From the NCBI RefSeq assembly GCF_026229185.1, contig NZ_JAGGJA010000005.1, positions 62,001 to 126,000 on the forward strand: a stretch of DNA of 64,000 bases, in the 5' to 3' direction. The notes below the pieces were generated by a model. It was not told the DNA's origin. It saw only the letters and a program-made list of their open reading frames with translations, and ran no database searches. Of the stretch, positions 1-64,000 are shown in pieces (position 1 is the stretch's first letter; every line of letters begins with the position of its first letter). Source of the stretch: Fodinibius salsisoli (GTDB taxonomy: Bacteria; Bacteroidota; Rhodothermia; Balneolales; Balneolaceae). Position numbers and translations under genes: made by a program.

Positions 1-252
1 GCCGAAGCTGAATCGGATGAAGAGGAAGAAGTAGAAGCTTCTGAAGAAGATGCGGACGAAGAAGAGGAGTCTGATGAGGATGAATCCGAAGTCAAAGCAA
101 AAGTATCTACCGATATGTTAGCGAAAGAAGCAATAGAATATATCGAAAATACTCCGCTTGATGAGCTCGAAGGTTTTGTTACTGAAGACGAAGACCGGGT
201 GACGGTGCAACGCGCTTTAGAAGATAAGCAGGAGCAAGACGAAGAAGAATAA
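1..252 (+). CDS. rpsP: 30S ribosomal protein S16, C-terminal tail (5' truncated)
   Basis: An open frame enters from the window edge and ends at TAA 250-252, giving 83 residues. The first ~30 residues are almost all Glu/Asp with Ser and Ala. A short folded-looking segment follows (AKEAIEYIENTPLDELEGF) and the chain ends in another acidic run. No S16 core is visible because it lies upstream of the window. The call rests on position, directly before rimM-trmD-rplS, the classical order, and on the known habit of Bacteroidota-type S16 proteins to carry long C-terminal extensions. It could in principle be another acidic protein. The gap to rimM is 54 bases, so the genes are probably co-transcribed. 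Confidence 0.7.
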   Translation, partial: AEAESDEEEEVEASEEDADEEEESDEDESEVKAKVSTDMLAKEAIEYIENTPLDELEGFVTEDEDRVTVQRALEDKQEQDEEE

Positions 253-306
253 TTGTAAATATAGCTGTACCACTTTTTGAAAGTATAGGACAGCTGGATT
301 AAAAAC

Positions 307-846
307 ATGCTGGAATCAGTAGAAGACCAGTATATAAAGGTTGGGCAAATAGCCCGGTCTCATGGCGTACAGGGGGAAGTGTTAATTATTCCCGAACTGT
401 ATGCTCCAACACTTTTTGATGTTCTTGATCTGGTTCGTATTGAAGATGCCAGAGGGGATTTGCTCCCTGCTCGAATTGAGTCGGTTCGGGTGCAAGAAAA
501 AAACAATCGGCTTTCGTTCTTTGTAAAATTTGAGCACATAACTGATCGTACACAGGCAGATACACTCAAACAATTTGCTGTATTCGCTGAGCGCGAGACA
601 GTAAGTCAGTTTGTGGGTGAAGAGGATGATTCGGAAAGTCTGTTATCATACAGCGTTATAGTTGGTGATAATCAGATCGGTACAGTAGCGGGCATTATTG
701 ATAACCCCGCCCATCCTATTTTGGACGTTCGGACGACCGAGCAAGACCAACTGCTTATTCCTTGTGTTGAGGAATATATTGTGGATGTTGATGAAGATAA
801 ACAACAGATACAGTGCAAAAACCTGGATCAATTAACCAAGTTATAA
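307..846 (+). CDS. rimM: Ribosome maturation factor RimM
   Basis: The product is 179 residues, the normal RimM size. The N-terminal barrel opens with a typical signature (VGQIARSHGVQGEV, residues ~12-25), and the C-terminal PRC-barrel half includes NPAHPILDV and LIPCVEEYIVDVD. RimM binds S19 and helps the 30S head mature. The ATG is preceded by A-rich sequence without a Shine-Dalgarno motif, as for most genes here. The stop is only 3 bases before trmD, so the two are translationally close. The neighbourhood (rpsP, trmD, rplS) supports the call. Confidence 0.95.
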   Translation: MLESVEDQYIKVGQIARSHGVQGEVLIIPELYAPTLFDVLDLVRIEDARGDLLPARIESVRVQEKNNRLSFFVKFEHITDRTQADTLKQFAVFAERETVSQFVGEEDDSESLLSYSVIVGDNQIGTVAGIIDNPAHPILDVRTTEQDQLLIPCVEEYIVDVDEDKQQIQCKNLDQLTKL

Positions 847-849
847 CAT

Positions 850-1539
850 ATGCGCATTGATATCATATCAGCGGTACCACAAGTGTTGAAAAGCCCGTTA
901 AGCCACAGTATTGTGGGACGAGCGCGTGATAATGAGCTGGTAGAAATACACACGCATGATTTGCGTGGTTATTCGGAGGATAAGCATAATAAAGTGGATG
1001 ACTATCCTTATGGAGGAGGAGCAGGCATGGTATTGACACCACAGCCTATCTTTTCTTGCATTGAAGAATTGCAAAGCCAGCGTACGTACGATGAAATCAT
1101 TTTTACAGCACCTGATGGTGAGTCGTTTGAGCAGAAAGATGCAAACACACTTTCCGTTCAGAAAAACCTGATGTTTTTATGCGGCCATTACAAAGGAGTC
1201 GATCAGCGAGTGCGAGATACTTTGATCACCCAAACCTACAGCTTAGGTGATTTTGTGCTGTCAGGAGGTGAACTTCCCGCCATGGCAATGGTCGATTCTA
1301 TCGTCCGGTTGCTGCCGGGAGTGCTGGGTGATGCAGAAAGTGCACTAACCGATTCTTTCCAAAATGACCTTTTGGAAGGTCCGGTATATACCCGTCCTGC
1401 GGATTTTAGAGGGATGGAAGTGCCTGCTGTATTGCGATCTGGTGATCATCAAAAAGTGAAAGAATGGCGGCTTACAAAGTCGCTGGAGCGTACAAAGCAA
1501 GTACGTCCTGATATGTACGAGAAATTTCGAAATGAATAG
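850..1539 (+). CDS. trmD: tRNA (guanine-N1-)-methyltransferase TrmD
   Basis: The product is 229 residues and methylates G37 in tRNAs, using S-adenosylmethionine bound in a trefoil-knot (SPOUT) fold. Hallmarks are DDYPYGGGAGM (~residues 50-60), LCGHYKGVDQRV (~115-126), and YSLGDFVLSGGELPAM (~137-152), the knot/SAM region. The C-terminal helix domain has the usual GDHQKVKEWR. The gene sits 3 bases after rimM and 15 bases before rplS in the standard operon. Nothing is unusual. Confidence 0.96.
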   Translation: MRIDIISAVPQVLKSPLSHSIVGRARDNELVEIHTHDLRGYSEDKHNKVDDYPYGGGAGMVLTPQPIFSCIEELQSQRTYDEIIFTAPDGESFEQKDANTLSVQKNLMFLCGHYKGVDQRVRDTLITQTYSLGDFVLSGGELPAMAMVDSIVRLLPGVLGDAESALTDSFQNDLLEGPVYTRPADFRGMEVPAVLRSGDHQKVKEWRLTKSLERTKQVRPDMYEKFRNE

Positions 1540-1554
1540 TAGCAACAATTAATT

Positions 1555-1971
1555 ATGGATAAGTTAAAATTAGCAGAACAAACGATTATAACCGACGAGT
1601 ATCCCGAGTTTAAAACCGGTGATACGGTAAACGTGCACTATAAAGTGCGTGAAGGAGATAAAGAGCGTATTCAGAAATTTGAAGGGCTCGTAATCTCTCG
1701 TCGTGGATCAGGGGCCAACCAGACGTTTATGGTTCGGAAAGTATCAGCCGGAAATATCGGTGTGGAACGTATTTTTCCACTCTTTTCACCATTTATTGCC
1801 AAAATTGAGCTCAAAAAGCAGGGCGATATTAAGCGCTCTAAGCTCTATTACCTCCGTGAACGACAAGGTAAGTCCGCTCGTATCAAGGAGAAGGATCAGA
1901 ATCAGAGCAGGGTTAGAGAGTTAAACCGCGAGGCTGAAGAACGAGCTAAAGCCGCTGATGAAGACGAGTAA
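1555..1971 (+). CDS. rplS: 50S ribosomal protein L19
   Basis: The product is 138 residues. The conserved L19 core covers residues ~10-115 ([57 protein letters not shown]). L19 lies at the 30S-50S interface. A charged tail of ~20 residues ([13 protein letters not shown]) extends past the usual ~115-residue core, matching the acidic tail on S16. This is the last gene of the operon, with a hairpin terminator 30 bases downstream. Confidence 0.96.
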
Positions 1972-2001
1972 ATACTATTTACTCTTTTAAGGTTTTAAAA
2001 G

Positions 2002-2036
2002 TGGAGGCTACTTTAAAAGGTAGGCTCCATTTTTTA
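2002..2036 (+). terminator. Rho-independent terminator of the rpsP-rplS operon
   Basis: Arms TGGAGGCTAC (2002-2011) and GTAGGCTCCA (2020-2029) pair over 10 positions with one G-G mismatch. They enclose an 8-base loop and are followed directly by six T residues. It is placed correctly after rplS. Confidence 0.85.
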
Positions 2037-2152
2037 TAGGTAGGAAGTTTGCCAACTTGTTCAGTAAAAGTTGCTTCTTAGCTGTTTTTGGGCTAATTAA
2101 TCTGTTGATTAGTCATGTAAAAAACTCTGAAATGTGTCTGCCAGCGGACTTT

Positions 2153-3643
2153 ATGAAGGAAAAGGTGTTAAGGATATTCTTTTTTCTTACCGTATTAGCT
2201 GTCATTGGGATAGGTCAGGAAGCTGACGCCCAGATTCAAATACAAGAAGTATGGACCTCGCAGTATCAAAATCTCGGAGTCTACTCATCTCCACGTGTTG
2301 CTGACCTCAACCAGGACGGTACAAAAGATATAATACTTGGTGCAGGTCGGCAGGAGTTTGAAGCTACTGACAGTGCAGTAGTAGCGATAAATGGCATGGA
2401 CGGAAGCATGCTGTGGAATGTAGGGGCCAGAGATCAGATGTTTGGTTCTGCCACTCTATTGGATGTTAGCCAAGACAGTGTCCCGGATATATTCATCAGT
2501 GGACGTTCGGCAGAGCTTAAGGGCATTAATGGGGAGACAGGCAAAGTAATGTGGGAATTTTATGAAGAAAATGATCCCATTCCCAGTGCTAAGGGGTATT
2601 ACAATTTTTACAATCCCCAAGCCATTCCAGATCAAAATGGGGATGGAGTTTCGGACCTCTTAGTATCTAATGGCGGCGATGTAAATGCAGCACCAGATGA
2701 TTCCAACCGTCCACCGGGCTACCTGATGATTATTGATGCCCAAAACGGAACTCTGCTTGCAAAGGCCCCTATGCCGGATGGCAGGGAAACCTATATGTCA
2801 CCAGTCGTAGCACAAATACATCCCGCTGACCAAGAATATACTGTAATTTTTGGAACGGGAGGAGAAACAATCGGAGGGCGCCTTTACCGAACGACAATTG
2901 AAGATGTGATGAGGCAGGATCTTTCAGACGCTATTGTCCTGGATAGCAGCCAAAATAAGGGATACATTGCCCCTCCCGTTTTGGCCGATATTACTGAAGA
3001 TGACTATCTTGATATTATTGCCAATGCCGTTGAAGGCAAAATAATAGCGGTTAATGGCCAAAATAACAGGTCATTATGGTCACAAAAAATACCTGGGGCT
3101 GAGGCCTATAACTCAATCGCCGTGGGCTATTTCAATAAGGACTCTATTCCGGATTTTTTCACCGGATTTTCTAAAGGGGTATGGCCGGATCTTCCGGAAT
3201 CCGACCAATTGATGATTGATGGAAAAACCGGTGATATCGTATTCCAGGATTCGTTGGGTATGCATCAAACCAGCAGTGCGGTGGTCGCTGATTTTAATAG
3301 CGACGGATTTGATGATGGACTGATGAGTATCAACATTGCAATTATTAAAAAGCAAATATTAAAGTTCTACCACAATTTGCTGGTTGTCTTCGACTTTAAA
3401 AGTGGCAAGACCTATCAGCTAACGGATTATGCTCCGGGAGTTAACTTGGCTTCAACGCCCTGGGTGGGTGACCTGGACGATGATGGGAAACTTGATATCA
3501 TTTACTGTAGTCTCACTGAAGACAGGAATATCTTTGCAATGGATGGCTTTAAGGTCTCACGGATCAGTACGAATATTAAGCTCAAGCATGCTGTGCGTTG
3601 GGGAGCCTATATGGGCAGTGGATATAACGGGATATTTAAATAA
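2153..3643 (+). CDS. Secreted FG-GAP/VCBS repeat protein
   Basis: This is a predicted exported beta-propeller protein of 496 residues. Starting at 2153 gives an ordinary signal peptide (MKEKVLRIFFFLTVLAV... ending near ADAQ). The frame stays open upstream to 2057, but a start there would put 32 residues ahead of the signal peptide. The mature part carries repeated calcium-site-like Asp-rich loops, such as DLNQDGTKD, DQNGDGVSD, DFNSDGFDD and DLDDDGKLD, each followed by a hydrophobic strand. This is the integrin-alpha-like FG-GAP pattern. Such proteins are usually surface or periplasmic binding proteins, and the ligand is unknown. It stands alone and converges with the metalloprotease gene 15 bases downstream. 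Confidence 0.75.
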   Translation: MKEKVLRIFFFLTVLAVIGIGQEADAQIQIQEVWTSQYQNLGVYSSPRVADLNQDGTKDIILGAGRQEFEATDSAVVAINGMDGSMLWNVGARDQMFGSATLLDVSQDSVPDIFISGRSAELKGINGETGKVMWEFYEENDPIPSAKGYYNFYNPQAIPDQNGDGVSDLLVSNGGDVNAAPDDSNRPPGYLMIIDAQNGTLLAKAPMPDGRETYMSPVVAQIHPADQEYTVIFGTGGETIGGRLYRTTIEDVMRQDLSDAIVLDSSQNKGYIAPPVLADITEDDYLDIIANAVEGKIIAVNGQNNRSLWSQKIPGAEAYNSIAVGYFNKDSIPDFFTGFSKGVWPDLPESDQLMIDGKTGDIVFQDSLGMHQTSSAVVADFNSDGFDDGLMSINIAIIKKQILKFYHNLLVVFDFKSGKTYQLTDYAPGVNLASTPWVGDLDDDGKLDIIYCSLTEDRNIFAMDGFKVSRISTNIKLKHAVRWGAYMGSGYNGIFK

Positions 3644-3658
3644 TAGCTTTCTTTACCC

Positions 3659-6244
3659 TTATTCATCTTCTAATGCCTTGTTCACCTTAAGCAGCATATA
3701 CTTATAGGAGATTTTGTGATCCCCTTGTTGCGTATCCACTATCTTTTCCAGAATTTCTTTTGTTTTTAGCAACCATTGATAGTAAAGGTGACTCATATCA
3801 GAATTGTTGAAAGACATCCTGGGAAAGAACCCAAAGCCACTGACATCCCCACCTTCTAAAGTATTCGTTCCACTTCTATAAATAAGTGGTATAAAACAGC
3901 TATTAGAAGAATAGAAAGTCGGATCTTTTCCAGTACTCATTGAAGTTGACCTCACCGAAAAGGGGTTCGTATTCGGTACGTTCTCTACCTTGGAGTATGA
4001 GATCAAGAGATCGGTCAGCGTTGACTGCATAGATCGCTTCCCTTCTGATGAAGTTTGCCCCTCCAGCGTCGAGCCCCATACAAAATTGAAAATATCTTTG
4101 ATGAATTCTTTGCGGGTATAGGAATCTGCTGTAGCTTTACTGGCACTGAGGGCAAGTCGGCCGGGGCGCTGTAAAATCAAACTCTGTAAGAAGAATCGCC
4201 GGATATATTCGGCCGGCTGATCATTGATATTATTACTGTTTTTGTCGAGGCTAATCTCATTGAACCACTCCAGGTTTTCGACTGTTTGTAAGATAAAGAG
4301 AGTGGATTCTCGTTGTTTCTGCTCAGGAACAACTTTGTAAGCCGGTAACGGGTCATCAGCATACGTTTCGTACTGATAAATGCCACCAATATTGCGCATT
4401 ACGTGGATAAGCGGCCACACAAAATAGATATTCATAATCCAGTAATGCTGCTGGGTTCTGAAAGATAAATCCTGATCTTCCTGCTTTACCCAGTCGTTAA
4501 CATTATCCAGGATATATTTAAAATTGCTGATAGCATATTGGGCTGTTTTAATAAGATCAGCTCCCAAATCCTCGGCCTGGGCACTCGGATCAATAATCTG
4601 GAGTTGTTGTTTACCGTAACGGTAGCGAGGATCGTCAATTTTGTTGGAAATCCAGCGATCCAGTACCGGAATTTCTTCCTCAGGAGTAGTGGCCTTAAAA
4701 ATAGGAGTGTATAACCATTTGATGGCATACTCATCATAAACACCGAGCTTAGGTGGCATGAGCTTAACCCCACGTTCATGATCTCCGGGTTGGGCCACAA
4801 TGTTAAAACGGGCATAGTCCATAATGGAGGGAGTGGTACCATATCGTTGGGTAAAGGTGGGCGATCGAAGAGAGTCGGTGGGAAAAGCGGAAGAAGCACC
4901 CATGTTATGCATCAGGCCAAGTGTATGCCCCACCTCATGGGCCACGACGTAGCGTAAACCCTTCCCAATTAACTCATCCGGAACCCGGGTGGTGCGCACA
5001 CGCTTATCGGTTGCGGCCGTATATCGAAACATCCAGTTATTGAGCAGGTCGGTTATTCCATGATAGATGTACACGGTGGCACTCAGGATTTCTCCGGACC
5101 GGGGATCGACCCAGGATGGACCCATGGCGTTTTGTTTAGGGGTAGCCGAATACTTGATGCAGCTGTATTTGAGGTTATCCGGATCAAAATTAGGATCGTC
5201 TTTGGGATACATTCGGGTAACGATCGCATTTTTATATCCTATTTTTTCAAACGCCTTATTCCAGTCGTGCACTCCTTTCTTGATGTAGTCAATCCACCGG
5301 TCGGGAAATTGGTTGTCAATATAAAAAGTGATGGGATCGACGGGTTCAACTAATTTACCCCTTTTGAAGGCTTCAATATCTTTGGGTTGTAAATCCCACC
5401 GGTTGGCATAATAGACGTTTTCTGTTCCATTACCCTGAGTTGAATATTGGTTTTGGCGGGTATAAAAAATACCGATACGGGGATCGTTAATACGGGGACG
5501 GGCCGGCTCGTCGGGGAGCAAAATTAATGATCGCTTCATGAGAAAAGTAGCCGGCCGATCATTTTCTATTGAAATTGTACCTGCAAATTTTCGGCTAACA
5601 TCAAAAGACAAATAACTGGACACCGTAATATTATCCTCGTATGCCGTAACATCCGACAACAACGAACGGCTGTTCTTGTAGGTTGAGCTTGTAGATTCAA
5701 ACATCCCATCATTACCGCCATATGGCCCAAAAGGATCAATCGCTTTATTACCGTTCACAAAAAACTTGGTGGCATTGAAAACAAGAGCTGAGCTATCCGG
5801 ACTTTCTGCTTTTATATCAAAAGAAGCTATAATAGGCCCGATATTGCTTTTATCGAGGGCGTTATGGATAGAAGTTGCCGGGGGTGAGGCTTTAGCGGTA
5901 AACCGGGCCTCACGCATGTGGATGGTAGAATCACTCATACTAAAATAGATAGGCAAAGGCTTATTCGGTTGTTCACCGGCCGCCGCATCATTGGGGTTAC
6001 TGGTGGATTCAACAATGGAGCCTACCAGCATTTTTTGCCCAAAGAGTGTCTTCGGAAATTCAAAATAGACGTCTCCATCCATTTTGTGGAGCGTAATCAT
6101 TCCTTCAGTAGTTTCAACCTTTTTATCTTCAAACAGTTTTTCGTAATCGGTCTTTGTCTCCGTTTTATCCTGAGCAAGCAGATCGGGAAGACCACTGAGG
6201 AAAAAAGCACCTATAAGAATTAATATGACTGCAAACCGTTTCAT
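3659..6244 (-). CDS. Exported metzincin-type zinc metalloprotease (DUF5117/DUF4953 family)
   Basis: The product is 861 residues with a cleavable signal peptide (hydrophobic residues ~5-24, cleavage near LLAQ). The catalytic zinc site HEVGHTLGLMH lies at residues 436-446 (ligands H436, H440, H446; general base E437). The Met-turn SIMDY follows with M475. The layout matches the large Bacteroidota zinc-dependent proteases with an N-terminal DUF5118/DUF5117 region and a central DUF4953 catalytic domain. It should act in the periplasm or outside the cell; the substrate is unknown. A diverged, zinc-less paralogue lies 24 bases upstream in the same direction (6269-8971), so the two are probably one transcript. 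Confidence 0.88.
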   Translation of the reverse strand: MKRFAVILILIGAFFLSGLPDLLAQDKTETKTDYEKLFEDKKVETTEGMITLHKMDGDVYFEFPKTLFGQKMLVGSIVESTSNPNDAAAGEQPNKPLPIYFSMSDSTIHMREARFTAKASPPATSIHNALDKSNIGPIIASFDIKAESPDSSALVFNATKFFVNGNKAIDPFGPYGGNDGMFESTSSTYKNSRSLLSDVTAYEDNITVSSYLSFDVSRKFAGTISIENDRPATFLMKRSLILLPDEPARPRINDPRIGIFYTRQNQYSTQGNGTENVYYANRWDLQPKDIEAFKRGKLVEPVDPITFYIDNQFPDRWIDYIKKGVHDWNKAFEKIGYKNAIVTRMYPKDDPNFDPDNLKYSCIKYSATPKQNAMGPSWVDPRSGEILSATVYIYHGITDLLNNWMFRYTAATDKRVRTTRVPDELIGKGLRYVVAHEVGHTLGLMHNMGASSAFPTDSLRSPTFTQRYGTTPSIMDYARFNIVAQPGDHERGVKLMPPKLGVYDEYAIKWLYTPIFKATTPEEEIPVLDRWISNKIDDPRYRYGKQQLQIIDPSAQAEDLGADLIKTAQYAISNFKYILDNVNDWVKQEDQDLSFRTQQHYWIMNIYFVWPLIHVMRNIGGIYQYETYADDPLPAYKVVPEQKQRESTLFILQTVENLEWFNEISLDKNSNNINDQPAEYIRRFFLQSLILQRPGRLALSASKATADSYTRKEFIKDIFNFVWGSTLEGQTSSEGKRSMQSTLTDLLISYSKVENVPNTNPFSVRSTSMSTGKDPTFYSSNSCFIPLIYRSGTNTLEGGDVSGFGFFPRMSFNNSDMSHLYYQWLLKTKEILEKIVDTQQGDHKISYKYMLLKVNKALEDE

Positions 6245-6268
6245 AGTGAAAGCAATAAAATCAGTGCG

Positions 6269-8971
6269 TTAAAGTACTTTTTTAAGTTGATGTAGCAGTA
6301 ACTGGTAGTGAGCTTTGGTTTCTGCATCAGGCATCTGTTCTACTTTATTTTGAAGCAGCGTCTGTACCTTCAGAAGGTATTTATAGCTGATAAGATCTAT
6401 CGAAGGTCCAACAGGGAAATGGATCTGTCCGCCATTGTATGAGGCAGAAACCATACCACTACTTTCATTCTGCCGATATTCCAACGTGGTAGCAACGGAT
6501 GGTTTATTTTGTAGTAATTCAGCTAAAACTATCCGATCGTCTATCATATTTTTGCGCTGGCCTGTAAACGAACGACCTGAACTTAGATTGACGGTACTCG
6601 CTGCTTTCATATCTTCAACCGGGAGTTCACTGGTTTCGATGGTCGTACCCACAAAGGCTTTTTGAAGAGCTATATCCACATCACCAAGTGGCTGACTTTT
6701 CATTGTTTTGCTCCAAACGGATTCATACAGATCCTGCATGGCCAGCGCGGGCGTGTATGGATGAGGTTCTTCTGACAGCTCCGATGACATATAAACCATT
6801 AGTGGTCCCTTCATCAGGAGTTGCACCATTTTTTCACGCAACAAAGCGGATATATCTTCAGTAAGTTCAAAATTTTGAATAATATTATCATCCATCATCC
6901 AATCTAATTGTTGGATTTGATTTAGCAGGAACATATAAGCCTGCCGCTGCTTTTCGCTGGGTACGGACTGAAACCGTGGCCGAGGGTCGCCTTCATAAAT
7001 TGGATTGGAATAAATGCCGCCCACATATTGACCTGTGTTATTTAAATATTGCACATACTGTTGAATAATGGTTTTCCAAAGAGCTTGGCGATAAGAGAAA
7101 TCTTTATCCTCGGTGGAAATCCATTTATTCAGGTTCTGGAGAATATACTTCAAGTTTTTGAGACCGTATTTTGTTGCCTCAACAGCATTGTCTCCCAAAT
7201 CGTTACCTTGGATAGTGGGGTCCTTGATATTAAAGCCTGGCAGCGCATAGCGATATTTAATATCATCCGCCTTTTCGTCCACAAACTTGTTCAAAGTATC
7301 TCTTACCTCCATCTGGGAGTATTTGTCACTGGGAAAATACTGGTAGTTCCATTTGGTTACATAAAAATCGTAAGGACCAAATGGTTTGGAAGTAAGTTGC
7401 ACCCCACGTTTTTTATCACCCGGTTGTGCCACATAATTATACCGGGCATTATCCAGGGTGGAATAGGTGGTTCCAAATTTCTGAGTGAAGGTAGGTGAAC
7501 GCAGAGAGTCTACATCAATAGAAGCAGAGGCAGCTCCGTTTGGTTTAAAACCCAAGCGGAAACCTACCTGTCGGCGGACATGGTACCGGATGTCGTCTTG
7601 AATATATTCTTTTGGTATATGCCTGCTTCGAACTTCTGGATCCGTTGCCCCGGTTTGCACGAACCGCTGATGGGCAATTCGCTTGACCAAATCATGGTAA
7701 ATATATATTGATCCATTCAGGACTTCTCCACTTCGCGGGTCTATCCAGGAAGAGCCGGTAATCCGCTGGGCCGTATTGGGTACATAACGAACCACGCTGT
7801 ATTTAATATTATCCGGATCAAATTGAGGGTCGCTTTGGGGATACTCTTTGGCTTGAATAGCATTCTTAAAACCGATCTCTTCAAAGGTTTCATTCCAGTC
7901 TTCAATGCCTTGTTTGATCGCTTCTTTCCACTGCTCAGGGAAGTCTTTGTCGACATAAAATGTAATGGGGTCGGTTGCTTCTACCAACGTCCCTTGCTGA
8001 TACGCTTCAATATCTTTGGGTACCAGGCGAAACCGGCGGGCAAAATGTATGTTTTCTGCTTTGTTAAGGGGATTGTCATATTCATATTTCTGGATGGTAG
8101 CTATACCAATTCGTGAATCCCCAATACGTGGTTGCATGGGCTTTTCCGGTAATAGGAGAAATGTTCTTGTCATAAGGGCCGTAAAGGGCTGCTCTTCTCT
8201 TACGGTATTACCGCTGTTCGATTTTAGGTCATACTCATAAGACAAATGGCTTTTGATACTTATATTGTCTTCAAACGCTTTGAATTCCCCCAGAAAGGAT
8301 CGTCCACTTTTAAATCGGGTGGAATAATCAACCCCGGAAGGTAAGTTCATGCCATCCTTATTGAAGGGAGAAAGGTTTTTATTATCACGGCTAAAATAAT
8401 TCGAAACTTCGATGAGCGCGGAAGAATGGTCGTCATTATAGGCTTCGATGTCCCATTTTTTAATAATTGCCCCCATGCTGTTTTTGGCAAGTGCATTTTG
8501 CAAGCGCTCAAACTGTGGTTGTTCAGGTGTTATTGAGTTCCGTTCTATCTTCCGAAGAAGGATGGTTGAATCGACCCGACCGAACGTCAAATGCAGAGGA
8601 GGATGTGGTTGCGCTCCGAGAGCTCCAAAATCATTATCGCTGGTTTCTGATATAGTAGATCCCAACAGCATCTCACGTCCCAAAAGAGTAAAGGGAATTT
8701 CCAGATAGAGTTTCTTCTTCACCTTGTAGAGATTCATCAGGCCTTTTTCCGTTTGCTCGGCCTTGGAAACAATTTTTTCGTAGAGCGTCTTTTTATCCTC
8801 TTCTTTTTCGTTGGATTTCGCCGAAGTGCTATCGGCTGATGTAGTATCAGCTTCGATAGTCTTTTTAGGCTCTGCTTTTCTACTTGCAGGCTGTGTTGTT
8901 TGGCAAGCTGTGATTAGCATAAACAGCAATCCAAGTATTCCGGCAAGTATGGTAGGTATGGATTTTTTCAT
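6269..8971 (-). CDS. Lipoprotein paralogue of the metzincin protease with a destroyed zinc site (probable pseudoenzyme)
   Basis: The product is 900 residues with a lipoprotein signal (LITAC, lipidated Cys23) and a Ser/Thr/Lys/Glu-rich linker. It aligns with the 3659-6244 product along its length (shared blocks: DPITFYVD, SWIDPRSGEVL, DSLRSPTFTQ, YKYLLKVQ). The catalytic motif is RQVGFRLGFKP at residues 467-477. Every catalytic position has changed: H to R467, E to Q468, H to F471, H to P477. The Met-turn methionine is Leu506. The frame is intact, so this is not a decaying pseudogene. Inference: it is a non-catalytic partner, inhibitor or binding protein anchored to the outer membrane and made with the active protease. 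Confidence 0.8.
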   Translation of the reverse strand: MKKSIPTILAGILGLLFMLITACQTTQPASRKAEPKKTIEADTTSADSTSAKSNEKEEDKKTLYEKIVSKAEQTEKGLMNLYKVKKKLYLEIPFTLLGREMLLGSTISETSDNDFGALGAQPHPPLHLTFGRVDSTILLRKIERNSITPEQPQFERLQNALAKNSMGAIIKKWDIEAYNDDHSSALIEVSNYFSRDNKNLSPFNKDGMNLPSGVDYSTRFKSGRSFLGEFKAFEDNISIKSHLSYEYDLKSNSGNTVREEQPFTALMTRTFLLLPEKPMQPRIGDSRIGIATIQKYEYDNPLNKAENIHFARRFRLVPKDIEAYQQGTLVEATDPITFYVDKDFPEQWKEAIKQGIEDWNETFEEIGFKNAIQAKEYPQSDPQFDPDNIKYSVVRYVPNTAQRITGSSWIDPRSGEVLNGSIYIYHDLVKRIAHQRFVQTGATDPEVRSRHIPKEYIQDDIRYHVRRQVGFRLGFKPNGAASASIDVDSLRSPTFTQKFGTTYSTLDNARYNYVAQPGDKKRGVQLTSKPFGPYDFYVTKWNYQYFPSDKYSQMEVRDTLNKFVDEKADDIKYRYALPGFNIKDPTIQGNDLGDNAVEATKYGLKNLKYILQNLNKWISTEDKDFSYRQALWKTIIQQYVQYLNNTGQYVGGIYSNPIYEGDPRPRFQSVPSEKQRQAYMFLLNQIQQLDWMMDDNIIQNFELTEDISALLREKMVQLLMKGPLMVYMSSELSEEPHPYTPALAMQDLYESVWSKTMKSQPLGDVDIALQKAFVGTTIETSELPVEDMKAASTVNLSSGRSFTGQRKNMIDDRIVLAELLQNKPSVATTLEYRQNESSGMVSASYNGGQIHFPVGPSIDLISYKYLLKVQTLLQNKVEQMPDAETKAHYQLLLHQLKKVL

Positions 8972-9060
8972 AGATACGCATGAGATGAGTCAAAGGTATT
9001 TTTCCAGATAAGAATAAAAATCAGGTTAACAGCTAAGCCAATGGAATATTCTAAATTAGA

Positions 9061-9089
9061 TAGATAATGAAAAAGCCCAAAGCTGTCAA
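9061..9089 (-). promoter_or_regulatory. Putative promoter for the two metzincin-family genes
   Basis: On the minus strand a perfect TTGACA (9089-9084) is followed after 17 bases by TATCTA (9066-9061). Transcription would start near 9054, about 80 bases before the start codon at 8971. The -10 match is only partial, and the primary sigma factor preference of this organism is not known. Confidence 0.35.
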
Positions 9090-9137
9090 TATGATAAGCT
9101 AAACCTGGCGGTATGCAAGTCCTTCAACAAAAATGTG

Positions 9138-9695
9138 TTAACCGGGTTGTTTTTCAGCCTCATATACCGTCATAGGAGGGATATTACGCCATTCCCAATC
9201 GGTTTGAACATTCCCAAAAGCCTTGTGCAACGCGTCTTCCAGATGACCAGATGTTTGATAGGCTAAAAACTTTCCACCTTCTTTGAGTAGGTTTATACTT
9301 TGATCTAAAACCGATGCTTTAGTTTCTTCATCCAAAAATGAAAATGGAATACCCGATATAATATAATCGGTATTGCCTATAAGCTGATCAGGCAACAAGT
9401 CGGTCACATATTCTACACTTTGATCATAAAATGAAAGCCGTGGATCGTTTATCTCCGTTAACTTTTTAAAGAGTAGTTCATTGGTTTCAAAAAGATGAAG
9501 CTGAGAATTGGGCGTCATCTTAGGAAGCAGAAAACGCGCATATACACCAGAACCAGCTCCATACTCTACAATCGTCAGGTCCTCATTAAAATTGATAGGG
9601 CTACAGACCCGACGCATACAAAATTTAGAAGTTGGCGTAACCGAAGCTACATCCTTGTCCTTGAAAAAGCTTTTTAAATAGGTAAGGGTACTCAT
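9138..9695 (-). CDS. SAM-dependent methyltransferase, phospholipid N-methyltransferase-like
   Basis: The product is 185 residues in a class I methyltransferase fold. SAM motif I is VEYGAGSGVYARFL (~residues 42-55), and motif II acidic residue is LHLFETNE. A motif IV-like IISGIPFSFL follows, and the C-terminus has NIPPMTVYEAEK. The GxPFSxL motif and the PP..VY ending resemble the PmtA/rRNA adenine dimethylase-like phospholipid methyltransferases, which convert phosphatidylethanolamine to methylated forms. KsgA-type RNA methyltransferase is less likely because the protein is short and lacks the C-terminal domain. The gene sits 69 bases downstream of uvrB on the same strand. Confidence 0.65.
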   Translation of the reverse strand: MSTLTYLKSFFKDKDVASVTPTSKFCMRRVCSPINFNEDLTIVEYGAGSGVYARFLLPKMTPNSQLHLFETNELLFKKLTEINDPRLSFYDQSVEYVTDLLPDQLIGNTDYIISGIPFSFLDEETKASVLDQSINLLKEGGKFLAYQTSGHLEDALHKAFGNVQTDWEWRNIPPMTVYEAEKQPG

Positions 9696-9715
9696 CCTTT
9701 GTTATTGGTCATCAG

Positions 9716-9749
9716 TTATTGGTTAATGGATTACCCTAATAACCAATAA
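9716..9749. repeat. TTATTGGT-type intergenic palindrome
   Basis: A perfect 10-bp inverted repeat (TTATTGGTTA 9716-9725, TAACCAATAA 9740-9749) with a 14-base loop lies between uvrB and the methyltransferase gene. An extra direct copy of TTATTGGT starts at 9702. No T-run follows on either side, so it is not a standard terminator; it could instead form an mRNA hairpin between the genes. Confidence 0.6.
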
Positions 9750-9764
9750 TACATTAACTGTTAA

Positions 9765-11813
9765 CTAAAGCTCGTCTTCGAGTTGTTCTATCTGGTCACG
9801 AATACGGGCCGCCTCTTCGAATTCCATATTTTTAGCGGCCGTCTTCATAGTGTCGTACAGGTACTCTAAAAAATTCTCCTTATCATCGAAAGTAACTTCT
9901 TTCATGGCTGGATTCGCCTGATACTTGATGCCTTCCTCGGCTACTTTTATCGTTTCCAGAGCTTCTTGCTCTTCGCCGTCTTCATCTTCAAGATCAAAGC
10001 TCCGTGAAGAGATCAGCGCCGGATCAACTAATGGTTTCAATTCTTTTTCGATCGTCTTCGGCGTAATGCCGTGCTCTTCGTTATATTCTTTCTGGATTTT
10101 GCGCCGTCGTTCGGTCTCATCAATAACGGTACGCATACTATCGGTAATTTTATCGGCGTACATAATGGCTTTGCCGTCAACGTTACGGGCCGCACGGCCG
10201 ACAATCTGGAACAGCGAGGTCTCTGAGCGGAGGAAGCCTTCTTTGTCAGCATCCAGTATAGCAACTAAGCTGAGTTCGGGAATGTCGATACCCTCCCGCA
10301 ACAAGTTGATACCAACGAGGACATCAAAATCGCCTCGACGAAACTTGAAAAGTACCTCCACACGTTCCATAGCACTCAGTTCACTATGCATGTAAGCAGC
10401 TGAGATGCCCACTTTTTTAAGATACTCACTCAGTTCTTCACTGAGTCTTTTCGTTAGCGTAATACAAAGTACACGGTCACCCTTTTCAACTCTTTTGCGG
10501 ATTTCATCCAGCAAATCATCAATCTGGTTTTCTACAGGACGTACTTCTATTTCAGGTTCCATCAGTCCGGTAGGACGTACAATTTGCTCCACAAAAACGC
10601 CACCACTTTTTTCCAGCTCATAATCACTTGGCGTAGCACTTACAAAGATAGCCTGATTGGTAACGCTCTCCCACTCGTCAAAGGTGAGTGGGCGGTTATC
10701 CATTGCGGAGGGAAGGCGAAAACCGTGTTCAACAAGCTCTGTCTTGCGGGACCGGTCGCCTCCGTACATGGCCGAAATCTGTGGCACCGTCTGGTGACTT
10801 TCGTCTACAACGAGCATGAAATCATCAGGGAAATAGTCAAACAAGCAGTAAGGACGTTCGCCCGGCTTTCGATTACTGAGGTACCGGGAATAGTTTTCAA
10901 TGCCCGAGCAGTAACCGATCTCCTGCATCATCTCAATATCAAATAAGGTTCGTTGCTCCAGTCGTTTTGCTTCAAGGTGTCTGCCTTCGTCTGTGAGCGT
11001 ACCAATACGCCAGTTGAGCTCATCCCGAATTTGATCAATGGCCTGCTCTAACCGGCTTTGCGTAGTCACATAGTGAGAAGCAGGATAGATATGAAATTCC
11101 TCTACCTGTTCCAGAACATTACCAGAATCGGTATCTACAATTTCCATCTTCTCAATTTCATCGCCCCAGAAAGAGATCCGGAGTCCATCTTCGGCATAAG
11201 CAGGATACAGATCCACCACATCGCCACGTACCCGGAATGTTCCGCGGGTAAATTCACGATCATTGCGGGTGTAGTGTAGGTCCACCAGATCGTACAGCAG
11301 TTTATTACGCGGGATCTCCATGCCGGTCTTAAGCTTGATGATCAGCTTTGCATACTCAGAAGGCGATCCGATACCGTAAATACAGCTGACCGATGATACG
11401 ATAATGACATCACGCCGCCCGGAAAGTAGTGAGCTGGTGGCCCGGAGCCGCAGTCGCTGAATTTCATCGTTGATGGACAAATCTTTTTCAATATATTTAT
11501 CCTGCGAAGAGAGGTAGGCTTCCGGCTGATAGTAATCGTAATAGGAGATAAAAAACTCCACCCGGTTATTGGGAAAGAAGTCACTGAGCTCGCGATAGAG
11601 CTGTGCGGCCAGCGTCTTGTTATGACTCATAACCAATGTCGGCCGCTCTACCTGGTCAATGACATCCGCAACGGTTCGCGTCTTTCCGGAACCGGTAATT
11701 CCCAGCAGTGTTTGGTACTGATCACCATTCTGGAGGCCCTCTACCAACTCCTTAATAGCTTTGGGTTGATCCCCCGCAGGTGGCCAGGGCGACTGTAGAT
11801 CAAAATGAGACAT
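9765..11813 (-). CDS. uvrB: Excinuclease ABC subunit B
   Basis: The product is 682 residues, the usual UvrB length. It is the damage-verifying helicase-like subunit of nucleotide excision repair, working with UvrA and UvrC. Walker A is GITGSGKT (38-45). The beta-hairpin region contains YYDYYQPEAY, Walker B is VVDESH, and helicase motif VI contains QIVGRAARN. The C-terminal UVR coiled coil (EFEEAARIRDQIEQLE) binds UvrC. It is followed on the same strand by the methyltransferase gene. The start ATG at 11813 agrees with the family N-terminus (F.L..PW.PAGDQP.AI). Confidence 0.97.
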   Translation of the reverse strand: MSHFDLQSPWPPAGDQPKAIKELVEGLQNGDQYQTLLGITGSGKTRTVADVIDQVERPTLVMSHNKTLAAQLYRELSDFFPNNRVEFFISYYDYYQPEAYLSSQDKYIEKDLSINDEIQRLRLRATSSLLSGRRDVIIVSSVSCIYGIGSPSEYAKLIIKLKTGMEIPRNKLLYDLVDLHYTRNDREFTRGTFRVRGDVVDLYPAYAEDGLRISFWGDEIEKMEIVDTDSGNVLEQVEEFHIYPASHYVTTQSRLEQAIDQIRDELNWRIGTLTDEGRHLEAKRLEQRTLFDIEMMQEIGYCSGIENYSRYLSNRKPGERPYCLFDYFPDDFMLVVDESHQTVPQISAMYGGDRSRKTELVEHGFRLPSAMDNRPLTFDEWESVTNQAIFVSATPSDYELEKSGGVFVEQIVRPTGLMEPEIEVRPVENQIDDLLDEIRKRVEKGDRVLCITLTKRLSEELSEYLKKVGISAAYMHSELSAMERVEVLFKFRRGDFDVLVGINLLREGIDIPELSLVAILDADKEGFLRSETSLFQIVGRAARNVDGKAIMYADKITDSMRTVIDETERRRKIQKEYNEEHGITPKTIEKELKPLVDPALISSRSFDLEDEDGEEQEALETIKVAEEGIKYQANPAMKEVTFDDKENFLEYLYDTMKTAAKNMEFEEAARIRDQIEQLEDEL

Positions 11814-11971
11814 GAAATTAGAAAAATATTAAATTCAGTTTATTTGGTGGTTTATCTATAACGAAAAACAACCACAATCATTCACTTAAAATCACATTTT
11901 TTTAGGGCAATTGACAGTAAAGCTTTAAGTTTAGGCTCTGATTTTAAAGAAAATGATTTACTACAATAAGC

Positions 11972-13105
11972 ATGGCTCAAAGCGAAACAAAATTAGGTCC
12001 ACAACGCGAGCGTATTGATGAAATTGATCGCCAGCTGTTGGACTTACTCTCCGAACGTAACGAAATTGTCCACGAGGTTATTGAGAAGAAAATACAGAAT
12101 CAACTGCCTATTTTTGCTCCTAAGCGAGAGGATGAGAAGACCGAAAAATTTCGCCAAATGGCAGCACAGCGAGATTTGGACCCCGATTGGGCCGAAGACT
12201 TTCTTCGGATGATCATGGCTTCTTCCCGGGCCAGCCAGTCCTCTAATGAATTTCCCCGCGCAACCGAAGAGCCCAAGCATATACTGCTGGTGGGGGCCCG
12301 TGGCGGTATGGGAAGCTTGTATGCACGCGTTATGGAGCAGACCGGCCACAAAGTGTATAAAATTGACAAACATAACTGGCATGAGCTGGAAGAAATAGCT
12401 CCCAAGCTTGATTTGGCTATCGTTACTGTGCCTATAAATGCTACCATTGATGTAGTAAACCGACTGGCCCCTAAACTCAAAAAGGAGACAATACTGGCAG
12501 ACTTTACCAGTAATAAAACCGATCCTATTAAGGCCATGAAGGCCGCGCATGAGGGACCGATACTTGGTCTTCACCCCATGCACGGTCCGGATGTACATAA
12601 CCTCTCGAAACAGTTGATGGTTGCCTGTGCCGAACGCGATGCTGAAGCCTCGCAGTGGGTGCTGGAACAGTCAAAACTTTGGGGCATGCGCGTTATTGAA
12701 GCGGATCCGGAAAAGCATGACCATGTGATGCATATGGTGCAGGGCTTACGTCACTTTGTGGCACTTCTGCACGGATCGTTTATGAAAACATACGATTTGA
12801 AACCCCATGATATTTTGGATTACTCAAGTCCCATCTACCGTGGTGAACTGATGATGACAGGACGTATTTTTGCCCAAAGCGCCGAACTTTATGCTGATAT
12901 CGTTTTCTCGAATGAAGAACGGCGCGAATTGCTCCTCAACTTTATTGAGCATAACGATCGGTTGGCCGAAATGGTCAAACAGGACAATAAAAAAGGTTTT
13001 GTTAAAGAGTTCGAAGCAGTTACGGACTTTTTTGGTAGTTTTGCCAATCAGGCATTGGAGGAAAGTGGCTACCTGATTGATCGATTGACGGATCGTTTCG
13101 CTTAA
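11972..13105 (+). CDS. tyrA: Bifunctional chorismate mutase / prephenate dehydrogenase (T-protein)
   Basis: The product is 377 residues. Residues ~1-95 are an AroQ-type chorismate mutase (RERIDEIDRQLLDLLSERN, with KREDEK further on). Residues ~105-377 are an NAD(P)-dependent prephenate dehydrogenase: Rossmann start HILLVGARGGMGSLYARVM, then LGLHPMHGPDV and MVQGLRHFVALLHGSFM. It converts chorismate through prephenate to 4-hydroxyphenylpyruvate for tyrosine synthesis. Size and domain order match enterobacterial TyrA (about 373 residues). The gene appears to stand alone, divergent from uvrB, with a 158-base upstream region that contains TTGACA (11911-11916) but no convincing -10. Confidence 0.92.
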   Translation: MAQSETKLGPQRERIDEIDRQLLDLLSERNEIVHEVIEKKIQNQLPIFAPKREDEKTEKFRQMAAQRDLDPDWAEDFLRMIMASSRASQSSNEFPRATEEPKHILLVGARGGMGSLYARVMEQTGHKVYKIDKHNWHELEEIAPKLDLAIVTVPINATIDVVNRLAPKLKKETILADFTSNKTDPIKAMKAAHEGPILGLHPMHGPDVHNLSKQLMVACAERDAEASQWVLEQSKLWGMRVIEADPEKHDHVMHMVQGLRHFVALLHGSFMKTYDLKPHDILDYSSPIYRGELMMTGRIFAQSAELYADIVFSNEERRELLLNFIEHNDRLAEMVKQDNKKGFVKEFEAVTDFFGSFANQALEESGYLIDRLTDRFA

Positions 13106-13149
13106 TCAATATTTGCCCCAATATTTAACGTAAACCTTAAGTTTTAGCT

Positions 13150-14208
13150 ATGAAATTTTCCAGACTCCTTACCGTGGTTTTAGTCGTTGTATTTTTTGCA
13201 GGATGTCAACAATCCCAAGATCAAGGCCAACAGAATGATGCTGGATCTTCAGTATTGGATACACCTAAAAAGGACTGGGCGTTAGTAATCCATGGTGGAG
13301 CTGGTGTAATTTCAAAAGATATGCCGGATTCTATTAAAGAAGCATATCACCAGGATCTGGATGAAGCATTGACGATAGGAGAGGACATTTTACAGGAAGG
13401 TGGTTCTGCGGTAGATGCGGTAGAAGAAGTGATCAACTATTTAGAAGATAACCCTAAATTTAACGCGGGTAAAGGAGCCGTTTTTACCCACGAAGGGGGC
13501 CACGAGCTTGATGCCGCTATTATGATTGGCAATACGCGCAAAGCTGGAACAATCACAGGTGTAAAGACCGTCAAAAATCCAATTTCATTAGCACGGCTGG
13601 TCATGGGAACCTCCAAACACATTATGTTTGCTGGTGAGGGGGCTGAAAAGTATGCCGATAAAATGGATGTTGAGCGAGTTAATCAGGACTATTTTTATAC
13701 CGAAAGAAGATATAAATCATGGCGCCGGGCCATCAAGCGAGGACAGGAGCAGTCTTCTGTTTTAGAAGCGGAAGAGGAGCGAGCGTTGTTTTATGATAAA
13801 GATAAGTTTGGTACGGTGGGTTGCGTAGCACTGGATACCGAAGGCCAGTTGGTGGCTGGAACTTCTACGGGAGGCATGACCAACAAGATGTATGGGCGTG
13901 TAGGCGATGTGCCTATTATTGGATCCGGCACCTATGCCAGCGATGTCGTCGCCGTTTCTATGACGGGGTGGGGGGAACGGATTATGGAAGCTGTTTCGGG
14001 ACATACCGTCAGCGCTTATATGAAACACAAACCAGGCAGCTTAAAAGAAGCCGGAAACTATTTGCTCCGCGAAGTACTTCAGCCGGGTGACGCCGGTATG
14101 ATTGCTGTTGATAAAGATGGCAATATGCTGATGGATATGAATACACAGGGCATGTTCCGGGGAAAGTCAGATTCTGAAGGCAACCGAGAAGTTGCTATCT
14201 GGAAATGA
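13150..14208 (+). CDS. Lipoprotein isoaspartyl peptidase / type III L-asparaginase (Ntn hydrolase)
   Basis: The product is 352 residues. A lipoprotein signal (VFFAGC, Cys19) is followed by a Gln/Asp-rich linker. The enzyme starts near WALVIHGGAGV and has the conserved GKGAVFTHEGGHELDAAIM. The autocleavage/nucleophile site is FGTVGCVALD with Thr222 as the predicted new N-terminus, and the substrate pocket is STGGMTNKMYGRVGD. The family hydrolyses beta-aspartyl dipeptides or asparagine after self-cleavage into two chains. Lipidation implies an envelope location and scavenging of exported peptides or repair products. The gene is 44 bases after tyrA on the same strand. Confidence 0.88.
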   Translation: MKFSRLLTVVLVVVFFAGCQQSQDQGQQNDAGSSVLDTPKKDWALVIHGGAGVISKDMPDSIKEAYHQDLDEALTIGEDILQEGGSAVDAVEEVINYLEDNPKFNAGKGAVFTHEGGHELDAAIMIGNTRKAGTITGVKTVKNPISLARLVMGTSKHIMFAGEGAEKYADKMDVERVNQDYFYTERRYKSWRRAIKRGQEQSSVLEAEEERALFYDKDKFGTVGCVALDTEGQLVAGTSTGGMTNKMYGRVGDVPIIGSGTYASDVVAVSMTGWGERIMEAVSGHTVSAYMKHKPGSLKEAGNYLLREVLQPGDAGMIAVDKDGNMLMDMNTQGMFRGKSDSEGNREVAIWK

Positions 14209-14331
14209 GATAAAAGGAGGGGGCTTTGAAACTGGGCTATCATATTGACAGTAGGTAAAGTTTCTTGATCCTCTTTTATTATTCTTTACGTATATAAGGA
14301 AAATAACTCTAAATCAATGTTATTATCTATT

Positions 14332-14805
14332 ATGCGTATTCACTATTTATTTCTTTTGGCTATTATCCTATTCTCATTTCCTGCCTGTAGTGATTCTGGT
14401 ACTGGGTCAGAGACAGGAAGTACTAACAAAGCACTGGGAATTCGACTTATTAATACCGGTTCTGAAGATTTGGAAGTAGAGTCAAGGGGAGATGTTTACA
14501 CTGTTTTTTGTTATAAAAGCGAAGGTTGTGAAACCTTTGAGGGTGGCGGTTTATCTGCACATACAATTTTTCCTGATAATCCAGAGGCTATTATAAATTA
14601 TTCTTCTACCGATGATAGCAAAACTGCCAATGGCGTAAAAGTTGCTTTTAAAGTTATTTCTGGTGAAGGGAAAGCGGAGATAGTTCAGGGAAGAGCATAT
14701 GTAGAAGACGGCTGGCCTGAGTTTGAAGCATCTAAGGTAGTCCATACATCAAACGCTTTTTCAACCGGTGAAACGGTAAGGTTTGAGTATGGAAATACAG
14801 ATTAA
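14332..14805 (+). CDS. Small lipoprotein of unknown function
   Basis: From ATG 14332 the product is 157 residues, with a lipoprotein signal (LFSFPAC, Cys19) followed by a Ser/Gly/Thr linker. An in-frame ATG 15 bases upstream would add MLLSI ahead of the signal and is less likely. The mature part is predicted mostly beta strand and has a Cys pair (FCYKSEGC) that may form a disulfide. I do not recognise the family. It stands alone and ends at a shared hairpin terminator facing the next gene. Confidence 0.65.
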   Translation: MRIHYLFLLAIILFSFPACSDSGTGSETGSTNKALGIRLINTGSEDLEVESRGDVYTVFCYKSEGCETFEGGGLSAHTIFPDNPEAIINYSSTDDSKTANGVKVAFKVISGEGKAEIVQGRAYVEDGWPEFEASKVVHTSNAFSTGETVRFEYGNTD

Positions 14806-14820
14806 CAACTATTCCATAAG

Positions 14821-14879
14821 GTTCTGGTCTATCATGGCACAAGAGCAAGTTGTAGCTATGATAGATTTAGAACTTTTTA
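14821..14879. terminator. Bidirectional hairpin terminator
   Basis: Two arms pair as TCTATCAT (14828-14835) with ATGATAGA (14858-14865), extended by GTTCT (14821-14825) with AGAAC (14869-14873) across a small internal loop. Five T residues follow on the plus strand. The hairpin lies between convergent genes ending at 14805 and 14887. Confidence 0.7.
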
Positions 14880-14886
14880 ACTTACC

Positions 14887-15660
14887 TTATTCAAACCCCA
14901 TATTAAATTCTTCGCGCAATTCTTGAATATAAATGCCAATATTATTTCGAAGCTCAAAAAGCTGCTGATGAAAAGAGAAATATTGCTTGGTTGTAAGAAA
15001 TGGAGCTTCTTTGAGATGTTTTTGCAGGATCGTTAGTCCATCATTGGCATAGTAAAGAGCTTTTTTGGTATAGGCAATATTTCCGCCTAAAAATTCAAGG
15101 TCAAATCCAAAGGAATAGCCACCGGCAATTTTAGCTCCAATTTTTAGTATACGGCCGACGAAATTATTGCAGTCTTCATTGATATGCTCGGGATTGAGCG
15201 TCTCTGCCCATTGTAAAATAAGGGCTGACAGGCTACGGGCATCATCATAAATATCCAGCATTTCGATGGAGCCATTTTCGGTACGGGCAAATTCATCACT
15301 TAATGCTTTCCATTCTTCACCAGCATCGAAATCCTCTTCTTCAAGATCTGACTCTTCGGTGTTCCATTCCTCGGGGAAGGATTCATCTATATCGTCATCT
15401 TCTTCCCATTCTGTATAATAATCGTCTTCTTCATCAAAGTAGGGATCATTAAATTCCAGCTCTTCCCTGATGAAAGCATCAACGGCATCCAGTTCGTCTT
15501 GGCTTTCCCGGAGTAACGTTAGCCATCGGGGCGTGCTATTCAGGGGGTCGGGAGCAATAAACTTGCGCAGGTGAGTGGTCTGCTTTTCTATCTCGTTTAG
15601 ATGAGCCTCCCACTGGTGCTCATCCCATACGTCGTCGTTAAAATCGTTAAACATAGCCAT
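14887..15660 (-). CDS. Very acidic protein of unknown function
   Basis: The product is 257 residues, and I do not recognise the family. Residues ~1-60 are helical and mixed. Residues ~75-115 are dominated by Asp/Glu (for example EEDDYYTEWEEDDDIDE). The C-terminal ~140 residues look like a helical bundle (LSALILQWAETLNP, YANDGLTILQKHLKEAP, FHQQLFELRNNIGIYIQEL). There is no signal peptide, so it is probably cytoplasmic. It lies 130 bases downstream of punA on the same strand. The acidic middle may be a flexible linker or a nucleic-acid mimic; neither can be shown. Confidence 0.6.
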   Translation of the reverse strand: MAMFNDFNDDVWDEHQWEAHLNEIEKQTTHLRKFIAPDPLNSTPRWLTLLRESQDELDAVDAFIREELEFNDPYFDEEDDYYTEWEEDDDIDESFPEEWNTEESDLEEEDFDAGEEWKALSDEFARTENGSIEMLDIYDDARSLSALILQWAETLNPEHINEDCNNFVGRILKIGAKIAGGYSFGFDLEFLGGNIAYTKKALYYANDGLTILQKHLKEAPFLTTKQYFSFHQQLFELRNNIGIYIQELREEFNMGFE

Positions 15661-15790
15661 GGCATCCGGTTGACAAAAGGTTGAGTCAATTGACGATAAC
15701 TTCTTATAAGAAACGTAATTTGATTGTTAATTGGTATAGGAAATTTTAAAAATAGCGGTTCATGATGAAGAGAAATCCAGCTGCTCAATC

Positions 15791-16627
15791 CTAAAGCTGT
15801 TCCAAGACGCCCATAATAACTTTTGACATTTTGGGCTCTGCCATACCCGCTGCTTTTAAAACTTTTTCAATATCGATGGGTTCCAAAGCATCCGGGAAGC
15901 ATTCGTCGGTGATGACCGAAATTCCCAAGACGTCCATTCCCATGTGAACGGCTGAAATAACTTCAGGAACGGTGCTCATACCTACTACGTCGGCGCCAAT
16001 CATACGTAAAAAGCGATATTCAGCTTTGGTTTCCATAGTTGGACCGCTGAGGGCGAGATATACGCCTTTGTGCATTTTAATTTCGTTTTTGAGGGCAACC
16101 TCTTCAGCCAAATTCTGCAGGCTTTCGGTATAAGGTTCACTCATATCCGGAAAGCGTGGACCAAGCTCTTCATCATTGGGTCCAATCAGGGGATTATCAC
16201 CCAGCATATTGATATGGTCCTTAATCAGCATAATATCGCCTCGCTGATAGTTGGTATTCATCCCTCCACAAGCATTGCTGACGATCAACATTTCAGCACT
16301 AAGTGCTTTAATAACCCGTACCGGGAAAGCGATTTGTTGCATAGAGTAGCCCTCGTAGTAGTGAAAGCGTCCCTGCATGGCCACTACGTTTTTACCGCTG
16401 AGTTTACCAAACAATAACTGTCCAGCATGGCTTTCAACAGTAGAAACAGGAAAATGAGGAATATCAGCATATGAAATTGCATCCTTAACCTCTATTTTAT
16501 CGGCTAAATGACCGAGACCAGTGCCTAAAATAATTAAGTAGTCCGGGCGGTGATCCGTTTGTTCTTGAATATAGGAGAGTGCTTCGTGGCGTTTATTCCG
16601 AAATTCCTTAACCGTTTCGCGCTGCAT
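15791..16627 (-). CDS. punA: Purine nucleoside phosphorylase
   Basis: The product is 278 residues, the size of trimeric PNPs. It cleaves inosine/guanosine with phosphate to free base plus ribose-1-phosphate for purine salvage. Motifs seen: ILGTGLGHLAD (phosphate loop), STVESHAGQLLFG, MQGRFHYYEGYS, VSNACGGMN, the purine-binding LALSGPTMETKAEYRFLRMIGADVVGMS region (~residues 180-210), and EVISAVHMGM. Its 5' leader carries a ~60-base stretch (16650-16710) that is almost all purine on the plus strand, so pyrimidine-rich in the mRNA. Confidence 0.93.
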   Translation of the reverse strand: MQRETVKEFRNKRHEALSYIQEQTDHRPDYLIILGTGLGHLADKIEVKDAISYADIPHFPVSTVESHAGQLLFGKLSGKNVVAMQGRFHYYEGYSMQQIAFPVRVIKALSAEMLIVSNACGGMNTNYQRGDIMLIKDHINMLGDNPLIGPNDEELGPRFPDMSEPYTESLQNLAEEVALKNEIKMHKGVYLALSGPTMETKAEYRFLRMIGADVVGMSTVPEVISAVHMGMDVLGISVITDECFPDALEPIDIEKVLKAAGMAEPKMSKVIMGVLEQL

Positions 16628-16780
16628 AGGCGGAAAATTTATTAAATTAATGAGTAGAGAAAGAAGAAAATAGGAAAAGGAAGATAGAAAAGGTAGGGGA
16701 ATAAGAGATAAGGGTATAGGTTGGAAATCCGTGCCTCCGGATTACCAATTAGACCACTGTGTATTGAAGCCTTGAAAGGA

Positions 16781-16804
16781 ATAAGGGCCACCTTGATCCC
16801 TTAT
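16781..16804 (-). terminator. Possible terminator of the yggS-divIVA operon
   Basis: ATAAGGG (16781-16787) and CCCTTAT (16798-16804) form a perfect 7-bp hairpin 19 bases past the divIVA stop. In the minus-strand transcript it is followed by the pyrimidine-rich TTCCTTTC. The U-run is imperfect. Confidence 0.45.
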
Positions 16805-16822
16805 AGCCCTGTTGTCTATCTA

Positions 16823-17443
16823 TTAGTCCAGCTCATCGATGATATCATCAACATTTTCAGCACCGGGGGGGAGTGGTTGTGGATCGTCTTGGTTATTATT
16901 TTGTTTGTCAGCAGCTTTATGGCGTCGTTCGGCTCGCTCTTTTAAGCTGTCTGATATTTTAGCTTCATCATCAGGAAGGTTGAATAAAGAAGCCTCATCT
17001 TTTGAAAATTGCTCCAGAGATTCCTGGGCCATTTCCAGGTAAGATCGGATACCGCCAATAATTTCTTTGCGCCGGTCGAGCAGTCGAATAATGCTTTGCC
17101 GCACTTGTTGGCGCTGCTGGGTGGCTTCCCGGATAATGGATTCGGCCTCCATTTCGGCCTTTTCTATTTTTGTTTGAGCCTCGCGGCGCGCACCGGTCAA
17201 CTTCTGTTCGGCCGACTCTTTAGCGGTTTGCAGCGTTTCGTGCAGCGCCTCTTCCACACGTTCGTAATGTTTAAGCTTTTCTTCGAGCTCTTCAATTTTT
17301 TTCTGGAGCTCCCGGTTTTTGCCAACCATGTGTTCCCATTCGTTGGACATCAGGTTTAGAAAAGCTTCGACTTCGGCCTTGTCATAGCCGCGCAAGGATT
17401 TATCAAAGTTTTGTTGCTTAATCTCAAGTGCCGTTAATTTCAT
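16823..17443 (-). CDS. DivIVA-domain coiled-coil protein
   Basis: The product is 206 residues. The N-terminus is a clear DivIVA/GpsB lipid-binding domain (LTALEIKQQNFDKSLRGYD then KAEVEAFLNLM). A long coiled coil from ~residue 40 to 165 follows (ELQKKIEELEEKLKHYERVEEAL...), then a charged, Pro-containing tail. DivIVA proteins sense curved membrane and organise poles or division sites by oligomerising. It is the last gene of a minus-strand operon with yggS and three small membrane proteins, 49 bases after the nearest. In Gram-positive genomes yggS (ylmE) and divIVA also flank a division-gene block, so a role in envelope or cell-division organisation is reasonable. The exact function is not known. 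Confidence 0.85.
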   Translation of the reverse strand: MKLTALEIKQQNFDKSLRGYDKAEVEAFLNLMSNEWEHMVGKNRELQKKIEELEEKLKHYERVEEALHETLQTAKESAEQKLTGARREAQTKIEKAEMEAESIIREATQQRQQVRQSIIRLLDRRKEIIGGIRSYLEMAQESLEQFSKDEASLFNLPDDEAKISDSLKERAERRHKAADKQNNNQDDPQPLPPGAENVDDIIDELD

Positions 17444-17492
17444 ATCAAAAGTGCCCTAAAATCAGAAATGTTAACAAGTGGTCTTTTAGTCG

Positions 17493-17849
17493 TTATTCGT
17501 TAAGCATGTTCCGGAGGTTATTGTTATTTCCTTCGGTTGACTCCTGTTGCTCTTCCTGCTCATCAATTTCAATCGTCTGTTTGGGTGCTTCAATCTGATC
17601 CGCAGATGATGTTGATGAAGAAGAGTCCTCTGAAATGATAGCTTCAAGGTTTTGAATCCGCCGATTAGTGTCTTTTTTATGTTCTACAAATGCTTTAGCC
17701 AGTCGGTCAAAATCCTTTTCCGTGATTTTTGTGTTGGTACGATTGATCCAGGCTTTTATGAGGCCGGTTACTTTAGCTACAATAAAACCGACCAGTGCAA
17801 TACCCCCGATGGCACCTACCAGTGCAACGACCATTTCTTCAAAACTCAT
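17493..17849 (-). CDS. PspB-like small membrane protein, third of three
   Basis: The product is 118 residues. An N-terminal membrane helix (~residues 7-30) is followed by a soluble coil with ITEKDFDRLAKAFVEHKK and then NRRIQNLEAIISE. The tail is Ser/Glu/Gln-rich. The RIQNLEAII segment resembles the C-terminal helix of phage-shock protein B (RIQALESIL). The core is nearly identical in pattern to the preceding gene's (ITEEDFDRMARAFIEHKK), which points to tandem duplication. Its start overlaps the previous stop by 4 bases (ATGA), so translation is coupled. Function is inferred only: membrane stress sensing or scaffolding. Confidence 0.6.
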   Translation of the reverse strand: MSFEEMVVALVGAIGGIALVGFIVAKVTGLIKAWINRTNTKITEKDFDRLAKAFVEHKKDTNRRIQNLEAIISEDSSSSTSSADQIEAPKQTIEIDEQEEQQESTEGNNNNLRNMLNE

Positions 17850-18172
17850 TGCTGGACCCTCTGTTTCTGGTTAAGATCATTATTTAATTGTGGTGAAGAA
17901 TTTCGTTCCTCAGGCGATTCTATCCGTACAGAATTCTGTGGATTTCCGTCCAGTGAAGCTTCGATGTTTTTTAACCGCTGGCTCATTTCTTTTTTGTGTT
18001 CAATAAAAGCACGAGCCATCCGATCGAAGTCTTCTTCCGTAATAGCAATCTTATTTTCATGCTTGTTTTTTTCAATTGAAGCCTTCACGACGTGATAAAT
18101 TTTCCACAATGTCAAAAAGCCCAGGCTTGCCCCAAAGGCCAGAAATACAATAGCCACTAATGCTTCTATCAT
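17846..18172 (-). CDS. PspB-like small membrane protein, second of three
   Basis: The product is 108 residues: membrane helix ~3-28 (ALVAIVFLAFGASLGFLTLW), basic stretch, then the shared block ITEEDFDRMARAFIEHKK and SQRLKNIEASLDG, and a polar tail. It is the closest relative in the window of the 17493-17849 product. It overlaps both its neighbours by 4 bases (ATGA at each junction), a strong sign that the three are made together. No enzyme motif is present. Confidence 0.6.
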   Translation of the reverse strand: MIEALVAIVFLAFGASLGFLTLWKIYHVVKASIEKNKHENKIAITEEDFDRMARAFIEHKKEMSQRLKNIEASLDGNPQNSVRIESPEERNSSPQLNNDLNQKQRVQQ

Positions 18173-18483
18173 CGTGTCCTCCGTTTATCCGCGATATCTG
18201 AAACTTGCTGTTTATTTTCTTCTTTGATGGATGGTTCATCTTCAATCTCAATTTCCGCCATTCCTTTGCCGGCGCCGGTTGAAAAATCATCAGGACTGCC
18301 CGCCGCAATGGCTTCCAGGTTTTCAATACGACCCTTCATGGAGTTGACCAGTTTACGAAGTTCTTCCACTTCTTCTTCATTCTGCTGGCTTTTACCCATC
18401 ATCTGCATCTTATTCTTCTGGTATTCGATGATTAATCCACCGACGACGGATACAATAACAATTAAGAAAATCCAGATCGTCAT
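18169..18483 (-). CDS. PspB-like small membrane protein, first of three
   Basis: The product is 104 residues: membrane helix ~2-19 (TIWIFLIVIVSVVGGLII), a charged coil (EEEVEELRKLVNSMKG) and the family motif RIENLEAIAAG, then an acidic tail. It lacks the ITE.DFDR block found in the other two, so it is the most diverged of the three. Of them it is nearest in length and layout to PspB, which is about 75 residues. It follows yggS by 78 bases and may carry its own promoter. Confidence 0.55.
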   Translation of the reverse strand: MTIWIFLIVIVSVVGGLIIEYQKNKMQMMGKSQQNEEEVEELRKLVNSMKGRIENLEAIAAGSPDDFSTGAGKGMAEIEIEDEPSIKEENKQQVSDIADKRRTR

Positions 18484-18561
18484 AATTCTTTATTTTGGTT
18501 ACAAGAAGGTAATGTACTAAATCTTAGGGAGATTGAAACACTCTTATAACGATTTTGTCGC

Positions 18562-19266
18562 TTAATAGTTGCGTTCGCCAAAAATAGCACGACCAACCCG
18601 TACCATGGTGGCGCCTTCTTCGATAGCTACTTCCATATCATTGGTCATGCCCATCGAAAGTTCATCCAGTTGAACACTGTCAGCCTCATAAGTACGGAGC
18701 TGATCACGGATTTCCCGTAATTGCTGGAATTGGGGACGCACCTGTTCCGCTTCATCCGGGCCTACATACGTTGCCATGCCCATCAGTCCACGGACGCGCA
18801 CATGCTTAAGCCCCTGTGCATATTCCAGGATATCCGGGACATCCTCGGCTGTGCACCCGCTTTTTTGATCTTCTCCGCTAATATTAATTTGGATGAGCGT
18901 GTTGATGATCCGATCGATACGGGAGGCCCGCTTTTCGATCTCGCGCAGATATTTTTTCTTTTCAATAGAGTGGATCCAGTTCACGCGATCCACCATATAT
19001 TTGATTTTATTGGTCTGGAGGTTGCCGACCATATGCCACTGTAGGGACTCTTCCTCATAGTCCGCCATCTTATCCTGGAGCTCTTTGGCTCGGTTTTCTC
19101 CAAAATGAAGTTGTCCGCATTTAAACGCCCTTTTAATATCCTCCAGTGGCTTCAGCTTACTCACAGCTATGAGCTGTACTTCGTCGGGATTGCGGCCTGC
19201 CCGTTGACAAGCTTTTTGAATACGATTCGAAACAGTGGTAATATTGTGGCAAATATCTTCGGCCAT
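18562..19266 (-). CDS. yggS: YggS-family pyridoxal-phosphate homeostasis protein (PLPBP)
   Basis: The product is 234 residues, the usual size. It has the alanine-racemase-like barrel of the family, with the PLP lysine in LIAVSKLKP (K37), then [62 protein letters not shown]. These proteins bind PLP and keep B6 and amino-acid pools balanced rather than acting as racemases. First gene of the operon that runs through the PspB-like trio to divIVA. Confidence 0.95.
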
Positions 19267-19530
19267 GGAGTAGCAGTCAGTTTTGAAATTTAAAACTAAT
19301 ACTTTTAGAAATCAGGCCTCCCCAAATGAGAGGGAAGCAACTGATATTAAAATAAGCTTTTAAGAAAGGTATTAAAATGCTATTTTAAGGGTCTGAATGA
19401 AAAGACAGAATTATAAATTATTACTCTCTATCCTGAGTATCTTTTATTCCTACTCTGAATTATTTATGCCTCGGTTCAGGCGCAGGCGAGATAAAATCGC
19501 AACGCTAAAATACGGGGGCCGATAGCTCGC

Positions 19531-20586
19531 ATGAACGTTCAGGTTCAGCATATTTCTACCTTCCTCCATCAATGGGCACCGCCCAGCACAAAACTCGACT
19601 ACGATAACGTTGGTTTATTAGTCGGAGATCCTAATCAGCAAACTACCAGAATCTTAACTTGTCTTGACGTTACCCTGGAAGTGGTAGCGGAAGCCATTGA
19701 GCGAAACTGTGATCTTATCGTCGCTCACCACCCATTGATTTTTAAGGGTATTGATCGTATTAACCCCACCAATGAGCAGGGGGAAATTATATTCAAATTA
19801 ATTAAAAATGATATTGCCCTGATTGCGGCCCATACGAACCTGGATGCCGCACTGGATGGCGTTTCTTTTGTGTTGGGACAGAAGCTAAAGCTCAAAAACT
19901 TAAAGTTTTTGGATAATGGCTATAATATAAGTCGTAAGATTGTTCTTACTACCAATCATTCCGATAGCGAGTCAGTTTTAAAGTTACTGAACTATTATTC
20001 AGCTGAAGAAGCCCATTATTATAAGGTAGAAGGTCGTAAGAGTGACCAGTACACCTACGAAGCCATTATGGATGAACATAATGTAGGTGACCTAAAAAAA
20101 GAATTGAATAAAAATGGGTTGCTGGATCGGGGTAGCTTCCAGGTCATGGAAGTAGCTAGCCCATCGAACAATGTGGGGATGGGCGTTGTAGGCTTTTATC
20201 GGGATAAGGGATTAACGCAGGAGCAGTTTCTGGAATTAGTTTCCGAAGCATTGAATGTAGAAGCAATACGGTTTTCTGGTTCGATTGATCGCATTAAGAA
20301 AGTAGCCGTTTGTGGAGGAGCGGGCGTTTCTTTGGCACGTACAGCCATTGCACAGGGCGCCCAGGCCTTTGTGACCGCCGACATTAAATATCACGATTAC
20401 TTTACTGATACAGAAAATTTTTTACTGGTCGATGTAGGCCATTATGAAAGTGAAGTGCCGATGGTGTCTGCACTTCAGCAAGAACTCAGTGAAGCATTTG
20501 AGCGAGTTGAGGTTCTTGAGACGCAAGCAATCACCAATCCAATGCAGGTTTTTATACCTGACCAAAAACAAAATCCGCAGGAATAA
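19531..20586 (+). CDS. Nif3-like dinuclear metal centre hexameric protein (YbgI family)
   Basis: The product is 351 residues. The N-terminal metal-binding half includes APPSTKLDYDNVGLLVGD, CDLIVAHHPLIFKG and AAHTNLDAALDGVS; the C-terminal half closes with FVTADIKYHDYF and DVGHYESE. The His/Asp/Glu residues match the two-metal site of the family. Between them lies an inserted ~100-residue PII-like/CutA-type domain (~residues 125-225), as in the long YqfO/MTH form. The reaction is unsettled; GTP cyclohydrolase I-like activity has been proposed for family members. It is followed after 19 bases by the coiled-coil gene, a frequent pairing. Confidence 0.85.
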   Translation: MNVQVQHISTFLHQWAPPSTKLDYDNVGLLVGDPNQQTTRILTCLDVTLEVVAEAIERNCDLIVAHHPLIFKGIDRINPTNEQGEIIFKLIKNDIALIAAHTNLDAALDGVSFVLGQKLKLKNLKFLDNGYNISRKIVLTTNHSDSESVLKLLNYYSAEEAHYYKVEGRKSDQYTYEAIMDEHNVGDLKKELNKNGLLDRGSFQVMEVASPSNNVGMGVVGFYRDKGLTQEQFLELVSEALNVEAIRFSGSIDRIKKVAVCGGAGVSLARTAIAQGAQAFVTADIKYHDYFTDTENFLLVDVGHYESEVPMVSALQQELSEAFERVEVLETQAITNPMQVFIPDQKQNPQE

Positions 20587-20605
20587 ACGACGATAACGTA
20601 AATTT

Positions 20606-21340
20606 ATGGAAGAAGTACTTCAACAATTAGCCAATCTTCAATATATCGATAGCAGAATTGATGAGCTAACGCAGCTACGGGGAGATCTGCCAGAAGAGAT
20701 TCTGGATATTGAGACTGACATCAACCGCAAAGAGGCCAAGATCAAACGACTTGAAGAAGAGAAGAAGGAGCTTCAGGTTGAGAAAGATAATCTTGCGCTT
20801 GAGATCAAAGATGCTCAGAACAAGATGGATAAGTATGAGGAGCAGCAGATGTCGGTCCGGAATAACCGGGAGTATGATGCACTGACCAAAGAGATTGAGT
20901 CTCAGAAACAGGTTATCGAAAATGCCCAGTCTCGTAAGGAAGAGGTTGAAAAGCGACTCGAGCAGGTTGATCCCGAAATAGAAGTAGCCCAAGAGCAGCT
21001 TGAGGAAGTGCAAGAGCTGCACCAGGAAAAGAAAGAAAACCTCGACAAAGTGGTCAAAGAGACCGAAGAAGAGGAAGAAATGCTGATTAAGAAGCGAGAA
21101 GAGGTAGAAGAAGATATCAGTAAGCGATACCTGAGAAGTTATAAGCGGCTCCGTAACGGACTGTCTAATGGGTTAGCTGTTGTTCCAATGGAAAAAGGAG
21201 CTGCACTGGGGATGGCACTGCCACCGCAAACACAGGTCGAAGTTCGTCATAAGAATAAGATTATCATTGACGAGAACAGTGGCCGAATTGTTGTGCATCC
21301 ATCATTTTTTAAGACAGCGAAAAAACAGCTTTCACTGTAA
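20606..21340 (+). CDS. Coiled-coil protein with a cysteine-less zinc-ribbon-like C-terminus
   Basis: The product is 244 residues. Residues ~5-170 form a continuous, charged coiled coil with the conserved MSVRNNREYDALTKEIE block. The last ~60 residues correspond to the C4-type zinc ribbon of this family (usual pattern: a CxxC near ..VERGACGGC..LPPQ and a second near VCENCGRIL). Here the segments read EKGAALGMALPPQ and IIDENSGRIV, so all four cysteines are replaced (A, M, D, S) while the flanking PPQ, ENxGRI and HPSFF remain. Function of the family is not established. It is co-directional with the Nif3-type gene, 19 bases apart. Confidence 0.8.
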   Translation: MEEVLQQLANLQYIDSRIDELTQLRGDLPEEILDIETDINRKEAKIKRLEEEKKELQVEKDNLALEIKDAQNKMDKYEEQQMSVRNNREYDALTKEIESQKQVIENAQSRKEEVEKRLEQVDPEIEVAQEQLEEVQELHQEKKENLDKVVKETEEEEEMLIKKREEVEEDISKRYLRSYKRLRNGLSNGLAVVPMEKGAALGMALPPQTQVEVRHKNKIIIDENSGRIVVHPSFFKTAKKQLSL

Positions 21341-21363
21341 AGCGTAGTTTTTGACCTCTTTAG

Positions 21364-21406
21364 AAAAGATGTACTCATCAACTTGCGATGTGGTACATCT
21401 TTTTTA
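21364..21406 (+). terminator. Rho-independent terminator after the coiled-coil gene
   Basis: AAAAGATGTAC (21364-21374) pairs perfectly with GTACATCTTTT (21393-21403). The pairing runs into a T6 tract (21400-21405). A smaller CATC/GATG pairing may extend the stem inside the loop. It separates the Nif3 operon from rnpB. Confidence 0.8.
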
Positions 21407-21460
21407 TTAGTATAGGTACTTCTGCTGATTCTTTTCCGGCATATTTTCCGTATTTTATGA

Positions 21461-21822
21461 GCGGATAGTCGGGCAATCGCTCGCCTTTGCCAAAGCTTTG
21501 GCATGGGCGGGAGGAAAGTCCGAACACCTACAAGCACCGTGCTTCCTAACGGGAAGATTCGCCCGAGCATTCGGGAGGATAGAAAGTGCCACAGAAAACA
21601 TACTACCCTCGATACGTCGGGGGAAAAGGTGAAAAGGCGAGGTAAGAGCTCACCGCCCCGGTGGTAACATTCGGGGGCAGGGTAAACCTCACGGGGTGCA
21701 AGCTTATGCAGGCAGTGTGCTGCTTGTCGCTATACTGCCGGGTGAAGTGCTTGAGTCCTGAAGTGATTCAGGAACCAGATAAATGATTGCCATATACAGA
21801 ATTCGGCTTACAGGCTATCCGG
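21461..21822 (+). ncRNA. rnpB: RNase P RNA (bacterial type A)
   Basis: This is the catalytic RNA that trims tRNA 5' ends. Recognised blocks in order: P1 strand CGGATAG (21462-21468), GAGGAAAGTCCGAACACC (CR-I, ~21533), CCACAGAAAACATACTACC (CR-II/III region), GGTAAGAGCTCACCG, GGTAAACCTCACGGGGTGCAA (split here from ~21680), and CAGATAAATGATTGCC with ACAGAATTCGGCTTACAGG (CR-V). It closes with P1 partner CTATCCG (21815-21821). The length of about 362 bases fits type A. Ends are set by the P1 pairing and may be off by a few bases. A hairpin terminator follows directly. Confidence 0.96.
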
Positions 21823-21834
21823 GAATTTCATGAG

Positions 21835-21866
21835 AAGGCCGTCCAGGAAGGGCGGCCTTTTGTTTT
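21835..21866 (+). terminator. Terminator of rnpB
   Basis: AAGGCCGTCC (21835-21844) and GGGCGGCCTT (21850-21859) form a 10-bp stem with one G-U wobble and a 5-base loop. A TTTTGTTTT run follows. Confidence 0.9.
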
Positions 21867-21909
21867 ATGATAGAGAATGATTTTAATGAATTAATATTTT
21901 CGAAAAATT

Positions 21910-22416
21910 ATGAATTCAAAAGACTTACGTGCGCTTCAGCAGCCCCTGAAGGAGGACTATAAAACAAATCCAGAGAAGGCCGAGATAACCCTGCATGCTG
22001 AAGGAGCGTTGGGTGAAGGTATAAGTTGTAAGGTCGATACATTCGCCGGAATGGCAGAGGCAGGACTACATCCGGCTACCGGTGGTGATGGTTCGCAAGC
22101 TTGTTCCGGTGATATGTTGCTGGAGGCGTTGGTAGCCTGTGCCGGAGTGACGCTAAAGTCGGTAGCTACGGCCTGGGATATTACCCTCGACAAGGGTACT
22201 ATACGAGCTGAAGGAGTGCTGGATTTTAAGGGAACCCTGGGGATCTCCCGGGAGGCGCCGGTAGGTTTTGAATCCATTACCTTATTCTTTGACCTGGAAA
22301 GTGATGCAAAGCCTAAAAAGCTTGAGAAGCTTATTGAAGTGACGGAACGGTATTGCGTTGTTTTCCAGACGCTGAAAAATAGCCTGGAGTTACATACAGA
22401 GGTCTCACTGCATTAA
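21910..22416 (+). CDS. OsmC/Ohr-family protein
   Basis: The product is 168 residues. The two redox cysteines typical of the family are seen in LLEALVACAGVTLKSV (~residue 78) and ERYCVVFQTL (~148). The family reduces organic hydroperoxides with thiol donors; the SDGD-like region here (GGDGSQACSGDMLLEAL) places it in the general OsmC group rather than strict Ohr. It is cytoplasmic, with no signal peptide. The stop overlaps the end of the convergent MFS gene by 4 bases. Confidence 0.85.
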   Translation: MNSKDLRALQQPLKEDYKTNPEKAEITLHAEGALGEGISCKVDTFAGMAEAGLHPATGGDGSQACSGDMLLEALVACAGVTLKSVATAWDITLDKGTIRAEGVLDFKGTLGISREAPVGFESITLFFDLESDAKPKKLEKLIEVTERYCVVFQTLKNSLELHTEVSLH

Positions 22417-23660
22417 TCCAACGAAGGACCACCATAGGTAAATAACGTTCTTTCACCACGGACGGTCTCGGGCATATGTTTGTAGATTACCCAAGAGCCA
22501 ATTAAGGTGGCAGCTCCTATTATTAGAAAAGGAAGCTCAAAGAAAACTACGGTTAGCAGGCCTGCCAAAAGTGGGCCGACAGCAATGCCAAGCCCAAACC
22601 CCATGGTAACGACGCTCATCTGCCGCCCTTCTCCACCAGTCTTGGATAGGTCTGCAGCCAGCGCAAAAGAAGGGGCGGCGATTCCTGCAGCTGCAATACC
22701 CTGTAACAGACGCACAACGATGAGCTGGGTCATGGTTTGAACTTCTCCCAGTGCAATGGTCGTGAATCCCATGAGAATAAGGCCTGCCAGGATAAAGGGT
22801 TTACGACCCCATTTGTCAGAAAAGTGTCCGAGAGGAACTTGAAAGATGAGACGGCTGACCATCAGCATACTAAAAGCTATACTGAAGCCAATGGCCGTCA
22901 TATCCAGCCGGGCATTAAACTCATTCTCTAATGTGGTAACCATAGAAAAACAGCAGGCCATGGTAAAGGTAGCTAATGCAGCCGTTAAAATGCCGGAGCC
23001 ATATAAGGATAAGTCGAAGACTTTAAGCCGTTGATTTATATTATCATCCACTTCTATTTTAATTTCTTTAACCCAGCTTTGTACCAATATCATAGCGAGA
23101 AAAATTAAGCCAGATCCAAGATAGAAAGCGGCATCAAAGCCATAATGCACCTGTAGATACCCCCCGATGACCGGACCGATGGCAAAGCCAGTAATTCGAA
23201 AGGTGCTGTATACGCCCATCGATCCACCTCGGCTCTGTTTTTCAGTAATGCCCGTCATCAGTGATAGTGATGCCGGTATAGTAAGAGCCACACCCACTCC
23301 CTGCAACGTTCTTAAAATAAGCAGATGCAAAAAATTGTCAGCAAAGATAAAGAACAGGGTGCTGACGCCAATGAGTGTCAGCCCGAGTTGAATGAGCACT
23401 TTCCGTTTATTGAGTCTATCACTAAGTGCTCCCATTAATGGCTGGAAGATAGCCGTAATAAATCCAAACAGGGAGATCAGTATGCCTACCAGGATGGGAA
23501 CGGCGAAATCGATATGCTCCTTGGGAAGTTTGGCTACATAAAGAGGAATCAGGATAAAAAGAATACTGTTACCCATAGCATCTGCCATGCGAGCTACAGA
23601 GAGGGCTAAGATGCCTTTGTTGATACCAAGTTTTTCAATGAGTTTATTCTTTGGAGACAA
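22413..23660 (-). CDS. Major facilitator superfamily exporter
   Basis: The product is 415 residues with about 12 hydrophobic segments. It has the motif A loop between helices 2 and 3 (GALSDRLNKRKVL), a second copy in the C-half (GHFSDKWGRKPFI), and the helix-5 motif C-like GFAIGPVIGGYL typical of drug:H+ antiporters. The N-terminus is preceded by ~20 cytoplasmic residues. The substrate cannot be read from sequence. It is convergent with osmC and 96 bases downstream of mtfA on the same strand. Confidence 0.88.
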   Translation of the reverse strand: MSPKNKLIEKLGINKGILALSVARMADAMGNSILFILIPLYVAKLPKEHIDFAVPILVGILISLFGFITAIFQPLMGALSDRLNKRKVLIQLGLTLIGVSTLFFIFADNFLHLLILRTLQGVGVALTIPASLSLMTGITEKQSRGGSMGVYSTFRITGFAIGPVIGGYLQVHYGFDAAFYLGSGLIFLAMILVQSWVKEIKIEVDDNINQRLKVFDLSLYGSGILTAALATFTMACCFSMVTTLENEFNARLDMTAIGFSIAFSMLMVSRLIFQVPLGHFSDKWGRKPFILAGLILMGFTTIALGEVQTMTQLIVVRLLQGIAAAGIAAPSFALAADLSKTGGEGRQMSVVTMGFGLGIAVGPLLAGLLTVVFFELPFLIIGAATLIGSWVIYKHMPETVRGERTLFTYGGPSLD

Positions 23661-23756
23661 GGAAGAGCTTTTAGTTTTGTCAATTAATGAATAATGGTAT
23701 ACGAACGTATTCGAGAGGAAATCGTTCCTGAATTTATCTGATTAGTTGTAAGAATA

Positions 23757-24533
23757 TTAAGATTTGATATAGGAGGCGGGATCTTGCTTATAAAACTCTT
23801 TTAACTGCTCGTAAAGAGCCGGATGTTCGTTCTTAAGCTGCCGAGGTTTTTCAAAAAAACATTCGGTGATTACCGCAAAAAACTCTGCCAGGTTGGTTGC
23901 TCCATAGCTGTCAATCAGCGTTTGTTGATTTTTATGCAGGGCCGTTAACAGTTTTTTATATTCGTTACCGACCACGCGTGCCCACGAAAGGAATTGCGAA
24001 TCTTCATACTGATCTTCAACCTGATTGGTAGCTCCGTATTCATAATCAAGTTGATGAGCAAATTCGTGAAACACCAGGTTTTGGCCATCATGGATATCAG
24101 AAGCGCCTTTCTTGACTTCATCCCAGGCCAGCACCACATTGCCATGAGACCAGGCCTCGCCATGACGTTTTTGAAATCCTTCCTGAACAAAAAAGCTGTC
24201 GTGCCGATTCTTAATTTTCACGACATACGATTCCGGATACACCAGTATGGACCGAAGTTCATCATAAAAGTAGGAAAGATCATCAACGCCCAGCATCAGG
24301 ATGCATGCTTGTGCTGCAATAGTAACTCTTATTTCGTCCGTGAGCTCAAGCCCGGCGCAGCCTTCATAGGTTTTTTCTTTCAGAAAAACAGTAATCAGGC
24401 CTTTTAGTTTGGTCTGCATCTTAGCAGGAAGGTGCTGTACATAAGGCACGTTTTGATAGAGGATGGACTCCCAATCGTCCGGAAAGGGGCGCTTCATCCA
24501 CCGGTTACGGCGCCATTTTTTTAATCCGAACAT
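23757..24533 (-). CDS. mtfA: MtfA-like zinc peptidase (M90 family)
   Basis: The product is 258 residues; E. coli MtfA has about 265. The zinc site is HEFAHQLD (H156, E157, H160), with the third ligand region NLAEFFAVITECFFEKP (~residue 215) as in MtfA. An N-terminal FPDDWE..L..NVPYVQHLPA segment is also typical. In enterobacteria MtfA binds the repressor Mlc and affects glucose uptake; no Mlc/PTS gene is near here, so that role cannot be assumed. The gene begins 11 bases after the smpB stop, so they are likely co-transcribed. Confidence 0.88.
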   Translation of the reverse strand: MFGLKKWRRNRWMKRPFPDDWESILYQNVPYVQHLPAKMQTKLKGLITVFLKEKTYEGCAGLELTDEIRVTIAAQACILMLGVDDLSYFYDELRSILVYPESYVVKIKNRHDSFFVQEGFQKRHGEAWSHGNVVLAWDEVKKGASDIHDGQNLVFHEFAHQLDYEYGATNQVEDQYEDSQFLSWARVVGNEYKKLLTALHKNQQTLIDSYGATNLAEFFAVITECFFEKPRQLKNEHPALYEQLKEFYKQDPASYIKS

Positions 24534-24544
24534 ACACGAAGCTA

Positions 24545-25012
24545 TTACATATTGATTTTATACGTTCCTTTATACTTACGCTCAAGTTCGCGCTTGGTAT
24601 CTCGCTCTTTGATATCCTGCCGCTTATCATGCTGTTGCTTACCTTTGGCGATACCCAGCAGAATTTTGGCATAGCCCTTCTTGAAATACAGTTTCAAGGG
24701 GATGAGCGTATAACCCTTTTGCGAAATTGCTTTGTCCATTTCACGAATTTCGCGCTTGTTAAGCAGTAGTTTTCTCTTGCGGCGCTCGTCATGATTGGTG
24801 TAAGAACCTTGTTTGTACGGTTTGATGTACATGTCATGCAGCCAAACTTCTCCATCGTGCAAATGAGCAAAAGATTCACTGAGGCTGGCGTTGCCATTCC
24901 GCAGGGACTTTACCTCCGTGCCTTGCAGCACCAGTCCCGCTTCATAGGTATCTTCAATATGATACTCATGGCGGGCTTTACGATTTTTGATGGTTGGTGT
25001 GCTGGTGGACAT
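24545..25012 (-). CDS. smpB: SsrA-binding protein SmpB
   Basis: The product is 155 residues. The OB-fold signature NRKARHEYHIEDTYEAGLVL, GTEVKSLRNGNASLSES and YTNHDERRKRKLLLNK is followed by the basic C-terminal tail (KQQHDKRQDIKERDTKRELER) that enters the ribosomal mRNA channel. It works with tmRNA to rescue stalled ribosomes. No tmRNA gene is seen in this window. Confidence 0.97.
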   Translation of the reverse strand: MSTSTPTIKNRKARHEYHIEDTYEAGLVLQGTEVKSLRNGNASLSESFAHLHDGEVWLHDMYIKPYKQGSYTNHDERRKRKLLLNKREIREMDKAISQKGYTLIPLKLYFKKGYAKILLGIAKGKQQHDKRQDIKERDTKRELERKYKGTYKINM

Positions 25013-25077
25013 AGTTAAAAAATTTGTAAGTATTACCGAGTTATATAGGTCCTATCTTGTAGAAGCTGTCAGCTGAT

Positions 25078-25497
25078 TCAGTAATCAAACCCAAGCTCAC
25101 GTAACTGGTTCATGATATCTTCGCCGGGAGTGCGATTGGGCATGGTATCGTAAATGCTCATAATTTGTTTGATCTCAGACCGTGCCTTTTGATTATCCGG
25201 ATTGAGATTCAGCACTTTTATATACTGCTCCAGGGCTGAGGTCATACGATCACGCATGCTGCTGTCTTCGGGGCCCCGGTATTCAAGAAACAGCCCATAG
25301 TTCAAATAAGTTTTTTCTTTTAGCTTGGGCAGATCCGCATCTACATTATTCGGGTCTGCATTTTCAAGCAATTCAATAGCCTGTTGATAACTATCCTCTG
25401 CAATCAGTTGGTCAATCTTTTTGGAAAGATCCTCTGGTGTCGAAGATGAACAAGCAATAAAGGCGATAGAGAGTAGCAGCAGTGAAAAGTAACGCAT
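25078..25497 (-). CDS. Small TPR-type lipoprotein
   Basis: From ATG 25497 the product is 139 residues with a lipoprotein signal (SIAFIAC, Cys16). An ATG 12 bases earlier would add MTSF and is less likely. The mature part contains two helix-pair units like tetratricopeptide repeats (LIAEDSYQQAIELLENADP; ALEQYIKVLNLNPDNQKARSEI). It is probably an envelope protein-protein adaptor. It lies 65 bases upstream of smpB on the same strand. I do not recognise a named family. Confidence 0.65.
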   Translation of the reverse strand: MRYFSLLLLSIAFIACSSSTPEDLSKKIDQLIAEDSYQQAIELLENADPNNVDADLPKLKEKTYLNYGLFLEYRGPEDSSMRDRMTSALEQYIKVLNLNPDNQKARSEIKQIMSIYDTMPNRTPGEDIMNQLRELGFDY

Positions 25498-25561
25498 GAA
25501 AGAGGTCAAATTAGGGATTTAGAATTTGTAATGGGAATACCCAAAGATAAGGAAAAGATAG

Positions 25562-26797
25562 CTATATCAAATATATTGGGTTCGGACTAATGCATAAGAT
25601 AAAAATAGCCATACTCAGCCATCCCAGCGTAGAGCGCATGGGGTCTAACGGTCGTTCATAGATAGCCGGAGGATGTTCAATACCCACCATAAAGGCCGTA
25701 AAAAAGGACCATACCACCCAGATCATAGAGCCGGTTGTCGTAATGTTACCAATATAAAGGTATGAATAGGCTGCCGAGGCGATGAGGGAACCCAAAAGCA
25801 GTGGAACTATCCACTGGAAGTTATTTTGTAGTACTTTCCGGAGCAGCAAAAATAGCACTGTGCCCCAGATAAACCAACTTAAGGCATGAAAGGCAATCCC
25901 GGTTTGGGCTATTGACAGGTAGATAAAAGGCACGGCTTCGATACCCGCCAGGGTAATCAGCAGTCCGAAAAAGATACGAGCAACCAGCCGGTGTTTCTTA
26001 AAGCCAATGAGGGAGTATAAAATGTGCCCGCCGTCTAACTGGCCCAGCGGCATTAGGTTAAGGGCGGTAAAGAAAAGCCCCAGCCAGCCGGCAAAGAGGA
26101 AGGGATAGTGATACATTTCCCACATGGGCGGTACATTTTCAAAGAACGAAGCCAGAAAGCTGTAAAGCATCGTATTACCGAGGATGAGGGTGTTGCCATT
26201 GGTCTCGCCCGGTGGTGTATCAGGATAGGTACCGTTTTGGGCTACGTAGGTTTTAACGGCTTCATGGCCTTCAAACTGTAGGATGTAAGAGGCATCCGGC
26301 AGGGTCGAAAATCCGTAGAGCAGTACGCCGAGGGAGATAATAAAGCCAGCAATCGGCCCCGATATGCCCACATCAAACATCTTGTAGTTATCATTGATTT
26401 TTTGTTTGATCCGGATGACAGCCCCGAGCGTGCCAATACCAAGAGGAATGGGGATAAAGTAGGGAAGCGTTACCTTGATTTTGTGATAGAGGGCGGCAAA
26501 GTAATGCCCAAATTCGTGAACACCCAGGAACCCGAGTAATAAGCTGGCAAAAAGGACACCCCGGTAAAAATCTGACTCTGTGGGTAAAGCCAAGGGGAAC
26601 AATTGAGGATCAAAGCCTACAAAACTGGTTCCAACTAAGGAGACCATAAGAAAAGTCACGATAAAAAGCCCGAGATGTTTGGCAATCGTTTTGCCACTTA
26701 AATCCGGGCCGGTATTGGATGGCCACGAAGTAGAGTTATCAACAGTAATTTCATCGAAGTCTCGATTACGAATATTCGGGGGAGGTGTATTATTCAA
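25562..26797 (-). CDS. Site-2-type intramembrane metalloprotease (M50 family)
   Basis: The product is 411 residues with 8-9 predicted membrane segments. The zinc motif HEFGH (H94, E95, H98) lies in a membrane helix, and the third ligand in LMPLGQLDGGH (D255), the NPxxDG-type site of S2P proteases. There is no PDZ insert between them, unlike RseP. Family members cleave transmembrane anti-sigma factors or other membrane proteins; this looks like the plant EGY/cyanobacterial-type subgroup. It is 12 bases downstream of arcA on the same strand. Confidence 0.87.
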   Translation of the reverse strand: MNNTPPPNIRNRDFDEITVDNSTSWPSNTGPDLSGKTIAKHLGLFIVTFLMVSLVGTSFVGFDPQLFPLALPTESDFYRGVLFASLLLGFLGVHEFGHYFAALYHKIKVTLPYFIPIPLGIGTLGAVIRIKQKINDNYKMFDVGISGPIAGFIISLGVLLYGFSTLPDASYILQFEGHEAVKTYVAQNGTYPDTPPGETNGNTLILGNTMLYSFLASFFENVPPMWEMYHYPFLFAGWLGLFFTALNLMPLGQLDGGHILYSLIGFKKHRLVARIFFGLLITLAGIEAVPFIYLSIAQTGIAFHALSWFIWGTVLFLLLRKVLQNNFQWIVPLLLGSLIASAAYSYLYIGNITTTGSMIWVVWSFFTAFMVGIEHPPAIYERPLDPMRSTLGWLSMAIFILCISPNPIYLI

Positions 26798-26809
26798 GGT
26801 AAAAATAGT

Positions 26810-28033
26810 TTATTTGGCTCTTGCAATCGGCATCGTCATACAGCGGGCACCACCACGGCCCCGGCAAAGTTCATGCCCCAAAAACTTGATCGCAATTTTC
26901 TTATCCGCTGGATCAAAAGGTTCATTCTTAAATTCTTCAATGAATTCACTTTGATTCATCAAACGGTAGCCATGGTTTTTTAGTTCACGAAAAGTATTGG
27001 TATTACGTTCATAACCCACAATGATACCGGGTGCTAAAGCAAAAACGTTCGCTCCGTCGGTCCATTGTTCACGAAATTGATTGGTACGCTCGGCACCACC
27101 GCATTTAATGAAGGTCATATGGCGATCCAGGTAATGCTCAAGAGCCTCATGCAGAGAGGGTACCGATTCGGTAACGATGGCCCCACCTCGGGTACTTAAG
27201 GCAACGACATTATCCTGGCGTTCGGTGATGGCCGGCGGAAAGGCAATGCATTCCTCTTCATCAGCAAAGGTAAAGATGGTATCCAGGTGCATGGAAGACC
27301 GTTGTTTGGGAATATCGACTGCTAAAACGTGCTCAACACCATTGGCAAGCAGTCCTTCGGTTGCCTTCATCAGTCCGCTAAACGAAGTGCGCTCGCTCAT
27401 GCCGATAAGCACAACTTTGTCGGAGGCGACCAATACGTCTCCGCCTTCGATAGATTCTTGTCGGCCAATATGGATAATGTTATCACGAAATGGGCTAAAC
27501 AGGGGATGAAATTTTACCAGGGTCTCCATCAGGAGTGCTTCCCGGAGGCGTGCTTTTTTAGCTGGACGTGAAAGCAGGATACTGTTTCCAACAACGGCGG
27601 CAAGGTCGCGTGTGAACAGCAAATTGGGAGTTGGGAGCATGGTAAAACCATCAATAGCAGCCGTAGATCCTTCGATCACAAATTGCAATAATTGATGGGG
27701 CTCCAAAGCCAGAAGCTCTTTTTCTATGATGTGGATATTTTTATCGCCCAACTGTTTGACAAGCTGTTCCACAAGAAAGCCGCGGGCCTCTTCAGACTGG
27801 AGGCATTCCAGGAAAAGATCTCGTATTTCATGAATTTGTCCATCTCCCGGCATGGCTGTATTAAAGACGTTCAGCATCCCGAGATGCTCTCGACGGGCAT
27901 CATTTTCAAAAATGATATCATCAAAAAGAAGTTGGTCTTTGAGTTCCGGATTGACCAGCGACACCTCTCGTCCGGGGGTGTGAACAATAACGCCTTGAAG
28001 GTGGCCGGTTTCAGAATTAACGGATAAATTCAT
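26810..28033 (-). CDS. arcA: Arginine deiminase
   Basis: The product is 407 residues from ATG 28033; an upstream ATG at 28066 would add 11 residues ahead of the typical N-terminus (LSVNSETGHLQGVIVHTPG). It hydrolyses arginine to citrulline and ammonia. Motifs: NLLFTRDLAAVVG, IEGGDVLV, MHLDTIFTFAD, and the nucleophile Cys398 in GGARCMTMP near the C-terminus. The other genes of the fermentative pathway (ornithine carbamoyltransferase, carbamate kinase, antiporter) are not in the neighbourhood, so a nitrogen or acid-stress role is possible. Confidence 0.9.
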   Translation of the reverse strand: MNLSVNSETGHLQGVIVHTPGREVSLVNPELKDQLLFDDIIFENDARREHLGMLNVFNTAMPGDGQIHEIRDLFLECLQSEEARGFLVEQLVKQLGDKNIHIIEKELLALEPHQLLQFVIEGSTAAIDGFTMLPTPNLLFTRDLAAVVGNSILLSRPAKKARLREALLMETLVKFHPLFSPFRDNIIHIGRQESIEGGDVLVASDKVVLIGMSERTSFSGLMKATEGLLANGVEHVLAVDIPKQRSSMHLDTIFTFADEEECIAFPPAITERQDNVVALSTRGGAIVTESVPSLHEALEHYLDRHMTFIKCGGAERTNQFREQWTDGANVFALAPGIIVGYERNTNTFRELKNHGYRLMNQSEFIEEFKNEPFDPADKKIAIKFLGHELCRGRGGARCMTMPIARAK

Positions 28034-28076
28034 CGTTCGTTGTATAGTTAAAGTTGCAAGGGACAAGCTACAAGCT

Positions 28077-28427
28077 TTAAGAGATCGTTTTTATAAACGA
28101 CTGGAGCATTTTTTGTTCTTCTTCAATAAGGCCTAAAATAGGTTCAGCTTTTTTTGTGTTCAATAGTCCAACATTAACAGCAGCTATAATTTGTGTTTCC
28201 AGCTCAAAAATTGAGCCTAATGCAATAGTAAGAAATCTTTTATATCCTTTTTGGGTTGACCGACTGCTACCTTCAGCAATATTAGAAGGTATAGATAAGG
28301 AAGATCTTGTCATTTGATTTCGAAAGTTAAATTGTTCGTTTGCGGGTAAGTATTCTACCAGCTTATAGCACTGGGTGACGATATCCATACCATTTTGCCA
28401 AACGATCAGTTCTTTAAAATTTTTCAT
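28077..28427 (-). CDS. Four-helix-bundle protein (S23 / 23S rRNA intervening-sequence family)
   Basis: The product is 116 residues. The signature is clear: ELIVWQNGMDIV at the start, then RNQMTRSSLSIPSNIAEGSSR and ELETQIIAAVNVG. Members are small pentamer-forming proteins found either inside 23S rRNA intervening sequences or, as here, alone between genes; relatives (Avd) serve diversity-generating retroelements. No reverse transcriptase is nearby. Short CAAGG/CTTGCC-rich repeats lie on both flanks (28055-28075 and 28430-28450). Confidence 0.9.
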   Translation of the reverse strand: MKNFKELIVWQNGMDIVTQCYKLVEYLPANEQFNFRNQMTRSSLSIPSNIAEGSSRSTQKGYKRFLTIALGSIFELETQIIAAVNVGLLNTKKAEPILGLIEEEQKMLQSFIKTIS

Positions 28428-28618
28428 AATCTTGCCGCTTGCCTCTTAAGACTAATAGCTTTTAGGAACACGAAATATACGCCTTGATTACCCCATTATT
28501 AAATAATCATTTTCAATGAAAAAAGTGCTGAAGAATGACTATTTTTTGCACGATTCACTGATTACTTTCGTTGATAGCTATCTATAAACAGAGCCAAATA
28601 TTATTAACGATACAGAAC

Positions 28619-29476
28619 ATGGCTAACAGATCAGAAATAAAATCGCTTGTCTACCTGCTGGATGACCCGGATCCCTATGTGAAATCAGAGGTGCGGAACC
28701 GGCTGTTTGAGCTGGGAGAAACGGCCGTGCCGCTGCTCGATGAGCATAAAAACGAAACGGCGGACCAGGATGAGCGGTCGCTGATCAATGAAATTATTCA
28801 GTGGATTACCTACACCAGTGTCGAAGAGGATTTTACCGACGTACTGGCCGGAGGGCTTAACACGCTGGAACAGCTGGAGGAGGCGATCCTTATTTTAGCA
28901 CGATTCGATAATCCTACATTGCGGGCCAAAGAATACCAGAAAAAGCTGGATCGCTTTGCTCAGATGATAGCCGATGATGTTCGCTACTCTTTATCAGAAA
29001 TCCAGAAGATGCATAAGGTGCTCGATCTGATATTTACGGATTTGGAATTCTCAGGCAGCACAACGAATTACTACAGTCCGGACAATTCTTACCTGAACAA
29101 AGTAATTGATCGACGGGAAGGCTTACCCATTTCTCTGGCCTTGGTCGTCTTGTTTGTTGCGCGCAGGCTGGATTTGCCTTTTCGGGGTGTCGGTATGCCG
29201 GTCCACTTTATGCTGATGTACCAGTCCGACCAAGAAGAGGTACTGGTTGATCCATTTGACCATGGAAAAGTGGTGAGCTACAACCAGTGCTATTACTTTT
29301 TAAAGCAGAATGGCATTTCCCCCCGGAGTGAACATTTTCGTCCTTCCGGTTATCCCGCTATTCTGGCCCGCAACATTCGTAACTTAATTAATAGTTATGA
29401 AAAACAGGAGGCCGATCATAAAGCTGAGAGTTTGCGAAACTTACTCCAGACAGTAGAGATGATGATTGAGCTTTAA
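28619..29476 (+). CDS. Transglutaminase-like SirB1/YchA-family protein
   Basis: The product is 285 residues from ATG 28619; the frame is open to 28571 but those 16 residues are not family-like. The N-terminal ~80 residues look like a HEAT-type helical repeat (YLLDDPDPYVKSEVRNRL, LGETAVPLLDEH). The SirB1 core runs from ~residue 90 with YYSPDNSYLNKVIDRREGLPISLALVVLFVARRL (two fragments of the block) and MPVHFMLMY...LVDPFDHG. The canonical Cys nucleophile is not obvious. Cellular role unknown. It converges with the glycosyltransferase gene, 10 bases between stops. Confidence 0.75.
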   Translation: MANRSEIKSLVYLLDDPDPYVKSEVRNRLFELGETAVPLLDEHKNETADQDERSLINEIIQWITYTSVEEDFTDVLAGGLNTLEQLEEAILILARFDNPTLRAKEYQKKLDRFAQMIADDVRYSLSEIQKMHKVLDLIFTDLEFSGSTTNYYSPDNSYLNKVIDRREGLPISLALVVLFVARRLDLPFRGVGMPVHFMLMYQSDQEEVLVDPFDHGKVVSYNQCYYFLKQNGISPRSEHFRPSGYPAILARNIRNLINSYEKQEADHKAESLRNLLQTVEMMIEL

Positions 29477-29486
29477 CGGCTAAGGC

Positions 29487-31847
29487 CTAGAGCTCAAAAC
29501 CAAAGGCATCCGTAGGGGTTTTATCAAACCTGAAGGGATTGATCTGCTTAGCCAGCTTATGGAAAGAAGCTGCTTCTTCGGCATTCCCATTAAATTTATG
29601 GATATCACCCGCCAGCTTGTATAGCGTTGGATTAGCCGGGGCATGGTCCATCAGATGGCGCAACATGGGGATGGCCTCATCAAAATTCTTGTTTTCAACC
29701 TGGATAGCGAGTCGATACAGGTCGGCGCGCAGACTTTCATTTTGAGGTTTCAGCTGATCGAGATAGTGTATACAGCGCGAATAAATATTACGATTGTAAT
29801 AGAACCGCACCAGCTGGTAAATAAGGGAAGCAGGCAACTCAATGCCCTCCAGGCGATCTTCCAGTCGACGCATAACTTCTCGTTTGTCCATAACCATAAA
29901 AAGGTGGACCAGCTGACAGAGTGTCTCGGCATCATGGTCTGAGTTAAAAATTTCTGTCTTCATTTCATCGGTAAAGAGCCGCTCAAATTCTTCTATAATT
30001 TCCTGCTCCGGATACAGCGGATTGGCCAGCTCATCCAGTGCCAGAAGCTGGTCGAATGGGCCCAGGGACTTTAACTCCTCTTCAGAAAATTTTTCGATGC
30101 CCCATTTTTCGTTAAAATAGGCGACATTCTTCCAGTATTGCTTGCTTTCGGTATCCAAATCCAGCGGAAAGGTAGTTGTACCCAGATGGTGAGTTACCTC
30201 GATATGAGGTGCAACGCCGACTTTATAACCATCTGTTCGTGCCTGAAATGAAAGGTCTATGTCTTCGAAGAAAGCCAACTCATAGGCTTTATCCAGACGA
30301 AGGCCGGATTCCGTTCGCACCATCATGCAAAAGCTGTCGATATATTCGGTTTCTACCAGCCCCGGACTGGACGCTTCGATGTTACGGCTTGCCTGCTCAG
30401 GATTATAGGTTTTGTTGGTAGCCGGACCAATTAAAGCATACTCTGGATGATCCTCCATGAGTGCTTTCAGCTGGGTCAGCGCATCACTGGTAAATTCAAT
30501 ATCATTATGCATGATACAGGCATAGGGGGTGTCTGCTTCTTCCAGGCCCTGATTGACCGAAGCAGGGAATCCATTGTTTTGGTTGTTAGTGATGATCTTA
30601 CATTGCAGGAATTGCTTTTCTTGAAGCTCCTGCAGATAATCATGCGTATCGTCGAGGCTGGCATTATCGATAACAATTAACTGAAGGTTATCGGTATTGC
30701 AGTGCTCAGAAATGGATACCAGGCAATGTTCCAGGGCTCCTTTCCCATAAATGGTCGTTGGAATGATAAGACTGATTTCTGGTTCTGACTTGGGCGCAGC
30801 TGTTTCGGCTTCTTGTTCTTCTTCTACTACTTCTTCAGAATCAGTTGTTGTGGTCTCCGTTACAGGAGTTTCGGGCTGATTTTCATTCTCTTTTTGTTCA
30901 GGTTCGGTCGGCGTATCGCGGTTGACTTCATGTTTAAGTTCAGAAGCTTCCACAAACCGTCTTTTTCTCTCCAATATCTTAATTTTGAGCTGCTTGGCCG
31001 CAGGATGGGAGGGACGCTCTGCCAATACTTCTTCAATTTTTTCAAGGGCCGTGTTTAAACGTCCGTCATCGATCAGCTTAACAGCTTCGTTAAGCAGATC
31101 AATATCAAAATCTCGTTCGGTAAGCGGGCGGTCATTGGGTTTTAGCGTCCATAGTTCTTCCAGTATATCGGCCCGTTGATCGCCATGCGGCGTTGTACCC
31201 CGCAGCAGAGAAAATAAGATTTCTTGCTGCAACAGAGAATTCGGAGGTTGGACTTCTGCCAACGAGTTGGGACGTGACCACGGTTCTTCGCTCTGCAGGT
31301 AAGAATGTTTTTGAAGGCGGGCAGCCAGTTCCAATCCACAGTATGAGTCTATATGAGGACTGAAATATCGGTTTTGAGCCGGAATTTTGGAAAGGTTCCA
31401 TATAAAGGACTCATCGACGGGCCATTGATCTTGTTTTATAAGTCCCAGCCACTCTGCTTGTTCTGAAGGAACAACCGCTCGCTGCAACAAAGCCGTATGA
31501 TAAGAAGAGTGCAAGCGATCCAGGTTCTCCAGGAACAGCTCTTCATCAAGCTGATTGATACTGTTGGGTGCCCAAAAGATCGTGCCGCTGCATTGTAAAA
31601 GGGCTTCATTAAGGCAGTATCCGCGGCCGGCTGCTTGTTCATGCTGAAAGTAAAATGTCTGCTCATGTTGATAATAATCAAGAACGGATTCTATAACTTG
31701 GTCACTGCCATCCGAGGAGGCATCATCAATAACATAGAGCTCAAGAGGGATATCGGAGCATTCATACAGCGATGTAAGTGTAGTTTCAATAACATCTTTT
31801 TGATCCTGAACTACAATAGTAACCGTAAGCAGCGGCGTATTAGGCAT
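29487..31847 (-). CDS. Double glycosyltransferase-2 protein with TPR segments
   Basis: The product is 786 residues. GT2 domain 1 covers ~5-160 (LLTVTIVVQDQKDVIETTL, YVIDDASSDGS). A TPR-like region covers ~235-300, an acidic Glu/Thr/Pro linker ~310-355, GT2 domain 2 ~358-590 (ISLIIPTTIYGKGALEHCL, VIDNASLDDT, NQNNGFPASVNQG) and C-terminal TPR-like helices ~690-775. Domain 2 has the metal-binding-like MHNDIEF; the equivalent place in domain 1 reads WAPNSIN, lacking acidic residues. It probably adds sugars to a surface polymer or protein. No signal peptide; cytoplasmic face. Acceptor unknown. Confidence 0.8.
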   Translation of the reverse strand: MPNTPLLTVTIVVQDQKDVIETTLTSLYECSDIPLELYVIDDASSDGSDQVIESVLDYYQHEQTFYFQHEQAAGRGYCLNEALLQCSGTIFWAPNSINQLDEELFLENLDRLHSSYHTALLQRAVVPSEQAEWLGLIKQDQWPVDESFIWNLSKIPAQNRYFSPHIDSYCGLELAARLQKHSYLQSEEPWSRPNSLAEVQPPNSLLQQEILFSLLRGTTPHGDQRADILEELWTLKPNDRPLTERDFDIDLLNEAVKLIDDGRLNTALEKIEEVLAERPSHPAAKQLKIKILERKRRFVEASELKHEVNRDTPTEPEQKENENQPETPVTETTTTDSEEVVEEEQEAETAAPKSEPEISLIIPTTIYGKGALEHCLVSISEHCNTDNLQLIVIDNASLDDTHDYLQELQEKQFLQCKIITNNQNNGFPASVNQGLEEADTPYACIMHNDIEFTSDALTQLKALMEDHPEYALIGPATNKTYNPEQASRNIEASSPGLVETEYIDSFCMMVRTESGLRLDKAYELAFFEDIDLSFQARTDGYKVGVAPHIEVTHHLGTTTFPLDLDTESKQYWKNVAYFNEKWGIEKFSEEELKSLGPFDQLLALDELANPLYPEQEIIEEFERLFTDEMKTEIFNSDHDAETLCQLVHLFMVMDKREVMRRLEDRLEGIELPASLIYQLVRFYYNRNIYSRCIHYLDQLKPQNESLRADLYRLAIQVENKNFDEAIPMLRHLMDHAPANPTLYKLAGDIHKFNGNAEEAASFHKLAKQINPFRFDKTPTDAFGFEL

Positions 31848-32034
31848 AAATTACATTTAAGTAATGTAAGTTAGTTTTGTCGAAATATACGAGCTGAAAC
31901 GAAAAAGGCGAAAATTATTCGGTGAAGAAACTATACGGCGAATTAGACAGGGTGTTAAAAAAGATAAGACTATACTTTTAAATTGACTGAGCAGGGAGAT
32001 ACCGCAAATGATCATGTTTAAACATTTTTATTTC

Positions 32035-33399
32035 TTAAAATCGAAGAGTAAAAGTTGTACCCGTCTTTTCGTCAGAAGAGACCGTAAGTTGCCCTTCATG
32101 TTTGTGCATAATTTGTCTGGACAGGCTGAGACCAATGCCTGAGCCACTTTGAGAAACAGAGTGATTGGTACTGAAAAAAGGAATAAATATTTTTTGTTTA
32201 TTTTCGGGCTTTATGCCAGGACCATTATCCTTGACTTCAATGATGGCGTGTCCTTGCTTGTCAATTCGGCTGGTTAGGCTTATGCGGGGGACGGATGTTT
32301 GTTTTAATATCCGGAAGGCATTTTTAATGAGATTTATAAGAACCTGTTCTATGAGATGTGGATCGGCCGTAATTTCAAGGTCCTCCGGTGTACTTTCCAC
32401 CGATATGGCGACGTTTTGGCTCATTGCTTCGCCTTTGTTCAGGTTTTTAACGCGCCGAAGGAGCTCAAGGATGCGGAATGGTTGTGGGTCGGGCTCGGGA
32501 ATTTGCGTAAAGTCGCGGTAGGAGTTGACAAAGTGCATCAGTCCCTGGCTACGCTTGTTGATGGTTGCCAGGGCCTCCTGAACGTCATCAAGTGCCTGGG
32601 AACTAACATGGTAGGTTTCGTTACGCTGGGTTGTCTGTTGGTTGATGAGTATCTGAATAGTATTTGAAAGAGACGCAATCGGCGTTATGGAATTCATAAT
32701 TTCGTGGGCAAGTACATCGGTGAGATTTTGCCAGGCCTCCATTTCTTTATCTTCTAATTCGCTGTGGATATTTTGAAGAGATATCAACTTATAACCGTCT
32801 CCCCGCATACGAAATGTTGTAGCAGAAACGGCCAGCTGTAGTGTTCTATTTTCTAATAGCACTCGTACTAATGTGCGGTTGCCACTCTGGAGGTTAGTAA
32901 TCGTTTTAAAGAGAGAGGCGCTGATCTCTTTAATTTCTTTGATATCCCGCAGAGATGGGATATTAAATAACCGTTTGGTAGCCGGATTTAGCAGTTCAAT
33001 GGCTCCATTACTCTTAAAGCAGATAAGTCCAATGCCTATATGTTGAACTACCGTCTGTAAATACTGGTAATTTTCTTCTTTTTCTGCACGCTCTTTTTTA
33101 AATTCATTGATGACTGTTGAAAAAGCGTCATCTAATTCGGCAAAAGAGCCACCACTTCTGTGCTTTTGAAATGACAGTGAAAAGTCAGAGTAACGGATGG
33201 AATTCAGAAAACGACTCAGTTTTCTGTTAGTTTGTTCCACATAGCGGATGAGGGTCATAACCTGCCAAATAATAAGAACCCCCAACAGCCCGATGCTTAC
33301 ATAATACTTGGTACGAACCAGTAAGTAGCACCAGAGCAACAGGATAGCGGTCAGCAGGATAATGCGCCAGGTAACAGTAAAACGAAATTTTTTAAGCAT
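32035..33399 (-). CDS. NtrY-like sensor histidine kinase
   Basis: The product is 454 residues. Two membrane helices (~12-28 and ~33-50) are followed by a HAMP-like linker and a PAS-like domain (~105-215: IGIGLICFKSNGAIELLNPATKRLF). The dimerisation/phosphoacceptor domain has LAHEIMNSITP (His232), and the ATPase domain has LIEQVLINLIKNAF (N box), KDNGPGIKPENKQKIFIPFFST and SGSGIGLSLSRQI. There is almost no periplasmic loop, so the signal is probably intramembrane or cytoplasmic. It lies 94 bases downstream of the NtrC-like regulator gene and is its obvious partner. Confidence 0.9.
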   Translation of the reverse strand: MLKKFRFTVTWRIILLTAILLLWCYLLVRTKYYVSIGLLGVLIIWQVMTLIRYVEQTNRKLSRFLNSIRYSDFSLSFQKHRSGGSFAELDDAFSTVINEFKKERAEKEENYQYLQTVVQHIGIGLICFKSNGAIELLNPATKRLFNIPSLRDIKEIKEISASLFKTITNLQSGNRTLVRVLLENRTLQLAVSATTFRMRGDGYKLISLQNIHSELEDKEMEAWQNLTDVLAHEIMNSITPIASLSNTIQILINQQTTQRNETYHVSSQALDDVQEALATINKRSQGLMHFVNSYRDFTQIPEPDPQPFRILELLRRVKNLNKGEAMSQNVAISVESTPEDLEITADPHLIEQVLINLIKNAFRILKQTSVPRISLTSRIDKQGHAIIEVKDNGPGIKPENKQKIFIPFFSTNHSVSQSGSGIGLSLSRQIMHKHEGQLTVSSDEKTGTTFTLRF

Positions 33400-33426
33400 G
33401 GTTGTAAAGCTTTTGGTATTCAGCGG

Positions 33427-33480
33427 TCAGCTATCGGCTGTCAGTAATTAACAAAGTATCATCTGAGAGCTGACGGCTGA
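33427..33480. repeat. CAGCTGAC-type imperfect intergenic palindrome
   Basis: TCAGCTATCGGCTGTCAG (33427-33444) and CTGAGAGCTGACGGCTGA (from 33463) are imperfect inverted copies (14 of 18 positions pair) around an A/T-rich loop. It sits between the regulator and kinase genes. The same CTGA(A/G)AGCTGACGGCTGA string recurs at 39849-39867. Confidence 0.55.
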
Positions 33481-33493
33481 GTATTGGTAGCTC

Positions 33494-34876
33494 TTATAGC
33501 TCATACTTTTCTATCCTACGATATAACGAAGCCCGGCTTAGCCCCAGCTCTTCGGCTGTTTGTGAAATATTTCTATCGTGTTTTGCCAAAGCTTTTTGGA
33601 CCACCTTTTTTTCAACTTCTTTAAGATTAAGACTTTTCAGCGCCGTGGATGGGTTTGCATTGCCAGGCGGCGCCATAAGTAGAAAATCATCCGCCCTCAG
33701 CACAGATTTTTCAGTCATTATTACAGCACGTTCCAAAGCATGCCGCAGTTCACGCACGTTGCCCGGCCAGCCATATTCGTGTAGTTTCTGGAGAGCTGAC
33801 TCCGAGAGGGATTCAATCTTTTTGTCATACTTTTGACTGAATTCGTCTATAAAATGATCAGCGAGCAGCGGGATGTCATCAGTCCGTTCTCGGAGTGGAG
33901 GTAGTTGGATTTCGATTGTATTGATCCGATAAAGCAGATCTTGCCGGAATTGTTGGCTTTGTACTTGTTCCCGGATTGGTTCATTCGTAGCGCAAATAAG
34001 CCGAATATCGATATCAATAGCTCTGTTGGAGCCGATGCGTCTCACTTTGCGTGTTTCGATGGCTGACAATAATTTTGGTTGCATCTGCAAGGGAAGGTTG
34101 CCGATTTCATCCAGAAAGAGAGTGCCGCCGGAGGCCACCTCAAACCGTCCGGCACGTTCTTCTTTAGCATCGGTAAAAGCTCCTTTCTCATGACCGAATA
34201 GCTCGCTCTCAAAAAGATGCTCGGGAATTGCGCCCATATCAACGCTGATGAATACGTTCTCGCTGCGGCCTGATCGACGATGTAGGGCCCGGGCCACCAG
34301 TTCCTTGCCAGTGCCGTTTTCACCTGTGACAAGTACGTTAGCATCAGTATCGGCTACCTTTTCAATCACCCCAAAAACCTTGTTCATTGCTTCGCTTTGG
34401 CCAATTATATCCTGATAGGGCTGATCAATATCGGCACTGAGCTGCTTTTGTTGGTTCTTAAGGGTCTTTACTTCCCGGCGCGATCGGGTAAGATTTAGCG
34501 CCGAATGAATCGTAGCAAGCAGTTTTTCATTTTGCCAGGGCTTCATAACAAAATCAGAAGCTCCCATTTTAATCGCTTTCACCGCTTTTTCTACATCCCC
34601 ATAGGCCGTTATCAACACAACCGCCAGCGAGGGATCGATCTCCAAGATGTTCTGCAGCCACCGGAATCCTTCTCGCCCACTGCTGACATCTTCTGTGAAA
34701 TTCATATCCAGTATGATGACATCATAGGTATGAGTATTGATTAAGCTGGGTATAGCTCCAGGGTCGGTTGCTGTGTGTACTTTATCCACATGTTGCTTCA
34801 AAAAAAGCTTAGCTGCCTGTAGTACATCACGGTCATCATCTATAATAAGAATATTGCCGTTTTTCTTGTTGTCCAT
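33494..34876 (-). CDS. Sigma-54-dependent NtrC-family response regulator
   Basis: The product is 460 residues. The receiver domain (~8-125) has ILIIDDD and phosphoacceptor D57. The AAA+ domain (~155-390) has Walker A GENGTGKE (185-192), Walker B GGTLFLDE (250-257) and sigma-54 contact loop GAFTDA (232-237, GAFTGA in most). A Fis-type helix-turn-helix ends the protein (ISQTAEELGLSRASLYRRIEKY). It activates RNA polymerase bound with sigma-54. It is divergent from the export cluster at 35156, in whose upstream region a sigma-54 promoter and an inverted repeat are found. Confidence 0.93.
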   Translation of the reverse strand: MDNKKNGNILIIDDDRDVLQAAKLFLKQHVDKVHTATDPGAIPSLINTHTYDVIILDMNFTEDVSSGREGFRWLQNILEIDPSLAVVLITAYGDVEKAVKAIKMGASDFVMKPWQNEKLLATIHSALNLTRSRREVKTLKNQQKQLSADIDQPYQDIIGQSEAMNKVFGVIEKVADTDANVLVTGENGTGKELVARALHRRSGRSENVFISVDMGAIPEHLFESELFGHEKGAFTDAKEERAGRFEVASGGTLFLDEIGNLPLQMQPKLLSAIETRKVRRIGSNRAIDIDIRLICATNEPIREQVQSQQFRQDLLYRINTIEIQLPPLRERTDDIPLLADHFIDEFSQKYDKKIESLSESALQKLHEYGWPGNVRELRHALERAVIMTEKSVLRADDFLLMAPPGNANPSTALKSLNLKEVEKKVVQKALAKHDRNISQTAEELGLSRASLYRRIEKYEL

Positions 34877-35002
34877 TTATTGATCAATTAATTCGCACAG
34901 CCTTGCACTTTACCAAACATGTTATATTCAATATTCATACCAAATTTCGTCCGCCTGCCAGCTGCTGTTAGCTTGGCTTATGTTTTCAAATATAAAAGAA
35001 AC

Positions 35003-35018
35003 TGTTCAATTTCGAACA
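35003..35018. promoter_or_regulatory. Candidate upstream activator site for the NtrC-like regulator
   Basis: TGTTC (35003-35007) and GAACA (35014-35018) form a perfect inverted repeat with a 6-base spacer. It is centred about 80 bases upstream of the -24 element of the sigma-54 promoter, a usual distance for enhancer sites. A second small palindrome, TTGCT-N4-AGCAA, lies at 35050-35063. Binding is inferred, not shown. Confidence 0.45.
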
Positions 35019-35091
35019 TCTTCTGTATCAGGCCGAACACCTTGGGTCCTTGCTAAACAGCAATTTCTACCTTTTGAAGGCTAAAAATCGT

Positions 35092-35107
35092 TGGCACGCA
35101 TATTGAA
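35092..35107 (+). promoter_or_regulatory. Sigma-54 (-24/-12) promoter of the export cluster
   Basis: TGGCACGCATATTGAA matches the consensus TGGCACG-N4-TTGCW at every defined position but the C of the -12 GC. The predicted start is near 35119, giving a 37-base leader before the ATG at 35156. The sigma-54 activator gene lies immediately upstream on the other strand. Confidence 0.75.
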
Positions 35108-35155
35108 TATATGTAGTATTACTAACAGTATTGACAAAATACAGCAGGCAGCTAA

Positions 35156-36445
35156 ATGTCAGAAGAGGTTAAAAATCGTATTTCCAGTTCGGGGATGGAT
35201 AAAAAGGTCGAAAAGAAGGTTTGGACTCCGAAACGGATTGGTATGATCGCGGGCGGGGTAGTCCTTCTTGCACTGTTTATGTACAGTTCCATTTTTATGG
35301 ATACCCGCTCTACACTGAATGTGGAACGAGAACGGGTGGCCATCAGCACGGTGCAGGAGGATTCCTTCCAAGAGTTCATCCAGGTGGCGGGCACTGTGCA
35401 GCCGATACAAACGATCTACTTGGATGCCCTTGAAGGTGGTGTTGTGGAGGAGGTATTTATGGAGTCGGGTACCATGGTTGAAAAAGAGGATACCATACTC
35501 ACCCTTTCTAATTCAGATCTGAGACTTAGCGTTATGCAGCAGACTTCCTCTATTTATGATCAAATAAATCAAACGCGTAACTCCCGCCTGAATATCGAAA
35601 CAAATACATTGAGCTTGCGAGAACGGCTGGCCAATGCGGAAAACCAGCTGGAAATTACGCGGTCAGACTATCACCGCCAACAAAAGCTCTACGAAAAAGA
35701 ATTAATTGCCGAGCAAACCTATATTGAAGCCAAAGAAAATTATGAGTACCAACGAAAACGGTACAACTTGATCTATGAGTCATTCAAACAGGATTCAATT
35801 CGTACGGCATTGCAGCTCCGACAGATCGATGAGTCACTCGACCGTATGTGGCGAAGCCTGGAGGCTGTGCAGGGAATACTCGATAAATTGATTATTACTG
35901 CTCCCATTTCAGGACAGTTATCCACGGTGGAATTGAATCCCGGGCAATCTATTACACCCGGAGAGCGCATCGGGCAAGTAGATATTCTGGACAGTTTTAA
36001 AGTGCGTGTAGGCATTGATGAATTTCATTTGTCCCGGATTTCAAAGGGATTGGAGGGTAGTTTCGCCTTCGCCGGGCAAACGCATCAACTGTATATATCC
36101 AAGGTGTATCCGGTAGTAGAAAACGGGCAGTTTGAAGTGGATATGGAGTTTGAGAATGAGTCCCCTTCAGGTCTTCGCCGTGGACAAACGTTGCGTATAC
36201 GACTGGAGTTGGGGAAATCTTCGGATGCGGTTCTGCTGGCACGCGGTGGTTTCTACCAGGCCACGGGTGGGAGTTGGGTATACGAAGTAAGTGAAGATGG
36301 AAACAGTGCAGTTCGACGGGATATTCGTCTTGGTCGACAAAATCCCGAATACTTCGAAATACTATCGGGCCTGGAGCCGGGTGACCGCGTGATCACCTCA
36401 AGCTATGACACTTTCGGAGATAATGAGGTGTTGAATCTGCAGTAG
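35156..36445 (+). CDS. HlyD/MacA-type periplasmic adaptor (membrane fusion protein)
   Basis: The product is 429 residues. One membrane helix at ~27-47 is followed by a lipoyl-like half (IYLDALEGGVVEEVFMESG), a long coiled-coil hairpin (~125-245), the second lipoyl half (IITAPISGQLSTVELNPGQSI, in two parts), a beta-barrel (~275-350) and a membrane-proximal domain (LARGGFYQATGGSWVYEV). It links an inner-membrane ABC transporter to an outer-membrane exit. First gene after the sigma-54 promoter, followed by the ATPase and three permeases. No TolC-type gene is in the window. Confidence 0.9.
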   Translation: MSEEVKNRISSSGMDKKVEKKVWTPKRIGMIAGGVVLLALFMYSSIFMDTRSTLNVERERVAISTVQEDSFQEFIQVAGTVQPIQTIYLDALEGGVVEEVFMESGTMVEKEDTILTLSNSDLRLSVMQQTSSIYDQINQTRNSRLNIETNTLSLRERLANAENQLEITRSDYHRQQKLYEKELIAEQTYIEAKENYEYQRKRYNLIYESFKQDSIRTALQLRQIDESLDRMWRSLEAVQGILDKLIITAPISGQLSTVELNPGQSITPGERIGQVDILDSFKVRVGIDEFHLSRISKGLEGSFAFAGQTHQLYISKVYPVVENGQFEVDMEFENESPSGLRRGQTLRIRLELGKSSDAVLLARGGFYQATGGSWVYEVSEDGNSAVRRDIRLGRQNPEYFEILSGLEPGDRVITSSYDTFGDNEVLNLQ

Positions 36446-36611
36446 CTTTCAAGTAATACCGCTGAAGACAGAATTCCTTACAAACTATTTTCAATACGGC
36501 AACCCAAAAAATCGCTAAAGTTGATAGCCGAAAAGCTTCTAAAATAAAAGCTATAAGTACTGAATTGTCCCATAAACCATTTAGAAATAATACCCACTAA
36601 CCCAACCAGCC

Positions 36612-37301
<690 letters not shown>

Positions 37302-37390
37302 CGCCCTCTCAACGCTCTGCCGTTAGCTAGCAGCGTAGAAACAGGCGCTGTTCCTGAGGGTTGAAAGCTTACCGCTGAAAACTGAAAGCT

Positions 37391-39802
37391 ATGATCAAAA
37401 ACTACATTAAAATTGCGATTCGGAATTTGGTCCATCACAAAAGCTATAGCCTGATCAATCTGTTTGGGCTGACAATAAGTATGGCCTGTTGTGTGTTGAT
37501 AGCTTTGTATATAAACGACGAGGTCAGTTACGATACCTTTCATGAAAAATCTGATCGCATAATTGCAGTGGGAAGTGCCCCCAGCTTTGGCGGACGCATG
37601 CTTTCAACGCCTTATCCGCTGGCTGATGCTCTTGTCACGGAAATCCCGGCTGTAGAGAAAGCCGTTCGTGTTGGTGGCGGTACCGGAAGACTTCTTTTGA
37701 GCAGAAATGGCAACGATTATATTAATGTGGGTAGCGGAGATTATACAGAACCCGCCTTTTTCGATGTTTTTTCATTCGAATTGCTGAAAGGTAATCCGGG
37801 ACAGTCTTTGCGCGATCCCAACAGCATCGTGCTGACCCAATCTGCTGCGAACCAACTGTTCAGGGAGGGCGAAGAATTGCTGGGGCAGCCACTTTATTGG
37901 CAGAAGAAGGATACCTTAATTACCCTTGAGGTAACAGGAGTGATAGAGGATGCTCCACATAATACATCGGTTAAATATCGCTCCCTCATTTCCTATAACA
38001 CCCAAGCGGAAAGGTGGCGCGATCCTTCTGCATGGAAGGCATTTTCTCCAAGGACGTATGCTTTGCTTTGCTCAGCCGAATCGTTGGAAACGCTGCCCGG
38101 CCAGTTTAAAGAACTTGGGCAAAAGTATTATGAGACGAAGGAAGGCGAGCAATCAACCGATACCTTTTTTGCCATTCCTATAACAGGCCTGCATTTGTCC
38201 GAGATTAACTCGTCCGATGGTTTTACCGGTAGCAGAACGTATCTGTATCTGTTTGGATCAGCGGTATTGCTTATCCTGATGATCGCCTGTGTCAACTATA
38301 TAAATTTGGCTACTGCCCGGGCTTCCCTGAGAGCCAGAGAAGTGGGAGTCCGCAAAGTTGTTGGAGCAGTACGCCGGCAAATAGCCACCCAATTCCTTGG
38401 TGAATCCGTACTGCTTGCCATCGTTTCGTATATCATCGGTGTTGGAATAGCTCAGCTGGCTTTGCCTCTTTTTAATGATTTGTTCGGTACAGAAGTAGTT
38501 TGGGGAGTATCTCTTTCTTTTTGGCTGTGGCTGCTACTGGCGGCAGCAGGTGTGGGGATATTAGCAGGTATTTATCCGGCACTCTATTTATCATACTTCT
38601 CTCCGACAGCCGTATTGCAAGACAAGTTAAAACAAGGGCCTTCAGGGGCCTGGTTGCGAAAGACCCTGGTTGTGGGCCAGTTCGCCATGGCCATAACATT
38701 GATTATCAGTGCTTTGGTGCTATATAACCAGCTCGATTATGTACAGGACAAGGATCTGGGCTTTAACGATGAGCAAGTGGTTAGCGTAGGACTGCCTAAT
38801 GACCAACTATGGAGATTGCGGGATGTTATCCGGGGTAACCTCCTCAGCTCTCCGGGCATTCAGGAGGTGTCTGTGGGCAATAATGTGCCTGGATCTTTCG
38901 GTATACGGCTGGGAAATAAACCGACTGATATTTCACCACAAGAGGAAGCCGCTACTCCAGATGAATCCATCTATTTTGCTCCTGCCGTTGTTGATCATCA
39001 CTTTTTAGATCTGTTGGATATCGATTTGCTTGCCGGCCGCAATTTTTCTCCAAACCTTTCAACCGATAGAGAGCAAGCGTACATCATCAATGAAAAAGCA
39101 GCCGAAAAACTAGGCTGGAGCCCAAAGGAAGCGATAGGAAAATCGTTTGGCATACGGAAGGAGGGAAGGGTCATAGGAGTTGCAGAAAACTTTCATATTG
39201 CCTCACTGCGGGAAGAAATGGAGCCGGTTGTGCTGCATATGTTTGAACCTTCTTCGTGGTCATCATCCGGGAGCATCCTGGCACGTTTGGAACCGGGTGA
39301 GATAGAGGCAGCATTGAATTTTATTGAGACTAATCTGGAAGAGTATGCTCCTCATCAGCCCTTTGAGTATCAATTTTTGGATGAGAAATTTGATACGATG
39401 TACCATACCGAGCGCCGACTGGCCAATATTGTAGTACTATTCACCTTTATAATAATTGTTATTGCCTGCCTGGGATTGTATGGATTAGCAGCCTTTTCAG
39501 CCGAACGCCGCACCAAGGAAATTGGCATCCGAAAGGTACTGGGGGCATCAGTTTCAGGTATTGTACGCTTGCTGAGTAAAGATTTCCTCAAGTTGGTGCT
39601 GCTGGGATTTATGATTGCTGTTCCGGTCAGCTGGTATGTGATAAACCGGTGGCTGCAACGTTTTGCCTATAAAATTGAAATCGGAGCGGGTATTTTCCTA
39701 TTGGCCGGCGGTGCTGCTGTTCTGATTGCCTTGGCCACAGTCAGCTGGCAATCGATAAAAGCAGCCTTAATGAATCCTGTAAACAGTTTGAGGAGTGAAT
39801 GA
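37391..39802 (+). CDS. FtsX/MacB-type ABC permease, copy 1
   Basis: The product is 803 residues with eight predicted membrane helices in two FtsX modules. Helix 1 (~21-40) is followed by a periplasmic MacB_PCD domain (~50-270) and three helices (~285-410, with REVGVRKVVGA). Helix 5 (~430-450) leads into a second periplasmic domain and three final helices (~680-795, with RRTKEIGIRKVLGAS). The gene starts 89 bases after the ATPase stop. The final ~110 residues are very similar to copy 2, down to long runs of identical codons. Substrate unknown; type VII systems move lipoproteins, peptides or drugs from the periplasm. Confidence 0.9.
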   Translation: MIKNYIKIAIRNLVHHKSYSLINLFGLTISMACCVLIALYINDEVSYDTFHEKSDRIIAVGSAPSFGGRMLSTPYPLADALVTEIPAVEKAVRVGGGTGRLLLSRNGNDYINVGSGDYTEPAFFDVFSFELLKGNPGQSLRDPNSIVLTQSAANQLFREGEELLGQPLYWQKKDTLITLEVTGVIEDAPHNTSVKYRSLISYNTQAERWRDPSAWKAFSPRTYALLCSAESLETLPGQFKELGQKYYETKEGEQSTDTFFAIPITGLHLSEINSSDGFTGSRTYLYLFGSAVLLILMIACVNYINLATARASLRAREVGVRKVVGAVRRQIATQFLGESVLLAIVSYIIGVGIAQLALPLFNDLFGTEVVWGVSLSFWLWLLLAAAGVGILAGIYPALYLSYFSPTAVLQDKLKQGPSGAWLRKTLVVGQFAMAITLIISALVLYNQLDYVQDKDLGFNDEQVVSVGLPNDQLWRLRDVIRGNLLSSPGIQEVSVGNNVPGSFGIRLGNKPTDISPQEEAATPDESIYFAPAVVDHHFLDLLDIDLLAGRNFSPNLSTDREQAYIINEKAAEKLGWSPKEAIGKSFGIRKEGRVIGVAENFHIASLREEMEPVVLHMFEPSSWSSSGSILARLEPGEIEAALNFIETNLEEYAPHQPFEYQFLDEKFDTMYHTERRLANIVVLFTFIIIVIACLGLYGLAAFSAERRTKEIGIRKVLGASVSGIVRLLSKDFLKLVLLGFMIAVPVSWYVINRWLQRFAYKIEIGAGIFLLAGGAAVLIALATVSWQSIKAALMNPVNSLRSE

Positions 39803-39810
39803 TTGATGAG

Positions 39811-39880
39811 CTGTCAGTTATTAGCTTTCAGCCGTAAGAAAGGCAGAACTGAAAGCTGACGGCTGATTGCTGAAAGCTAA
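39811..39880. repeat. GCTGAAAGCTGAC-type intergenic repeat
   Basis: A 9-bp inverted repeat AGCTTTCAG (39823-39831) / CTGAAAGCT (39849-39857) is followed by GACGGCTGATTGCTGAAAGCT, which adds another copy of the unit. It fills the gap between permeases 1 and 2. Related strings occur at 33427-33480, 37366-37390 (TTGAAAGCTTACCGCTGAAA...) and 42329-42340. Confidence 0.6.
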
Positions 39881-39884
39881 AAAA

Positions 39885-42323
39885 ATGCTTAAAAATTATA
39901 TCAAAATAGCGTTTCGAAAGCTAAAGAAGAACAAGCTGGAGTCTTTGATCAGCATCGGTGGCTTAGCCGTTGGTATAGCCTGTTGTATCCTGCTGATGCT
40001 TTCCGTACGGTTTGAATGGACCTATGATGACTTCCATGAGAACAGAGATCGTATTTTTCGTCTTGTGGATTCCAGAACCAATGCTAAAGGCGAAATTCGG
40101 CGTTCCCTAATACACCCCTTTCCCATGGCCACAGCACTGGATTCTACGTTTCCAGCAATTGAACGTACCGTGCGCTTAACCCAAAGTATGCTTAAAGTTC
40201 AGATAGATGCAAAGTTCTATAAGGAACCAGCGCTTGTTGCCGGTCCCGCTTTTTTTCAAATTTTTAGTTTCCCACTACAAGCAGGTGACGAGAAAACGGC
40301 GCTGTCCGATCCCAATAGTGTGGTATTATCCGAAAGTATGGCAAAGCGCTTATATGGTGATGACCCGGCGATAGGAAAGACAATGGTATTAAAAATCAAT
40401 GGGGAGCAACGAGTACACACCGTTACTGGCATTGCAAAAGAAGTACCTGCCAATTCCAGCATAACCTTTGATATCGTTGTTCCATTTGAGGCAATGATGG
40501 CGACTTATCCCAAAGAGCGGAGAAAGACGGAACGAGAATCATGGCATATGGGCAATAGTATTACATGGGTACTGACAAAAGAAAAAGCATCCCAAAGAGC
40601 TTTGGAGGAGACCTTTCCATCCTTTTTGGAAACGCATTACGGGTCGCGGGCAGAAAATATAACAATCAGTCTGCAGCCGTTGGAGGAGGTTTATTTTAGT
40701 CAGTTCGATTCATATAGCATAGCAAAACATACCGATCTGCAATATACGCTTATATTAGTCGCGATTGCACTGGTCATTTTGGGTATCGCTGGCTTTAACT
40801 TTATAGGATTAACGTTAAGTCGGATATCGAGCCGTCATAATGAGCTGGGCATCCGTAAAGCAGCGGGGGCCTTGAAAAAGCAGCTCAGCATGCAGATGAT
40901 AGGTGAAATTTTTATCACCAGTAGTATTGCATTGCTTATCGGCATGGGGCTGGCGGAACTGTTGGCACCCTATTTTCGTGAGCTCACTCAAAAGCCTATC
41001 CATTCAGATGTTTTTGCAGACCCAATAGCATGGTTGCTACTGCTTTCTATAATTCCTATCACCACTCTTATTACGGGCATTTATCCAGCCTATGTCATCT
41101 TTAGAAGAAATTTGTCTTTGCTGATTGGCTCACAACGATCTGCCGGGCAAATTCCTGCCTTTGTGAAAGGCTTGGTAGTCGTGCAATTTGCACTTTCAAT
41201 AATATTCTTGGTTGTAGCTTTTTCTATCCAAAAGCAGATCAATTTTTTATCCAATAAAGACTTGGGGCTCTCCCCAACCAATGTCATTGCTATCGAGTCT
41301 GCTATAAACAGTAAGGAAAGCAGTACGAGGGTTCGTGTCTTTCGTCAGAGGGCTGAAGGATTACCAGCCGTACAGCAAATAGCTCTTACCAACAGTAGTT
41401 ACAATCGGATTTTATCCTATGGAGCAGGGATGGCCACTTGGACGAGTAGCACGACCTTAGAAGGATTTGGAGGTGGGGTCAGGTCAGAAATAGTGGATGA
41501 GCATTTTTTTGAGACGCTTGATATTGATCTAATTAAAGGCCACAACTTTTCGATGGATCGAAAGTCCAGTATTGAAAAAGGAATTTTAGTTAATGAACAA
41601 TTTGCTGAAGTGATGGGCTGGGAGGATCCGGTTGGAAAAACCATTAATGACAATACAGAATCGTGGCAAGCGCCACTCGACGGCAAGAAAGTGCTGGGAG
41701 TTATAGGAGACTATCATTTCCAACCTCTCTACAGTAAAATACAGCCATTATTTTTGAGGCACATCAATTCGGAGGAAGGTCAAGAAACAGGAACCATTGT
41801 AGTTAAGGTTAAAAATGAAGCGATGGGAGAGGCCCTGGAAGAACTTGATCAACTATGGAATGAACTATTTCCGCAACTGCCTTTTAATTATGCTTTTTTG
41901 GATGAGCTTCTTGAAAGCCAGTATAAATCAGAGCAGCGATGGAGCCTGATTATGAAATTGGCTTCAGGTCTTGCGGTACTTTTGGCTTGTTTTGGATTAT
42001 TTGGGTTAGCTACATTGGTCGCCCAACGCCGCACCAAAGAAATTGGGATCCGAAAGGCCTTGGGAGCATCAGTTCTAAGTATCGTTAGTCTGTTAAGCAA
42101 GGATTTCCTGAAGTTGGTACTACTTGGATTTGTGATAGCAGTTCCGGTCAGCTGGTATCTAATGAGTCAGTGGCTGCAGCGTTTTGCCTATAAAATTGAG
42201 GTCACTCCCGTTATCTTTCTGATGGCGGGGGGCGGTGCAATGTTTATCGCATTGTTTACCGTAAGCTGGCAATCGATTCGGGCAGCACTGGCCAATCCCG
42301 TAGAAAGTCTAAGAAGCGAATGA
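39885..42323 (+). CDS. FtsX/MacB-type ABC permease, copy 2
   Basis: The product is 812 residues from ATG 39885 (MLKNYIKIAFRKL), matching the starts of copies 1 and 3; an upstream in-frame ATG at 39867 lies inside the intergenic repeat. It has the same eight-helix, double-FtsX plan as copy 1: helix 1 ~20-40, periplasmic domain, helices ~290-405 with NELGIRKAAGALKKQL, helix ~430, second periplasmic domain, final helices after RRTKEIGIRKALGAS. The periplasmic domains differ strongly from copies 1 and 3, while the last ~110 residues closely match copy 1. It ends 23 bases before copy 3. Confidence 0.9.
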   Translation: MLKNYIKIAFRKLKKNKLESLISIGGLAVGIACCILLMLSVRFEWTYDDFHENRDRIFRLVDSRTNAKGEIRRSLIHPFPMATALDSTFPAIERTVRLTQSMLKVQIDAKFYKEPALVAGPAFFQIFSFPLQAGDEKTALSDPNSVVLSESMAKRLYGDDPAIGKTMVLKINGEQRVHTVTGIAKEVPANSSITFDIVVPFEAMMATYPKERRKTERESWHMGNSITWVLTKEKASQRALEETFPSFLETHYGSRAENITISLQPLEEVYFSQFDSYSIAKHTDLQYTLILVAIALVILGIAGFNFIGLTLSRISSRHNELGIRKAAGALKKQLSMQMIGEIFITSSIALLIGMGLAELLAPYFRELTQKPIHSDVFADPIAWLLLLSIIPITTLITGIYPAYVIFRRNLSLLIGSQRSAGQIPAFVKGLVVVQFALSIIFLVVAFSIQKQINFLSNKDLGLSPTNVIAIESAINSKESSTRVRVFRQRAEGLPAVQQIALTNSSYNRILSYGAGMATWTSSTTLEGFGGGVRSEIVDEHFFETLDIDLIKGHNFSMDRKSSIEKGILVNEQFAEVMGWEDPVGKTINDNTESWQAPLDGKKVLGVIGDYHFQPLYSKIQPLFLRHINSEEGQETGTIVVKVKNEAMGEALEELDQLWNELFPQLPFNYAFLDELLESQYKSEQRWSLIMKLASGLAVLLACFGLFGLATLVAQRRTKEIGIRKALGASVLSIVSLLSKDFLKLVLLGFVIAVPVSWYLMSQWLQRFAYKIEVTPVIFLMAGGGAMFIALFTVSWQSIRAALANPVESLRSE

Positions 42324-42346
42324 TAATGGACTGAAAGCTTAAGAAT

Positions 42347-44695
42347 ATGTTTATAAACTATATCAAAATAGCTTGGCGGAACTTGGTGAACAACAAGTTT
42401 TTTTCAATCATAAATATCACAGGATTAGCTCTGGGAATTGCTTCGGTACTGCTGTGTTTTCTATACATCCAACATGAATTGAGCTTTGACGAGTATCATA
42501 AAAAGAAGGATCGGATTTATCGTATTACTTCTTATGGAGGGTTTAATGCGAAAGAATGGAAAGTTTATACGTCGGGAAATCCGGTAGCAGAGATGCGCAA
42601 CAACGTTTCGGGAGTGGAAGATGCCGCTCGTATGAAACGTTGCGGAGGTGAACCTATAACTGTTGGTGATGAAGATTATCGGGATGTAGAGATAACTTGT
42701 ACGGAATCAAACCTTTTCAATATTTTTTCCTTTCCGCTAATAGCTGGTTCAAAGAATGGTGTGCTGGATACCCCTTTTGCCGCGGTCATATCACAAAGTA
42801 CAGCTGATCGTCTTTTTGGAGATGAAAATCCTATCGGCCAAAGTATTACTCTTAATTGGCACGAGGGAAGAGAAGATTTTGAAGTAACGGGAGTAATAAA
42901 AGACATTCCCGTAAACTCGCACTTTAAATATGACGTTTTCTTATCCTACAAATCGCTGGAGAGTACACCAATTTGTCTTGATTGCGGGAATTTGATGTAT
43001 ACGCTATTGGACCAAGATGCTGATACAGCCGCAATAGCCGATTTGGTGTTGGACCATATCCGAGAAATAGACGGCAAAGAATATGTAGAAGATATTCGGT
43101 TGCAACCCCTCGATGATGTCTATTTTTCCAGCCTGGGTGCTCAGCGGCAAGGAAGTTGGCAATACGTGCAAGTCATCACATTGATTGCACTGGTAATTCT
43201 TGCCCTGGGCTGTGGGAATTATATCAATTTGACCACCGCTCGCTATTCTCAGCGTTCAAATGAGATAGGCATCCGAAAGGCTATTGGAGCAGATCGCTTA
43301 CAGCTGATCCGACAGTTTTTATCTGAGGCTTTATTGGTTACGTTATTTGCTTTGCCTCTGGCACTTCTCTTGCTTGAACTGTCGTTGCCTTGGTTCAACA
43401 TCTATGCCAAAACCCAAATAAGCCTTAATGTTGTTAATAATATATGGTTTTATGTTGCTCTGCTTTGCCTGGTAGCGATTACTGGTATACTGTCGGGGAT
43501 CTATCCAGCACTTTATATTTCAGGACTTCAGTCTCAAGAAATATTGAAGGGAAAGCGCGATATACAGTCAGGATCGGGCCTTCTACGAAAGGGATTGGTT
43601 ATACTTCAATTTGTGGCCAGCGTAGTGATGCTTACAGTGACTGCTCTAATATTACAACAACTCCAATATATACAGCAGAAGAATCTGGGTTTTGATTCCG
43701 ATAAACTTGTGAGTATAAAAATTGATGATCCTGCTTTGATTAGGCAGGGAAATGCTATTAAGCAAGAATTAATAAGTCAGAGCACCATTGAGGCAGTTAC
43801 TGCGAGTGCGACTCCGGCCACCGGTCGTTTTGCGAGGACGCGCTTTACGTTTCAGAGCGATTCGATTCCTGATAAAAAGTATACATTTGTCAATCCCCGG
43901 ATTGATGAAGATTTTATCAGAACGATGGGAATACCTTTAGTGGCCGGGCGAAACATTTCATCCGGCGGTGCTACCAAAAACCAAGAAGCGTTAATCAATG
44001 AAACCGGTGTAAAGGCTCTTGGTTTTCATGATCCCGAAGATATCTTGGGACGGATAATTGGTCGAGTTGAAGTAGTAGGGGTTGTAAAAGATTTTCATAT
44101 AGAGAATCTGAGGAAGGAAATTGAGCCGGTCTTTCTAAGGTCTAACCAATTGAATAGAGCATATTTTGTAACGGTTCGCCTTACAGCTGGAAATATTAGT
44201 GAGGGTTTGGATGATTTACGTTCGGTATGGGCAAAACTGGGTTCCTCATCCCCTTTGAATTTTACTTTTGCAAATGATTTGATTCAACAGCAGTATGAGC
44301 AAGAGCAACATACCGTATGGGTGATAGGTATATTTGCCGGTATATCTATCTTAATTGCCTGCATGGGAGTGCTAGGGTTGGCCGCATTTACGGCTCAACG
44401 CCGTACCAAAGAGATTGGTGTCCGAAAAGTTCTGGGAGCTACAACCGTAAATATTGTGGCTCTACTTGGTAAATATTTTTTAAAACTACTAATGCTGAGC
44501 TTTATCATAGCTGTTCCGATAGCTTGGTATGTGATGGGTCAATGGCTGCAAAACTTCAGCTATAAAATTGAAATAGGTCCCGGTGTATTTTTGTTGGCTG
44601 GGGGAATTATTTTGATTATTGCAATATCTACAGTCAGCTGGCAGAGCATCCGGGCGGCGTTGGTAAATCCGGTGAAGTCTCTTCGGATGGAATAA
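42347..44695 (+). CDS. FtsX/MacB-type ABC permease, copy 3
   Basis: The product is 782 residues with the same double-FtsX plan. Landmarks: MFINYIKIAWRNLVNNKFFS, NEIGIRKAIGADRLQL in the first module, and RRTKEIGVRKVLGAT in the second, ending in WQSIRAALVNPVKSLRME. It is the most diverged of the three. Two Cys in the first periplasmic domain (STPICLDCGNL) may form a disulfide. Likely partners: the ATPase at 36612 and the adaptor at 35156. Confidence 0.9.
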   Translation: MFINYIKIAWRNLVNNKFFSIINITGLALGIASVLLCFLYIQHELSFDEYHKKKDRIYRITSYGGFNAKEWKVYTSGNPVAEMRNNVSGVEDAARMKRCGGEPITVGDEDYRDVEITCTESNLFNIFSFPLIAGSKNGVLDTPFAAVISQSTADRLFGDENPIGQSITLNWHEGREDFEVTGVIKDIPVNSHFKYDVFLSYKSLESTPICLDCGNLMYTLLDQDADTAAIADLVLDHIREIDGKEYVEDIRLQPLDDVYFSSLGAQRQGSWQYVQVITLIALVILALGCGNYINLTTARYSQRSNEIGIRKAIGADRLQLIRQFLSEALLVTLFALPLALLLLELSLPWFNIYAKTQISLNVVNNIWFYVALLCLVAITGILSGIYPALYISGLQSQEILKGKRDIQSGSGLLRKGLVILQFVASVVMLTVTALILQQLQYIQQKNLGFDSDKLVSIKIDDPALIRQGNAIKQELISQSTIEAVTASATPATGRFARTRFTFQSDSIPDKKYTFVNPRIDEDFIRTMGIPLVAGRNISSGGATKNQEALINETGVKALGFHDPEDILGRIIGRVEVVGVVKDFHIENLRKEIEPVFLRSNQLNRAYFVTVRLTAGNISEGLDDLRSVWAKLGSSSPLNFTFANDLIQQQYEQEQHTVWVIGIFAGISILIACMGVLGLAAFTAQRRTKEIGVRKVLGATTVNIVALLGKYFLKLLMLSFIIAVPIAWYVMGQWLQNFSYKIEIGPGVFLLAGGIILIIAISTVSWQSIRAALVNPVKSLRME

Positions 44696-44778
44696 TAAGG
44701 GACAAGTCCAGAGGGAACGATTTCTTGAATCTATATATTTAATACGTGAGTTACTTTAGATCAAAGTGTAGCATTTGC

Positions 44779-45786
44779 ATGAGACAGTCGGTTATAGGAT
44801 TCATCATTATTTTATTAGGAATATTCGCTTACCCTGTAAACGGGAAGACTCAAGCGATTCACTCTTTACAACAAATCAATCAAGAGGCTTCCGAGATTCC
44901 TTCGGTCACCAGCTTGCTCATTCAACAGGATGGGGAGCTGATCAGTGAGCGTTATTTCCATGGGATGGATGAGGATGATTTTGCCAATATAAAGTCGGCC
45001 TCCAAAAGCATCATCTCTTTGTTGGTAGGTATTGCTGTTGATAAGGAGTTTTTAGAAGGCGTTAATCAGCCAATCGGACCTTTCTTTAAAGATTATTTCC
45101 AGGCTCATCCGGATTCTGTAAAAGAAAACCTCACAATAAAGAATTTGCTGACGATGCAGGCGGGACTGGAAACGACGAGTTTCCATAACTATGGAGCTTG
45201 GGTAACAAGCAATGACTGGGTTAGGTTTACGCTGGGGCAACCTATGGCTGCCCGCCCCGGCGGAGATATGGCATACAGTACCGGAATTTCACATCTGCTT
45301 TCTGTAATCTTAACCAAAGCCACGGGTCAAAGTACAAGAGCTTTTGCCAATGAGCATCTTTTTGCCCCAATGGGGGTAACAGTTGGAGGATGGGATCGTG
45401 ATCCCCAGGGGTATTATATGGGCGGAAACAATATGGCGTTACGTCCGGCCGGTATGCTGAAAATTGGACAGATGGTGATGAATAAAGGCATCTATCAGAG
45501 TAAGCGGATTATATCGGAAGCGTGGCTTCAAGATTCTTTTCAAACCTACACGCGTAGCAACTTCAATCCTTATAACTATGGATATATGTGGTGGAAAAAG
45601 CCCGTCGGTGAATTTCAGGTCCATTTCGCCTGGGGGTTTGGCGGTCAATATATTTTTATGATTCCAGATCTGAATGCTGTTGTTGTGTTAACCGGTTCAT
45701 TGCAGAATGCGGATCAGTCTCGTTCGTACAAAGAGCCGGTTTTTGAACTATTAAGAGAAGATATCCTGCCATTTCTATCCCAGTGA
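44779..45786 (+). CDS. Exported serine hydrolase of the class C beta-lactamase family
   Basis: The product is 335 residues from ATG 44779, with a signal peptide (VIGFIIILLGIFAYPVNG). A GTG start 33 bases upstream is possible but would bury the signal. The nucleophile motif SxxK is SASK (S73-K76). The second-motif Tyr is in MAYSTGISHLL, and the C-terminal WGFGGQYIF replaces the KTG-type strand. The family includes beta-lactamases, esterases and 6-aminohexanoate-dimer hydrolases (NylB); this sequence is closer in pattern to the latter than to true AmpC. Antibiotic resistance should not be assumed. It lies 83 bases after the last permease. Confidence 0.82.
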   Translation: MRQSVIGFIIILLGIFAYPVNGKTQAIHSLQQINQEASEIPSVTSLLIQQDGELISERYFHGMDEDDFANIKSASKSIISLLVGIAVDKEFLEGVNQPIGPFFKDYFQAHPDSVKENLTIKNLLTMQAGLETTSFHNYGAWVTSNDWVRFTLGQPMAARPGGDMAYSTGISHLLSVILTKATGQSTRAFANEHLFAPMGVTVGGWDRDPQGYYMGGNNMALRPAGMLKIGQMVMNKGIYQSKRIISEAWLQDSFQTYTRSNFNPYNYGYMWWKKPVGEFQVHFAWGFGGQYIFMIPDLNAVVVLTGSLQNADQSRSYKEPVFELLREDILPFLSQ

Positions 45787-45908
45787 AGCTCTACTTAATT
45801 TAATTGAGATCACTGTAGCTTTCCCAAGGGGCAAATAATGGTTGGATTTATCGCGTTGAATTGATTAAGGTAAGCGTACAGTTCATATCTAATTAAGGAT
45901 AAAAGACT

Positions 45909-46343
45909 ATGGATCAACTATGTAGAGTTAATATCCTGATATTTGCCGTAGTATTGCTGGCTCAGGGGTGTGCGAGTAGCGGTGGCTTAGGCAGTTCAGC
46001 TAATAAGCGCATTTATGGCAAAGATTATGAATCCATGAAGGGAATTGTCAGAGATGTGATACAAGGCCGTCAGTTAAATATTGATTCTGTAACAGAAGCT
46101 AAAGACAAGCAGGAAATATCCTTGATCATAAGCAGGACGAAATATGTGAATGACAGTACTACTTCTCAGAATCAAGGGAAAGTTATTATTGAGGCTATTA
46201 ATGACCAGGAAAGCAGCGTGCAAATTGAAAATCCTGATTATCATTTTTCAGTGCCTGAGCATCAGAGAGAGGCTTATCAACGCCTCTTGTTTTCACAGTT
46301 AGAGAAATATGAGAAGGAAGAACAGACACCATCTGATAATTAG
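45909..46343 (+). CDS. Small lipoprotein of unknown function
   Basis: The product is 144 residues with a lipoprotein signal (VVLLAQGC, Cys21) and a Gly/Ser linker. The mature part alternates short strands and helices (YESMKGIVRDVIQG, KDKQEISLIISRTKYV, QGKVIIEAI), and a C-terminal helix (REAYQRLLFSQLEKYEKEE) follows. I do not recognise the family, though the pattern recalls small periplasmic alpha/beta proteins. It is 34 bases before the M61 peptidase gene on the same strand, so the two may be co-transcribed. Confidence 0.65.
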   Translation: MDQLCRVNILIFAVVLLAQGCASSGGLGSSANKRIYGKDYESMKGIVRDVIQGRQLNIDSVTEAKDKQEISLIISRTKYVNDSTTSQNQGKVIIEAINDQESSVQIENPDYHFSVPEHQREAYQRLLFSQLEKYEKEEQTPSDN

Positions 46344-46377
46344 AAACAGTAAATAAGATATTCCTGAGAACAATAAT

Positions 46378-48243
46378 ATGAGGCTTAAAAAAGTATTACC
46401 ATTTATATGTATCATAGGGTTCATTATTAATGGCTGTGGAACCGAATCCGACCAACAGCCTGCCCTTCACTATGATGTACGGTTCCCCAATGGGGTTCAT
46501 AATGAAGCTGAAATTACCCTGGCAATGACCAATTTGCTTCCCGGTAAGGTTAATATCGCGATGAGTCGTACCTCGCCCGGACGCTATGCCCTCCATGAGT
46601 TTGCCAAAAATGTCTATAACGTGACGGCTACGGACAGTAAAGGAGATACCCTAACTATAGCACGCCCGGATTTGCACCATTGGGAGGTTGAAAGTCACGA
46701 TGGGACCATCAAATTTCATTATACTCTCTTTGGAACGCGCGCGGATGGCACTTATTCGGGAATTAACGAGCAGCATGCCCATCTGAACATGCCGGCTTCT
46801 TTTGCCTGGGTTCCGAATTTGCCCAATACCCCGATAACGGTCAGCTTCCATCCGCCAGAAGGAAGCAACTGGAAAGCGGCGACGCAATTGCAGCCGACGG
46901 ATGATGAAATGCGTTTTTGGGCACCGAATTACCAGTACTTTTTTGACAGCCCAACCGAGCTCAGTGATCATATGATAGCCGAGTGGCCCGCCCCGGCGGA
47001 TACTGCCAACCAAACGATAGGGTTGGCCGTTCATCACAACGGCACCCAACAACAGGTCAACACCTATGCTGAGATGGCGCAGAAAGTGGTCGCAGAACAA
47101 GTAGCTATCTATGGAACACCCGCTGACTTTGACTATAACACTTATACCTTCATCGCTGATTACCTGCCGTATGTCTATGGCGATGGGATGGAGCATCGTA
47201 ATTCCACCATATTAACGAGCCAGCGTTCACTCGAAGGGGATGGAGCCTTGCAAAATTTATATACCCTCTCGCACGAGTTTTTCCACAGTTGGAATGTAGA
47301 ACGAATTCGTCCCCAATCGCTTGAGCCTTTTAAGTTTATGGAAGCCAATGTATCCGGAGATTTATGGTTTGCCGAAGGGTTTACCAGCTACTATGATGAC
47401 TTGACGATTCGGCGAGCAGGGCTCATCTCCGACCAGAAATATGCGGCAGACTGGGCCGGCACCTTAAACTATGTGCTTAATTCGCCGGGCAACAGTTATT
47501 ATAATCCTATTGAGATGAGTCGGCAGGCGCCTTTTGTGGATGCAGCCGCTTCTGTAGATGCTCAGAATAAATCCAATACTTTTATTTCTTACTATTCCTG
47601 GGGTGCCGTATTGGGGTTGGGGCTGGATCTTAGCCTCCGGTCCACTTTTGAGGATGTGACACTGGATGATTATATGCGCCGGGTGTGGGAAAAATATGGG
47701 GTGAAGGAAGAACCTTATCAAATAACTGATCTGCAGGAGACGCTTGCCGAGGTGACGGATAGCACTGAATTCGCAGAGCAGTTTTTTGCCAACCATATTT
47801 ATAGAGGCCAGCATGTGGATTTAAAGTCCTTGTTTGCAAATGCCGGCTTTGCATTACAGCAAGCCGATACCTCTCAGCCGGTACTCAGTTTTGGTACTGC
47901 AAAAATTGACTACAGAGATGGGCAGGCGGTGGTAGCCCGGCAGACTCAGGTTGGCAGTCCGTTGTATGAGGCAGGGCTGAATAAGGATGATATCCTTATC
48001 TCGCTCGACGGTGAACAAATAACCAATGCACAGATCCTGAATAAATTACTCGCAAAGCATAAAGCCGATGACCAGCTGCCGGTCAAATATAGTTCGCTGG
48101 GCGTCGAAAAGGAGGGGATAATACGACTGGCCAAAAATCCAGCCTTGGAAGTTATCCCGTATGAACAGTTGGATGACCGATCTCTAACGGACGAAATGAA
48201 AGCGTTTCGCCAAAACTGGCTGGGTTCGAAAGCCGGGAAATAA
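46378..48243 (+). CDS. M61-family (glycyl) aminopeptidase lipoprotein with PDZ domain
   Basis: The product is 621 residues. The lipoprotein signal ends at Cys20 (IINGC). An N-terminal beta domain (~25-190) precedes the zinc peptidase, whose site is HEFFH (H299, E300, H303) with third ligand E333 in LWFAEGFTSYYDD. A PDZ domain is at ~510-590 (AGLNKDDILISLDGEQI). M61 enzymes remove N-terminal Gly or Ala from peptides. Envelope location follows from lipidation. It ends 63 bases before the acyl-CoA dehydrogenase gene. Confidence 0.9.
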   Translation: MRLKKVLPFICIIGFIINGCGTESDQQPALHYDVRFPNGVHNEAEITLAMTNLLPGKVNIAMSRTSPGRYALHEFAKNVYNVTATDSKGDTLTIARPDLHHWEVESHDGTIKFHYTLFGTRADGTYSGINEQHAHLNMPASFAWVPNLPNTPITVSFHPPEGSNWKAATQLQPTDDEMRFWAPNYQYFFDSPTELSDHMIAEWPAPADTANQTIGLAVHHNGTQQQVNTYAEMAQKVVAEQVAIYGTPADFDYNTYTFIADYLPYVYGDGMEHRNSTILTSQRSLEGDGALQNLYTLSHEFFHSWNVERIRPQSLEPFKFMEANVSGDLWFAEGFTSYYDDLTIRRAGLISDQKYAADWAGTLNYVLNSPGNSYYNPIEMSRQAPFVDAAASVDAQNKSNTFISYYSWGAVLGLGLDLSLRSTFEDVTLDDYMRRVWEKYGVKEEPYQITDLQETLAEVTDSTEFAEQFFANHIYRGQHVDLKSLFANAGFALQQADTSQPVLSFGTAKIDYRDGQAVVARQTQVGSPLYEAGLNKDDILISLDGEQITNAQILNKLLAKHKADDQLPVKYSSLGVEKEGIIRLAKNPALEVIPYEQLDDRSLTDEMKAFRQNWLGSKAGK

Positions 48244-48306
48244 TTATAGAACGTGTTCATATAATCGTTTTGTATAACTTATTCATTGCAATTAATCTAT
48301 TTAGGT

Positions 48307-49659
48307 ATGGCTGACGACAATAAAACGTCCATCTTTCAATTGTTTCGCAACTTAAATATCAGCGGCATCATAAAGCTGGCACAGAAAGTGGATCTGGGAA
48401 AACTCATCGCAAAGGTTAATAAGATGAGCGAGTCCGATCTTAAAAAGATGATGAAAATGCTGGATGGCGGCAGTGCCGACCGCGAGCCGCCCCCCGTAGA
48501 TGGCGATTTTTATGATCTGTCGGACAAACTTTCGCCGGAAGAACGAGCAATTCAGCTGAAAGTTCGTGAGTTTATGGAAACAGAAGTGGATCCTATTGCC
48601 AATGAATACTGGCAGAAGGCGGAGTTCCCGGTTCACCTGATTCCCAAGATGGGTGAGCTCGACATTTGTGGGCTGACGCTTGAGGGGTACGGCTGTCCCA
48701 ATAAATCCAATGTGTTGCAGGGCTTTATTGCCCAGGAAATGGCCCGGATAGATCCGTCATTTTCTACTTTTTTCGGTGTGCAGAGCGGGTTGGCGATGGG
48801 AGCCATTTATGAATGTGGCAGCGAAGAACAGAAACAGAAATGGCTGCCGAGTATGCAAAAGATGGAGACGATTGGTGCCTTTGGCCTGACGGAGCCCAAG
48901 GTTGGATCGGCTGTGGCCGGTGGACTCACAACCAAAGCCAGGCGTGAGGGTGACACCTGGATCCTCAATGGTCAGAAAAAGTGGATCGGCAATGCCACCT
49001 TTTCGGATATCACCATTATTTGGGCCGAAGATGTGGATAGCGCCGATGTGAAAGGATTCATTGTGGAAAACGATAATCCGGGTTTTACCGCCGAGAAGAT
49101 TGAAGACAAGATGGCGCTGCGTACTGTCCAGAATGCGCTCATTACGCTTGATGACTGCAAAGTTAAAGAGGCCGATCGATTGCAACATGCGGAGAGCTTT
49201 AAAGACACCTCGCGCATCTTGCGTCTGACCCGAGCTTCGGTGGCTTGGCAGGCGGTGGGTTGTGCCCGTGGCGCCTACGAAAATGCGCTGGCCTACTGCA
49301 ACGATCGCAAGCAGTTTGGAAAGACAATTGGCAGCTTCCAGCTGGTACAGGACTTACTGGTCGAAATGTTGACCAACCTTACGGCCATGCAGTCGATGGT
49401 ATATCGCCTGTCCGAACTGCAGGATGAAGGTAATCTTACGGACGAACGCGCCTCGTTAGCGAAGGTGGTCTGCACCCTCAAAACACGCGATATTGTTAGT
49501 AAGGCACGGGAGTTGCTGGGTGGTAACGGTATTCTGTTGCGTTACAATGTAGCACGGTTTGTGGCAGACTCCGAAGCAATTTACTCCTATGAAGGAACCA
49601 AGCAGATTAACTCGCTTATCGTAGGCCGTGCCATCACCGGCAAAAGCGCGTTTGTATAG
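48307..49659 (+). CDS. Acyl-CoA dehydrogenase, glutaryl-CoA dehydrogenase-like, with N-terminal extension
   Basis: The product is 450 residues from ATG 48307; a TTG at 48286 is in frame but adds only 7 residues. The flavoprotein core starts near residue 70 (LSPEERAIQLKVREFMETEVDP). It has FGLTEPKVGSAVAG (substrate/FAD region), WILNGQKKWIGNA, RKQFGKTIGSFQLVQ and the C-terminal YSYEGTKQINSLIVGRAI, whose Glu is the usual catalytic base in the glutaryl-CoA group. The first ~60 residues are an extra, Lys-rich amphipathic segment. Substrate is inferred from family resemblance only. It appears to be a single gene. Confidence 0.87.
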   Translation: MADDNKTSIFQLFRNLNISGIIKLAQKVDLGKLIAKVNKMSESDLKKMMKMLDGGSADREPPPVDGDFYDLSDKLSPEERAIQLKVREFMETEVDPIANEYWQKAEFPVHLIPKMGELDICGLTLEGYGCPNKSNVLQGFIAQEMARIDPSFSTFFGVQSGLAMGAIYECGSEEQKQKWLPSMQKMETIGAFGLTEPKVGSAVAGGLTTKARREGDTWILNGQKKWIGNATFSDITIIWAEDVDSADVKGFIVENDNPGFTAEKIEDKMALRTVQNALITLDDCKVKEADRLQHAESFKDTSRILRLTRASVAWQAVGCARGAYENALAYCNDRKQFGKTIGSFQLVQDLLVEMLTNLTAMQSMVYRLSELQDEGNLTDERASLAKVVCTLKTRDIVSKARELLGGNGILLRYNVARFVADSEAIYSYEGTKQINSLIVGRAITGKSAFV

Positions 49660-49724
49660 GATTTATTTGCCTGATTCTTCAATTTTAGTGATCCTTTAAA
49701 GGATATCGCTATCAAATATTCGCT

Positions 49725-50591
49725 ATGCCTATACGAAAATACCATATCGGATGCACTGGCTGGAGCCTGAAAGAGTGGATTGGCAACTTTTTTACGGATG
49801 ATGCAAAGCCGAGGCAATTTCTTTCGCAGTATGCCTCGGTCTTTAATGCCGTGGAGGGTAATACCTCTTTTTATCACATACCCAAGGCCGATACCGTAAA
49901 TAAGTGGGCCCGGGAAACCCCCGATGGATTTAAATTCTGTTTTAAGTTTCATCAATCCATAACCCATGAGCGCCGGTTATCAGATGTCAGGGGTCAGGTA
50001 TTACAGTTTCTGGAGGTATTTGACCCGATTGCTGACCGATTGGGTCCTTTTCATATCCAGCTACCGCCACAATTTTCACCGGGGGAGTTTACAAAGCTGG
50101 AAAGGCTTGTTCAGATACTACCCTCTGTGTACAGTTATGCGGTGGAGGTCCGCCATCCGGAATTCTTTGACCATGGCAATAAAGAAAACCGCCTCAACCG
50201 GCTGCTCAAAAGTTATAATATTGATCGGGTGATCTTTGATAGCCGAAAGCTCCACAGCATGAAGAAAAACGATCCCACCATCCGGCAGGCGCAGAAGAAA
50301 AAGCCCAAGGTACCGGTACGTTTTGAAAATACGGGTTCGCGCCCCTTTGTCCGTTTTGTAGGGGCTAATGATGCTCTCAACAACGAGTCCTATCTTAAGG
50401 AATGGGCCATCGTTATTGCCGACTGGATTAAAGAAGGACTCCATCCGTACATTTTTACCCACTCCCCGGATAAAGTGAGTCAGCCGCCCATTGCACGAAA
50501 ATTTCATCAACTGTTGTCGGAGCTTATTGAGATGGAACCGATGCCCGCTTGGCCGATAGAGCGGCAGGATGAGCAGCTGGATCTGTTTTGA
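49725..50591 (+). CDS. DUF72-family protein (YecE-like TIM barrel)
   Basis: The product is 288 residues. The family signature opens the chain (YHIGCTGWSLKEWIGNFF), followed by FNAVEGNTSFYHIPKADTV, KFCFKFHQSITHERRL, FHIQLPPQF and VEVRHPEFF; the end has PFVRFVGAND and YIFTHSPDK. DUF72 proteins form a TIM barrel with no settled biochemical role. No signal peptide. It is a single gene 65 bases after the acyl-CoA dehydrogenase. Confidence 0.9.
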   Translation: MPIRKYHIGCTGWSLKEWIGNFFTDDAKPRQFLSQYASVFNAVEGNTSFYHIPKADTVNKWARETPDGFKFCFKFHQSITHERRLSDVRGQVLQFLEVFDPIADRLGPFHIQLPPQFSPGEFTKLERLVQILPSVYSYAVEVRHPEFFDHGNKENRLNRLLKSYNIDRVIFDSRKLHSMKKNDPTIRQAQKKKPKVPVRFENTGSRPFVRFVGANDALNNESYLKEWAIVIADWIKEGLHPYIFTHSPDKVSQPPIARKFHQLLSELIEMEPMPAWPIERQDEQLDLF

Positions 50592-50747
50592 TATCAAACA
50601 CCGATTGAACGAACGTTCAAAGGTTCTTAGAATACCTTCCTTATTCTGAAGAAAGGCTTTTATTCCCTCCTTCAAACCTTAAATTCATATTGTGTATAAT
50701 GAGAGGCGGTACGATGAAGTAATTATTGATAACAAGCAGGATATGAT

Positions 50748-50774
50748 ATATTGTATTTAATTAGCATACAATAT
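50748..50774. promoter_or_regulatory. Inverted repeat upstream of the K+ channel gene
   Basis: ATATTGTAT (50748-50756) and ATACAATAT (50766-50774) form a perfect 9-bp inverted repeat with a 9-base spacer, 54 bases before the channel ATG. It could be an operator. A different palindrome core, GAACGTTC (50611-50618) inside TTGAAC...GTTCAA, lies nearer the DUF72 stop. No regulator gene is adjacent. Confidence 0.35.
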
Positions 50775-50827
50775 GCTGCTGTTATAAGGGTATTTGGTCT
50801 TCTAAATCATAAGTAGATCTGGTTGCA

Positions 50828-52525
50828 ATGAAGTTCTTTACCTCGCAATTAAGTTTTTTCCTGTCCAATCGAAATACCCGGGTGAATATCAAGCGTCTGG
50901 TGAGGTTTTTAAGTGGGCTCTTGCTTTTGATTCTGATCTATACGATTCTGTTTCATTTTATTATGCTCTACGAGGGGCAATCGCATAGCTGGATTACCGG
51001 GTTTTACTGGACGCTCACTGTGATGACGACTCTGGGCTTTGGAGATATTACCTTTACCAGTGATATCGGGCGTGCCTTTTCGGTTATTGTACTGCTTTCG
51101 GGGATGGTGTCACTGCTTATTCTTTTGCCTTTCACCTTTATTGAGTTTTTCTATGCACCCTGGCTCGATGCGCAGTCCAAAGCACGGGCTCCGCGAGAAC
51201 TGCCGGAAGATACTTCCAACCACATCATCATCACTCATTTTAATCCCATTTCTGAATCTCTCATTGAAAAGCTCAGGCAATATAATTACGAGTATGTGTT
51301 ACTGTTCAATGATCTTCCACAGGCGTTAAAATATTATGATCAAGGTTATCGCGTAGTTTTTGGAGAGCTGGATGATCCTGAGACCTATAAAAAATTACAG
51401 GTTGACCAAGCGGCTATGGTCGCGGCATTGGGGAGCGATATGGTGAATTCCAATATTAGTAATACTGTTCGTGAACTGGATGAAGAGGTAACTATTGTTA
51501 CTACAGCCAATTCGGTTAGCTCGGTGGATCTGTTGGAGATGGCCGGTTCTAATCACGTTATCCAACTTGGAAAAATGCTTGGCAACTCACTTTCACGTCG
51601 CATTTCGGGGCAGGACAGCCGTGTGCATGTGGTAGGGCGTTTCGACAATCTGATTGTTGCCGAAGCAACGGCCTATAAAACGCCACTGGTTGGTAAAACC
51701 CTTCGTGAAAGTAAACTAAGAGACGAATTCGGTATCAACATTGTAGGGGTTTGGGAACGTGGGAAGTTGCTAAAGCCCGAGCCCGATACTCTTATACATG
51801 AGCAGAGTGTATTGTTGATGGCTGGTTCCCTGGAGCAACTGCGAATTTATGATGAATTTATGGCGATTTACCATGCCACAGACAAGCCTGTTATTATCAT
51901 CGGGGCGGGACGTGTAGGGCGTGGTGTTGCCGAAGCGTTCGAAAAGCGTGATATGGATTATTATATCGTAGACAAAAATCCCGATCGAATTAAAGATGAT
52001 AATCGATATATATTGGGAAATGCAGAAGATATTGATGTTCTGGAAAAGGCTGGAATAAAAGACGCTCCCTGTATCATTATTACTACACACGATGATGATA
52101 TGAATATCTATCTGACAATTTATGCCCGTCGGTTGCGCCCCAATATCCAAATCATCAGTCGCTCTACAGTACAAAGAAATGTATCTACCTTACATCGTGC
52201 CGGCGCGGATTTTGTGATGTCTTATGCAACGATGGGAGCAAACGTGATTTTCAATATTCTGGAGCGCAGCGATGTAGTGATGATTGCCGAAGGACTAAAT
52301 GTATTTAATATCCAGACTCCGGATTCCTTGGTTGGAAAAAGCCTGATTAGCTCCTCTATACGTCTTGAAACAGGTTGCAGCGTACTTGGAATTAAGCAGA
52401 ATGGCCAGCAGCATATAAATCCGAAGCCCGAAATTATCATACAGAAAGGAAGTGAGCTGGTACTGATCGGAAATGCTGAAGCTGAACGACTTTTTATGGA
52501 AAGATTTATGAACGGCAAGTCGTAA
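50828..52525 (+). CDS. Two-helix K+ channel with two RCK (TrkA) domains
   Basis: The product is 565 residues. Helices at ~25-47 and ~82-108 flank a pore loop with selectivity filter TLGFGD (68-73). RCK domain 1 (~128-340) starts HIIITHFNPISESL and lacks the GxGxxG nucleotide loop; its TrkA_C part is near 275-345. RCK domain 2 (~350-560) has the intact IIGAGRVGRGVAEAF with acidic partner VDKNPDR, and a TrkA_C end (GKSLISSSIRLETG, KGSELVLIGNAE). It resembles Kch/GsuK-type ligand-gated channels that open or close with NAD(H), Ca2+ or nucleotides. Single gene. Confidence 0.9.
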   Translation: MKFFTSQLSFFLSNRNTRVNIKRLVRFLSGLLLLILIYTILFHFIMLYEGQSHSWITGFYWTLTVMTTLGFGDITFTSDIGRAFSVIVLLSGMVSLLILLPFTFIEFFYAPWLDAQSKARAPRELPEDTSNHIIITHFNPISESLIEKLRQYNYEYVLLFNDLPQALKYYDQGYRVVFGELDDPETYKKLQVDQAAMVAALGSDMVNSNISNTVRELDEEVTIVTTANSVSSVDLLEMAGSNHVIQLGKMLGNSLSRRISGQDSRVHVVGRFDNLIVAEATAYKTPLVGKTLRESKLRDEFGINIVGVWERGKLLKPEPDTLIHEQSVLLMAGSLEQLRIYDEFMAIYHATDKPVIIIGAGRVGRGVAEAFEKRDMDYYIVDKNPDRIKDDNRYILGNAEDIDVLEKAGIKDAPCIIITTHDDDMNIYLTIYARRLRPNIQIISRSTVQRNVSTLHRAGADFVMSYATMGANVIFNILERSDVVMIAEGLNVFNIQTPDSLVGKSLISSSIRLETGCSVLGIKQNGQQHINPKPEIIIQKGSELVLIGNAEAERLFMERFMNGKS

Positions 52526-52572
52526 AGCTGAGTCAAGTTCGACAGGAATATGATAAAACAGCAAAAAGTTCG

Positions 52573-52587
52573 TATCTTTACAGGCTT
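52573..52587 (+). promoter_or_regulatory. Possible Bacteroidota-type -7 element before prfC
   Basis: TATCTTTA at 52573-52580 resembles the TAnnTTTG -7 box of Bacteroidota primary sigma factors and lies about 38 bases before the prfC start. No matching -33 TTTG is evident, so this is weak. Confidence 0.25.
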
Positions 52588-52617
52588 TTTCAGAATACAG
52601 AATCTTGATCAACGCCC

Positions 52618-54234
52618 ATGGCCGAGTCCGATACCCTTACAAAAGAAGAACAACAAATTATTGAAGAGGCCCGTCGCCGGCGGACTTTTGCGATTATCTC
52701 GCACCCTGATGCCGGTAAGACGACGCTCACCGAAAAACTTTTGCTTTATGGTGGGGCTATTCATGAAGCAGGCTCCATCCGGCAGCGTAAAGCCAACCGC
52801 TATGCGGCCTCCGACTGGATGGCCATTGAGAAAGATCGCGGTATTTCAGTGACCTCTTCCGTGCTCCGGTTTGAGAAGGACAACATCAAATTTAACCTGC
52901 TGGATACCCCCGGCCACAAAGACTTTTCTGAAGACACGCTCCGCACGCTTGTTGCAGCCGACACGGCCCTGATGGTTATTGACGTTGCCAAAGGGGTAGA
53001 GGAGCAGACTGAGAAGCTCTTTGAAGTCTGTAAGATGAGAGAAATTCCCATTATTACTTTTGTGAATAAGTGTGACCGTCCGGGCCTGGAGCCGCTGGAA
53101 GTCATCAGCAATATTGAAAACCAACTGGGTATTGAGCCTATTCCGGCATCCTGGCCGTTAGGATACGGAAAGGATTTTCAGGGTATCTATGACTTGATTG
53201 GCAAGAAATTGCATCTGCAGAAGAAAGAAGAGCACGGGGCCAAAAAAGCCGAAACGGAAATCTGTGACCTGGAAGAAGGGTTGGAGAAAGCAATCCTTTC
53301 AGATCATGAAAAGGACAAGTTTCGTGAAGAAGTGATGCTCACGGAAGACATGTTCGAGATGATGGACCAGGAAGCCTTCCTGAATGGAAAGTGTACGCCC
53401 GTATTCTTTGGTTCGGCCTTGAATAACTTTGGCCTGGATGTATTCCTGGACTATTTTTCCGAGCTGGCCAATCCTCCACAACAATACCAGGATGAGGAAA
53501 GCAAAGATCGTGACTTGGCCAATGGTTTTTCGGGCTTTGTATTCAAGATGCAGGCGAATATGAATCCCGACCACCGGGATTGTGCAGCTTTTATCCGCAT
53601 CACATCCGGCAAATTTGAACGGGGGCTGGAAGTGACGGAAAGCAATACAGGCAAGAAAGTTAAAATGTCAACGCCCCACACGCTAATGGGTGATGAGCGC
53701 CATATTTTGGAGGAAGCTTATCCCGGCGACGTGGTTTCGTTGTTTAATCCGGGTTCTTTTCGTATCGGGACCACTATTTATAGCGACAAGCCGGTTAAGT
53801 TTGACGTGATTCCACTCTTTACGCCGGAGCATTTTATGAAGGTATCAACGAAAGATCCCTTTAAGCGGAAGCAGCTACGCGAAGGACTTAAGCAGTTAGC
53901 GGAAGAAGGGGTCGTTCACGTTTTTGAAGTTCCCAATGGCGTTGGTAATGAACTACTGTTGGGAACCGTTGGGGCGCTACAGTTTGATGTAGTTAAGCAC
54001 CGGATGGCCACAGAATATAATACCGAACTGCATATGAATGCTGTTTCATACCATGCGGCGCGTTGGCTGGCTGGTGATAAGAATATCATTGAAAAGCTGG
54101 AGAACAGTTACTCTACGCATGTCACAAAGGACATGGAGGAAAACCCTATCGTGCTTTTTGACAGTGCTTATGCCTTAAGCCAAGCTGAAGAGAAGGTAGG
54201 AACAGAGAACCTCTTCAAGTTTAAGCAGAACTGA
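52618..54234 (+). CDS. prfC: Peptide chain release factor 3
   Basis: The product is 538 residues (E. coli about 529). A translational GTPase that recycles RF1/RF2 after termination. G1 is ISHPDAGKTTLTEKLL (~25-40), switch I has KDRGISVTSSVLRFE, G3 is LLDTPGHKDFSED, G4 is FVNKCDRPG. The later domains have YPGDVVSLFNPGSFRIGTTIY (in parts) and the C-terminal FEVPNGVGNELLLGTVGALQFDV pattern, which separates RF3 from EF-G. The gene is alone, with the palindrome-controlled WYL operon following. Confidence 0.96.
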   Translation: MAESDTLTKEEQQIIEEARRRRTFAIISHPDAGKTTLTEKLLLYGGAIHEAGSIRQRKANRYAASDWMAIEKDRGISVTSSVLRFEKDNIKFNLLDTPGHKDFSEDTLRTLVAADTALMVIDVAKGVEEQTEKLFEVCKMREIPIITFVNKCDRPGLEPLEVISNIENQLGIEPIPASWPLGYGKDFQGIYDLIGKKLHLQKKEEHGAKKAETEICDLEEGLEKAILSDHEKDKFREEVMLTEDMFEMMDQEAFLNGKCTPVFFGSALNNFGLDVFLDYFSELANPPQQYQDEESKDRDLANGFSGFVFKMQANMNPDHRDCAAFIRITSGKFERGLEVTESNTGKKVKMSTPHTLMGDERHILEEAYPGDVVSLFNPGSFRIGTTIYSDKPVKFDVIPLFTPEHFMKVSTKDPFKRKQLREGLKQLAEEGVVHVFEVPNGVGNELLLGTVGALQFDVVKHRMATEYNTELHMNAVSYHAARWLAGDKNIIEKLENSYSTHVTKDMEENPIVLFDSAYALSQAEEKVGTENLFKFKQN

Positions 54235-54262
54235 TTAGTTGAGGTAAATTAATTTTGTACCC

Positions 54263-54280
54263 TTGACATAGGGTTGTCAA
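54263..54280 (+). promoter_or_regulatory. Palindromic operator/promoter of the WYL-regulator operon
   Basis: TTGACA (54263-54268), spacer TAGGGT, TGTCAA (54275-54280): a perfect 6-bp inverted repeat spaced by 6 bases, 53 bases before the first gene. The left arm is itself a consensus -35 hexamer, and a TTATCTTA stretch (54289-54296) could act as the -10/-7 box. A regulator bound here would block or guide RNA polymerase. The third gene of the operon encodes a candidate binder. Confidence 0.5.
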
Positions 54281-54332
54281 AAGGTCGCTTATCTTACTCA
54301 TCTCACAACAGGATTAACTAAAATTAGATGAG

Positions 54333-54962
54333 ATGATTAAACAGAGTACAACTGCATCAGTAATGGAATTTACCTCTTTTAGAAAAAAAGAGGATATTAC
54401 AGAAGAGGCTTTAATAGCTGCCGTTCTGGACTTCGAGTCCTCATTCTTAAGCAAACAAGAAGGCTTGGTATTGGATTGCCTGGTAAAAGGTAATTCCGGG
54501 AAATATGCGAATGTCATGTTTGCCAAAGATATGGCTTCCCTTAAGCAAATAGAACAGCAGGCCCATTCCGATAAAGCTGCGCAACATTTTTTCGAGTTAC
54601 TGGATATAGACAGCGTAGATATGGCGTTTCAAGCCATATTGAAAGAAGCGTTTGAAACGCCGGATCATTTTTCTTGCGTCGAATATGGGACGTTTAGCCT
54701 TAACAATTCAGGTGACACTGATAGCCTTATAAAGGCTTCGGAAGATATTGAGGACCAATATCTGGATCGATTTGATAATACGAAGGCTCATTTTATGGGC
54801 AAGGTTGAGGAGGGGCGTTATTCTGAAGTAACGCTTGGGAGAACCTTAGGCAAAACAAAACAGATCTGTGAAGGGTATCGCCAAGAGCACATATGTCAAC
54901 CCCTATTGAATATGATCGATACACAAAGCATGGAGCTGAGTTTTTGGTATCTTATCGCATAA
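54333..54962 (+). CDS. Unknown protein with two tandem ABM-like (dimeric alpha/beta barrel) repeats
   Basis: The product is 209 residues. Two halves share a pattern. Half 1 (~12-110) reads EFTSFRKKEDITEEALIAA, DFESSFLSKQEGLVLDCLVKG, then YANVMFAKDMASLKQI. Half 2 (~115-209) reads EYGTFSLNNSGDTDSLIKA, EDIEDQYLDRFDNTKAHF, then YSEVTLGRTLGKTKQI. This strand-helix-strand layout suits a fused pair of ferredoxin-like ABM domains forming one barrel. No catalytic residues are evident. First gene of the operon with the DUF1905-type protein and WYL regulator. Confidence 0.55.
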   Translation: MIKQSTTASVMEFTSFRKKEDITEEALIAAVLDFESSFLSKQEGLVLDCLVKGNSGKYANVMFAKDMASLKQIEQQAHSDKAAQHFFELLDIDSVDMAFQAILKEAFETPDHFSCVEYGTFSLNNSGDTDSLIKASEDIEDQYLDRFDNTKAHFMGKVEEGRYSEVTLGRTLGKTKQICEGYRQEHICQPLLNMIDTQSMELSFWYLIA

Positions 54963-54987
54963 TTAAATTAGTACACTACGATCGGGT

Positions 54988-55476
54988 ATGGAAGAGGAAA
55001 CGCTATTGGTGAAGCGCACCGTGTTATTACAAAAGTTTTCGGGAAAGGGCGGATGGACGTACGTCGATCTCCCCGAGGTTTCAGTTGATTCTAACTCACC
55101 TTTTGGATGGGTGACGGTAAGTGGAACCATTGATGGGTATCTCCTAAAAAAGCATAAGCTTATGGCCAAGGGGAATGGTAAGCTCTTCCTTTCCGTAAAT
55201 GCAAAGATACGGAAAAAGATTGGGAAGGAGGCTGGCGACTACGTTAAGATTCAACTATACCGGGATGAGTCAGCTGTTGAGATACCGGAGGAGATTATAC
55301 GCTGTTTTGAGGTGGAGTCGCCCAAGGTAAAGAAAAATTTTATGGCGTTTAGAGAAACTGAGAAAAAGGCTTATCTGGATTGGATATATGAGGCCCAAAA
55401 AGAGGAAACCCGGGTGCGTCGTATTACAGAGATGTTGGATCGGGTGTCCCGGAATGAAAAATTTTATGGAGATTGA
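54988..55476 (+). CDS. DUF1905 / YdeI (OmpD-associated)-type protein
   Basis: The product is 162 residues. The N-terminal DUF1905 barrel (~15-100) contains GKGGWTYVDLPEVS, FGWVTVSGTIDGY, KLFLSVNAKIRKKIGKEAGDYV. The C-terminal helical YdeI-like tail has FMAFRETEKKAYLDWIYEAQKEETRVRRI (in parts), ending near EMLDRVSRN. YdeI relatives have been linked to bacteriocin or antimicrobial-peptide tolerance; the molecular activity is unknown. It is 25 bases after the previous gene and 36 before the regulator. Confidence 0.8.
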   Translation: MEEETLLVKRTVLLQKFSGKGGWTYVDLPEVSVDSNSPFGWVTVSGTIDGYLLKKHKLMAKGNGKLFLSVNAKIRKKIGKEAGDYVKIQLYRDESAVEIPEEIIRCFEVESPKVKKNFMAFRETEKKAYLDWIYEAQKEETRVRRITEMLDRVSRNEKFYGD

Positions 55477-55512
55477 AGGGCTATGCCCCTAAACGTAAAG
55501 TTTTAATAATAA

Positions 55513-56235
55513 ATGGAACAGGAAAAGATGCCACGGTTGACAAGGTTGACGGCTATTTTGACACTACTACAGTCGAAACAAGTGTTCCATGCTGCTGAAG
55601 CAGCGAAGAAGTTTAACGTAAGCAAGCGTACCATCTACCGTGATATGAAAACTCTGGAACGGGCTGGGGTCCCTATTTATACCGAGCCGGGCAAAGGGTA
55701 TTCGTTGTTGGAGGGGTTTAAGCTACCACCGGTAATGCTGACTGAAGAAGAAGCAAATGCTCTTGTTACGGCGGGTAAGCTTGTTGCAAAAAACAGGGAT
55801 GGATCATTTGCCAGAAATCACCAGGATGCTATCGCCAAGATCAAGGCTGTTTTAAGGTATGCAAAACGAGACAAAGCTAATTTGCTGTCGGAGCGAGTGG
55901 CAATACTCAAAAATTTCGAAGGGATAACAACCAGCGATAATCTCTCTAAGATACAGCTGGCTATTACCAATCGCCGTCTTCTGCAGTTGCAGTATCACTC
56001 AATAAGCAAAGATGAAGTAACGGTAAGAACGGTTGGACCACAGGCTCTGTATAATACGAGCGAAAACTGGATATTAATTGCCTGGTGCCGTCTGCGGAAT
56101 GGTTACCGCGAGTTTCGACTAGACAGAATGAAGTCGGTGCATAAGTCTTCAGAGCGTTTTGAGAGCAGAGAGTTTAATCTGAGTGAGTACTTCAGCGCTG
56201 TAACTACAAAGAATAAAACAGCAAACGAATCGTAA
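55513..56235 (+). CDS. YafY-type HTH/WYL-domain transcriptional regulator
   Basis: The product is 240 residues. The N-terminal winged HTH (DeoR/HTH_11 type, ~6-60) has TRLTAILTLLQSKQVFHAAE, KKFNVSKRTIYRDMKTLERAGVPI and the wing YTEPGKGYSLLEGF. The WYL domain (~145-230) has QLQYHSISKDEVTVRTVGPQALY, ENWILIAWCRLRNGYREFRLDRM (each split here by function). It lies third in an operon behind a perfect palindrome (54263-54280), so autoregulation is likely. WYL domains sense small ligands or nucleic acid ends; ligand unknown. Confidence 0.88.
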   Translation: MEQEKMPRLTRLTAILTLLQSKQVFHAAEAAKKFNVSKRTIYRDMKTLERAGVPIYTEPGKGYSLLEGFKLPPVMLTEEEANALVTAGKLVAKNRDGSFARNHQDAIAKIKAVLRYAKRDKANLLSERVAILKNFEGITTSDNLSKIQLAITNRRLLQLQYHSISKDEVTVRTVGPQALYNTSENWILIAWCRLRNGYREFRLDRMKSVHKSSERFESREFNLSEYFSAVTTKNKTANES

Positions 56236-56273
56236 TGAACGACTATGAGTTTTTGGAGCCTCATCGAAGAAAG

Positions 56274-56335
56274 AAATTAGGAATGGAAAGGCTTCTTGCT
56301 TCCCAATTCCTAATTCTTCATTCCTAATTTTTAAT
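56274..56335 (+). repeat. 62-bp palindromic repeat element, copy A
   Basis: AAATTAGGAATG (56274-56285) and CATTCCTAATTT (56319-56330) form a perfect 12-bp inverted repeat. With GGAAAGGCTT next to the left arm and an inner CCTAATTCTT, the whole 62-bp unit matches the reverse complement of 58820-58881 at 54 of 62 positions. It lies between convergent genes and, with T-rich ends, could work as a bidirectional terminator. Confidence 0.8.
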
Positions 56336-56340
56336 TTACC

Positions 56341-57120
56341 TTATTTCCCGCCATTTGCTTGCAAGTCAGCAATGCAGGCACTATCCAAATCCGGAATATC
56401 GCCATCAAATAGATTGGCAAAAAAGTTAGCCGTTTCGACGGAGGGTTCCATCAGGCAGCCCTCAGTTGTGCAATGGGCGCTCGCTGCTGTTTTGTGGTCT
56501 GATTGTGTAGGTGTGCCACTGCCGACCAGGCCAAAGGTATGGCCAAACTCATGCTGGAAGACCGTCCCTTCAATTTTTTCTTTGGGGGGTGCGCCAATAC
56601 CGGAGCTTACCTCGCTGATAGTTTGTCCAAAGAAAGCCATTGAGGTATTGAAGTACGCAATGCCCAGCACATTCTCCTGTGCCTGATACTTGCCATCAAC
56701 AATCAAGAAATAGGCATGGAGGGTATTGCCCCGGCTATCGGTGAAATTGTTGCGATACTGTCCTTCCAGCTCTCGAATTTCCTCTGCGGAATAGGAATCT
56801 TCACCAGCCGATGCTACTTCGGTTGGAGTATTGATGGTGACTTGAGATTTGTTGAGTCGGTTTTGAAGAAAATTTTTCAGGCTATCCAACGCCGCTTGGG
56901 TGGGTTGTTGTCCGGGCATATAGTCAATTTCGAGCTCCAGAGCGGTGAAGTTACTGTCACTCAAAAAAGCCTGGGGAGTAAAGCCGGGATTAGCGGTACT
57001 TGGAAAACGATTCATGTTTTCATCAATGCCGGAAGAAGAACCGAGGCACCCAACGATGGATAATGAAATAAGTGCTATAAAAAGTGCTGATACGGTTTTG
57101 TAACGATGTTGTACATCCAT
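56341..57120 (-). CDS. Metzincin-like membrane metalloprotease lipoprotein
   Basis: The product is 259 residues with a lipoprotein signal (LSIVGC, Cys25). The zinc motif HEFGHTFGLVG has H190, E191, H194, but the third His position (HExxHxxGxxH) is Gly200. Further on, SDHKTAASAHCTTEGCLM supplies His216-Cys217 and Cys222-Leu-Met224. The HC....CLM spacing resembles archaemetzincins and the Bacteroidota 'membrane metalloprotease' family, where the third ligand is displaced by a loop. Likely an active envelope protease with unknown substrate. Single gene. Confidence 0.8.
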   Translation of the reverse strand: MDVQHRYKTVSALFIALISLSIVGCLGSSSGIDENMNRFPSTANPGFTPQAFLSDSNFTALELEIDYMPGQQPTQAALDSLKNFLQNRLNKSQVTINTPTEVASAGEDSYSAEEIRELEGQYRNNFTDSRGNTLHAYFLIVDGKYQAQENVLGIAYFNTSMAFFGQTISEVSSGIGAPPKEKIEGTVFQHEFGHTFGLVGSGTPTQSDHKTAASAHCTTEGCLMEPSVETANFFANLFDGDIPDLDSACIADLQANGGK

Positions 57121-57402
57121 AGAAAGATATTTTATTAGTATTTTATTATTTATCTAAACAGCAAACAGGAGATAATGTTTCCATGGTAGGCCTGTAAGTG
57201 GCTTAATTTTTTGGGTAAGATCTCATTTCACCCTTCCACGTATTATTATTAACTTTAGACCGCTTTAAAATTATTGACCGATTTGTTTGTTGAACTGTCA
57301 ATTTCTTTTCGATTCAGCAAGAGTTTGCATTACTATAGCAGCTCATAAGCGACCGTTCATCAAATTGAATCATTCACAAAATCAACAAATGAGTAAATAA
57401 TC

Positions 57403-58809
57403 ATGGCTAAAGAATTTGACGTCTGTGTAATTGGTTCCGGCCCCGGTGGATATGTGGCCGCTATTCGTGCATCACAACTTGGTTTTAATACGGCAATTGT
57501 TGAAAAACGGCACTTGGGTGGTGTTTGTTTAAATATTGGATGTATCCCTACAAAAGCATTGCTCCGCTCGGCTGAGGTTTTTGAAAGTATTGAAGATGCC
57601 GGTGATTATGGTATCAAAGTGGACGATTATGAAGCTGATTTTGGCGGTATTATTGATCGCAGCCGAAATGTGGCAAACAAGATGAGTAAAGGGGTTCAGT
57701 TCCTGATGAAGGCTAATAAAATTGAAGTCTTTGAGGGGAAAGGTGTTTTTGAGTCTAAAGATCAGCTGAAGGTCGTTGATGAAAATGATGAAACCCAAGA
57801 ACAGATAACAGCGGATCGTTTCATTGTCGCTACAGGAGCACGTCCGCGAGAGCTGCCGAATATCGAGATTGACGGCGAGAACGTAATTGATTCCGAAATA
57901 GCCATGCAGCTCGAAGAACAGCCGGAGAAGCTGGTGGTGATTGGTGCAGGTGCTATCGGCGTTGAGTTTGCTTATTTCTATAACACCATTGGCACTGATG
58001 TGACAATCGTTGAGCTGGAGGATAGCCTTGTACCCGTTGAAGATAAAGATGTGGGTAAAGAGCTTGGAAAGATTTATAAGAAGAAGGGCATGGATGTGCG
58101 CACCGGAAGCACCGTTGAAAAGGTGGAAGACGACGGTGATGGCGTAAAAGTGACCATCAAAACCGGCGATGATGAAGAAGTAGTAGAGGCCGATGTTGTC
58201 CTGTCAGCGGTAGGCGTAACGGGCAATGTTGAAGGTATTGGCCTGGATGAAATTGGCGTTGAATACGAAAGGGGCGCCATCCAAATTGATAAAGAAACCT
58301 ACCAGACCAGCGTAGAAGGCATCTATGCTATTGGCGATGTAGCCGGTGGCCCTTGGTTAGCGCACAAAGCTTCCCACGAAGCTATTGTTTGCGTAGAAAA
58401 GCTGGCGGGTGAAGACCCTATTCCTGTAAATTATAACAACATTCCGGGCTGTACCTACTGTGAGCCGCAGATTGCTTCCGTAGGATACACCGAAGAGCAG
58501 GCTAAGGAAGAAGGTTATGATGTGAAGGTCGGTAAATTCCCCTTCTCTGCCAGTGGTAAAGCAACCGGACTTGGACACGAAGAAGGCTTTGTGAAGGTCG
58601 TATTTGATGAGAAATACGGTGAATGGCTAGGTTGCCACATGATTGGATCACATGTGACAGAGCTGATTGCTGAGGCTGTTGTGGCCCGTGATCTGGAGAC
58701 TACCGGCCATGAAATTATTAGTGCTGTGCATCCGCACCCGACGATGTCTGAAGCCGTGATGGAAGCAGTGGCCGAAGCATACGGCGAAGGCGTGCACCTG
58801 GGCAACTAA
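57403..58809 (+). CDS. lpdA: Dihydrolipoyl dehydrogenase (E3)
   Basis: The product is 468 residues. FAD fold start CVIGSGPGGYVAAIRASQLG (8-27), redox-active disulfide Cys42/Cys47 in GGVCLNIGCIPTKALL, NAD fold VVIGAGAIGVEFAYFY, second FAD motif GIYAIGDVAGGP and C-terminal dimer-interface catalytic HPHPTMSE. It reoxidises dihydrolipoyl groups of 2-oxoacid dehydrogenase complexes. The E1 and E2 genes are not in the window; lipB and lipA, which make the lipoyl cofactor, follow. Confidence 0.96.
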   Translation: MAKEFDVCVIGSGPGGYVAAIRASQLGFNTAIVEKRHLGGVCLNIGCIPTKALLRSAEVFESIEDAGDYGIKVDDYEADFGGIIDRSRNVANKMSKGVQFLMKANKIEVFEGKGVFESKDQLKVVDENDETQEQITADRFIVATGARPRELPNIEIDGENVIDSEIAMQLEEQPEKLVVIGAGAIGVEFAYFYNTIGTDVTIVELEDSLVPVEDKDVGKELGKIYKKKGMDVRTGSTVEKVEDDGDGVKVTIKTGDDEEVVEADVVLSAVGVTGNVEGIGLDEIGVEYERGAIQIDKETYQTSVEGIYAIGDVAGGPWLAHKASHEAIVCVEKLAGEDPIPVNYNNIPGCTYCEPQIASVGYTEEQAKEEGYDVKVGKFPFSASGKATGLGHEEGFVKVVFDEKYGEWLGCHMIGSHVTELIAEAVVARDLETTGHEIISAVHPHPTMSEAVMEAVAEAYGEGVHLGN

Positions 58810-58819
58810 AAACCCAGTA

Positions 58820-58881
58820 GTTAAAAATTAGGAATGAAGAATTAGGAGTCGGGGAGCGGTAAGCCTTTCCATTCCTAATTC
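58820..58881 (-). repeat. 62-bp palindromic repeat element, copy B (inverted)
   Basis: This is the inverted copy of the element at 56274-56335, 8 mismatches in 62, most of them in the central loop. Outer arms AATTAGGAATG (58826-58836) and CATTCCTAATT (58870-58880) pair perfectly. A further AATTCCTAATT follows at 58891. It lies between lpdA and lipB. Confidence 0.8.
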
Positions 58882-58909
58882 TCAACTTTTAATTCCTAAT
58901 TGAAAGATT

Positions 58910-59671
58910 ATGAATGAAGTAGAATTTTACGATTTGGGGCAGGCTCCCTACCAAGCAGTATGGGATTTACAGTCCGCTATACAGCAACGACTTGTGGATG
59001 AAAAACTGGCCCGTCGTAAGCAAAAGCTTTACAAACCGGGTGATGAAAGCAACGATGTGCTACTTTTCGTTGAGCATCCGCATGTGTTTACACTCGGAAA
59101 AAGCGGCGATAAAGCCCATCTTTTAAAAGGTCTGGCCGAACTTGCTGATATCGATGCCGAGTTCGTTGAAATTGATCGCGGTGGAGACATCACCTACCAC
59201 GGGCCCGGTCAAATTGTAGGATATCCTATCTTTGATATGGATCGGCATTTTACGGATATCCATAAATATCTGCGCTATTTGGAGGAAGTGGTTATTCGTA
59301 CATGCGCAGATTTTGATATTGAAGCGGGACGCATTGAGGGGTTAACCGGCGTTTGGGTAGGCGATGAGAAGATATGTGCCATGGGCATAAAATGTTCGCG
59401 CTGGGTGACAATGCACGGTTTTGCACTGAATGTCAATACAGATCTCAGCTATTTTGACCATATCGTGCCGTGTGGAATTTCAAATAAGGAAGTGACTAGC
59501 CTTCAAGAGCAACTCGGCAAACGAGTTGACGAAGCCCATGTTAAAGCACAACTTTTAACACACATCGAAGAAGTTTTCGATGTGGATGTCGCTAAAGTGA
59601 ATTCCCTGCCTGAACTGGACCAGCAATTTTCGTATCTTAAGCATCAGGAAGCAAAAGCAGCATCCCATTAA
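58910..59671 (+). CDS. lipB: Octanoyl-[acyl-carrier-protein]:protein transferase LipB
   Basis: The product is 253 residues, slightly longer than the usual ~210-230. It transfers octanoyl from acyl-carrier protein to lipoyl domains. Motifs: LFVEHPHVFTLGKSG, RGGDITYHGPGQIVGYPI, the lysine region CAMGIKCSRWVTMHGFALNV and the nucleophile Cys in HIVPCGISNKEVTSL. lipA follows 18 bases after its stop, completing the endogenous lipoate pathway. Confidence 0.95.
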   Translation: MNEVEFYDLGQAPYQAVWDLQSAIQQRLVDEKLARRKQKLYKPGDESNDVLLFVEHPHVFTLGKSGDKAHLLKGLAELADIDAEFVEIDRGGDITYHGPGQIVGYPIFDMDRHFTDIHKYLRYLEEVVIRTCADFDIEAGRIEGLTGVWVGDEKICAMGIKCSRWVTMHGFALNVNTDLSYFDHIVPCGISNKEVTSLQEQLGKRVDEAHVKAQLLTHIEEVFDVDVAKVNSLPELDQQFSYLKHQEAKAASH

Positions 59672-59689
59672 TTAGTGATTTTCAGCTAC

Positions 59690-60568
59690 ATGATTAAAGA
59701 ATTAAACGTCGTCGACCGAAATAAAAAGACTGAACGCCGTCCTGATTGGCTCAGGGTGAAGTTGCCTTCGGGCGAGAAGTTTAAGGAGGTTTCGGAAACC
59801 ATCCAGAAGCATTCGTTGAATACGGTTTGCTCAGAAGCACGATGCCCAAATATGGGGGAGTGCTGGGGGAATGGTACGGCAACCTTTATGATTTTAGGGG
59901 ATGTCTGCACCCGTTCTTGTTCCTTCTGTGCCGTTAAAACCGGCCGACCGGTTCAGGGCCTGGATTGGGATGAACCCCGCCGCGTAACGGATGCTGCCAA
60001 GAAAATGGGACTCAAGCACGTAGTGCTGACTTCCGTAAATCGTGATGAGCGTAAAGATGGCGGGGCACCTATTTTTGCCGAAACCCACCGCCAGCTGCGC
60101 GAAGCCATTGACGGGGTAACTATAGAATCTCTTATTCCGGATTTCAGAGGCGTTTGGGAGGCTCTGCAAATCGTTATTGATACTCCGCCGGATGTCCTAA
60201 GCCATAACCTGGAAACCGTACCCAATCTCTATCGTACTATTCGTCCCCAGGCCAAATATAAGCGCTCACTGGAGTTACTGCAGCGGTGCAAAGAACAGGG
60301 CGTGCGCACAAAAACCGGTATTATGGTCGGCTTTGGAGAAGAGCGCGAGCAGGTTATCGAACTGATGCAAGATTGCGTCGATTACGGGGTAGATGTTCTC
60401 ACCATTGGCCAATATATGCAACCTACCAAGATGCACCAGCCTGTGGAAGAATGGGTACACCCCGATCAGTTTGCCGAATACAAAGAAATTGGCGAAGGAT
60501 TAGGACTTGAGCATGTTGAAAGCGGTCCGTTGGTGCGATCTTCTTACCATGCCGAACGTCACGTATAG
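59690..60568 (+). CDS. lipA: Lipoyl synthase (radical SAM)
   Basis: The product is 292 residues from ATG 59690; a GTG at 59675 would add 5 residues. It inserts two sulfurs into octanoyl groups. The auxiliary Fe-S cluster motif is CSEARCPNMGEC, the radical-SAM cluster CTRSCSFC, and the C-terminal Arg-Ser-Ser-Tyr (VRSSYHA) that ligates the auxiliary cluster is present. Other marks: VLTSVNRDE, HNLETVPNLY, TKTGIMVGFGE. Confidence 0.96.
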   Translation: MIKELNVVDRNKKTERRPDWLRVKLPSGEKFKEVSETIQKHSLNTVCSEARCPNMGECWGNGTATFMILGDVCTRSCSFCAVKTGRPVQGLDWDEPRRVTDAAKKMGLKHVVLTSVNRDERKDGGAPIFAETHRQLREAIDGVTIESLIPDFRGVWEALQIVIDTPPDVLSHNLETVPNLYRTIRPQAKYKRSLELLQRCKEQGVRTKTGIMVGFGEEREQVIELMQDCVDYGVDVLTIGQYMQPTKMHQPVEEWVHPDQFAEYKEIGEGLGLEHVESGPLVRSSYHAERHV

Positions 60569-60664
60569 AGGTATCAGTTGTTAAAGGCTGATAATTTATC
60601 TCGACAATTTCTCTCGATCTTTTATATTGCATAAAGATCATCATTTCTCATTTAACCCTAATAT

Positions 60665-61363
60665 ATGCTTGCAGTTGGCGTCGTCATATTATTGAGTTAT
60701 CTGGTAGGCTCTATTCCTTCTTCAATTTGGGTCGGAAAGCTGGTCAAAGGGGTTGACATACGCAACTATGGAAGTGGAAATGCCGGGGCCACCAATACAT
60801 TTCGCCTGTTGGGGTGGCAGCCCGGGGTAGCTGTTTTGTTGATCGATTTTTTTAAAGGTTTTGCCAGTGCTTACTGGATCAGCCAACTTGCTTATTTTAT
60901 TGGATCAGGACCGGTAGCGCTCTTTCCGTATTGGGAAGTCGATTCTTTCCTGCGTATAGTCTGTGGAGTAGTAGCGGTTGTTGGACACATGTTTCCCCTC
61001 TACGCCAATTTTGACGGCGGAAAAGGAATGGCCACGGCGGCCGGCATGCTTTGTGGAATTGAACCGGTATCGGTGGGAATAACTTTTGGCGTTTTCCTGA
61101 TTGTGATGCTCGTTAGCCGATTTGTTTCGCTCGCTTCTCTGGTAGCTGCTTTTATCTACCCGTTGATGTTAGTCGTGCTCAGGTACGGCTTGGGCTGGCC
61201 CATAGATGGCAGTATCTTAATTTTTGGAGCTATTGTAGGTATAGGGATTATTATAAAACATCGAGGCAATATTCGTCGTTTGTTGAATGGAACTGAAAAC
61301 CAGGTCGGTTCATTCAAACCGGCCGTTGGATGGCTTAATAAGGATAAACAGGAACAGGGGTAA
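60665..61363 (+). CDS. plsY: Acyl-phosphate glycerol-3-phosphate acyltransferase PlsY
   Basis: The product is 232 residues with about five to seven membrane segments. Motif 1 SYLVGSIPSSIWVGKL, motif 2 YGSGNAGATNTFRLLG, motif 3 FDGGKGMATAAGML. It acylates glycerol-3-phosphate with acyl-phosphate to begin phospholipid synthesis. It is somewhat longer than E. coli PlsY (about 205) because of a loop around residues 75-95 and a short tail. gpsA follows 9 bases later, so product and substrate enzymes are paired. Confidence 0.95.
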   Translation: MLAVGVVILLSYLVGSIPSSIWVGKLVKGVDIRNYGSGNAGATNTFRLLGWQPGVAVLLIDFFKGFASAYWISQLAYFIGSGPVALFPYWEVDSFLRIVCGVVAVVGHMFPLYANFDGGKGMATAAGMLCGIEPVSVGITFGVFLIVMLVSRFVSLASLVAAFIYPLMLVVLRYGLGWPIDGSILIFGAIVGIGIIIKHRGNIRRLLNGTENQVGSFKPAVGWLNKDKQEQG

Positions 61364-61372
61364 AAGAGGACT

Positions 61373-62383
61373 GTGAAAAAGATCACCGTTGTAGGGGCCG
61401 GGAGTTTCGGAACGGCCCTTTCTGTTGTATTGGCAAGAGCTGGCAATGATGTGCAGCTATGGGCCCGTGAATCGGAGGTAGCCTATGGTATTAACAAGCG
61501 ACATCGAAACCCTGCCTATATATCTGATGTCACCTTACCGGATTCCATCTCTTGTGATACCGATCCCAAAAAATGTTTTGACGATCCCGAGATGGTCATT
61601 TTTGCAACTCCTTCGCACGTCATGCGCGAGGTGGCTTCCAATATTAAGACGTTTCTGAATGGCAATGAAATTGTGGTAAGCGTAGCCAAAGGCATTGAAA
61701 ATAAAACCTTCAAGACCATGTCTCAGGTACTGGCGGAAGTGTTGGAAGGAAAAATCATGGATGACCAGATTGGAGTTATTTCGGGACCCAGTCACGCCGA
61801 GGAGGTCAGTAAGTTTAAGCCCACCACGGTGGTAGCCAGCTCTTATTCCAATCACACTGCGCGTGTTATCCAGGAGACTTTTTTGACGCCCATGTTTCGT
61901 GTCTATTTGAACTATGATATTATTGGTGTTGAGATTGGAGGGGCTGTTAAAAATATAATGGCCATTGCAGCCGGAGTTATTGACGGAGCTGCATTGGGAG
62001 ATAACGCCAAGGCGGCACTGATGACACGTGGACTTCATGAAATGAAACGGTTGGGAATGAAGTTGGGGGGATCCCAGGATACATTTTCCGGTCTGTCAGG
62101 GATGGGAGACTTAGTCGTAACCTGCACAAGCGAACACAGTCGCAATCGTTTTGTTGGATACAATATTGGACGAGGAAAAAAGTTAGATGATATCATATCA
62201 CAAATGAATATGGTAGCTGAGGGCGTGAAGACCACCCGCTCTGTCTTGGAATGGAGTAAACAATTGAATGTGGAGATGCCTATTACAGCTGCTGTTTATA
62301 ACGTCTTGTTTGAAGATGAAGATCCCAAGGATATGCTGTATGAATTAATGACCCGCAATCCCAAAGAAGAGATCATAATTTAA
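61373..62383 (+). CDS. gpsA: Glycerol-3-phosphate dehydrogenase [NAD(P)+]
   Basis: The product is 336 residues and starts with GTG at 61373, which places the Rossmann motif (MKKITVVGAGSFGTALSVVL) right at the N-terminus. It reduces dihydroxyacetone phosphate to sn-glycerol-3-phosphate. Further motifs: VSVAKGIENKTFKTMSQVL, VISGPSHAEEV, EIGGAVKNIMAIAAGVIDG (the Lys of the active site) and GLSGMGDLVVTCTS. It is co-transcribed with plsY. Confidence 0.96.
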   Translation: MKKITVVGAGSFGTALSVVLARAGNDVQLWARESEVAYGINKRHRNPAYISDVTLPDSISCDTDPKKCFDDPEMVIFATPSHVMREVASNIKTFLNGNEIVVSVAKGIENKTFKTMSQVLAEVLEGKIMDDQIGVISGPSHAEEVSKFKPTTVVASSYSNHTARVIQETFLTPMFRVYLNYDIIGVEIGGAVKNIMAIAAGVIDGAALGDNAKAALMTRGLHEMKRLGMKLGGSQDTFSGLSGMGDLVVTCTSEHSRNRFVGYNIGRGKKLDDIISQMNMVAEGVKTTRSVLEWSKQLNVEMPITAAVYNVLFEDEDPKDMLYELMTRNPKEEIII

Positions 62384-62460
62384 CGGCAGGTCAGTTATTC
62401 ACAGCTGCTTAATATTTAGCTACTATATTCGTTATATTAATAAAATAACACAGCGTGGCT

Positions 62461-63150
62461 ATGTACTCTGACAACCGCAGCATCGCAACGCTCTCCGAAA
62501 TGGATTACCTGGATGTCAAGAATCTGGCACAAACAGGAGAGGGAACGTATCTCGAATTTAAGCGAACGATACCCTCAGCGTTTAAAATTGCCCGTGAGAT
62601 AGCAGCTTTTGCTAACACAAAAGGGGGTACTCTGCTTATTGGGGTGGATGACGACTGCTCATTAGTTGGGGTCTCTGGCTACCAGGAAGAAGAGTTTTTG
62701 CTCAAAAAAGCTGCCACTGAACTATGTTGGCCCCAGGTCAATATTGGAATTGAAATTGTCCATTTTGGCGATAAAGATTTGCTGGTTATTCGCGTTCCGG
62801 AATCTACTGATAAACCCATCTTCGTAAAGGGAGAAGAGGGTAAAATCGTATTTATGCGAGAAGAAGACCAGAACAAGGTGGCAAGCAAAGAGTTGATCGA
62901 AATCATTAAAAATAAAAATTCAGATACAGGAGTAACCTTTGAATATGGAGAAAATGAGCAAAAACTCTTCCGATATCTGAATGAATATGGTGAAATAACC
63001 GTTGAAAAATTTTCACACATTGTTGATGTGCCCCGAGCTGAGGCCTCAGCTACACTTGTAAACTTGGTAAGTGCCGATATTTTGAATTTATTTCGAAAGG
63101 ACAATATCGATTATTTCACCTACTCACAGAACTGTGAAAAAGAATTTTAA
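62461..63150 (+). CDS. AlbA_2 (Schlafen-like) domain protein
   Basis: The product is 229 residues from ATG 62461; a GTG two codons upstream is also in frame. The AlbA_2 domain (~18-145) is marked by EGTYLEFKRTIPSAFKIAREIAAFANTKGGTLLIGVDDD (in segments), and VIRVPESTDKPIFV. A C-terminal winged-helix-like region (~155-215) has KLFRYLNEYGEITVEKFSHIVDVPRAEASATLVNLV. The family is often annotated as ATP-binding or as a transcriptional regulator; real activity is not known. Fe-S carrier gene starts 14 bases downstream. Confidence 0.85.
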   Translation: MYSDNRSIATLSEMDYLDVKNLAQTGEGTYLEFKRTIPSAFKIAREIAAFANTKGGTLLIGVDDDCSLVGVSGYQEEEFLLKKAATELCWPQVNIGIEIVHFGDKDLLVIRVPESTDKPIFVKGEEGKIVFMREEDQNKVASKELIEIIKNKNSDTGVTFEYGENEQKLFRYLNEYGEITVEKFSHIVDVPRAEASATLVNLVSADILNLFRKDNIDYFTYSQNCEKEF

Positions 63151-63164
63151 AAATAATTACTGCA

Positions 63165-63623
63165 ATGTCTGCTGATACAGAAGAAAATTTAAATAATGTC
63201 ATTGCCGATCTAATTGATGATGACGAGGAGGACGAACAACAGTCGACATCATCACTGGCGGATTTGGAATCTGAGAGTGAGGTCGAGTTTAACGGTCCAC
63301 CGGTATCTCTAACGGAACGAGCTGCCCGACAGGTCCGGAAAATACGGGATGATGAAGCCCTGGATGAAGAACTCCACCTGCGCGTTGCCGTTGAAGGAGG
63401 AGGATGCTCAGGTCTCAGTTATAAACTTGGTTTTGACCACAAATCCGAAGACGACGAAGTATTAGTCAGCCAGGGGATAGAGATCATCGTAGATTCAAAG
63501 CATATGATGTATCTTAAGGGCATATCGGTAGACTATCCGGATGGGTTAGATGCGAGGGGCTTTACCTTCGACAATCCCAATGCCACCGAAACATGTGGTT
63601 GCGGTAGCTCTTTCGCTACCTGA
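63165..63623 (+). CDS. A-type iron-sulfur carrier (IscA/ErpA family) with acidic N-terminal extension
   Basis: The product is 152 residues. The HesB fold is from ~46 to 152: Cys81 in VEGGGCSGLSYKLGF, and Cys144/Cys146 in ETCGCGSSF bind the cluster. It passes Fe-S clusters to apo-enzymes such as LipA encoded nearby. The first ~45 residues are extra and acidic (IDDDEEDEQQ), not part of the usual ~107-residue protein. A possible hairpin GGTAGC-N6-GCTACC lies at 63603-63620 over the stop region. Confidence 0.9.
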   Translation: MSADTEENLNNVIADLIDDDEEDEQQSTSSLADLESESEVEFNGPPVSLTERAARQVRKIRDDEALDEELHLRVAVEGGGCSGLSYKLGFDHKSEDDEVLVSQGIEIIVDSKHMMYLKGISVDYPDGLDARGFTFDNPNATETCGCGSSFAT

Positions 63624-63638
63624 GTTCGTCTTTTTAGC

Positions 63639-64000
63639 TTAGTCTTTAACCCTTCCATAGTCTTTCATAATATCCAGCACTTCATCAATTGGGAGGGCCT
63701 CAATGGTATGCCCATTGCGGCCGGTCATCGTCTCGGCATGGAAAAGGGAATTGATGATGGCCTCTTCTGTAGCTTCTAGCGTCGCCATAAAAAGTGGAGA
63801 CATAGCCTCATTACGAAGTACGTTATGCGATTGGATACGCTCTTGCGATCGGTAGGGAGTCCGGACCGACTCAGCCGTTGAAAAGGCGATCACGTAATCA
63901 CCACTGCCGTTGGAGGCAATACCACCCGTCCGGGCCAGCCCCATGATAGCACGTTTGGCCAGTCGCTTGAGATTTCGGGCGCTTAACGGAGCATCTGTGG
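63639..64000 (-). CDS. L-aminopeptidase/D-esterase (peptidase S58, DmpA family), C-terminal part
   Basis: The frame enters from the right edge and ends at 63639, about 120 residues. It has the typical C-terminal block: TDAPLSARNLKRLAKRA, then GLARTGGIASNGSGDYVIAFS, and ends with NSLFHAETMTGRNGHTIEALP. DmpA-like enzymes are Ntn-type hydrolases that self-cleave before a serine (upstream of the window edge) and release N-terminal D/L-amino acids. The gene is convergent with the Fe-S carrier gene. The 5' end is off the window. Confidence 0.85.
   Translation of the reverse strand, partial: TDAPLSARNLKRLAKRAIMGLARTGGIASNGSGDYVIAFSTAESVRTPYRSQERIQSHNVLRNEAMSPLFMATLEATEEAIINSLFHAETMTGRNGHTIEALPIDEVLDIMKDYGRVKD

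Follow-up and report, generated by a model that had tools for sequence, protein, structure and literature searches.

A recurrent pairing of live and catalytically dead metzincin paralogues, with roles swapped between two genomes of one genus

Two adjacent metzincin genes, one with and one without catalytic residues

The window, that is the whole stretch of 64,000 nucleotides of Fodinibius salsisoli DNA analysed here, contains two adjacent genes for proteins with the domain order DUF5118, DUF5117, DUF4953. According to reading frames, profile matches and alignment, the first of them, gene A (6269..8971, 900 aa), codes for a dead member of these Met-zincins and the second, gene B (3659..6244, 861 aa), for its live paralogue. 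Both genes lie on the minus strand, as do all features within them given below, and both frames are intact. The stop codon of A and the start of B are separated by 24 bases (6245..6268), and a simple consensus scan found no terminator-like site in this gap. Judged by the short distance and the common strand, A and B are probably expressed jointly. The pair is flanked by rplS (1555..1971, plus strand; name from reading) on one side and by a methyltransferase-like gene (9138..9695, minus strand; name from reading) on the other, followed by uvrB (9765-11813).

Both proteins match PF17162, PF17148 and PF16313 above the curated cut-offs. For PF16313, with a cut-off of 24.2 bits, the scores are 249.1 bits for A and 313 bits for B, and family matching alone would label dead members as proteases. 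NCBIfam yielded no family for A and none for B. Identity between the two proteins is 35% across 830 columns. An active PF16313 member requires the motif HExxHxxGxxH and the Met-turn Met. B possesses both, in the zinc site HEVGHTLGLMH (H436-H446; 4907..4939) and the Met-turn SIMDY (4814..4828), whereas A has RQVGFRLGFKP (7541..7573) and STLDN (7448..7462) at these places; opposite B's HEVGHTLGLMHN...SIMDYARF the alignment puts RQVGFRLGFKPN...STLDNARY of A. A has therefore lost its three zinc ligands along with the catalytic Glu (R467, Q468, F471, P477) and carries Leu506 in place of the Met-turn Met; these are the very losses which the initial annotation had listed, and the alignment confirms them. 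In addition, Asn508 stands for the Tyr of the Met-turn. Inspection by eye also bears out its statement that one protein is a lipoprotein and the other has a cleavable signal: the signal peptide of A (8903..8971) ends in a lipobox-like LITAC, whose Cys23 is the sole Cys in A, and B starts with an ordinary signal peptide of the cleavable type (6170..6244). As a separate observation, likewise by eye, lipoprotein-like starts occur in both A proteins of the genus that we read (window 8903-8971; L036 6771-6900) and in neither B, whichever of the partners is dead. Many members from Bacteroidales carry a lysine-rich stretch behind the signal peptide (seen by eye, uncounted).

When the DNA of A was mutated at random, 48 of 500 simulated copies were still open at 0.02 changes per base and none of 500 at 0.05. 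Therefore, the intact frame of A together with its lost site is more than chance or error. Conservation in at least 95% of the aligned live relatives marks 127 columns, of which A has kept 100, compared to 116 in B and 118 in the A protein of a second genome of the genus (G011, see below). The losses are clustered: within the segment matching B 360-600, the bounds of which were chosen after the losses had been seen, A has lost 24 of 75 conserved columns, against 3 of 52 outside (Fisher p 3e-4), and the dead B protein of G011 shows the same split (26 of 75 inside, 5 of 52 outside, p 1e-3). The DSLRSPTFTQ block is retained in A, as had been noticed initially along with the open frame of 900 aa. 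A relocated zinc site, which would have spoken against the idea of a zinc-less protein, was looked for in the sequence by the positions of His and Cys, and none is offered: A has 13 His, but none between 464 and 737, and across 25 dead rows a His is shared by 60% or more at just two columns (B 53 and 846) and a Cys at none.

AlphaFold models were obtained for A (m20dfbb0cbd66, mean pLDDT 80.1, pTM 0.81) and B (m78a6694adf46, mean pLDDT 82.7, pTM 0.85). The catalytic domain of B has the metzincin fold, with many matrix metalloproteinase chains aligning over 257-516 (Z 8-9, rmsd about 3, 140-150 aligned); karilysin (2xs4_A) matches 257-514 with Z 9.3, rmsd 3.1 and 146 aligned residues. The top structural row is chain 4l6t_A (Z 10.5, rmsd 3.5, 191 aligned), which we take to be a metzincin; unrelated helical rows of similar Z map to another part of the model. 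For A the best metzincin is myroilysin (5zjk_C, Z 8.6, rmsd 5.2, 153 aligned over 288-546), at a score that unrelated rows reach as well. With either model, Foldseek against the PDB remained without a match at E <= 0.001, and the sequences pointed to no credible solved relative, the best match being a mitoribosomal protein with E 0.016.

Distribution, origin and upkeep of dead copies in the family

When named genomes were scanned with B, 14 loci were confirmed, in Butyricimonas, Sanguibacteroides, Prevotella, a Rikenellaceae MAG and Riemerella. The sample read here comprises every match at E <= 1e-60 from the seven genomes G115-G121, which were reached via named Bacteroidota loci, the five DUF4953 genes of the window genome, the pair of G011 without the further DUF4953 matches of that genome, 28 top-match loci of other genomes (L008-L035), L049 and ten further picked loci; for part of these ten, the remaining matches of the genome were left out of the counts. 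This amounts to 128 family groups, 47 tandem arrays and 81 single genes, L085 counting as two singles. The initial annotation had proposed to count how many family members lack the motif: these are 39 of 107 array members, nine of them from divergent subfamilies and called on partial or divergent frames, and none of the 81 singles. The nine calls belong to the arrays L142-L146, L151 and L156-L158, and in L146 the Met-turn is unaligned. The corresponding Fisher test (p 8e-12) ignores kinship and overstates the support, because many arrays are orthologues in related genomes. All 81 singles read HEHH; 31 of them are L001, L003 and L005 of the window genome and 28 loci of relatives, and as L001-L035 were read with about 1.5 kb of flank each, less at contig ends, a distant partner could be missed there. 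One of the single live copies, L034 (G010:C3:247030-249189), contains one in-frame TAG, so that it is either a broken gene or an assembly error.

A dead copy is present in 38 of the 47 arrays, and an array without any live member does not occur. The most frequent type by far is live-dead (30 arrays), followed by live-live (5), live-live-live (4), live-live-dead (3), live-dead-live (3), live-dead-live-dead-live (1) and dead-live (1); this last one is the window pair, the only array in which the first gene is dead. Neighbours within arrays are close, their stop-to-stop frames being no more than 144 bases apart and overlapping in 26 of 60 cases. Intermediate stages exist, in which the third His alone is lost (HEHN, HEHD) or HEHH is combined with an altered Met-turn Tyr (L081, L130). 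In the latter two loci it is the third gene of an all-live triplet (L081 2792-5413, L130 1441-4062) that has kept HExxHxxGxxH and exchanged the Tyr for Asn (SIMDN), apparently an early stage of site loss; the kin of these third genes in L069, L082 and L127 are dead. With the best 2 to 16 candidates scored per genome, close matches turned up in 1 of 394, 3 of 295, 6 of 56 and 1 of 394 genomes, and pairs of the A/B type are thus rare outside a few lineages. A large expansion of the family was seen in the two Butyricimonas genomes G116 and G120 (48 and 42 matches at E <= 1e-60), where many members lie near SusC/SusD genes.

On a quick tree of 163 rows (39 dead), calculated with the motif columns removed, the live/dead state requires at least eight changes, one of the eight dead groups (seven rows) resting on a fork with 76% support. 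An earlier tree of 112 rows, from which 27 of 139 distinct rows, all single live genes, had been left out, gave five changes forced by starred branches. A single ancient loss was considered and rejected: the AU test, with groups named after the tree had been seen, excludes one clade of all dead copies (p 6e-11) and also one clade of all dead copies except window A (p 0.004). The residues at separate losses differ (RQFP, RQQR, REIY, QIKE, STFY and others). In the NAMGPSW stretch before the zinc helix the dead rows are also altered, the position of N372 of B being changed in 23 of 25 and that of A373 in 22 of 25.

With our own Nei-Gojobori script, for which several synonymous distances exceeded 1, the dN/dS of the four dead orthologue couples similar enough for measurement amounted to 0.105, 0.067, 0.113 and 0.060, at most about twice that of their live partners (0.050, 0.044, 0.079 and 0.084/0.068). 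Thus, the dead copy changes faster than its live partner in three of the four couples and more slowly in one, and all values are far below 1. Four couples of single live genes gave 0.035-0.101, and a live middle gene 0.084. The initial annotation had supposed that selection keeps the fold of A, and had named frameshifts or random decay in relatives as evidence to the contrary. Such decay was looked for, and the dead relatives read have open frames and, where measurable, are under purifying selection (dN/dS 0.06-0.11). For these relatives the supposition holds; for A of the window, whose non-catalytic conserved residues are mostly kept, the nearest relative found is 46-47% identical and synonymous changes are saturated, and it is the conserved columns and the open frame which suggest that A is under constraint as well. 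The pairing of live and dead proteases in this family is recurrent, and under selection where it can be measured.

Patristic distances among 22 A partners and among their 22 B partners (a set without triplets, L068 and the later-fetched pairs) correlate with r 0.87, a value reached in none of 5000 permutations, also when shuffling was done inside genomes only. Inside single genomes the coefficients are 0.96 (7 pairs, p 4e-4), 0.67 (6 pairs, p 0.002) and 0.83 (4 pairs, p 0.04). Therefore, the pairs were largely duplicated as units.

Swapped roles in a congener

Among 58 genomes searched with A, a match better than 1e-130 in this tandem form occurred only in the window genome (G000) and in G011, another genome of the same genus; matches to B at E <= 1e-140 were found in 2 of 92 family genomes. 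In G011 the roles of the two genes are swapped. Its A protein is live (HEIGHTLGFMH, SIMDY) and its B protein dead (RQVGQTLGLTR, SIMDN). Identities are 46-47% between the two A proteins and about 50% between the two B proteins, versus 33-41% across A and B. Quick trees, built without bootstrap, place window A and the live A of G011 as sisters, and likewise window B and the dead B of G011, each with 100% SH-aLRT. The dead copy has the longer branch each time (window A 0.63 versus G011 A 0.42; G011 B 0.57 versus window B 0.36). For the two B genes dN/dS is 0.157 at a synonymous distance of 2.8.

In both genomes the pair occupies the same slot, in the order uvrB, methyltransferase-like gene, pair, rplS, trmD, rimM, rpsP, ffh. 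In nine of ten other genomes of the genus the slot is present but lacks the pair, and the methyltransferase-like gene and rplS are 107 to 3,489 bases apart; in the tenth, G002, rplS lies outside the stretch fetched. In G011 the A gene is preceded by an ECF-sigma-like gene (name from reading), FecR, SusC, SusD, DUF4843 and PKD_2 genes. With the G011 proteins as queries, no gene of this block was found beside the window pair at this locus, and PKD_2 had no match in the window genome. Third-position GC of A and B follows the host (0.42-0.46 in the window, 0.62-0.67 in G011), so neither gene looks newly arrived. The simplest history is a single insertion, after which the window lineage lost the transporter block; two separate insertions into the same slot may also have taken place, because the identity of A and B between the genomes (46-50%) is far below that of uvrB (94%) and rplS (90%). 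Other genes of this region were noted as well. A gene for an FG-GAP/beta-propeller protein lies between rplS and B in the window (2057-3643, plus strand) and was not found in the slot of G011. A live DUF4953 gene, L005 (G000:C39:56466-57383), is located near ffh about 5 kb to the left of the window, and a relative of it, 73-80% identical, is found near uvrB-ffh in 8 of the 10 other genomes of the genus whose stretch was fetched.

Gene conversion, or an exchange of the catalytic segment between A and B, was considered as cause of the reversal and rejected, since in each stretch of 80 columns the G011 protein nearer to window A is A, not B. The columns with a two-by-two pattern agree with orthology in 70 cases, with the swap in 15 and with the likeness within genomes in 12; within B 340-540 these numbers are 19, 8 and 3, where the catalytic residues are necessarily among the swap columns. 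The opposite tendency is seen in three overlapping stretches (B 327-486), where the likeness of window B to the live G011 A (0.60, 0.60, 0.62) equals or exceeds that to the dead G011 B (0.59, 0.54, 0.62). We read this as a constraint common to live copies, but a short exchange into window B may have contributed.

A possible hetero-oligomeric protease and its known counterparts

We lean towards the view that A and B are secreted and combine as the two subunits of a single protease, an obligate hetero-oligomeric metzincin for which one live site would be enough and in which either partner could lose its own. Pairs of this type would have arisen by duplication, with both copies live at first, and both-live pairs are still found. 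The copies would then have become physically interdependent, one live site per complex being sufficient from there on, and either partner could have lost its site and still retained its fold and contacts. Among the remaining live/dead pairs read, the site would have been lost from the second gene, in the window lineage from the first. B would be the catalytic subunit of the window pair and have proteolytic activity, and the lipid anchor of A may tether the complex to the membrane, whichever partner is live. We favour this reading because it explains why in the set read dead copies occur only beside live ones, why the loss happened several times, why either side can be the loser and why it is never both; it also covers the kept conserved residues outside the site and the staying together of the partners. 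Counted against it are the five live-live and four live-live-live arrays, by which site loss is not obligatory, and the 81 live singles, which show that this fold is able to function with no second kind of subunit, unless they are homodimers. Somewhat less assured is the more specific proposal of a secreted metzincin that acts only as hetero-oligomer and whose catalytic role has switched sides between congeners, the catalytic subunit of one being the dead scaffold of the other.

Other functions of the dead copy have to be weighed, among them those of chaperone, inhibitor and substrate-recruiting binder, which the initial annotation had named beside a heterodimer. It could be a surface protein that binds substrate, catching peptides or glycoproteins for the live protease and a neighbouring SusC/SusD porter, as would fit the pairs of G011, L042 (Sanguibacteroides) and L052 (Rikenellaceae MAG), which are preceded by SusC, SusD, DUF4843 and PKD_2 genes. 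However, the window pair persists without such a block at its locus and without a PKD_2 match in its genome, the NAMGPSW residues lost in dead copies fit poorly to peptide binding in the old groove, and although a binding role accounts for the upkeep, the reversal would require this role to switch sides; we regard it as rather unlikely. Still less probable is a regulator of the live partner, be it an inhibitor, a chaperone or a propeptide-like protein. It would agree with the fact that dead copies in the set read always adjoin a live one, but keeping a copy at full length, its N- and C-terminal parts conserved, appears costly for an inhibitor, and the 81 single live genes seem to manage without an adjoining regulator copy. 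Purifying selection on the dead copies of relatives could also mean a new activity unrelated to the live partner; given that there is no alternative conserved His/Cys cluster near the old site, that separate losses brought different residues and that no dead copy was found alone, we consider this very improbable. Least credible is a redundant relic on its way to a pseudogene, since, despite the longer branch of the dead copy in each couple and its higher dN/dS in three of four, the frames are intact, the dN/dS of relatives is about 0.1 or less, the damage is clustered in the catalytic segment and none of the neutral simulations stayed open at 0.05 changes per base.

If the hetero-oligomeric protease exists, it provides a natural test of constructive neutral evolution, mutual dependence coming first and the loss of either site afterwards, and the single-copy relatives are predicted to be homodimers that need one site at a time. 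The reversal between congeners helps to separate the case in which the dead partner has a special job from that in which either may lose its site, which usually is hard to test.

By profile, A and B belong to the PF16313 DUF4953 Met-zincins with DUF5117/DUF5118, A without the catalytic residues; with karilysin and the matrix metalloproteinases B shares the fold of the catalytic domain only. In the open-licence PMC literature we found no paper naming DUF5117, DUF4953, PF16313, PF17148 or PF17162, and nothing on such live/dead pairs among the matches listed. Zinc-less metzincins are known from the ADAM pseudopeptidases, where ADAM1 and ADAM2 form a heterodimer (PMC11266112), but these are animal cell-surface proteins and not bacterial tandem pairs with a live copy. 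More similar in arrangement are MPP alpha/beta and the bacterial M16B peptidases, which consist of homologous live and zinc-less subunits, in the bacterial case from a two-gene operon; the zinc-less subunit is essential in MPP, and the section cited describes no reversal of the live subunit (PMC11266112). However, these belong to the HxxEH family M16 and are not metzincins, and no M16 family was among the Pfam matches of A or B at E <= 0.001. TldD and TldE, which are cytoplasmic, likewise combine a live and a metal-less homologue, but differ by an HExxxH motif with a remote Cys ligand. Their activity was seen only with both proteins present, and the paper reports that they have no structural likeness to other known proteins (PMC5810440). 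Being encoded by neighbouring homologues, of which just one retains the metal ligands, A and B fit this live/dead arrangement as far as it is known here from the genes. The pair may well work like MPP or TldD/TldE, but belongs to neither, being of a different protein family. Live/dead pairs have thus been known for M16 and TldD/TldE, and here they appear in a large family of secreted metzincins, with repeated losses and with dead copies seen only beside live ones in the set read.
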